64,000 nucleotides of DNA from Tubulanus polymorphus (lineage: Eukaryota > Nemertea > Palaeonemertea > Tubulaniformes > Tubulanidae): assembly GCF_964204645.1 (NCBI RefSeq), contig NC_134027.1, positions 4,390,485 to 4,454,484 on the forward strand. Reading direction: 5' to 3'. The position numbers and the translations under genes were made by a program. Positions 1-64,000 of the stretch are shown here, piece after piece (position 1 is the first letter of the stretch; each line of letters opens with the position of its first letter). Under the pieces are notes generated by a model. It had not been told where the DNA came from, ran no database searches, and saw nothing but the letters and a program-made list of their open reading frames with translations.

Positions 1-1378
1 TGGTTTTTGATCCCAGTTATAAATGGTACTTGATCTCACAATGGAAAGATAAAAACAAACATAGACTCAGAGTCCATGATACAAATCATCGGAAAATGGA
101 TCAGACTTTCTGAATGTGGCCTCTTCATATCTTACCATCTTTAGACATAGGGAAATTCGTGTAGTCGTGGAAGTATGTATATCTTATTCATGGAAAAACT
201 CGAGCAAACTTCCTACGAATATAATATCATGAACGATCTGATAAACAAGTCTCTGTAATTTCATAAGAGTAAAACTAGAAATGTGATAACTGTATTTGTA
301 GGGTTGCTTTGCGTGTTGTGTTTATCAGCTGTGCAGCTGTACAGAGTCCCACTAACAGGTGCACATACGTCTACATATATTGGCTTTTGTCACCTAAAAG
401 ATCTGTCCCATTCCCAAAGCGTCATTTGGGCCTAGCGTCGCTTAAGCATACTTGTGCTTTGTGATGTATTCATTGTTTTGTAACAGCTGATCACCGCGTT
501 CAAACAAACTTGGTTCGGCCCGCATGTTGCTCGATCGAAGGGTGTGTTTTGACTTTGTTCTATGCGTCAGCAGTCCGTGAAAACAAACCCACTAGGTTTG
601 GCCATCACCTCCAGTGTGGTCTATCCTTATGTCTATCTGCACCCATTACTGTTCACAGTTTACCAGAACGTCTATTCTGATACCAAAAGGTACTGTATTT
701 AGTGCCAGAAATACTGGGGGAATTTGGAGTGAAGATTTTTCCTTGAATATTGCGTCCATGTATGTGTCCCATGAATCATGAGACATGTCATCATCTGATC
801 TCATGATTAGTGCGAAGAGGCAGCGCAATATCCTACCCCTGGATTTAAGGATTACCCGCAAAACGACTCGCAGATTCTGACACGCATTAAGATCTACATA
901 TCCAGTGTCACTCGAGGTCGTCAGGTGTGGTGTAAAAAGCACATATTCATATACATATACATATAAATATACATATATGCCGATATCCGATATGCCGTCA
1001 TTGGCAATGAACGATGTACGTATAGCCTAACTGGAATAACATATTATTACATGGTCTTTATGTTTAATCCTACGTGATGTAATGAATCTTCAAACAAACT
1101 ACTCGATTTTATTACATTTATAATAAAGCAACGACTGACAGTCCGATCATCGCGCGATTAATCTGCTGATTAATAATCGAGAAATATCGCAGTACCCGGA
1201 GAGAACATAGAAACGAACGCCTTGGCGCAGATCTATTAATCAAAACGATTTGGAACATGGCAAAGGGACGAGTTTTCGATGGATGAAAATGAGGCGAATT
1301 TTCTTTGATGATCTTCCCCGTTTCGACATAATATTGAGAGTTTAAAGAACAGAAGAAAATTCCGGAATTACCGAACCT

Positions 1379-1518
1379 GGGGCCAGTTGCACAGTCATGG
1401 CTTAAGTCCAAAAGTGGTCTTAAATCATAAGACCGGTCTTTAATTGTTAGATTTGCTATAGAAATAAGTTGGTCTTAGACTAGTCTTAAGTCTAAGCCAT
1501 GACTATGCAACCAGCCCC
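1379..1518. mobile_element. Foldback / MITE-like element with about 30-bp terminal inverted repeats
   Basis: The left end reads GGGGCCAGTTGCACAGTCAT and continues gGCTTAAG. The right end is its near-perfect reverse complement, ending in atgactatgcaaccagcccc. The roughly 80-bp middle is also rich in partly palindromic TCTTAA/TTAAGA motifs. The element is about 140 bp, AT-rich inside, with no coding capacity. This layout is that of a non-autonomous foldback or MITE DNA element. No convincing target-site duplication is visible; a CTG flanks both ends at most. The superfamily is not assigned. Confidence 0.6.
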
Positions 1519-1774
1519 TGAATATACGCTGGCCGACTAGAGTTGCTCTGCTGTTATAAACCGCCGAGATGATTTAGCACGCGATCAAATTTGACCCGTG
1601 CTTAATTTCCACTTGAACTATCAAAACTAATATAATAACATCGTAAACCGCGCACAGCTACTGCAAGCACAATGATGTTGTGGCAAGCGGGGTGAGTGAC
1701 TCCCGGACTCCCGGAATTTGGCACCGGCCTGGTCAGGAGTTTTTGGTCGGGCAAAATTTGGCCCGTGTCAAACC

Positions 1775-1802
1775 TTGGAGTTAATCAGTCTGATTACTCC
1801 AA
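1775..1802. repeat. Short hairpin TTGGAGTTAATCA / TGATTACTCCAA
   Basis: A 13-nt left arm and a 12-nt right arm pair apart from one extra base, with a loop of about 3 nt. The left arm, with its preceding ACC, recurs almost exactly at 63728-63742 (ACCTTGGAGTAATCA), where it also forms an inverted repeat. The two places probably hold relics of one small palindromic repeat family. Confidence 0.4.
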
Positions 1803-2354
1803 AGTCAAATAGAGACGGACCCATGTGGTACCAGAGTGGATACGCTTTGTGTGATGGCAGCTATTAGTACAAGATAAAATCATCCCGCTCCACCCACCGC
1901 CCACCCCCAAGAAATTATTTTTTCACCCGATCGAGTAAATTTCGATTGAATGAAATATTACATTTTACATCATGCCCATTGATATTCAGCACCCAAAACC
2001 GGGCGAAAGATAAGGCTAATAAAATCTGATTTGACTTTCATCTACATGCTTCGGAATAATTTCCAAAAGCTGCACATTCACGGCACGTAATTCTACGGCT
2101 AAAAATCGTTGATGATTTGGGCAAAAATGATAAGCACGGATGGATACGAACCAGCATATCCACTTTTATTCATCCTAGCACAACCCAGTAAACAAGATAG
2201 CGTTTTATTGACGACCAAACTGTCATATCGAAGTAGAAATAAGGTTGTTTAAGTAATGATGAGACAACGAACAAGATATCAAATTTTTGTTTTAAGGTTG
2301 AATGTGATCTTTTTCTCAAACAAGAGTGTTGTGAATCGTAGATCCGATTGGAGT

Positions 2355-2600
2355 GTGCAGGGGGTGCGCACCCTCCCTAAAAATGTCAACTTACCTTGAT
2401 ATTTTCCGGGAGAAGAAAAATATCAAACTGATAACTAAAAAAGTTTAAATTCATAAGAACTGTAATTCTATGAATGTTGATAATGTTTTCCGTGGAGCTT
2501 TCTTTCGTGGTGCCATTTTGATTGTGTTATGATATATAAGCCTTATGCCCTATTTTGGGGGTGCACCCCTCCCTGAATCAAACCCTAGACCCACCCCTTT
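2355..2600. repeat. Possible degenerate dispersed repeat bounded by GGGGGTGC motifs
   Basis: A G-rich then C-rich palindromic motif (GGGGGTGCGCACCC) at about 2359-2372 is followed about 195 bp later by GGGGGTGCACCCCTCCCT in the same orientation, then a C-rich stretch around 2580-2600. A pair of such motifs around an AT-rich core looks like an old repeat rather than unique sequence. No coding potential was seen, and the assignment is weak. Confidence 0.25.
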
Positions 2601-3344
2601 TTCCACATTGATTCCACAGTTACCTCAACAATATTGATTCCACGTTGACTCATCAATACTGATAACAGCGTTATATTTTTTAGATTTTGAAACGAGATAT
2701 ATCTTATTCAAAATGTAAGGCAAGAAATGTAGTCGCCTATAATTGAATTTGTGAATGAAACTTAATTGAAACAGGTTTGTCACATGTGAGATGTATATAT
2801 GTAATATGTATTGTCAACCGAGCGATAGTTCGATTTATTCAACGGGATTTAAATCCACACCTGCTGCACGAGTCCTAAATCCGCATGTATAATTTGTCTC
2901 CTCCCATAGTTGAGTAATAATCGCAGCTGTGCAGAACTTCACTCACTTTCATATATTCCAGTACAATTGATTATTAAAACTCGAGCAACACGAAAGCGTC
3001 GTCCGAGAAGCATCTATTGTGATACCCGGTATCGTAAATATTTAACAAACACGTGCATACGAGAGAAAGACCGATAATCAAATCGGAACTAGATTTTCAT
3101 TTACTTATTGATCGATTGATCATAGAAAAAGCAAAAATAAATCAAATCCCGACGAGAAACTGCTTTATCGACTATCCATAGAAATGAACACATTACCACG
3201 CGGAACAGTCGATGGAGAGAAACATGAAAACCTACTAAGCATTCCGTGTAACGACTAATAAACAAGAAACAACGAAAGAATTAAACGACTTCGGAGCACA
3301 CCACACAATTCATTAAACAAACAACTATCACTTTGATCCAATAA

Positions 3345-3350
3345 TTTATT
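3345..3350 (-). terminator. COG7: Poly(A) signal AATAAA of COG7
   Basis: TTTATT on the plus strand is AATAAA on the coding strand, 72 nt after the COG7 stop codon. This implies a very short 3' UTR. Position and motif are typical; use is inferred. Confidence 0.5.
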
Positions 3351-3421
3351 TTCGCCAGGGTAATTTACAAATAACTCGATTCTTTAAATTCATAAGATAA
3401 AGTACGAGTGCGTATTCAATT

Positions 3422-6400
3422 TTATTCAATTCGTAAATGTCTCATGGACGCGATGGCGCTAGTCAGTCTCAACGGCATTTTTTCGGCTTCTTCCGAATAT
3501 TCCTCACCGGGAACCTTCAATAATGTGGCGACGTTTTTCATCATTTCTGATGGATGAAGATCCAAGTCTTCCAGCACATTACATAGATAATCTGTGACGA
3601 TATGAATAATTGAAAAGAACATATCAGTGCGTATATACGGGGACTTACGGACGGTATGTACGTGTATTATTAAGTACATGAATATCGAAAATTAACAATA
3701 CAGACACTAAACAGCTGGTTGATACTATCAGAAATGGATAAGGGCTGTGTGAAGATTTTTTGATAAGCAAAAGCATATTCTAAAATGATTTTATCGCTTT
3801 TATGATGATATGAATGACTCTTACCAATATCAGTAATCAGTTGTTTTGTAGCGTGCGCCGAAAGATCGTGTATTTTCAGAATTTCTTCGCAGTACGTATG
3901 CATTGTACCTCGGGCGATCGATTCTAGCCATAGATCAGCAATATGATCCGGTAGTTCAGCTGTAAAAAAAAAATACAAAATTCAAAATACACTCAGAAAC
4001 ACTATACATGATAACAACATGTCATTCAATTTTGCTCTACTTCAAATAATTAATTATCGTCAGTGTACATACCACTCTCATCGGTGAAAGGTAATCTTCC
4101 ATGTTTTAGGGCAACTATAATGGCAGGGTTGTGTTCCATCGTAAATGGCTCTAACTGTTGCGGTAATGTCAATAGATACTGACCAATCTGTCAAAACATG
4201 AAAGGGAGTGGAATATTAGAACATATGAATTCTTCGAATATTGACAATAAAGAAAATGAAGTAAACAGCATGAATACAGCTTCAATGCCTACTGACCTTT
4301 GTAATATATTCCTGGGGAGACAAACTGAAAGTTGGTAAGTCTGACAGTAAAGCACTGGTACCAGTTTGAGACGTCCAGTTCTATAAGTAATTCAATTACC
4401 GTAAGAATAGCCATGTTTTTCATCAATTAAAATTTGCTTTTCAGTGAAAAGTCGTTTCAGTGTAGTTACCTCCATATTCGAGACGTTTGATAAATGTTTC
4501 TTCAATTGGGCAAAAACAATATCAAAAGCGAATTTGTGCACCTCTTGACTCAGTTTACACATGTCTTTTTTCACGGTAGGCAAAACGGATGGAGTGTCTC
4601 CTAAAACAAACGTTTTCAAATATAAATAACAACATTCTTGAAAGACTTCAGGAACAAGAAAATATAAATCAAAACGTATTAATTGCAAAATAGAAATAAA
4701 TCTAAAGCCACACAAATTGAACTATATTTTGGATATTGATTGAAAAAGATGTCTGGATTCGTAGCTTTTACAAAATGTATGCTTTGACAAACCTTCTTCT
4801 AATTTCGTCAGCAGGTGATCAACAGCTGCCTGATCGTCTTTACTTTCTAACAAGAGACACTTATAATCATGGAATGGATTGATTTTCGATCTGAAATTAC
4901 AGATTTTGGCAGCACTTTAGTGAATGGAGTTCGTGCATAAATCGAACAAGCTGTGTACTTAGGAGCTAAACACAGCCGAGTACTTCAAGTATTTTAGAGA
5001 ACTGGAAACCCTGTATGGATCGGTTTATTTTCAGTTTTACAGCGCTCGTTTTTGCTCACCTTTGCGTAGGTTTATGAGAGGGAGATGATGTGGGCTGATA
5101 ATGTTTACCGATGCTATTCATTATGTCGCTGATGACAGTCTGATCAAACTCTTCAATACGCAGAAGCAAATCACCTGTCATGAAATCAAACAAAACTCGT
5201 CCATCAGTTGATATTCTAATTCTAGCTTTAAATAATCTTTTTTTTTCATACATAGACAGAACAGGTTGGCTGTGTCTGCTCGAAATAACCCATTATAATA
5301 AATGCAGCTTTTAAAGCTTAATCCAGCAACAAAGTACCAGATGATGAACATAGCTGATGAATTAAAAACTCTATCGAAATTATAATTCCCTAATGGATCA
5401 TTCAAATAGCTTTCAGATATCCTACATAAACCGGAATTTAAAAATCTAGATCCATCACCAGATACAGGTGTAAATGACACATCTAAACTCACCACATGTT
5501 TGAATCAAACGCAGGGAATGTTGAAACAACGACCAATCTTCCTCCTCGCTAGCGCTGTCTAATTTACATTTCTCACGCAGATTCACCAGCACTCTGCGAA
5601 ATTCTTTCAAGTATTTTTTGAAATATGACTGCAAAGATAAGATCATCGCAATGAGCAGAAACTAGATTTACACGAATGATGATTGTGCGTATTCGATACT
5701 CACTTCAAGTGCCTGCAGACAATCGGGATATCCACAACCATTTGTAAATTCAACACAACGAGAACTGGCCTGAAATAAACCCGTAATTAGATAAAAATTG
5801 GGCGAATGAAAAATATGAAATACATCAGATGAATTGCCGCGCAACGTACAGTAGAGGCCACAGAGAAAACCTTGCTAACAGACTCTCCAAGCAGTCGAAC
5901 ATTGTCAATGATTTCACTAGTGTCCTGAAAATACATACCAGATATTCTATATTGATGATATGAGGTTAAACATTGGTGTTAAAGAGAATTACAAATGATT
6001 ATTCACCAGTCTAATATTGTCCAGTTCTTCGCTGAGAAACTTGTCTTCAAAAGCACCATATTTATTAACGTAACGCTGATAAGGACTGAAGATTGTAATG
6101 ACTAGCTTTTCGATGTATAATTCTTGTAAACTTCCTAATAAACGAATAGACAGTTCATGTGATAAGGCATTGATGAAATCAACACAATATAGGCCTATAT
6201 ACGTTCTAAAATGAAATTTTTAATAAAGTTGTATCAATGCATTCCTTTACCATTTGTGTACGACTCCAAAGCCACTTCCATACTCTTCGCAAAGCGATCA
6301 GTTATCTAAACATAAAATACTTTCACGTCAAGATACAGATATGTCTTCGTATGCCGGCGCACTAGTAGATTTATCTACAATATTACCTGTTTGAGATCAA

Positions 6401-8176
6401 TTAAAACTGTTAAACTGTCTGGTTTCTCTTGAAGAAGAGATACTATACAGTGTTGAGGAGATGGGTCCATACTTGTTAAGGTTTCTCTCAATAAATCGCA
6501 CACAATTTCAACTGGTTGTCTGAATACCTGCGAGCACCACTTTATCTAAAATACATCCACAAAAAATATGTCATATTCTACTAAAGGACTATCAATAACA
6601 AGCCCACCGAGGTCTTACCTGATTGTGCCAAGAAGACAGTAACAAATCATAAAATTCTGGCAACCATTCAGTGATTGCATCATCGCTATTCGTTTCAATA
6701 ATTGACTTCCACGACTGCAGCAATTGATTCTAGAATATCCAAAATCAGCAAAAAAAGATTAATGAGAAGTAGCCAGATATTTCCAGGGCGACAATGCAAC
6801 TATGACAGAACAAACCTTATGACACTTATGATAGTATTTATAAAGCTGTGGTAAACGGTTGATATCTGTGAAAGTTTTCACATAAACTTGTGCTGCCTCT
6901 GAAGTAATACAAATATTGTTTGTACAGCATAGATTTGGGGAGCTCAGAAATGAAGACAGTGATTACTAACCGAGTGAATGAGCATTAAACGCAGCAACAA
7001 TCTGTGTACTGAGCATTGCTTCTAAACGATTTTTAAGATCTTCAAGATGCTGCACACGTTCTGTGTAATCCGGAACATCTACCAACATTTGCTGCAATAA
7101 GAAATACCTTATTACATGACAATATATGAAAAATATGAAGAAAGTCATAAATTATTATCCATAATTTTCATATCCAAGAAATATCATTTCTAGTTTACTT
7201 ACTAGACTTTGCTGCATTCCAACAAGTTTGGCAGATATCTGAATAAATTCATAAGAGAAAATGAAACATTTATCTGCACATTTTTTCATGAGGTAATCAA
7301 TTCTTTTTACTTACAGATTTGATGTCTTGCGACTCGAAAACTTCTTCAACATCAGCAGAAAGAGTGGTCCAATTATCAGCTTCCTACAAAATGAATGAAT
7401 GAATTAGGACATACGAATCATGCTAAATTCATGTATGATGACACTAGGCTAAGAATCCTCGGCACAAACCTGAAGTGCATCAGAAGCTGCTTTCATTTTG
7501 GTTTTGATATTATCCAGCCTGAGTAAAGTTTGCATTGAGTACGCTGTATCAATCTCAACCTAGAATGATAAGAAAATTTGTTTGAATTTTTTGTAAACCA
7601 GTAGTTGATTTTTAGACACAGATGACAGCTAACTAATAAATCATGCAAACCTTTTCAATATCTTCTTTGACCATTCTCATTTGATCTTGTAGTAAAGCCG
7701 ATTCCTGTCGAACTGCTTCGACATCTCTCATCACTCGTGGTAGATTCTGAATGGCTTGTTGACTGGCATCTTCTATCATGTTGTTCACCTCCTAGAGAAT
7801 ACCACAAAAACACTATTACCCATACACTAGAAACACATTATGAAACCAAATGAATTCAGTGAAGAAAATACCTGAATGAACATTTGAAGTTTCATAACCA
7901 GAGTAGTTGCATATTGCTGAAAAAAAGAAATCATCCCAAATTATTGAATAGCATATTCAATTCGATAACAATAATACACAGATTAGTGTCACAATCTCAC
8001 ATCTTTACTCGTGTTTCCTGGTGCATTTTTAAATGCATTATTAACCCAGTCTTTGACATCAAAGTTTTCATCTTGAAATTTTGAATAATCCTGTAAATTA
8101 TGAAAACAACTGAATCATCACACTGGTTTTCGAGGTTTCAAGGACATTAATCAAGATCATTTGAAATGTTTACCAT
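3422..8176 (-). CDS. COG7: Conserved oligomeric Golgi complex subunit 7
   Basis: COG7 is a lobe-B subunit of the COG tether, which captures intra-Golgi retrograde vesicles and keeps glycosylation enzymes in place. I join 23 exons, listed 5' to 3': 8174-8176, 8001-8090, 7872-7916, 7651-7791, 7470-7559, 7315-7383, 7203-7238, 6971-7091, 6816-6898, 6619-6729, 6387-6545, 6251-6305, 6007-6134, 5850-5924, 5704-5769, 5493-5628, 5060-5174, 4793-4890, 4470-4600, 4297-4380, 4073-4187, 3825-3959, 3422-3591. All introns are GT..AG and the frame stays open, giving 751 aa (human about 770). Diagnostic segments are DYSKF at the N-terminus, [19 protein letters not shown] near residue 165, KCKLD followed by EEDW, and [10 protein letters not shown] at the C-terminus. 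The first coding exon holds only the ATG; exon 2 has no in-frame Met, so this start is needed to give M-DYSKF (human M-DFSKF). Introns are mostly under 400 bp. Confidence 0.95.
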
Positions 8177-8457
8177 CACAATATTAAATATTTGCTTCTG
8201 GTTGAGGCTTATTATTCATCAGTGGGTGAAATTTTGACATAAATCGGAATATATATTTCATTGACGTGGATTTTTGACAGATCTGGCTCAACGACCTTGC
8301 GAAAATAAAGAAATCGGACTGGAGAACGGACCTGAACGTGAATTCGATCCGCTCAGAGTCCCATCCAGCCGATTAAAACCGAATCCGTGTTTTACGCTTG
8401 ATTACTGGGGACTTTTACTAGATGGCGCCCTATTACGGTCGATGACAACCTGCCATC
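8177..8457. promoter_or_regulatory. Bidirectional promoter between COG7 and QARS
   Basis: Only 281 bp separate the two divergent start codons, so both promoters and both 5' UTRs must lie here or overlap the first introns. No clear TATA box is placed for either gene. Visible candidate sites are a CRE/ATF-like TGACGTGG at 8262-8269 and a YY1-like AGATGGCGCC around 8420-8429. Both are consensus matches by eye; function is inferred. Confidence 0.6.

Positions 8458-8465
<8 letters not shown>
8422..8465 (+). promoter_or_regulatory. Two short upstream ORFs in the QARS leader
   Basis: An ATG at 8422 opens a 7-residue ORF ending in TGA at 8443-8445. A second ATG at 8442 opens another 7-residue ORF that ends in TGA at 8463-8465, overlapping the QARS start ATGTCTGA. 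They matter only if transcription starts upstream of 8422, which the sequence cannot show. The first ATG is also part of the YY1-like motif and may itself lie at the transcription start. Confidence 0.3.
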
Positions 8466-20525
<12,060 letters not shown>

Positions 20526-20700
20526 TGAAGGTGTAGGCAGATAAATTGAATTCTCGACTACTGACCTACACACCGTAATGTGTGCTTCAAGACAATTTGA
20601 TTTCACCCGCGAGTGGTTTAAGAATGGCAATAAACAATTATTGTTTTAACCGTGCTCTCAATCAACTGTTCTTAAACTACTTGTAAAAGAGTGGGATCTG

Positions 20701-20706
20701 AATAAA
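20701..20706 (+). terminator. QARS1: Candidate poly(A) signal of QARS
   Basis: AATAAA 176 nt after the QARS stop codon, followed by T/G-rich sequence (ttacatttgtgtatttc). An earlier AATAAA lies near 20629. Which one is used cannot be told from sequence. Confidence 0.45.
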
Positions 20707-21140
20707 AAGTATTTATACAATCTAGTTACATTTGTGTATTTCTCAACATTGATGCAATAGGATATGACACAAGGTACCCTTAATCTAAGCCTGAATTAAG
20801 AAAAACTTCATGGATTGTAAATACCGAACAATACAAACTAAATAGAAGACAAGTGTCAGACCCACGATGAAACAACAGAAAAGTTTAGAAAACATCAACT
20901 GATTGAAAATACATTTAGAACTCTTATCAAGAGAATTTATTATAGAGCTCTTAATCAATCTTAATTTATTGATGATTCCATTACTTTTCAGTTGTTTTAT
21001 TGCGGGTTTGACACTAGTTTATTAAATGCGATACTTGCGAATTTCCACCTCTTCATAGATAGGAGACATTTCTAGTTTACATAGATATGTTTATTATAAA
21101 ACTCGAACAAATGAACATCATAGATCTAATATATCTACAG

Positions 21141-22013
21141 TCATGATTCAGCTTTTCTGGAAAAGTTTCTGATTACATTTACAAGTTCATTAGTCAAATC
21201 ATAGTTTATATCATTCCATAAGAATTTAGTCGGCGGTTCGTGTTCTTTATCATCTTCAAATGTGAAGAGTTTACTAAATTCTATCGCTAGACTCGATCTT
21301 ACAAGCCCCACTCCACCCAGTTTATCCGGACCGGGATGGTATATTCGACCGGATTCTGGTAGCATGCATATCTTTTGAGGTTCAAATGGGACTGTCAACA
21401 ATTCACCGGCATATCCGTATGAGAATAGATCATTAGCTCTGTCCTGCTGATCGGGGATAACATGAGTAAATACTATCGGTAGATCATCACATCTTATGTA
21501 GTTCTTCTCCCTGCCACAAGGAGAGAGGTACGGAAAATCCTTGTAACGGTCGGTATCGTTGAATTTCAGACGATGGAAGAAGAACTCTAGGAATTTCTTC
21601 TCTGAAATATATGAACAAATTATAGGTCAGCACACGAGCAGGAAAATGGATTAAGTCAGTCCTTACCCTTAAAGCAAGATGTGAAATTCTTCATTCGAGC
21701 ATCATCAAGGAAAAGCTAAGAGAGAAAAAGGATGTGTTTCATTATTTTTCCTAAATTACTAAACAATTACTAAACAAACTCTGCTAAACATTACAATAAA
21801 CAAAATAGAACGAATGACAGTTCACTTTTTAATATCTATTTCTAAAATTTTTACCTGGCCATGGTGATCAATGTAGTAGAAATATTCACGAATATTTGGT
21901 TTTGGAGATTGACCCTGAACGTAATGAACGCATCTCACATACTGAAAACACTTGTCTTTGACTCTACGAACTAAAATAGGTAAATGATATTTGACAGAAG
22001 ACATCGATGACAT
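21141..22013 (-). CDS. C8orf82: UPF0598 family protein, C8orf82 orthologue (probably mitochondrial)
   Basis: I join three exons, 21855-22013, 21667-21715 and 21141-21601, giving 222 aa (human C8orf82 about 216). The family has no established biochemical function that I know of. Diagnostic motifs are YVQGQSPKPNIREYFYYID across the end of exon 1, LFLDDARMKNFTSCFK (exon 2), and in exon 3 FLEFFFHRL, SPCGREKNYIRCDD, GRIYHPGP and GGVGLVRSSLAIEFS. The N-terminus before the conserved block is short, basic and hydrophobic (LPILVRRVKDK), which fits a mitochondrial presequence; this is an inference. Two in-frame ATGs (22013 and 22004) precede the conserved part, and I use the first. It is tail to tail with QARS (615 bp) and head to head with KATNB1. 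Candidate poly(A) signals (TTTATT on plus) lie at 20996-21001 and 20965-20970. Confidence 0.93.
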
Positions 22014-22738
22014 AACTATCTTTACTTGATTGCTTTACTTCCGTGTTTACAGGCGGAAGTACTAGTGCGCGGGCACCAGTCTTATTTCGTTTGTATCCTG
22101 AGTGCTGATTGGCTATTTGAAAATTCCTAGCTTTTCAGTGAAATGTAGATTTTTTACCATTTGAGGGTCAGAAATAGATTTTGTTTGCCTGTATTAATTT
22201 ATATTATTTACCTAAAATTGTTGGGGTTGATTATTTATCATTGAAATTACCTTATATGAACAATAATCGGTTTTAATTGAATTGAAGGGTTAATCGTTCA
22301 ACCAATCAGAGAACGCTTTACAAAAGACCAAGCCACCGGGTTTGAGGAAGTGAATTGCACGAATTCTCGAATATTTCAACATTTTAAAAGCTTTTCCAGT
22401 GAATGTTAGCCTAAATTCTCGGTAACAAGAGTGTCAAAATTAGATTCGAAGTGTCGTCATACAATATGAAACGAATGACATAAGATTTGTTGCCTGGGCC
22501 AGCCTACAAAATGCATGAAACGACAAATACTTGAGGAGTTTTAATCATTCTCAAAAATCGATCAAATACCGAATTCGGGGATTTAACAACTGTGATAATA
22601 ACCCTCCTCGTTATTTTGTTGTTGACAATCAGATCCAATCCGATAAGTAACCGTTTATTTGTTTAATGTGATATAAGTTTTTGAACGACTCTCCCCTGCG
22701 TGCTTGTGAAGCCAGGTTATTGGATTGGAATCTAAATC
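22014..22738. promoter_or_regulatory. Intergenic promoter region, C8orf82 / KATNB1 head to head
   Basis: 725 bp between two divergent start codons. It must contain both promoters. It is AT-rich with no clear TATA box and no coding exon. Specific binding sites are not assigned. Confidence 0.5.
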
Positions 22739-25700
22739 ATGGCGGAATCAAAACGAGCCTGGAAATTACGTAAGTATTCTGCTGAAAAGAAGACTAGTTT
22801 TGAGCATTGCAGATCAGTATTCGAACATCTTATGGTTGGCTACTTATGATAGGATACTGTCAAACCCGCTTAATTCTGATCAGTTGAATTCGGATTTTGA
22901 TCTCATCTGGGAATTGTTGACAATTACAGTCCACCTAACCTAAATATGATCATTAATCCAGATTTCTCATCCGCAGATTAATTTCAAATGATTCGAATTA
23001 AGCAGGCTCTACTGGCAGTCAACAAACAGTGAATCATAGTTCTAAAGTGTTTCTTCCGTTTCTTGTTTCTTCTACAGAAGAGTTTGTGGCACATGCGGGC
23101 AATGTCAATTGCTTGGCAGTCGGGCATAAGTCTGGACGTGTCATGGTTACTGGAGGTGAAGATAAGAAAGTCAATATGTGGGCTATCGGTAAGCCCAATT
23201 GTATTATGGTAAGTTGCATCATCAAAAATCATTTTTAGCCCACTTGTGACATATGTCCCAGCAGGTAATTGCGTTCACTTTTCGTCCGTCCGTAGACGGA
23301 ATCCTGTCCAGTTATTTTGGGAAGATTTTTAGACGCTTCATATTTGAATTTCGAGACCTGTAGCTGAACTGAATCATTCAGTCATTAGCTGCCAACCATT
23401 CAAACCATTCAATAGTTTGCCATTTTTCATTTGTAATGGGTATTCTTTGGGACGGGAGCTGTAGCGTGTCATCAGTCCTCATTTTTAGGTGGAAAAAGGT
23501 TTTTTGAGGAAAATATAAACAGGTTTTAACTTAACATTGAATATTGAAATAGTCAGATTGTTGAGCATGTGAAACCATTGCCATTTGTGGGTATGGTGTC
23601 CCTGGACCCCTAGTTACCTAAGTAAGCATCTTCATTACACTTCCCACTCTTCAATAGTAAAGAATTATGAATTGATATTTCAGAGTTTGTCTGGTCACAC
23701 GAGTCCTGTAGAAGCGGTCCGGTTTGGAAATGCTGAAGAGATGGTTGTAGCTGGCTCATTTTCTGGTGCTTTAAAAATATGGGATTTAGAAGCCGCCAAA
23801 AGTAAGATTCTTAAAATAACCAGTAGGATATTGACACAGCATTTATATTTGTAATTCTGAAGCTTTAAAGTTGGAAAATTTAAGTTGTAGGGGTAAGGTA
23901 AATAATTGAAAAATCACTTGATTAGAATGTACAAAAAGTGAAAGAAAAATATCTTCAAATGTCGCCAATCTGATACCTTAAGTTGAATAGTTGGGCCCTA
24001 AACGATTATTTTCTCATGCATAATATCCTTGTAAATTTTTCAGTTGTAAGAACGCTGACTGGACATATATCTAGCATCCGCAGTTTAGACTTTCATCCTT
24101 ACGGCGACTTTGTCGCTTCAGGGTCTATCGACACAAATATAAAGGTAATATTGTTCAGGAAGGTCATTGGTAGTTCATCTACACACCGAATATTTAGAAT
24201 ACTTGTTCTGAGTAAAATGATTTTCTAGCTACCTGGTATATTTTCAGTGTAATCCTGTTTTACATGATTCGCTGGTCACTGATTTATTTATGAATATTGT
24301 CGTTTACCATGTATAACTGGTCATACTCTATTTATTGTAGTTATGGGATGTAAGAAGAAAAGGTTGTCTATTTACGTATAAGGTATGTTAACCCTTTCTA
24401 TAATGAGCTATTTTTACTGCTTTGTTTTAGAGTGTAGCTAAGTTTTCGAATTCATTTTCAATGAAATTACTATTTTTGATGTCAAATTACTCTCATTCTT
24501 TGCTGTACCGGTATATCGGGTAGTATAGTCTCGGATATACATCACTAAGGCACCAATAGGGTTTAAAGATGTTTGGATTACTATATAGATGATGATTGAA
24601 TATTTCAGGGCCATCGTCAGCCAATAAATTGTTTGAGATTTAGTCCTGATGGTCGATGGGTCGTCTCAGCCGGTGAAGATTCAGTCATAAAGGTAACGAT
24701 CAACCACTCAGTAATTCCTGGATTTGATTTTCCTAAAAGCAATTGGGCTATTGATATGAATTATTTTGTTTGTAGTTATGGGATTTAACGGCTGGGAAAT
24801 TGTTAACAGAATTAACGCAGCATACAGGACCAGTGAACTGTGTGGAGTTTCATCCAAATGAGTTTCTCTTGGCGTCCGGTAGTAGTGACAGGTATAGTGA
24901 TCACCATTCAACGTACTCATGAAATAACCATTCTGGCAGGCATTTTTCTAACAAGTTTTGTATTATGTCTTTTCAGAAGTGTGAAGTTCTGGGATTTGGA
25001 AAGGTTTAGTATGGTCAGTACAAGCGATGGGGAAAGTAATGTAATCAAGTAAGTCATTCTGGACAAAAATAAGTTCTTTTTATGTATGATTTTGGAGAAA
25101 CAAAGTTCGATTATGGTTGATGTGTATATTTCAGGACTATTCAGTTTCACCCTGATGGTACATGTTTATACGCGGGTAGTCATGATGTATTAAAAGTATA
25201 CGGATGGGAACCTACTCGATGCTTTGATTCGATAGCTATGGGTTGGGGCAAAGTCGCTGATATTGCTATTGCTCACAGTGTTAAACAAAGCCAACTGGTA
25301 TGTTTTTATGACCTGTAGATCCTCAACATGAAGGGACTTCCGTATATTAATTGTTGTTTTATGATGTAAACAGATTGGTGCCACGTTCAATTCTACAAAT
25401 GTATCAACATTTGTGGTGGATTTACAGTTTTGTACATTTGACAACGTGCCAGTAGTAGATACACCAACACCAGCCAGTCCTCCTATATCCAGTTCAAGGT
25501 ACTGTACCATAATTTCTTTGAATAAATTGTCTGATGAATAAGGGTTTGCCTTTAATGTTCTCAATTTTGTTTATTTCATATACTATAGGCTCATTATCAT
25601 ATCATTTCAGTGGTCGAAAAAGTTTTGTAATGGAGCGTCCTCCTACGAGGTCATCTAACCAAAGAAAGTAAGTCAGTATCACAAGACTCTTGGTGTTGTG

Positions 25701-28357
25701 TACGATAGCTTTACAGTTACTTGACAAGTGAATGCAATATCTCGCTGTCTTACACCTGATGCCAACAGTCAAGACTCAACATGAGTATATGATATGTTTT
25801 TTTTTTATAGCGCACCTAAAGAAGAACCTGAAGAGCCACACACTCCAGCAGAAGATCCCGGTGATGACGATCTATCTACGGCTGATATTACTGACCCATC
25901 GGATTACAATGAAATATTCCATCCCAGGCAACGATTATGTAAGTAATAAAACTACCGTTGTAATTAGTGCAGTTATATTTATTACTTATTATTTCTGGTT
26001 TCATATTGGTACAATCTTGTTACAGTATTACCTATATAAATTCATCTTCATCGGTGAAATACTCTCTCAGTCAATCAGTCAATGCATGTCACGAATGCTC
26101 AAAATTTTACTGACTGAAATTAGTCAGATATAATTCAATAACATCATTGGATTGGAAATTGATAATTGTGCTACTAATAGTGAAAAGAATATTTGATGAC
26201 GGCATGGAAATTATCGCTTGGTTTTTGGTCGCTTTGATTTTAGCTTCAGCAGTTTAATGCTCAATACGAAATTTCGGATGATGATGTCTAAATTTTTCCA
26301 CCAGCATTAAACTGTGCCTGTTGAATAAGTTAACGTGCTATTCTGTTGGGTCATTTTATGAAGAATCTGTATTCATTTGAAAGCAACTAGTACAGTCCAT
26401 TTCTATGAAATTGAGGCTTTCTGTTATAGTTCCTTAATCTTGGGCTATAAGATTTCAGCTTCCAGCCCAGGCGCCGTATTGAAAGTTCGAATGGCTTAAT
26501 CAATAGCTTTCATGTGAACATAGATTTTTCTAAGTAACAGCATCTTTGTGCCGGTTTTTCGCAACAGCGGTCTTGTTTTTCTTTGTTTATAGCTCATTCA
26601 CCGGTGCGAGATATGGAGCCGTTCAAGGCACCGCCTACTGCTGTGGATGATGGTGAGATTCTCTACGATAAATATTGTGTAGGATTAGAAATCCTAGTTA
26701 CCCTAATGATTTTATTCCTGCAATTTGACTGCTCTCATGTTGTGTCTTGTTGATTTTTATCAAAGAACATATTTGTTTAACTGTATTTGTCTTAGTGTGT
26801 TTTATTTATGAGTGCCTTGTATAAACGTGATTAACAAGTTATCCATATGCATGACTTACCGATAAAACACATTTTTAGTGCTCTATTCTGCATTTTAAGA
26901 TTAATATCAATTTTGTTTTGTTAAATTTTCAGGCAATACGAGAAACAACGAATTCAATGTCGTTCATGTAAATAAGCAACCAGTTCCATCAGCTAACAAA
27001 GTAACAAAACCGGTTACAGCCAGTCGTGAACGCCCGGTGTCAAAAGACCAAAATCAAGCCGAACCAGTCCCCCGCGCTCAACCTCCTCCATCTGCAGATC
27101 GTAATAAACCACCTCCAACTCCAGTTCAGAGTAAAGGTGAACCTGATATTGGAGGAATTGATGTGAATGCTTTCCTGCCGGTAAATCCCAAACATATCCT
27201 TGTATTGCATTCCCCCTAATTCTTCTCATGGGATTATGAAAAAAACTCTCTTTATCTATTAGAAACAACGTCAAGTCAGTGCAGAGCAACAGAAAGCTGG
27301 ATCAGAAAATGAAACTATTGCATCTATACACAAAGGACATGATTCCATGATAGCTGTCATGTCAAATAGACATAAAAACCTTCAAATTATTAGAGCCCTG
27401 TGGTCCCAAGGAAATATCAAAGTAAGCTTCATGCATAATTCCTATGTCGGTATGTAGTATGCCTAAACGCTAATACGTTATGTAAGTTGTTGATTAATTT
27501 TTTTCAGACTGCTCTGGATTCCGCGGTTAATATGGGCGACCAATCAGTGATCGTTGATCTTTTCAATATTCTAATTCAAAAAGCGTAAGTACATTAAACG
27601 CCGTTAATTAGGAGAGTAATGATTTATCAATTTGTGGAAGTTTATGTGACCACAAATGCTATCTAATACTGCACTTATATAGTCTCTTCGATGATATTTG
27701 ATATTTTTGTATTCAAAATCAGGAGTTTATGGAATTTAGATATATGTGCGACTGTATTACTACAAATACCAGGATTGATTGAGAGTAAATATGACACGTA
27801 AGTTTATTAGAAAAACTTCAAATACTGACGTTTTAGCATGAAAAGTAAAAATAACGTATTACACAACAGTAAATATTTCTTCATGTTTTACAGATATATA
27901 CAAACCGGATGCGGTTCATTGCGATTGATACTAAAAAACTTTTCATCTGTGATCAAATCGAATATGCTGGCACCTCCTGGCCTTGGAGTAGACATATCAA
28001 GAGAAGATAGGTATGTATTTGTGTGTTATGCTTTACGTCATTCGGATCTTGCTTTCCCAGACTAAACCTCCAACTGGACCCGACCTTATTACGTATTGCC
28101 TGCACACTGTAAACAGCCTGCAGTGTTGAACTGGAAGCTAATGCCATCTAGTGTCCAAACAAAAACTTAGAATTTGCTGATCTCAATGAATTCTCATATT
28201 TATGACGGTGTTGTCAATTTACAGGTATAGGAAGTGTAAACAATGTTATTCTCAGCTGATGGATATCCGAGCCATTGTCTCCACGAAACAACAAGTATCA
28301 GGAAAACTAGGAAATACGTTCCGTGAACTGCATTTACTAATGAACATGTTGGAGTAA
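22739..28357 (+). CDS. KATNB1: Katanin p80 WD40-repeat subunit B1
   Basis: This is the regulatory, targeting subunit of the microtubule-severing enzyme katanin; it binds the p60 AAA ATPase and directs it to centrosomes and spindle poles. I join 19 exons: 22739-22769, 23078-23208, 23684-23801, 24044-24144, 24341-24382, 24609-24692, 24776-24891, 24977-25048, 25135-25297, 25374-25498, 25611-25667, 25811-25938, 26593-26652, 26933-27180, 27263-27421, 27508-27584, 27723-27797, 27894-28010, 28225-28357. The frame is continuous, 678 aa (human 655). The WD40 propeller covers about residues 10-300, with repeated GH..[LI]...W-D units such as [25 protein letters not shown] and [10 protein letters not shown] low-complexity Pro/Lys-rich linker follows (about 320-490) and contains DYNEIFHP, a segment conserved in the family. 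The C-terminal con80 domain (about 500-678) includes [18 protein letters not shown] and GVDISRED and binds p60. The start gives [19 protein letters not shown], matching the vertebrate N-terminus. Confidence 0.96.
23240..23580. repeat. Possible interspersed repeat in KATNB1 intron 2
   Basis: The stretch with tcgtccgtccgtagacggaa and the G-rich sequence around 23440-23480 looks unlike the flanking AT-rich intron and resembles dispersed repeat fragments of marine invertebrate genomes. No terminal repeats were defined. This is a low-confidence impression. Confidence 0.2.
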
Positions 28358-29560
28358 TTAGAACAGCTGATTGAAATGTTTGGCAATTATCTATAACTGA
28401 TTATCGCACTAAGAATACATTCAGAATCATCGCATTGTTCCATTCAAAGAAGGACATGGATGAGTTCGCAACGGTTTCAATTAAAAGTTTGTTCCTTATT
28501 AGACGGTTTTAGAGATTTTTCAAATCAAAATTGCTTTAACAGCTACATTTCAGCGTAAATCATTTACTGTATACAATCTAATATTGCTCCATCGGAGCAA
28601 ATATATTGTAGCGATCTCGTATATTGTATTTCTGAAATTTTGGAATTCCGGAAAATTTTCTTGCTGCGTCTATTTGAAAAGATGGTCAGTATGCGTGTGC
28701 TTGGAGTAAGAACGATTACTCCGAGCTGTGTGAATGAGTATGGATCTCTGTTGCACTCTGTGATGAATTATAATCTCTCGTATCTCGCTGTCATTAATGT
28801 GCTAACCTTTTTTCTGCTGACTATGTATACACGAATAGGAAGCTAGATAACACCTTCACGTTAGAATGTCTGGTATAACGGGTGTCTGATTAAATGTGTT
28901 TAGGTTGTATATTTTGCTGTATTGTAGAGAACACCAAATTTATTATATATTTTCGTCAACAGTCATCACTAAATTGATGCATATTATGAGATATTATAAC
29001 TGCTTCGAATTATAGGAATGGAAGAATGATATAAGCCACTAATTTATTCACGCTTATTTGTATCGATACTTAATTTATTTATCATTGGCCATTTTTGCAA
29101 ACAGACAAAAAGCACAGGCTTGACTCGATTTATGACCACTCTCATTGAATGGCTTTACAATGATTTCGAGTCCATTTTTCGAAGTCGTTTGCTCAGTTGA
29201 TATCCAGTTTGATTATGTTTTGTGTCACACGATCAGTTCAAATCTTTTTTGTTCGGCTGTTCTGTTTTCAAATGATGATTGACAGCTCACACGTTAACGC
29301 CTACTTTCTAGAGCGGATAATTGTCGCTAGCAAAGGCAAGTATTTCTTTATCAGCATTACTGATAAAAGTTTATCACAAAAGGAGATTTGCTGCTACTAG
29401 AATTGATATCTAGTTTTGCTGTGTAATTTAATTAGAGGTATGATGTCTTGCAGCTATTGATATTTATATAGAAATGTCATATAATATAGATATATATGTG
29501 TAACTTGTGTCATTGTAAATAATTTTTTGATAATGATATCAATAAATGAGAAATATGCTA
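28358..29560 (+). other. KATNB1: KATNB1 3' UTR and poly(A) signal
   Basis: AT-rich non-coding sequence after the stop codon, ending near an AATAAA at 29541-29546. A 1.2-kb 3' UTR is the simplest reading; earlier cleavage is possible. No other gene was recognised here. Confidence 0.45.
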
Positions 29561-29899
29561 AACGTATATAAGTTTTAGTTTGTCTATGCAGTCAGTGCGC
29601 TCTGTTGTCTCAAAATTTTAGGTGAAAAATTAGGTGAAAATTCTGATAAAAAGACGCGACTTGTTCATTAGTCTCCTAGAACCCCTGACAAGAAATTCGC
29701 AGCCTGCCTGTAGTATTTAGGTGGAATTCGAGCCCTCATCACTGGAGATTAACGTGCTCGATGAAGAGCAGCTAAAACTAAACTAAACTTGTAGACTCGG
29801 CGAAATGCAAAATAATTCAGTACATGATTTTTTCCCTGTGATGACTATTGCGACAGGTGCTAGAAATTTTATCAGATTTAGCTTATGCACCTTCCACCA

Positions 29900-29972
29900 G
29901 GCCGGTTAGCTCAGTCGGTTAGAGCGTCGTGCTAATAACGCGAATGTCGTGGCTTCGACCCCCACACTGGCC
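29900..29972 (+). tRNA. tRNA-Ile(AAT), copy 1, probably impaired
   Basis: A 73-nt cloverleaf with acceptor GGCCGGT/ACTGGCC, D stem GCTC/GAGC, and anticodon loop CTAATAA with anticodon AAT. The T stem reads GTGGC where the intact copies have GTGGG. This breaks the near-invariant G53-C61 pair and alters the B-box promoter (GCTTCGACC instead of GGTTCGACC). TTTTT follows within about 15 nt as a Pol III terminator. Transcription is probably weakened, so this may be a pseudogene. Confidence 0.75.
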
Positions 29973-30444
29973 ATTCTTTGATTTTTCTGCATTCGTTAAC
30001 GACATTCAATATTTATGGAAATGGCCTAGTTGAGTTCCGAAAGTTCCGACTAGTTTTTAAGTTGTAAGATTGAATAATTTAAAACTTATGACTTGAAATT
30101 ACTTTTAAGATTTAAAATCAATTGGACTTCATGGCCGTGAAGACGGCCACGGGGGTTATTCGTTTGTATTACACTGTCGTTGTTTCAGTATTGTTTTTTT
30201 CTCACATCTTGTCCTTTTCGCGTCATTTGAACCCGCGGTATTAAGACAGTCCATGTCCATCTAATGGTGTCAGATAATATTACGAGAGTCCTGTTCTGAC
30301 TAGAAGGGAAAACTATATTTTTCCTCCGGCTGAACCTGTCTTTGACCAAGATTGTACAAGTTCACATATTGCATTAATTCATCTCCAGCTATTGTTCATT
30401 AGTGGTCGTCATCTTCCATTCAATGTCATACATATCAGAAGAGT

Positions 30445-30517
30445 AAAAAGGAAGTGAGTCGAACCCACGACATTCGCGTTATTAGCACGACGCTCTAACC
30501 AACTGAGCTAACCGGCC
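30445..30517 (-). pseudogene. tRNA-Ile(AAT), copy 2, 3' acceptor strand lost
   Basis: Read on the minus strand from 30517, the first about 60 nt match the intact tRNA, with D loop AGTTGGTTA in place of AGTCGGTTA. The T stem GTGGG/CTCAC still pairs. The 3' acceptor strand is TTCCTTT instead of ACTGGCC and cannot pair with GGCCGGT. It is therefore a tRNA pseudogene or remnant. A TTTTT run lies within the lost acceptor part. Confidence 0.75.
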
Positions 30518-32493
30518 ACATATACACATTCTTTAAGACAATTAATTTTCTTTTTAATTTTCAATGATGGGCATACTTAAAGTTAACAATCGAATTAAAA
30601 GCGATAAGATCAATATAGACCATTAAGGCATATCGTTCTTCACCTCATATTGATTTTGTATAATGCATACGATTGATTCGATTCGATTTTTTATAATTTT
30701 CAATCATAATTCGTTTGGGTATACCCACTAAATTAAACTGAATATACTGCTTATAACAAAATGAATACTTAAGTACATTTACAGCAATCAAGGAACGGAA
30801 TATCGAGGCGTTCTGCAACAAAGAACTGTATACCTAATGTTTATAAACAGAGATTCCTGAAAAGTGATTGTTCGTCTCTCGTTTGAGTGCCTAATTTCCT
30901 GCTGAGAAAATCGTCACCAGTCAAATGGATTTCACGCTTCGTTAAATGCGTTTGTGAAATACGTTTTTCGAAAATTATCGCGCAAGTCATTTTCATTCAA
31001 AACTAATTTTCTATCTCTCCCGGTTGTAGTATTGATAGAACGAGATTTCATGCTGAGAATGTGAAGATATTTTTAAGAAGATATTTACGAAGTCAAGCGA
31101 ATTATACGGTTCATTAGACATATTTTCACTTTGTCTACTGCGAACGCATTGAAGCCGCTGGCTCGTTTTGTTTTTGTCCATTTCACGTATCGTATCTCCC
31201 TGAGCATGTTGCCCACGCAACTCTTTAACCGTTTCTGTATAACGGCGGATAGAATTTGATTAAATCTTACAAAACCGGGGCAGACGAGAACTGCGTCTAA
31301 TCATAGATAACAGACGACTTCAAACTAACTTAATCTGGACGACAGATATTTGTTTTTTATCCCTAGAGCTTCTAGAATGGACTGTTTAATAAGAGGCTTT
31401 TGTTTTCAGTCTTGAGATCAAGCTGAAAACTTATTAGTTCTAAATTGTCATTCAGCATACGGAGCCTTTGTACCGGTCATCATTTTCGCGCCCACGCACC
31501 AGACGAATTTCTCTCAGAGAGATCTGATACTATCCCTCGTTACAGATCATTGTTTGACTTCATTCTTCTGTCTTAAGGATGAAAACCTAACAAAAGCCTC
31601 CTTAAACGTGTAGGTGGAACAGGATTCTCATTAAGTGGAATCGTCGATCATAAGGAAGTTGTGCGCCTTAGTCAAGAATGCCGAATTTAAAACATCGGGG
31701 AAAGACTTAAAATCTTTTCTGTGACAAATTACTTTTAAATCCGTCTTAGAATATTGCATTACGCCCAGAAAGAAGCTCGTGAGTATAAAAATAATGTTCG
31801 TAAAAATATACGGGGACAATAAAAACCTGCGTTAGTTCTCGCGCGTTGCGAGAGGGTGAACATCGTCGATGTAAATCTAAAACTAGATTTTTCCGACGAG
31901 TCGCGAAAACAACTCCCTGGGCACTGAAAAGGCTTAATGAGTTAAGAAGTCTCATGTCGCAGTTAATCCGAAAGAAGTGCCTGTAGATTTATTCATCAAT
32001 TCAATTACAAGCAGACGACAGTCAGGATGAGTCAATATTACAGAAGAGTATTAGCCATCATTGTCATCAACAAATTAACCCCTTCAAACTGTCCAATTAA
32101 CTAGAAATCTCTGCAAGTCTTTTCGCCGGCCATTCTAAACGAGAGTAAATGTTTGTATAGGCAGTCGCTGTCTCTTTCTTTGATCTGTAATAAGTTTTCT
32201 GCAATAAGTCTGACTACACTCCGAGATCGTATCGCGAGGTGATCTTATCAAATAAATGTCTCAAGAAACGTCATCATCTATTTTCAGACGAAAGCGCTTT
32301 TAAATGAATCGTTCTAAATCATCATGATTTGCCTCAATAAAACGAAATATTTCTTTTGCAAACTTGGGTGCACATTTGCCTAACTCCGGAAAATTAGGCC
32401 TACCCAAATATTGTAAGTTTAGAGTATTGCGACATGACTGCGTTATATTAAAAAATACTATTAAATTTAAATCTCTTCGACAGCAGGTCAACT
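30518..32493. other. Intergenic spacer between the two tRNA-Ile pairs
   Basis: About 2 kb of AT-rich DNA with no recognised gene. Its first 120 bp are weakly similar to the sequence after 33159 (shared TTTTCAAT, GATA-ATAGACCA pieces), so an old duplication probably extends past the tRNA pair. Confidence 0.4.
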
Positions 32494-32566
32494 GGCCGGT
32501 TAGCTCAGTCGGTTAGAGCGTCGTGCTAATAACGCGAATGTCGTGGGTTCGACCCCCACACTGGCC
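32494..32566 (+). tRNA. tRNA-Ile(AAT), copy 3, intact
   Basis: A 73-nt cloverleaf with all stems paired: acceptor GGCCGGT/ACTGGCC (one G-T), D GCTC/GAGC, anticodon stem TCGTG/CGCGA, T stem GTGGG/CCCAC. Anticodon AAT, read as IAT after A34 deamination, decodes Ile codons. A and B boxes (TAGCTCAGTCGG, GGTTCGACC) are intact, and a TTTT terminator follows 7 nt after the gene. There is no intron and no encoded CCA. Confidence 0.96.
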
Positions 32567-33086
32567 AGCTACTTTTGAATTTTTCGACCAGTTTGGTACA
32601 TGACACCTTTAAGAAACTTTTAAGATTGTAAAACGCAATCATTTCTACAAGTTCGAGCTTTTGCTGCATCGAGTAGGCGTTTGATGATAGTTTTAGCTCA
32701 CTTGCGGTCTCACAAAGTTCAAAACTAGAAGACCTGAAGTCGTGGTCGTTCTACTAGTATCACGCTGTCAATTTATGCAGTCTTTTTCGGTAATGTTCAG
32801 CATCTTCATCGATCACGTTATTTGAACCCGATATAGAAAACAGCCCCTGCCCATCTAATGGTTTCCGGACAATATTACGCGTGTCCTGTTCTAACAAGAA
32901 GGAAAAACTATATTTTCCCTCCGGCGGCTGAACCTGTCATCTTTGACCAGAGTTGTACGAGTCCACATATTTCCTCATTAGTTACGCAAAAAGAGAGTTA
33001 TTCGAGATTCTATCTTCTATAAACAAATATGCACAAAAACTCCAGAGGTCTGAAACCGATAAATGGCCAGAAACCCTAAAAGAAAT

Positions 33087-33159
33087 GGCCAGTGTGGGGG
33101 TCGAACCCACGACATTCGCGTTATTAGCACGACGCTCTAACCGACTGAGCTAACCGGCC
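33087..33159 (-). tRNA. tRNA-Ile(AAT), copy 4, intact and identical to copy 3
   Basis: Base-for-base identical over 73 nt to copy 3 but on the minus strand. A TTTT run lies 3' of it (ATTTCTTTTAG on its strand). The left breakpoint of the 8.6-kb tandem duplication lies inside this gene, at 33144, so its first 16 nt are repeated at 41771-41786. Confidence 0.96.
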
Positions 33160-35869
33160 AATTATATATATATGCGATTTAAATATTTCGAGCAATAATA
33201 GATTAATAAAATTTTCAATAACTATATATATGGATATACTTTAGCTTAAGTAAAACAACTAAATACAAAAGCGGGAAAATAGATAATGATAGACCAAAAA
33301 ATGAATATTTCAAGCGTGTCTCGAATGCGGAATGCGTTTTCTATCTATATATATTTTGTTCAATTCTATCGCGTAACTGATGTATTTCATATGGAACGAT
33401 ATTTCAGAAAATATCACCATCCCGGCAGGAGTGTGGATCCATGGTGTTTGTTCCCCTAGGCTGTGTATTCCCTTACAACGGTGGCATGATAAAATAAAAT
33501 CGGCGGGAGATGTTTTCCTTGCAAGTTGTTATTATGAGATCAGATGTGCGCACGTTTAATGATGCCGTGTTTGATACAGTGAAAACTTGCGTAGGCGACA
33601 CTGTCTTTTCTGAATCAAACATCATTAATCATTTACTGGCAACATGTGAGGCACGACATTTAGTTTTTTAAGGCGTACAAACCTTTCTCATTATAATTTC
33701 AGAATCAAGGCGGCGGGTTTTTAAAACATTTTTGCTGTATTTGTTATCGAGTTTACAGAACAAGTATTGCGTTAATTGACATAAATGTATATGTAGCCTA
33801 AGGACAATGGATAGTGATTTGCAACAAAAATAAAGCGCTGGAAGGAGAACTTGAAAAAAGATTTGGCAATGGAAATATTTTGCATACAAATAATAGGCAT
33901 ATACATACATACTTTAAGGCGTGTGAAAAGAACTGTTTTGCCGAGTGGTTTTCAAAAGATTCAATTTCCAAATAGATAGTTCAGATTTTTATTGCATTTA
34001 GTCGTGAGGGTGACGATGATAATGAATACCATCGCATGTATCTATCGTGAGAAAATGCTTTTCTGATATTAACAATTGTTTCTAGGTATTTCAACTGCAG
34101 TATTAACTGTTTTAGGAAGTGCAGTAACAATGAGTTCAATGTGCTACGTACCCCGGTATAGTTCACGATTCCCGGACAAGACTCGTTAAAAATACTCGCG
34201 TATAAAAAAAAAACGCCGGAAATTGGGTATTTTTACGAGAATCGGTGACAGAATTGTGACATTAATTGGTTCGCTGATGAGTGACACAATAATAACAAAG
34301 CGCTCAGATACTCTGATCGTCATAACAAAAGAAACATTGAAAAAACTTTTTAGAATCCGATATTTTCTGTCAATAAAAATGTCGAGTATTTCACTGACCG
34401 GACACGGATTTTTGCCGCGCCATTCGGAGACAGATTAGTGCGACTGGGAACACAAGATGGACAGGTGGGATTATGTCTCAGCGACAATCTGCTTATTTTC
34501 AGGAGAACTGAAGACAATCGAGGTATAAATTTATCTGTCTGCGAGACGGAAAGGACCTTACATGGAAATAATGATGCAAAACATCGTGTGCATTGTCATC
34601 TTATACGTAGTATGGTAATCATTGGCCCTCGGGGACTCATCATCAAATTACATAACACAATAACAGCTTATCAATTAATATTCGAACAGCAGGTATTTGC
34701 AGCATGAATGCTCCCGGTATTTATTTGCTGCCTCGGAGTGATAAGTTTCATTTTGACATCATGAGTCTGATGATTAAAATGTACGTATTTGGATCTTGTA
34801 TTCTAAGCCTAAGTATGCGTGAGTTTTCTCAAATAATGGCGTTATTTCAAGTCTAAAATTGCTCTTCATTTACGAACAGGACACGGGAGTGCTGATGTAC
34901 GTATTTTCTGTGCGTGATCTGCGATGTAAAATGTTTGTTTAGAGCCGGGATGTCACTCATGTGAGGAGTTAATGAGTAATTACACCGAGTAGAGAGTCAA
35001 TTTATTAGATCTCCTGATGTTAACTTCCCATTTAGCATCGAGTTTTACAGTAGAACGCTATGACTCACAGGACACGAGCTGATGATCACTGCATTTAAAT
35101 AACTGGCTTAAACACCTCTCAAACTGTGGAGCTTTTTCCGAGTGATGCGACACGGGCGAAGCTTCCTCTGCGACTTAACAAAGCATCAATTACGAAGGCT
35201 TACGGCTTATGATCAAGGTTCGTTTATTTGTACGTAAAACACTCCACTGCCATTGATCTCTGAAAATCCGTCGTCGGTACTCGTCAGCGAGGCTATTAGA
35301 TCAACTGAAAATTGGCCAATCAGCTGCCTTGATTGCGATTTTCTGGGGCTCAGATGTATTTCGTTCCAGACATGATTAGCTGTTGTAAAAGGAAAGAAAA
35401 TCTAACGGTAAAAAGGGCTTTTCTGCGCTATCATCCAATCACCAACAAGACATGTGATTTGGAACATTCAAACTGTCCTGATTGGAACAGCATTTACTTG
35501 AATATATTATGTGTAAAGCAGTAGCAGTAAGACTTACTGAGATGGTGCATGTTTCTAAATTTCTTAAACCAATTCTGAAAAATTTGTGTTTCTTATTTCA
35601 CAAGGTCGGGTAGTCAAAGTTTCATCGTAGATTCTCCACTCCGCTGAAGGTATATATTTCGAGTGACTCTTGCCAAATTTGCTGATCTTGAAGATTTGGT
35701 CTATATATAAAAAATCGCTTGTGTCAGAAATGCTTGAATTGAATATCCTTTTACTGATAGTTTTCGTCGTATTACACGGTGACCGACCCATACGTCTTTA
35801 AAGCAGTCCGTTTCCAGTCTTTCCATTCAACGAACAAAACACGAGGACAAGCAAATTAGATTCATACAT
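33160..35869. other. Non-coding DNA downstream of CBFB (copy 1)
   Basis: Between the tRNA gene and the putative CBFB poly(A) site I see no recognisable gene. Open frames of 60-90 codons have no family signature. The same sequence repeats at 41787-44496. Confidence 0.5.
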
Positions 35870-37015
35870 TTTATTCGTATATATATATAATTGGCAAAAT
35901 TTCAGTTGAGATTAATCTTCTTTCAACATTCAATAGCATTCTTTTTACAAATAAATATCTATAAGACCAGTTTACATATTTGATACAAATTATATACACA
36001 TTCAACTTGATTGGCACATTATATTCATCGGACACACACCACCCTCCCCATGATCTGCGAAGAAACCGCTTGATAACTTAGTAATTTAGATCAGATATGA
36101 ATATGCTAAGCACAGGTTATTAAAAAATATCATAATAGTAAGTTTTTTGAAAAAAATCTGCAAACGATGTACCTAAGTTCTACCGTCAATCGATAGGTGG
36201 CAGAAAGCGCAGAATTCAAATCTTGATTATGACTAGATGAAATCAAGAGTTATCTTATATATCCTGTTCGTAGCATTTCAACATCCCTTAATGAACACTC
36301 ACTAAATCTAAATAAATCTGAATTTAAAAAATCTGACAAAAGCAATTTTGCCGAATCAATGCCGATTGAATTTAGTGGTTTATCGAATTGTCAACAGATT
36401 TCGAAATAGAACATTTTGAAAAAAAACCTGTTATATGCAAGTGAACTCGTTCAATTCATCAATTTCTATTATTTGAGTTTCGGTGAACTAGTGAATCTAC
36501 GAGATTTTGGAGCTCAAAAATGAAGACGAATTTTACGACGCATGATTTGTAACTAAATTGGACAATGTGAAGTGATTGATTCAAAACTGAGTTTCAAATC
36601 CTAATCATGTAAGTGATTTACTTGAATTTCATCATAAACATCTGAATTTTCTTTATTTACACTTTTTACATGAAATGCACTGGGTTCGCCTCTACCGACC
36701 ATACGTGGAGTTTTTCTTGACTGTATTTTTTTGAATTAATAAGAAAGTCTTTGTGTAGTTTAGTGATTCAATACAGGATCCAAAGGCTGAATTCAGACGT
36801 TCAACTGGACTGAGTCACAATTCTTTGTTTTTCTTGAGATACACGGAGGGTGAAGAAACTACTGTGAGGGCTACCGGACTTTGTACGAACGACAACGATT
36901 ATTCCGGAAGTCTGATTTAGCAGCGCCCTCTATCAGATGAAGGACGTTTATGGCTGGATCAATGACCATCGCTACTCGTCCCGCTCGGACTTGGTTCTGC
37001 TAATTTCCTTCTCAC
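35870..37015 (-). CDS. CBFB: CBFB terminal exon and 3' UTR, distal duplicate
   Basis: The coding part is 36959-37015: acceptor TATCGTTACAG then 18 codons (VRRKLAEPSPSGTSSDGH) and TGA. It matches the last exon of core-binding factor beta, whose vertebrate form begins ARRQQDPSPGS. The phase (0) fits the donor of exon 5 at 60069. The 3' UTR would run about 1.1 kb to AATAAA (TTTATT on plus, 35870-35875). It is an exact duplicate of 44497-45642 and is the distal one, so if both are real the splicing machinery meets the other copy first. Confidence 0.7.
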
Positions 37016-40000
37016 CTGTAACGATAAAGAATAGAGAATATGTTAGGATTTTCGTTGTTTAGAGCCCGACATTAAAAACCCTTTGTGACTCAAAATTGAT
37101 ATGAATCTATAATAAAAGTTAACACCCAAAGCACCTACGCAAACATTGTACGTAAAAGGTTGGGAGCAGGAATCTAAGATGGTTTAATTGGTTTCATAAA
37201 TGGATATTGATCAAATGAGTTCTATCTATATCCAGAACGCAGAACTTGCATATCATAGCAGTTATTCGTCATTCATATAAGTGACATTTGTCTCGAACTC
37301 GAGTGGGTCATCCATCAAAATAGCACCGTCTCAAGAGCCGTATATGCCTCCCGGGGTCAACTCCCAGTTCACAGGAAGCAATCTCACCTTTAAGTTAAAC
37401 GCGGAACAAAGCATTTCACCTTTTGGAATTTAATTTTTGACCAATGAAAAGGATATGTATCCAAGTGAGCGCATAAAACATGCTTAAGGTGTGACCTTTT
37501 TGCAAATTACACTTCATAAATCACCCGTTTAACCGACTTTCACCCACCCCTCAGTGTTTTCAAAAATGAATAATTTATGAAATTAATTTTTAGTCAAAGC
37601 TGTCGTCACTTGATGTAGAATTTCAATACGTCTTTGGGCGTGAAACTGTAAGTTTTAAGTTAAGTTTTATTGATGAAACTCAAATGACTGAAATTCCAAA
37701 TAGAGCTCCAAAAAATATGAAACCATTTTGAAAAACTGATTAATGATTTCATTTCAATCTGGTTTCTAAACATGCGGTTTTACGGTGTGAGTGTGAAATA
37801 AGATACTGATGATTGCAGAAAATAAATCAGCCAGGCGTCTCAGAACAATTAATAATAACATACATGCGAACCAAGAAACAAACGTTCCTTCAATATTTCA
37901 TGATTTTTTCTAAGACGAAACAAAGAACGCACGTTCGAAACCAGAAGGAAATAAATCTTCAAACAAAACTTTCAAATTAATCACTGATATTTCACTTTGT
38001 TAGGAAATTAGAGTGTTGTCAAAATTGGTTTTCGCTGGGGCCTTAGGAAACGGGAGGCCTTTCACTGGTCACAGGCGCAGTGTTTTATCTGTGGATAACA
38101 CACAAAGACCCCCTGCAGAGAGGGCGACTGGTATATGAGATGGTAGCAGTGGGTTTAATTCGGTGGCCAGAGCGCAGTTACTTCCTTCCAGGCTCACAGG
38201 AAATGATCGTCGCCACAACATGTAATTAGGAAAACCTTAGTTTTGGAAATCAAACTGTGGATGCAAGACCATAATTACACGGTATTGTTATTTCGAGGTT
38301 TAAACGAAAACTAAATTTTTGTAGTGTTGAGAGACGAAGATCCTAAAAACATCGCTCTGACATTCAAGCATTAAAGTTGTATTGAGTTAAGAGATGGAGG
38401 TAAGACGTCTGTGACACTCGCTGCTGCGTTCAGTCCCATCATTTATTATCATTTTTAGCTCAATTAGAATTCAATCGAAACACATTAAAATCTGCTTCAA
38501 ACAAAATACAAAGATTCAATGTCGGGTCACAGCGCACCGTTTTATGAATATCTGAACACAGCGCATCTATATCAATAGAAATTGTTCCGAACAAAAGAAA
38601 CCAGCTGTCTTCTTAAATGAACACAATAGCACCTTGTCATCTGATACGGAAAATATTTCAAAAGTTTCTTTTTCGGCTAACCGTAAAGACGCTGCGTTGA
38701 ACCGCAAGCACATTACCCCGACACAAACCGGGTTATAGCTAATCTCAGAGATGTCTCATCCTGCTCCACGAAATCATCAGCGTGTGAAAAATCCACGAGG
38801 ACTAAATTCCACACGCGTTCACCGGAGCACCAATATGCTGCGTATTGCCACTTAACAATATAAATCAGCAAATAATTACGAACGAATTTATCAACGATAA
38901 GAACTGGATGAAGCAGTTGACAAAATATTGGAGAGATGACATCGACAAATGGATGACCAGGTCAACTAATGATAAGGACAAGTTCAGCAAATACGATCCG
39001 GCAAAAGAACGAGTCCTATGAAATCTGTTCATCTTAAACACTGGGCACATAGGGCAGCTTCTTTAAGCCAGCAGAAAGAATTCATAGAACCACATAGGCT
39101 ACATTAAACCACCAAGATGTCCAAATTATCAACAACTCATAGAATTATGGACATTTTTGCCAACTGTTTTCAACCTGAAATCATTGACATGTAGAAGTGT
39201 GGCATATGGGACAAACACGAGGTTTGCGTGTACTGCGGTACTGATAATCCAAATCGGAATTCCACACCGCCTCGTCCACACGTGCCAGAGATGAATTTCC
39301 AAACTTTACCATTATTTCCGGCACAAGTATATGTTGATTTTACGACAACGCATGTCTTTAAAAGTCACTCGCCCTTTCAGACAGGAGATGACGAATTATG
39401 TAATGTATTCCACGGGGCAGCATGCACTCCATATGCCAACTTTATCTGCTGTAGAAAAGCTTTCATCCGCAAAATTATTGCACTATTACAGCGTAAATGA
39501 TTTATTGAATACAAAACATTATTTCAAACTTCCGCGTCTGATTTTCCAAATACAGCATCATTTTTTTGTACCCGTCCGTGAGTCATTTTAAAGCCTCTAA
39601 CAAATTGTGAACTATCATGCAACTTTTTTAAGACTAAGACAGTAAACGGATCGATCTAAAAATATGAGGGAATATTCTTTTCTAAAATCTAGGGACCAGA
39701 GAGATTGACACTCAGTAACCCTCTTATCGAACGGTAGTTGAATTGATGACAGATGGAAAATAAAGCTATAAATCTCAGCCAAACTTCGACAAGCAATCTA
39801 CGGAAAACACTTAGTTAAGCAGTAATGACTTGGTCGTTGTTGTCCATCTATGGCTCGACTGTGTCATTATTACTTTTTACATCAGTGAACGACCTGTTCA
39901 AGTATCACAAGAGGGCTCTATAAAACATTCATGTAGCCTCTTATTTACCAATCAAACTCAGTTAACGCGCGCTGATAACTGCCATAAACACGAGTTTAAC

Positions 40001-41770
40001 GACTAACTATTTCCCTCCAGTAAATGAGTGTTTTAAGAAGAGACAGTATGTCCAGGTTTCAGACGTCGCTGGCATTGTGCCGAGAAAGAATATGGAACTT
40101 TTCTACAAAATAACTTTCTCCCATGGTTAATCATAAGCCATTGTCTACATGACAATTCAATAGCCATGTATACCACCGATTCAAACAAGGAGAGATTCAA
40201 CTAGAAAAGAAATCGGATTGAACGAAAGATAATGATGACACTTCGGTAACAAAAGCACGGGACACGAATTACGCATTAGGACCATATTTGCTTTTTGAAA
40301 TCGTTTCAGCGAAGGTCACGTTTTTGCCGTGTTGCTATTCACACGCAATCTGGTTGATTCATTACAACCTCAATCTATGTTCGGGTTTATTGACTATGTA
40401 TCAACCCTCACCAACCATGCGATCGTCGTATATATCATAGCCCGATTTTAGCTGTCACGAAGACCACACCGGTGATTTATTTATGAAGACAGATGGTAAA
40501 AAGCGCCTTTGGAAAGAATTCCGATCGAACAGCGTATCAAATCATGCAGGGCTCTTGAATTCCGTACAACCACACCGTTAATTATAACAAGCAAAAAATC
40601 ATCGAACTATCGATTCTAATCCATTTTAGATTGTACAGTTTGGTCTATTGCGCTTCGATTCCCGCGTACACTATATCTGGAATAATTCAGATCTTAAAGG
40701 AAAGTTGTTTGGACGCAGTGCAAATTGCTAAAACCAAATAACTAAATTATTTCATCAAGCAGACAAGACTACAATGAGAATATTGTAGGAGAAAGTTTGA
40801 TGGGAAATCGCCCGAGAAAAGTGATAATCACATGTGACAACGTCTTTCCGTCGTCCCTTGTAATCAACGCAAGTCTTTCATCTTCGAAGACACCAAGTTA
40901 TTGTCAATACGGAACCCATCCGTTTCACCAGTGGCGATATTTACGTGAAAGTTTGCGGCTTTGTGGTCGTAATATCGGCGAATCTGATTATAATTCCACA
41001 TCAAACGAGCAAGAACAAGCTGTTATACGAGAAATCAAACGATTTCAGACAATAGTTAACAAGTTACGAGATTCACCCTGCGAGACACCGATTAACTCAA
41101 TATGGGACATTACGAAATTACGACGGCTCGGCCGAGTCACGATATATAACTAGAAACGCTATAGATTGAAGCAGTCGAGAGCTCACGAAGTGACGATTAC
41201 TGTTCCTAGCAACATTCAAGAAGAACTTCTAGAATAATGCGAGCACAACATTAAGCTACCAGTGCATATCTTTCCATCCGTCGCTACAATTACCAAAAGT
41301 CTAATGAAGTATAGAAATTAAAGAGCGTAACGTAGTTAAGACATGGCGCCGCCCAGGGCCGAACTTGGTTTCCATACGAGTATATGATTGAATTTATGCA
41401 AATAACTGTCTAATTCTCCAGAAGATGGGTATCGAAAATGTTGCACTTGTCGCGTTAAAGCTCAAGGGCACAGATAAAATCATGCGAACATAGATTGTAT
41501 CGTTGATTTTATAGCCGATGATGATCACGAGAAAACTGTAAACTAAAAACTATGAACTATGACACTTCGGAAACAGATTTTCCAGCGAGGTGCAAACAAA
41601 AGATGCTTCAATTAGATTTGTTTTCAAACTGAAGCCTTATACATTTCTGAGATCAAGTTTTCCATTGAATATTTCTATGTCTTCTTCGCTACTCTTAGAA
41701 ATCAAGCAGGAAGTATTTAAAAGGGCTTACATATGTTTTTAAATGATATTATATGTATATAAATATATAT

Positions 41771-41786
41771 ACTGAGCTAACCGGCC
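41771..41786 (-). pseudogene. tRNA-Ile 5' fragment at the duplication junction
   Basis: The 16 nt ACTGAGCTAACCGGCC (plus strand) are the first 16 nt of tRNA-Ile on the minus strand; the rest is missing and replaced by the AT run of copy 1. It is not functional as a tRNA. Confidence 0.85.
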
Positions 41787-44700
41787 AATTATATATATAT
41801 GCGATTTAAATATTTCGAGCAATAATAGATTAATAAAATTTTCAATAACTATATATATGGATATACTTTAGCTTAAGTAAAACAACTAAATACAAAAGCG
41901 GGAAAATAGATAATGATAGACCAAAAAATGAATATTTCAAGCGTGTCTCGAATGCGGAATGCGTTTTCTATCTATATATATTTTGTTCAATTCTATCGCG
42001 TAACTGATGTATTTCATATGGAACGATATTTCAGAAAATATCACCATCCCGGCAGGAGTGTGGATCCATGGTGTTTGTTCCCCTAGGCTGTGTATTCCCT
42101 TACAACGGTGGCATGATAAAATAAAATCGGCGGGAGATGTTTTCCTTGCAAGTTGTTATTATGAGATCAGATGTGCGCACGTTTAATGATGCCGTGTTTG
42201 ATACAGTGAAAACTTGCGTAGGCGACACTGTCTTTTCTGAATCAAACATCATTAATCATTTACTGGCAACATGTGAGGCACGACATTTAGTTTTTTAAGG
42301 CGTACAAACCTTTCTCATTATAATTTCAGAATCAAGGCGGCGGGTTTTTAAAACATTTTTGCTGTATTTGTTATCGAGTTTACAGAACAAGTATTGCGTT
42401 AATTGACATAAATGTATATGTAGCCTAAGGACAATGGATAGTGATTTGCAACAAAAATAAAGCGCTGGAAGGAGAACTTGAAAAAAGATTTGGCAATGGA
42501 AATATTTTGCATACAAATAATAGGCATATACATACATACTTTAAGGCGTGTGAAAAGAACTGTTTTGCCGAGTGGTTTTCAAAAGATTCAATTTCCAAAT
42601 AGATAGTTCAGATTTTTATTGCATTTAGTCGTGAGGGTGACGATGATAATGAATACCATCGCATGTATCTATCGTGAGAAAATGCTTTTCTGATATTAAC
42701 AATTGTTTCTAGGTATTTCAACTGCAGTATTAACTGTTTTAGGAAGTGCAGTAACAATGAGTTCAATGTGCTACGTACCCCGGTATAGTTCACGATTCCC
42801 GGACAAGACTCGTTAAAAATACTCGCGTATAAAAAAAAAACGCCGGAAATTGGGTATTTTTACGAGAATCGGTGACAGAATTGTGACATTAATTGGTTCG
42901 CTGATGAGTGACACAATAATAACAAAGCGCTCAGATACTCTGATCGTCATAACAAAAGAAACATTGAAAAAACTTTTTAGAATCCGATATTTTCTGTCAA
43001 TAAAAATGTCGAGTATTTCACTGACCGGACACGGATTTTTGCCGCGCCATTCGGAGACAGATTAGTGCGACTGGGAACACAAGATGGACAGGTGGGATTA
43101 TGTCTCAGCGACAATCTGCTTATTTTCAGGAGAACTGAAGACAATCGAGGTATAAATTTATCTGTCTGCGAGACGGAAAGGACCTTACATGGAAATAATG
43201 ATGCAAAACATCGTGTGCATTGTCATCTTATACGTAGTATGGTAATCATTGGCCCTCGGGGACTCATCATCAAATTACATAACACAATAACAGCTTATCA
43301 ATTAATATTCGAACAGCAGGTATTTGCAGCATGAATGCTCCCGGTATTTATTTGCTGCCTCGGAGTGATAAGTTTCATTTTGACATCATGAGTCTGATGA
43401 TTAAAATGTACGTATTTGGATCTTGTATTCTAAGCCTAAGTATGCGTGAGTTTTCTCAAATAATGGCGTTATTTCAAGTCTAAAATTGCTCTTCATTTAC
43501 GAACAGGACACGGGAGTGCTGATGTACGTATTTTCTGTGCGTGATCTGCGATGTAAAATGTTTGTTTAGAGCCGGGATGTCACTCATGTGAGGAGTTAAT
43601 GAGTAATTACACCGAGTAGAGAGTCAATTTATTAGATCTCCTGATGTTAACTTCCCATTTAGCATCGAGTTTTACAGTAGAACGCTATGACTCACAGGAC
43701 ACGAGCTGATGATCACTGCATTTAAATAACTGGCTTAAACACCTCTCAAACTGTGGAGCTTTTTCCGAGTGATGCGACACGGGCGAAGCTTCCTCTGCGA
43801 CTTAACAAAGCATCAATTACGAAGGCTTACGGCTTATGATCAAGGTTCGTTTATTTGTACGTAAAACACTCCACTGCCATTGATCTCTGAAAATCCGTCG
43901 TCGGTACTCGTCAGCGAGGCTATTAGATCAACTGAAAATTGGCCAATCAGCTGCCTTGATTGCGATTTTCTGGGGCTCAGATGTATTTCGTTCCAGACAT
44001 GATTAGCTGTTGTAAAAGGAAAGAAAATCTAACGGTAAAAAGGGCTTTTCTGCGCTATCATCCAATCACCAACAAGACATGTGATTTGGAACATTCAAAC
44101 TGTCCTGATTGGAACAGCATTTACTTGAATATATTATGTGTAAAGCAGTAGCAGTAAGACTTACTGAGATGGTGCATGTTTCTAAATTTCTTAAACCAAT
44201 TCTGAAAAATTTGTGTTTCTTATTTCACAAGGTCGGGTAGTCAAAGTTTCATCGTAGATTCTCCACTCCGCTGAAGGTATATATTTCGAGTGACTCTTGC
44301 CAAATTTGCTGATCTTGAAGATTTGGTCTATATATAAAAAATCGCTTGTGTCAGAAATGCTTGAATTGAATATCCTTTTACTGATAGTTTTCGTCGTATT
44401 ACACGGTGACCGACCCATACGTCTTTAAAGCAGTCCGTTTCCAGTCTTTCCATTCAACGAACAAAACACGAGGACAAGCAAATTAGATTCATACATTTTA
44501 TTCGTATATATATATAATTGGCAAAATTTCAGTTGAGATTAATCTTCTTTCAACATTCAATAGCATTCTTTTTACAAATAAATATCTATAAGACCAGTTT
44601 ACATATTTGATACAAATTATATACACATTCAACTTGATTGGCACATTATATTCATCGGACACACACCACCCTCCCCATGATCTGCGAAGAAACCGCTTGA

Positions 44701-47700
44701 TAACTTAGTAATTTAGATCAGATATGAATATGCTAAGCACAGGTTATTAAAAAATATCATAATAGTAAGTTTTTTGAAAAAAATCTGCAAACGATGTACC
44801 TAAGTTCTACCGTCAATCGATAGGTGGCAGAAAGCGCAGAATTCAAATCTTGATTATGACTAGATGAAATCAAGAGTTATCTTATATATCCTGTTCGTAG
44901 CATTTCAACATCCCTTAATGAACACTCACTAAATCTAAATAAATCTGAATTTAAAAAATCTGACAAAAGCAATTTTGCCGAATCAATGCCGATTGAATTT
45001 AGTGGTTTATCGAATTGTCAACAGATTTCGAAATAGAACATTTTGAAAAAAAACCTGTTATATGCAAGTGAACTCGTTCAATTCATCAATTTCTATTATT
45101 TGAGTTTCGGTGAACTAGTGAATCTACGAGATTTTGGAGCTCAAAAATGAAGACGAATTTTACGACGCATGATTTGTAACTAAATTGGACAATGTGAAGT
45201 GATTGATTCAAAACTGAGTTTCAAATCCTAATCATGTAAGTGATTTACTTGAATTTCATCATAAACATCTGAATTTTCTTTATTTACACTTTTTACATGA
45301 AATGCACTGGGTTCGCCTCTACCGACCATACGTGGAGTTTTTCTTGACTGTATTTTTTTGAATTAATAAGAAAGTCTTTGTGTAGTTTAGTGATTCAATA
45401 CAGGATCCAAAGGCTGAATTCAGACGTTCAACTGGACTGAGTCACAATTCTTTGTTTTTCTTGAGATACACGGAGGGTGAAGAAACTACTGTGAGGGCTA
45501 CCGGACTTTGTACGAACGACAACGATTATTCCGGAAGTCTGATTTAGCAGCGCCCTCTATCAGATGAAGGACGTTTATGGCTGGATCAATGACCATCGCT
45601 ACTCGTCCCGCTCGGACTTGGTTCTGCTAATTTCCTTCTCACCTGTAACGATAAAGAATAGAGAATATGTTAGGATTTTCGTTGTTTAGAGCCCGACATT
45701 AAAAACCCTTTGTGACTCAAAATTGATATGAATCTATAATAAAAGTTAACACCCAAAGCACCTACGCAAACATTGTACGTAAAAGGTTGGGAGCAGGAAT
45801 CTAAGATGGTTTAATTGGTTTCATAAATGGATATTGATCAAATGAGTTCTATCTATATCCAGAACGCAGAACTTGCATATCATAGCAGTTATTCGTCATT
45901 CATATAAGTGACATTTGTCTCGAACTCGAGTGGGTCATCCATCAAAATAGCACCGTCTCAAGAGCCGTATATGCCTCCCGGGGTCAACTCCCAGTTCACA
46001 GGAAGCAATCTCACCTTTAAGTTAAACGCGGAACAAAGCATTTCACCTTTTGGAATTTAATTTTTGACCAATGAAAAGGATATGTATCCAAGTGAGCGCA
46101 TAAAACATGCTTAAGGTGTGACCTTTTTGCAAATTACACTTCATAAATCACCCGTTTAACCGACTTTCACCCACCCCTCAGTGTTTTCAAAAATGAATAA
46201 TTTATGAAATTAATTTTTAGTCAAAGCTGTCGTCACTTGATGTAGAATTTCAATACGTCTTTGGGCGTGAAACTGTAAGTTTTAAGTTAAGTTTTATTGA
46301 TGAAACTCAAATGACTGAAATTCCAAATAGAGCTCCAAAAAATATGAAACCATTTTGAAAAACTGATTAATGATTTCATTTCAATCTGGTTTCTAAACAT
46401 GCGGTTTTACGGTGTGAGTGTGAAATAAGATACTGATGATTGCAGAAAATAAATCAGCCAGGCGTCTCAGAACAATTAATAATAACATACATGCGAACCA
46501 AGAAACAAACGTTCCTTCAATATTTCATGATTTTTTCTAAGACGAAACAAAGAACGCACGTTCGAAACCAGAAGGAAATAAATCTTCAAACAAAACTTTC
46601 AAATTAATCACTGATATTTCACTTTGTTAGGAAATTAGAGTGTTGTCAAAATTGGTTTTCGCTGGGGCCTTAGGAAACGGGAGGCCTTTCACTGGTCACA
46701 GGCGCAGTGTTTTATCTGTGGATAACACACAAAGACCCCCTGCAGAGAGGGCGACTGGTATATGAGATGGTAGCAGTGGGTTTAATTCGGTGGCCAGAGC
46801 GCAGTTACTTCCTTCCAGGCTCACAGGAAATGATCGTCGCCACAACATGTAATTAGGAAAACCTTAGTTTTGGAAATCAAACTGTGGATGCAAGACCATA
46901 ATTACACGGTATTGTTATTTCGAGGTTTAAACGAAAACTAAATTTTTGTAGTGTTGAGAGACGAAGATCCTAAAAACATCGCTCTGACATTCAAGCATTA
47001 AAGTTGTATTGAGTTAAGAGATGGAGGTAAGACGTCTGTGACACTCGCTGCTGCGTTCAGTCCCATCATTTATTATCATTTTTAGCTCAATTAGAATTCA
47101 ATCGAAACACATTAAAATCTGCTTCAAACAAAATACAAAGATTCAATGTCGGGTCACAGCGCACCGTTTTATGAATATCTGAACACAGCGCATCTATATC
47201 AATAGAAATTGTTCCGAACAAAAGAAACCAGCTGTCTTCTTAAATGAACACAATAGCACCTTGTCATCTGATACGGAAAATATTTCAAAAGTTTCTTTTT
47301 CGGCTAACCGTAAAGACGCTGCGTTGAACCGCAAGCACATTACCCCGACACAAACCGGGTTATAGCTAATCTCAGAGATGTCTCATCCTGCTCCACGAAA
47401 TCATCAGCGTGTGAAAAATCCACGAGGACTAAATTCCACACGCGTTCACCGGAGCACCAATATGCTGCGTATTGCCACTTAACAATATAAATCAGCAAAT
47501 AATTACGAACGAATTTATCAACGATAAGAACTGGATGAAGCAGTTGACAAAATATTGGAGAGATGACATCGACAAATGGATGACCAGGTCAACTAATGAT
47601 AAGGACAAGTTCAGCAAATACGATCCGGCAAAAGAACGAGTCCTATGAAATCTGTTCATCTTAAACACTGGGCACATAGGGCAGCTTCTTTAAGCCAGCA

Positions 47701-50397
47701 GAAAGAATTCATAGAACCACATAGGCTACATTAAACCACCAAGATGTCCAAATTATCAACAACTCATAGAATTATGGACATTTTTGCCAACTGTTTTCAA
47801 CCTGAAATCATTGACATGTAGAAGTGTGGCATATGGGACAAACACGAGGTTTGCGTGTACTGCGGTACTGATAATCCAAATCGGAATTCCACACCGCCTC
47901 GTCCACACGTGCCAGAGATGAATTTCCAAACTTTACCATTATTTCCGGCACAAGTATATGTTGATTTTACGACAACGCATGTCTTTAAAAGTCACTCGCC
48001 CTTTCAGACAGGAGATGACGAATTATGTAATGTATTCCACGGGGCAGCATGCACTCCATATGCCAACTTTATCTGCTGTAGAAAAGCTTTCATCCGCAAA
48101 ATTATTGCACTATTACAGCGTAAATGATTTATTGAATACAAAACATTATTTCAAACTTCCGCGTCTGATTTTCCAAATACAGCATCATTTTTTTGTACCC
48201 GTCCGTGAGTCATTTTAAAGCCTCTAACAAATTGTGAACTATCATGCAACTTTTTTAAGACTAAGACAGTAAACGGATCGATCTAAAAATATGAGGGAAT
48301 ATTCTTTTCTAAAATCTAGGGACCAGAGAGATTGACACTCAGTAACCCTCTTATCGAACGGTAGTTGAATTGATGACAGATGGAAAATAAAGCTATAAAT
48401 CTCAGCCAAACTTCGACAAGCAATCTACGGAAAACACTTAGTTAAGCAGTAATGACTTGGTCGTTGTTGTCCATCTATGGCTCGACTGTGTCATTATTAC
48501 TTTTTACATCAGTGAACGACCTGTTCAAGTATCACAAGAGGGCTCTATAAAACATTCATGTAGCCTCTTATTTACCAATCAAACTCAGTTAACGCGCGCT
48601 GATAACTGCCATAAACACGAGTTTAACGACTAACTATTTCCCTCCAGTAAATGAGTGTTTTAAGAAGAGACAGTATGTCCAGGTTTCAGACGTCGCTGGC
48701 ATTGTGCCGAGAAAGAATATGGAACTTTTCTACAAAATAACTTTCTCCCATGGTTAATCATAAGCCATTGTCTACATGACAATTCAATAGCCATGTATAC
48801 CACCGATTCAAACAAGGAGAGATTCAACTAGAAAAGAAATCGGATTGAACGAAAGATAATGATGACACTTCGGTAACAAAAGCACGGGACACGAATTACG
48901 CATTAGGACCATATTTGCTTTTTGAAATCGTTTCAGCGAAGGTCACGTTTTTGCCGTGTTGCTATTCACACGCAATCTGGTTGATTCATTACAACCTCAA
49001 TCTATGTTCGGGTTTATTGACTATGTATCAACCCTCACCAACCATGCGATCGTCGTATATATCATAGCCCGATTTTAGCTGTCACGAAGACCACACCGGT
49101 GATTTATTTATGAAGACAGATGGTAAAAAGCGCCTTTGGAAAGAATTCCGATCGAACAGCGTATCAAATCATGCAGGGCTCTTGAATTCCGTACAACCAC
49201 ACCGTTAATTATAACAAGCAAAAAATCATCGAACTATCGATTCTAATCCATTTTAGATTGTACAGTTTGGTCTATTGCGCTTCGATTCCCGCGTACACTA
49301 TATCTGGAATAATTCAGATCTTAAAGGAAAGTTGTTTGGACGCAGTGCAAATTGCTAAAACCAAATAACTAAATTATTTCATCAAGCAGACAAGACTACA
49401 ATGAGAATATTGTAGGAGAAAGTTTGATGGGAAATCGCCCGAGAAAAGTGATAATCACATGTGACAACGTCTTTCCGTCGTCCCTTGTAATCAACGCAAG
49501 TCTTTCATCTTCGAAGACACCAAGTTATTGTCAATACGGAACCCATCCGTTTCACCAGTGGCGATATTTACGTGAAAGTTTGCGGCTTTGTGGTCGTAAT
49601 ATCGGCGAATCTGATTATAATTCCACATCAAACGAGCAAGAACAAGCTGTTATACGAGAAATCAAACGATTTCAGACAATAGTTAACAAGTTACGAGATT
49701 CACCCTGCGAGACACCGATTAACTCAATATGGGACATTACGAAATTACGACGGCTCGGCCGAGTCACGATATATAACTAGAAACGCTATAGATTGAAGCA
49801 GTCGAGAGCTCACGAAGTGACGATTACTGTTCCTAGCAACATTCAAGAAGAACTTCTAGAATAATGCGAGCACAACATTAAGCTACCAGTGCATATCTTT
49901 CCATCCGTCGCTACAATTACCAAAAGTCTAATGAAGTATAGAAATTAAAGAGCGTAACGTAGTTAAGACATGGCGCCGCCCAGGGCCGAACTTGGTTTCC
50001 ATACGAGTATATGATTGAATTTATGCAAATAACTGTCTAATTCTCCAGAAGATGGGTATCGAAAATGTTGCACTTGTCGCGTTAAAGCTCAAGGGCACAG
50101 ATAAAATCATGCGAACATAGATTGTATCGTTGATTTTATAGCCGATGATGATCACGAGAAAACTGTAAACTAAAAACTATGAACTATGACACTTCGGAAA
50201 CAGATTTTCCAGCGAGGTGCAAACAAAAGATGCTTCAATTAGATTTGTTTTCAAACTGAAGCCTTATACATTTCTGAGATCAAGTTTTCCATTGAATATT
50301 TCTATGTCTTCTTCGCTACTCTTAGAAATCAAGCAGGAAGTATTTAAAAGGGCTTACATATGTTTTTAAATGATATTATATGTATATAAATATATAT
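41771..50397. repeat. Tandem duplication, copy 2 (8,627 bp)
   Basis: Directly abuts copy 1. Its left edge is the 16-nt tRNA fragment, and its right edge is where sequence changes from the AT run to unique ATGTTTATG. The layout fits one tandem duplication with almost no microhomology at the junction (one or two A/T bases). Alternatively it is an assembly artefact. Confidence 0.93.
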
Positions 50398-53300
50398 ATG
50401 TTTATGATTTCCCTAGAAACGGTGGAATTAAGTACCGGGTAATGATAGAATAAAATCGCATGACTAGGTTGAGGATAAGTTAGAATGTTTGGATATTGCC
50501 TGTGGCTTCTGCGAATATTGACTGTTGACTTAATTCCAGCTTTCATAATGATTGCAGATAAAGATCTATATGAATATCCCAAAACGGGGAATAACGTAAT
50601 GGGGGAAAAAGTAAATACTGAAATTATCGGCCCAGTCATTTATTTATTCTAACACTTTGTGTTTGTCATATTGTACAACGTTTCGCGAATGAATTTTCAA
50701 AAAAGTGCACTGATTAAATGGGTATTGGACTTGGCGCGATGGTCAGGTCTAATAACTATGAATTCAGCACTGATCAATGAAAACTGTCGACTCGATCTAA
50801 GGCGGGCCGTCGGGCGCACGTCGATACCGGAGTTTGCAAGCTCCCTGGCCACAAAGTGATTAATTTTCGAAAACCATCTGTTACGACGAGATGAGAAATT
50901 GGCGACCCAATATGGAAATTGCGGAAATCTTAGCAGAATCTTCGGTATCTGAGCGCCAGAACGTTGCCGATCTCAAGTGCTTTTCACAGGGATACAAATA
51001 ACGCATTTGCGTCTGTGCGGTAGCGATGAGCGTGTCATCACAATGCCTCGGTCAAGCTTGAATGCATGAATTTTCGCTCGAATCGCGACTTTGTATGGAG
51101 CGCCGATACTAATTTGTTTCTTGTGGCTTGCCTAATATGAGCCACGTGGACACTATCAAACAACATTAACATCATTTTCGAGTACATAAACCGCGCCGCA
51201 TAAAAAATTTCTGCTTGGCTAATTTGCGATCGCTTTCGATGAATGCGGTTTTAAAAGTTCATCGTCGCGCCCTTTTCCACACATGCAAATTTTTGTCATC
51301 GTATTCGCTATATAGAAATAACAGCCGCATTGTCGTCCAGACAAAAACCCGGCTGATTAATGCATAGCATCAATTTTGGCGGAAACCCGTTTTTAAAGTT
51401 AGGGTTACTTATCAGTACTATCCATCTTCATTTGACAAATAACGAATAGAGATTCGTTCATTTCGACAAAATGAAATTGAAAGATGCTTTAACATTACAC
51501 TAGTGATTAGCGCAATAAATCCAACGTGGTGACACTTTTATTAAAAGTAACTTCCTCAATTATTTAACAACCTGTCCTGTTCTTTTCAAACCGTAAACCC
51601 GCATCACGGCGGCAAGAGATATAATGCTCATAGTTACTTTGATTTTGTCATAATCTTGCGAAAAAGGAGATGACCATCAATTAAGTTGGCATGAATACAA
51701 CGATTTTTGTGATAAAGCGCGTTAAGTTGGTGAAATAATGATTAATTTGCGTATATGAAAATCTGCTTTCGGTGTTTCAGTCAAAATGTCATATGAAAAT
51801 TGACGTGCGACCAAATGACTGGGATCCATCAAACTTAACCGAAGTGAAAAATGAATGACCAAAGTGAAAAAATGGCTAAAATCTAGGTCGTAAAAAAACT
51901 AATCAACCACAATGTCATCGTCTTCGGGATCCTTAATGAAACCGCAATAGCAGTGCGGAAGAGCCCGCATGGTACGGTGCAAGCCCTGGCCAGAGCCACG
52001 TGACCTATCAGTTGATAAATGGGCCTTGGCGTTGTCCAGCACGTGGTGGCTATAACGCGCTTCATAAAACCTTCATCCACTAATGGCTACTTAATTATTT
52101 TCGGAGGCACAAGATTAGCTTTAAACGAGGCCCAACATGACACACTCGACCAAGGGTACAGTGTAATCCGCATAAATATTCAATCAGATGACTCAAAAAA
52201 CTGACAGCTCTTTCAAAGGTTTCTAAGGCGAACTATCATTTGTCGGCTGCCCGAACATCACCGCAGTCACGATGACAAACATGTAACTGAGTACTTAAAT
52301 CGGCCGGACACAATTCTATCGAGAGCATCTTCAATTGAAACTAGATTTATGAGACAAGAACAGAGAAAACACATTTCAAAACTGAATTCAAACGCAGTTA
52401 GATTTATTTTTACCTATGCTTCGTGACAGAGTTGTGGAACCCATCGAATATTTTCGAAAGCGAGGTTGCCAGATCGGATCCTCGCAATTCATCAACCGAG
52501 ATAGGGGTTTCAAAAATATTAGGTAGTTTTTTTTTATCTGTCAATTAGCTCTTAAAATAGACCGCTCTTAAAGACCGCTTAGAATATATTGAAATAGATC
52601 GGAAAACCGATATCACAGAAGAAACATGATTTGTTTCGATGATGACTTTGAATGATTATTATTTCTTTATGAGAAATTTATGATAAATGCCCGTTTTAAA
52701 GACGAACACGTGATCGTTTCCCATCCATTGAACTTCTTCAACCAATCACCAAAATGGACATTCGTGAAATTCGATACGGCGAAAAAACCTCCTTACAAGA
52801 TAATAGACGCGCATCCCGCAAAATAATCGTAAGGCATATGTCACAGCCATTACGGATATTTGCTCCCCATTGAAAAACCACCACCTCTTGGGAACGGGCA
52901 AACAGAACGGCGGTGCTAATTTTTTGCCCACTCAACTAAATTATCTTATATTTCCCGTGTCGGTGTTGATTAAAACAATATCGCATTATCGACAGAAAAC
53001 CACGTGGAATTGCTGCCCGCAAACGTGAAACATAACCTCATGATCGGTGATTATTACGCATGGCGTCCAAAACGGCGGGATGCAAACTTCGATTGGTTAA
53101 ATTAGATCTTCTGTGATTGAATTACGGCGTGGTGCTCGCTCAGATGACATCGTTCTGTTGCTGGTGATAATATTTGCTGTGTCTTTCTCTCGGACAATAT
53201 GCGTTTTCTCGTTGTTCAGTCAGTCGTTGCTGTACCGTAATTAGTAAAAGGTGAAGCAGGTATGAGGTCCACTTATGGTGCAATGTCTGATAACGCGATG

Positions 53301-56300
53301 CCGAACATCAATCGCATCAGAGGAATCAGAACAAAATCGAGATGACATGACCTTGAAAACTACAGAAACCACAAAAATTTTCTATTTAGTGCTCGTTTTA
53401 TCCCGGGCTTTTAATAAGCAAGAGAAATTTTCCACGGCCACTTAGAAATTAGTTCATTACTCGTGGGACATTGGTCATGGCGGTATCCGTGGTTTACCCT
53501 TCACGCCGATATCATCACGAAAGAACCACTAAGCCTTGAACCGCGTTTTTATTTGCACAATGGAATTGTCCGTGTTTTCCAGCGATTTTGGTCATCTGCC
53601 TCACGCTCATTATAACAATATCAAGGCGAAAGAATTGTTTGTCAACGCTGACCAAAAATGAATACGCTTTTTATCTGCCAGGGTCTGTCCATAATTTCAA
53701 GTGGTCATTGTGAGACTTCATTCGGATACGTTGTTAGTCGATATTCATTCATCTGACCTCTCGATCAATGTCCGACGGATATTTTCATCGTCATGAAATA
53801 TGTTTGATCGAATCAATACAACTCATAGCGCTAGCCCGGTCTCATTCGGTGAATGAGCTTAAACCGGGCCACCTGCGACAAAAGATTCTGCGTAGCTATT
53901 CATACGGGTTTTGCATCTTTTCAACGCGAACACGTTTTTTGCTATCTTGAGAGTCTGAATGACACACGTAGTTGACGGTTACAATATTTGATTTTTTGCA
54001 ATATTACATTACCAATAATCTAATATGAATGAAACCAGTCCGGGCTCGAGTGAAACCCCGCAGTCTTCATTTTATTGCCAATAATTGACAAAAATCTTGA
54101 CTATGTTGGGGAAATCTCGGGGGTCCAGGCAGGAGGTGTGCCGAACGTATAACTTTAATTCTTCATCGCAGTTATTATTTACGGTGACTACAATGCATCG
54201 CTTAATTGTGCGCGATCTGCGTTAATTCTTCATCAATGATAGATGCTATAAGAATTCTCGGATTACCGTTACTGAGCAAAATATAGCGCACATTCTAAAC
54301 AGCAGGTTTCATTCTTTCAGCTAAATGTCGCTTCCCACTTAAAACAAATTGAGAACACCATTATTGCGTTCTATACAATAGACACACAATTCCAATCTCA
54401 ATTCCATACAGAATCGGTAACAAACAGAGAGGCGGATTATTTGAAAAATTGAATTTTTGATATTTTCACGTTCGAAGAATGGAAAGGACAATAATTGCCA
54501 TTAGTAGAGTTTGACAAAAAAAACTGATGCAAGACATCGGGAATTATGTACGAAATAAAGGATTTATCGCGAAAATACGTAGCGGACATCACCAGGGGTC
54601 TGAAAGAATCATAATGGAAACAGTGACTAAATTTAACATTTTCCACACAATATTTTAACAAATTGATCGGTTGTTTCATTTCCTATTCAAATATACTAGT
54701 AACATCCTACGGCATATTTTTTCCGAGGTGTCGTCGTGATTCAGTTGATTACAATTCTCCCGTGGCTCGCGCAGCAATAACAATATAAAAGCTCGCGGAA
54801 TCGATGAATATTTTAGTTCGTCTGACATGTAATATTATACACCGCTAAATGTAGATACGTAGTTTCAATCCATGAAAAAAAATCACTGTTGATTCAGATG
54901 CTGGAAACAGTAGAACCACGGCTGATTTCTAATTGAAACACCTGTTAATACTAACTCGAATAATGTTTGAATTTAGAGAATTGTTTGAATCAGATGCTTT
55001 CACCTAACAGTGAATCCAATACACTTTTATTTGCTAATTGATTTCATTAATTGATACGTCGAGTTTAGTGCATTATAGTTCAACCCGACCCACACGCAAA
55101 ATATGTCTCCTGAAACAAACACGCCATTCTGTTACTGATGCGCACGCTTGCCGAATAAAAAACCCTGTAATTTTTGTCCATGAATAGGAACGTGAGGCAT
55201 TGTAGACGCGATTCTAAATGACCCCGAAATTGGCACTTTCCGTCGAAACCGATGCTAGGTATTCAAACATTCTTACAATAAGATATTCCGGTTTCAATGC
55301 TCAGACCAACGGCCGTATTGAAACAAGCTTTACGTCATCTTTTGAATTCGTCAAAACTATAAATGTATTAAGCTTAATTTCATACGACTATTATCTAGCC
55401 AATCTTTGTAGACCTTTGCTCAGCGACAATATTGTGAACCGTAACTAACTTGTCCGATACAATGGACAACAAACGTATTCACATGAAAACGTACTAGCAA
55501 CACGTTAAATCTGAAATCGGATGTCGAAATGTGATACAAATGAATAAAAATGCTCCTCCGTACTTGTAATTCTATCTTCGAAACGTTGGTCGACGCGGAA
55601 AGAAGCGGGATTTGTTTTTCAACCAGGTGCACATTTTATGTGGAAGGGCACACAGCTCAACGTGGAAGGGCACACAGCTCAATGTGGAAAAGCACACAGC
55701 TCAAGGTAATTAGTGAAAAATACAATAGTCATTTACGAAATCACTATCAGAGATTGGCGCACACAGAAAAAAAAACGTCATAAAGTTTAAAACCGATGAA
55801 CGGTGTTTGTGCAAGTGCTACTGGCTCTGAACCTTAAATGCCATTGTATCATTTGGTTCGTGCCCGGTTTTGAACGTGTCTCATTCATGCATATCCCGAT
55901 TATCCAGCTGAACCAGCACTTCGTTTATTTTTTGTGGCCCGCAGACCATGCAGAAGACAAACAATATTAGATTTGATACGACACAAGAAATTTTTTCTTG
56001 CCCTGAGCGGCCAGTGCAGTATTACATTTCCGCATCCCGGGACAGACAACTCGTTTAAGACTTTGAGTGCGGTTTCTCACAAACGACTTAACTAAACCTA
56101 ATTTCCTTAACTCTACATGATGTTAATCTTCAATTACCGTCTTCGCGATCGAGATTCCTATTGTGGTTCTGATAATCCTGTTAGTGGCTGAAAGTTGGTC
56201 CATACAGCGTGTGTTAATTTGGATAAAACCGCGGCATGATTCCTCATTTCAAAGGTCGTTTCTGACATCATGTAAAATTCTCCACTTTCCTCCAAAACGT

Positions 56301-59300
56301 TTCAAAAGATTTTTTGTCTTGATGCAACATTAATCTTGTAGAGGTGATAAAGTTCATTTGAAACGGTCATTGAAATGTATAACACGTACAATTTTCATCA
56401 TTGATTGCAGCGAATTGAAGTGCAATCGTGTACTCAGAGGTTAATTCATTTGGGCATCATCTTTGATGATACTCAGAACAAACTTGAGCCGGCATAAATA
56501 ATATTGTGAAAAGATGTATCAATATGCACTTAATGGCTCGTTGGTGTCGATAGAAAATGAGGCAGATTGCAAAAGATACAGAGTCGAGGGCTCATTCATA
56601 TATTATTCACGAATTCGCTATCGTCGTCGATTCAGAAAAAAAGTTGTAAAGTTACAGCTGTATAAAGCGTTCTGTGAGAGTTGTGCTGTGATATTGGTCG
56701 CACAATAGTAGTTATCATCCAATCAGAATTTACATCAAGAGGAATTTCAGCGACAATAAGCATGCGCGACCGTGTGAATACAACACCTGACGAAAAATAA
56801 AGAAATCGCATCTTCACGCATCTAAACCCGATCTGACCTCCAAAATGGTCGTAGATTGACCCATCACCTAAGCTCTGTTGATTCTGTGGCACGCCCGCGT
56901 ATTGTTTCGCAAGTAAAATCGGGTATTGTCCAATATATATTCTATTGGGTCTATTAAATCGATCTGGACTGAGATAAAACTAAAACCCCCGTAGTTACTT
57001 TTTTCTAGTTCCTCCACAAAAAAAATCGACGTCGCGATGCCGCGGGATGTATTCGAGCATGTGAATTGGCAATATGACCGAATCCGGAGGATTATTGATA
57101 GTTTAATCGCTTGAAAATGCCCGTTGTCTTTTTTGTTTGCTATAATGGACGCTTAGCCACGGGGCAATCGTCCCACTCACGCGCAGGTTTCGGTTAAAAA
57201 ATACACTTCCTTCGTTTAAATCGCTAGCGGTTTTTTAAACCACCTCCGCACGAGATCTTCAAGATTCTGGTTCGCGACTCGTCGTAATGAAGACCGACTA
57301 AGACAAAAGCGACGCGAGTTTACTACCAAGGGTTGGTGTGCGTGCATTGATTCCTTACTACTGTGAAATACACATCCGCTTATATTCTTTTTTCAAATTC
57401 ATGATTTTTTACATTTTTCGATGAATCGCTAAATATCTTATCAAATCACTGATAACTACTTATCAATTTCCTCGCAAGCAACATTCTATTTCTTAAAGCG
57501 GCGATAAAACCAGCGTCTTCGTTATTTCTCATCGTCCCGTTGCACCTGGCTTTGATTTATATTCGGTCAAAATTTGGTCACAGAAAAAAAGCAAGTGTGC
57601 CTTTTTAGAAATAACTAGATTCGCCTGGGTGAATAGATTCAAAGTACATTCATGTCACATTAAAATGCGACTATCACGGACGTCTTAATCCTTTATAAAA
57701 ATGCCATTTTGCTTTTTTGTGAGAATTGCGATGATGATCGTGGGCCGTGACACAAAAGCTCCGGATCCTACACATATCAGAAATAATTACGGGTCTTCAG
57801 CTTCTGAGCATCGCGAAATGAAATTTCCCATCAGATGCGATACCACCTACACAACACTAGAAAACGTCCTCGTAAAGTGTTTTATTTCTTTGTTTGTGAA
57901 TAAAACGACGCGTCCCACAATGTGAACACCCACTCGAATCAAATATGAAATACACAGATGAGTAAAAATACGTCTACCGCCTGAATTCGACCACGTTCAT
58001 GGAATCCATGAATCCGTGATGTTCAACAAAAATAACCAATCATAGAAATATGGAAAGTATCTATCGAAAAGAAAAAGAAATATACGTAGGTTGAATCTAG
58101 ATTTTTACAAAATTTCATCAAAGATTACGAATAGATAAGTGTTCAGGGGAAAGCGCCTGTCTATTAAACATCAAACAATCTTCATTATTAATACCCCATT
58201 TATCGCTAGTAAGACCAGTAAAACATGCTCGGCTGGACGCGTATTAATATTCAATTGTAGCCACACAAATTAAGCCTATTAACGAAAACGCCGCTTCCAT
58301 TTTCCAACGTTTTCACACGATTTTGTTTCTTTGTGGATACAAATTTCATCATTTCAAACTTTATCAAAATGAAGGAATATCTTCGAAGACTTTAATCCAA
58401 AAATTAGAAATGCAGTGATCGATGAGAGTGCATTTAACAAGCATCCAGCACCTAGCGATGATGATAATAATCGCTTAATGAGGAAAATCCTCTAGAGACC
58501 AACTTTAAGGTCGCACTTATCTGAAACACATTACTCAAGTATATGTCTCGGCTGGATTTTAAGACAGACATGCTATCGTCTATGACTAGAGCGTATGCCT
58601 GGATAGTAATTATTTTTGAAGATTTGACGCATGCCTCGTGCTCAATTACATTTTCAGCGGGTAGGATTCGATCATACTAATGGAAAATAACTTATAACCA
58701 AAAAACCGAAAATATCATTCTGGTCATGCGATCGTCAATTTGTGTATGATAAATCCCTCGGGATGAGGCTCACTTGAGTGTCAAAGAGCATCAATGCACT
58801 TCAAATATTAGCAGAGTTTCTGGTGTAAACGGCTTAAACACAAGCCGTGCGCAGTAAGGTGTATTAATGTAGAGCCATCCTCTCTTGTAAGACACCCAAA
58901 ATTCTCAGCCGTTTGGCCCCCTAGTGTTCACAGCGGTAATCTTTTATTTAGACAATAGATGGAATATTGCTATTCAACTGAGCGGAAAACCTCCGAGTCG
59001 AATTCACGACCAGACTCCTCAGAGCGGCCATTACTACGGTTAACCACTTCAGATGCTTCAAAACCCATATGTTCTTATGGGAACTTTTTCCACCGTAGTG
59101 TCCTCTGACCAGCCATACCCCGAGGATACGTCCATCTCTCTCTGAGCACAAAAAAATATCCAGATTCAAAAAGGATCTGTGACCAGAAAGCTGCATTCAA
59201 CATATGCATCACGGTGTAAGACGAGTATATCATTGGAGGTGAAGAGGGATTAGTTCCTTATAAAAATATATCGATGTATCCGAAACAGTCGCCTGTCATC

Positions 59301-61968
59301 CCAGCGGGTCATCGAGAAAACATAAAATTGCATATTCTCCGCGTGGATTGAATACAATCCGCTCAAATCTTTGATAAATCACTTAAGTGTAAAAAATACG
59401 AATAGCTCGCCTCAGTGAACAAAACAAAGAAAAAAATAAAAATCGACCACAAGGACACGTCTTATTGGCTATTTTTGACGATTTGATCAATTTTTCGATG
59501 TGTACTCATTACTACCCAGATTTGCAAGGCTTCATAGACGGGCAACAGCACTTGTAAGAATTTAAATTATCGTTGTTCCTTGAAGTTGATTCATTGTCAG
59601 AAGTTTATCGGTCAGAACGATCTGTTTTATCATAATTGTGGCGACAATTCCACAATCATCTCGGGGGCGCCTGTATTACGATATGTCCAAGAAAAAAAAA
59701 TTATTTCTTATCAGTCGAACGAGATGAAAAAATTCATTTTCAGATCTGTAGTTCTGTGGCAGATGAAAGTAAATCTTGATTCCTGACTCAACTGAGATAT
59801 ACTTCCCGCATGGCGTACCGCGTATAAGGGTGTAAATTAAGATTTTACGAAAAGCAACATAATTCATGCATACACAAGTAAATGAAGGAAAAATGAACTT
59901 GAAGCAAAAGCGTACAACACCAATATCTAGGCGAATCCAGTGTTTAGGAAATCATCACCGTTTTTAAGATTAAGGAAGTAAACAATGAAATAGAAAAGAA
60001 TATCTGTTGGGTGATGATTTTCTGGATTACCCCAGTACACCGTTACGCCAGACAAATTAGTGATCTACCTCCGCCTCGGCTTCTGCTTGCCTTTCTTGTT
60101 CGTCGCGGTATTGTCTTTGTCTGTCTTCAAATTCTCTTAATCGTCGGTTATACTGTTCTAACTGTTCTCTTAAAACGCTGTCTTCAACCTAGAAAGAAAG
60201 ATTAACTGGACATCTGAATATTTTGTCGAAGTAGAAATTGCCTCTAACGAAATGCGTATTTGAAAAGGAGTGGTTCAGGAGTGGGATACGTATGGCACGA
60301 CAAAACAATAAAAATGAATCATAAGTAACACAGACATCAGGGAAGTAGTTGTAAAACATGTATAACTTTTTATTGGATTCATTTAAATGTACTTTTATCT
60401 ATAGGGCTTCCCTTCCGGCTATTAGGCTATGTCCTACTAACCTATGCGTTCTTGGAAAGCTTTTCATGAATCGAAGGAACTCGCAAACTAAACATTTGTG
60501 GTCAGAAATGGCGAGATTATTTACTATACAACAATTATGTAACTATTTTTATTCTGACAGGAATAGACAGATATAGGCACCCATATGCCGCCTACTGAGT
60601 CATAGGAACCTTCCCTAACAATTATCATAATAATCCTCTTTCATTAGACCGCCGTGATTTCCTGTGTCCGCTGCAGTATTTTTATGATTTATCAACCGAG
60701 TGGAAGACATTTTCAATTCAAACTATTATTGCTTTGAATGTGACATTACATTGGTCATTATATCACAGTTATTATCGTCAATCCCAGTTTTCAAACTGAA
60801 AGTATTGTGAGCTCACTGATTCTCATCCGTAGTATCTTTTATTATTCCGAAACTGAAACGAACGACAAGACTACTTTATTCGTGTTTTCACATGTATGCA
60901 TGTGGAGTCTCCAACCAAGAGGACGTGACCAATTATCGAAAAAGCTATCGTTACGTCGCAATGGGTTTTGTGTCATTTCGTCGCGGTTCTTTATGAATTT
61001 CGTGCAAGATTGTGTGTGATCGGTTTGTAAAATGAAATAAATGAAGATCTGCCTGTTCAATTTGTACCACTATCAGTGTCTAGATAATATACGCAGAAGG
61101 GAAAGGCTCATCATATTCTCAGTAAAAAACCAAAATTCTGAGAGTCTTGCTTTCTCTGCGACAGACACCTTTTCCCATGGACGATAGCAACCAGCCTCCT
61201 GCCGAGGCTTCGTGACGTGTCTTCGGCTGTTTCGGCGGCAATGACAACAAGTCACAGCGGGTAATTAAAATCAGCAAATTTCCTCGTCAATTCGTCGAAA
61301 TAAATTCAAGCCAAGCGAGTGGTTTCCCCTTCCGCGAAACACAATAGCTCGCACGATCTGCTATACGTGCGAGTTATCAGTCTATGATTCAACTGAATCG
61401 GAATTAAAATTTCAAAAGTATCCCGAATGTTTCTTTCTGCGATCATTAACAAAAACATCAAAAGCGCTTTTTGTTTTTATATATACATGAACAGCACAAT
61501 GGACCAGAATGTTAAGATCGTTTGAACAGGTTTAAATGGCAAATATGCATGACTGGGCCTGCTATTTTAATTAATTCACGGCAATAAAAGCTAGCGTTTG
61601 CGAAAGCAAAGCCGTTGTTTAATTGATGACAGAATAATTAACGTGAGTCGATACTGCCTGATGACACGTATAACGCTGAACTATAACGATATATCTCAAA
61701 ATCAGTTTCCAGACATCGTTGTCGGTCGGCCTCTTCAAAATTTGATTATTTCAATAGATAAGAAACGATGATAATACTTTTAAGGTATATGGACTCGGTT
61801 GAATGGTATAAGTCCATAGCTAAATGAATTGACGATATAGTGATCACATACCTGGGCCCTTTCATCGTCATATTCTAAACAACCAGTACCATCTAATCTC
61901 TGTAAATCAATCCATCCTCGCCACTGAACACAAACACCATTCATTATAAATCGAGACCGTAAATGTAC
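45586..61968 (-). CDS. CBFB: Core-binding factor subunit beta (3' part; 5' exons outside the window)
   Basis: CBF-beta is the non-DNA-binding partner of Runx proteins; it raises their DNA affinity and stability. Exons in the window, 5' to 3': 61852-61968 (39 codons, ending LQRLDGTGCLEYDDERAQ), 60069-60188 (40 codons, VEDSVLREQLEQY...LREFEDRQRQYRDEQE) and 45586-45642 (18 codons and stop). All junctions are phase 0 GT..AG. The exon starting VHLRSRFIMNGVCVQWRGWI matches human VYLKAPMILNGVCVIWKGWI, and boundaries match the human exons 4, 5 and 6 as I remember them. Exon 5 is highly charged and coiled-coil-like. The first three exons, with the start codon, lie beyond 64000. Intron 5 is about 14.4 kb to this terminal exon. 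The 3' UTR runs from 45585 to AATAAA at 44497-44502. Each exon is short, so open-frame length alone would miss this gene. Confidence 0.9.
55639..55704. repeat. Three tandem 22-bp units
   Basis: Units 55639-55660, 55661-55682 and 55683-55704 share the consensus (T/C)GTGG followed by AAGGGCACACAGCTCAA; the third has AA for GG. It is a minisatellite-like array inside the CBFB intron with no known role. Confidence 0.9.
58945..59200 (-). repeat. Candidate tRNA-derived SINE or other interspersed repeat
   Basis: On the minus strand the segment contains GAAGTGGTTAACC and, about 40 nt later, GTGAATTCGACTCGG. These resemble degenerate A-box and B-box elements of a tRNA head, followed by AAATAAAAG. Base composition is richer in G/C than the flanks, and an 82-codon open frame crosses it. 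The spacing and ends are not well defined. Confidence 0.25.
60189..61851. other. CBFB intron 4
   Basis: 1,663 bp between two CBFB exons with conserved-phase splice sites. No other gene was recognised. Confidence 0.7.
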
Positions 61969-64000
61969 CTAAAATTTAAAAGAAATATATGATAAAATCA
62001 TTTAAAGACTGTAGATTACTTTATCGTATTCTCATGATATAATACAAAATTTACTATGAGTGGTTTTTACTGTTATTGTGTATCTATTCGTGGTATGATT
62101 TATAACTATGAATACCAGAACTTGTTTTGCGACGTTTGATTCGCAAAGTAGCCCACAACCCGGACAGGTGACACGTTCGCGCACAATAGGTTATCAAAAA
62201 ATGATAATCGTGCGTAAAAGTGCGGCTAACCGACGACTGCACCGAGAAAACCACAACAAACATAGAAAATATTCCCGGAATCGTTGATCATTTAGACAGA
62301 ATATATCTGAACGAACCAGGATTTCCAACAGGTTCTCTTTTAATGCAGTTCACAAACTAGATCAATTCTGTCATTTATCAATGATAATCAAATTACGTGT
62401 CTAGGCAGACAATATTATGATCTATCACGAGCATAATACACAGCGTTGAAATATAGATCGTTTTTATCGTCATTATTTCACGGCGAGTGTTTTATCGTAA
62501 GTAGTCCTCTAGTGCGAGGGACACACTTGAATAATTTATACTCGTCGTGTGAGATCCTTGACCAATTTTTTTTCTTTTGTCCGTTCGATGACCAGCGCGC
62601 AAAGAATGACCAACGATTTTAGACGCATCCAAAAAAGACATTCTCATTAACATATGAACATTAGTGAACAATAATGTCTCGTAAAAAATGTCATAGGATT
62701 TTGACATACGAGAAATATTTGAGTACTTGTTTGAAGAAAAACCCTGGAAACTCGGGAGGCACGTGGTATACTTCAAAGAAAGGTTGACCTGTGGCATTGG
62801 TCATCGGTACAGGGTGAGTTATCGATGTGCCCGAGCCAGACAATAGCGATTGAGCTGGTAATGATGCGTCCTATTCTATCATTGCATCATGAATGAATCT
62901 GACGACTTGAGATGGAATTAATATTCGCTACAGGTATCGACTAGACAAACGCATCTCATTTAGCAAGTCAATACTGTAACACTATCACCTGACCATCTGT
63001 CTCTCATTTCACAGACGATTTTCATTTCAAAAAACCAATCTATTTTTGAGATGATATCATGATGCTATCATTCCATATTGAATCATTGCTTTCCTTTTAT
63101 TAAATCATACGAGCAATGGCACCTAAGATAAACACATAACATTTATTTCATTTTTGATACTACAATGCGAGAACGCAAAGCGAGCTCATCAATGACCGTT
63201 TTATTGCAAATATTTGTGTGGTTAATGGGAAACATTCTTCTCCGAAAAACAATTCAGAAAACAGGAATGTTTTTCTTATCAGTGAAACATTCCCTAACAG
63301 AATGAGCGATGTGTCTACGGCTCATGTTCTAGAGATCAAATCTCCGAATTATTCCTAGAAAACATTTCATGAAAAAACTACACATTATTCTATTTATATT
63401 ATACTTATTAACGATACAAGCCGTGATTTCAGTGACTCTCAAAAATGTATAAATAGCATTTAATCGTGATGAAACTATTTCGACAACAGAAATTATCAAG
63501 AGTTGTTATCATCCAGAGCAAGAGACGAGACTTACAAAAATGCACAGAATCCACCCACAACAAGTATTATCATTGACACTAGTTAGTAGTACTCATTACA
63601 AACATCTGAGCTATTTATTTGGAGCTGATTATACTCCTCGACTCGGCGAACCAGGAATCTGAGAAAACCCTATCAAACATCGACAAAATAATACGCAAAT
63701 GTCTGGTCTAAAACTGGGGTTAGTTTGACCTTGGAGTAATCATCTAGTCACGATAATCTCTCCAAGGTTATTTTTTTCATTTTGTCTCTAATGTTGTCTC
63801 ACTTAACAGACACGGACTGTAATAATTCTTTACTCTCTAAAGCTCTGGTTTATTCTGTAACATAAATGTTGTAATAAGTACAGATGATAAAAACTAACAT
63901 TAACGTCCATGCAGCTGCGCAGTATAGCACTGGTGTGTATAATCAAGTATAAATTAGTCCTATGAGTTTGGATATGAATATAATCATGATCGTTTTTTAA
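61969..64000. other. CBFB intron 3 (partial, runs off the window)
   Basis: I looked for the preceding CBFB exon (the VATGTNLSL-type segment) on the minus strand and did not find it. The region holds an unexplained 60-codon open stretch (62691-62870, minus) and an inverted repeat at 63728-63768. Confidence 0.5.
63728..63768. repeat. Inverted repeat ACCTTGGAG / CTCCAAGGT
   Basis: Nine-base perfect arms (63728-63736 and 63760-63768) with a 23-nt loop. The left arm plus TAATCA matches the hairpin at 1773-1787. Probably a small dispersed palindromic repeat. Confidence 0.4.

Follow-up and report, generated by a model that had tools for sequence, protein, structure and literature searches.

The locus analyzed here raises the question of whether two adjacent copies of an 8,627-bp unit reflect a duplication carried by the organism or an error made during assembly. 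The window, i.e., the whole stretch of 64,000 nucleotides that we analyzed (G000:C3:4390485-4454484), lies on contig C3 (27.8 Mb) of an assembly of 267.8 Mb in 77 contigs and, judged by its genes, is part of an animal nuclear genome. We found that the pair is probably real and represents a very recent, simple head-to-tail duplication of intergenic DNA; we infer from sequence both that the organism carries it and which repair route produced it.

Direct comparison found positions 33144-41770 and 41771-50397 of the window to be alike at all 8,627 bases, for which a chance origin is out of the question. A self-comparison of the window, shifted by 8,627 bases, recovered one exact run (33144..41771 vs 41771..50398), comprising 8,628 matches, 0 mismatches and 0 indels, and no second run longer than 15 bases occurs at this offset within the window. 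The match extends past the unit by a single base, an A (41771 = 50398), and the bases bordering it differ on both sides (33143 G vs 41770 T on the left; 41772 C vs 50399 T on the right); the junction is thus ambiguous by 1 base (41770/41771 or 41771/41772). Homopolymers and short tandem repeats are also alike between the copies. The sequence-only reading had described a perfect 8,627-bp tandem duplication at 33144-50397, with copies abutting at a constant offset and with equal homopolymers; this description holds base by base, its coordinates are right, and the single unbroken run contains no indel. The two copies are arranged head-to-tail and abut directly, there is one novel junction, and the outer edges run on into unduplicated flanks, which is the layout of a recent simple tandem duplication. 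The features of the locus are collected in Table 1.

Table 1. Features of the duplicated locus and of the adjoining tRNA-Ile cluster (positions are those of the window).
Feature	Position	Strand	Evidence or remark
Inverted tRNA-Ile pair farther left	29900 / 30458-30518 (truncated)	+ / -	
Inverted tRNA-Ile pair adjoining the unit	32493-32567 / 33086-33160	+ / -	Identical over 75 bp
Intact tRNA-Ile (AAU) gene with the left breakpoint (33143/33144) inside	33085..33160	-	ARAGORN; Rfam RF00005, 65.5 bits
Copy 1 of the 8,627-bp unit	33144..41770	+	Exact match to copy 2; otherwise single-copy, without recognised coding content
Novel junction, AT-rich unit end fused to tRNA-Ile interior	41770..41771	.	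1-bp microhomology (A), no inserted bases; breakpoint sequences and flanking bases
Copy 2 of the unit, following copy 1 head-to-tail	41771..50397	+	Exact match
17-nt tRNA-Ile 5' stub opening copy 2	41771..41787	-	Sequence comparison; without anticodon arm, without B box
AT-rich imperfect repeat at the right breakpoint	50358..50405	.	TRF

In a genome search, each of five queries tiling the whole unit matched two places alone, namely both copies, at 100%, and this tiled search of the 268-Mb assembly found no third copy, haplotig or dispersed family of the unit. The right flank has one match in the assembly and so does the left flank, apart from two parts: the tRNA sequence, one of ~16 tRNA-Ile-like places that the search recovered genome-wide, and 72 bases that have an 82% match inside the same tRNA-Ile cluster. 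The search skips very common words and leaves out some stretches, and single-copy status is thus not absolute. A search for COX1 found no match in the assembly, and the mitochondrial genome may therefore lie outside it.

False duplications in assemblies likewise comprise near-identical copies on one scaffold, and they are recognised by lowered depth, by discordant pairs and by a gap that separates the copies (Ko et al., PMC9516828). The sequence-only reading had weighed a recent, perhaps polymorphic duplication against a false one made from two haplotypes or by an error loop; of these, the first is favoured here, the haplotype version is disfavoured, and an error loop or chimeric join keeps a small share of the probability. 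Heterotype false duplication, in which the two haplotypes of one locus are placed end to end, is the commonest kind in older assemblies (PMC9516828). Yet, no haplotype-specific difference separates the copies, against 86 expected at 1% heterozygosity and about 9 at 0.1%; a single coalescent tree gives P(0) of 0.011 and 0.10, respectively, and low heterozygosity or inbreeding would weaken this argument. The junction is moreover ungapped, while false duplications are typically gapped between the copies (PMC9516828), and no N bases occur in the window or in the 324 kb around it. Following the logic of overlap assemblers, a contig-end overlap could not build such a junction, because the unit ends share 1 bp. 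Taken with the zero differences, this makes a haplotype origin highly improbable.

In turn, a "homotype" artefact would arise if the assembler, misled by a chimeric read or by a loop in its graph, traversed the 8.6 kb twice. Perfect identity, homopolymers and short repeats included, is what such a loop yields, and homotype false duplications are real; in long-read VGP assemblies they make up at most about 0.1% of the sequence (PMC9516828). However, the 1 bp shared by the end and the start of the unit is far under overlap thresholds, so that at least one junction-holding read would be needed, and same-scaffold false duplications are typically gapped (PMC9516828), unlike the present pair. A similar loop is absent from the 324 kb examined: apart from the present pair, the only tandem duplication of at least 300 bp there is an array with a 190-bp period, and assembly loops are therefore not common locally. 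The array lies ~73 kb to the left of the window (G000:C3:4316878-4317448), and its repeats are 99.7% alike. We consider the homotype explanation rather improbable, and an assembly artefact of any kind unlikely. Reduced read depth, taken by itself, would be no proof of an artefact, since per-copy depth also falls when a duplication is heterozygous.

If the duplication is real, as we favour, its zero differences place a 95% upper bound on its age of ~174,000 generations at 1e-9 mutations per site and generation, 58,000 at 3e-9 and 17,000 at 1e-8; the mutation rates are assumptions, and a greater age could be masked by gene conversion. Although the duplication is recent, the lack of differences is by itself no sign that it arose in "the last few generations".

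The left breakpoint lies inside a tRNA-Ile(AAU) gene, 17 nt from its 5' end, and copy 2 therefore opens with a 17-nt stub (TGGCCGGTTAGCTCAGT, - strand reading) that continues into AT-rich DNA. Neither ARAGORN nor Rfam calls the stub, which, judged by its sequence, cannot be a tRNA gene. The tRNA-Ile gene is thus intact once, and the number of tRNA genes is unchanged by the duplication.

The unit is flanked by two genes that both turn their 3' sides towards it: KATNB1 (katanin p80, + strand), whose WD40 and con80 exons reach ~28.34 kb, and CBFB (core-binding factor beta, - strand), with exons at ~61.97-61.83 and 60.19-60.09 kb, as judged by the last detected domain exons (28.3 kb; 60.1 kb). A six-frame Pfam search of the unit, with stops read as X, found no domain at E 0.1; none was found from 50.4 kb to the CBFB exons either, and Rfam families are absent from the unit apart from the end of the tRNA gene where it starts. 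No mobile-element domain, curated RNA family or protein domain is thus recognisable in the unit; unannotated RNAs or enhancers may be present. Since no recognised gene lies inside, the duplication is probably neutral, and it may be polymorphic or heterozygous.

Insertion of a mobile or viral element, e.g., a circle inserted in tandem, might also be read from the head-to-tail layout and from the tRNA gene at one end, as some elements often insert at tRNA genes. Against this stand the six frames devoid of element genes in the Pfam search, the lack of terminal repeats, the absence of the unit elsewhere in the genome, where the tiled search found no dispersed copies, and the tRNA gene itself, which stays intact once and whose stub is accounted for by the breakpoint. 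We regard the chance of such an element as close to negligible.

At the right breakpoint, the AT content of the surrounding 60 bp ranks in the top 1.9% of the window. The closest matches within 400 bp of both breakpoints are short (the longest 20 bp at 80%, the strongest 17 bp at 94%), AT-rich matches near both measure 11-15 bp, and long homologous repeats of the kind used in non-allelic homologous recombination were not found at the two breakpoints. An (AT)n word of 11 bases is common to both breakpoint areas, and 0.8% of random pairs of 120-bp stretches have one this long in common. It starts 20 bases after the left breakpoint and 8 bases before the right one; we rejected it as the joining homology because it is offset from both. 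It was also noticed post hoc. Neither breakpoint stands out in DNA hairpin energy (rank 0.14 and 0.51 vs random places), which leaves strong hairpins unsupported as a cause of breakage.

Because 1 bp is common to both ends, no extended homology exists and nothing is inserted, end joining or replication template switching would be the natural readings of the junction signature, rather than homologous recombination or transposition. In the sequence of events that we propose, a replication fork or strand break within the inverted tRNA-Ile gene pair would be joined to another lesion, in the AT-rich tract 8.6 kb away, by ~1 bp of microhomology; this step, through end joining or template switching, would leave the segment twice. 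The tie of the breakpoints to the tRNA pair and the AT tract was drawn post hoc from a single event and is put forward as a suggestion.

Comparable breakpoints have been described in Drosophila: a study that scored microhomology from 2 bp upwards classed 35% of CNV breakpoints as blunt and found breakpoints to be enriched in non-B DNA motifs (11% vs 5%; PMC4056370). The non-homologous breakpoints of that set are likewise blunt or near-blunt, without long homology, and with low-complexity sequence at one breakpoint. Yet, they stem mostly from short events, while ours is one event of 8.6 kb, whose 1 bp falls under the 2-bp threshold and would rank as blunt. Among 20 lines of D. yakuba, 1,415 segregating tandem duplications of at most 25 kb were recorded (PMC4503668), which are likewise kilobase-scale, recent and head-to-tail in an animal genome; their polymorphism was established by resequencing many lines, whereas here one assembly is considered. 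The event is ordinary; animal populations commonly carry tandem duplications in this size range (PMC4503668).

The tRNA-Ile(AAU) cluster to the left of the unit (29900-33160) consists of two inverted pairs, whose spacer pieces are about 80% alike. Together with the mirrored tRNA genes, this likeness indicates an older duplication of the pair, and such an earlier event seems to have taken place, as judged from sequence comparison. It is doubtful that the inverted cluster is a recurrent duplication hotspot, responsible for both the older pair copy and the new 8.6-kb event; if it were, inverted tRNA-gene pairs would drive repeated tandem duplication at the locus.

Alone, the duplication carries little biological weight, as no recognised gene is doubled. 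It provides a clean case of a tandem duplication that is very young and whose breakpoints are legible to the single base, and a spot for assembly curators to compare with reads. Elsewhere in the window, one long open frame (13800-15128, - strand) encodes a rhodopsin-family GPCR, for which orexin receptors score best among solved relatives (E about 1e-18), and a short tandem array at 55640-55704 contains 3 copies of a 22-bp unit (GTGGAAGGGCACACAGCTCAAC).
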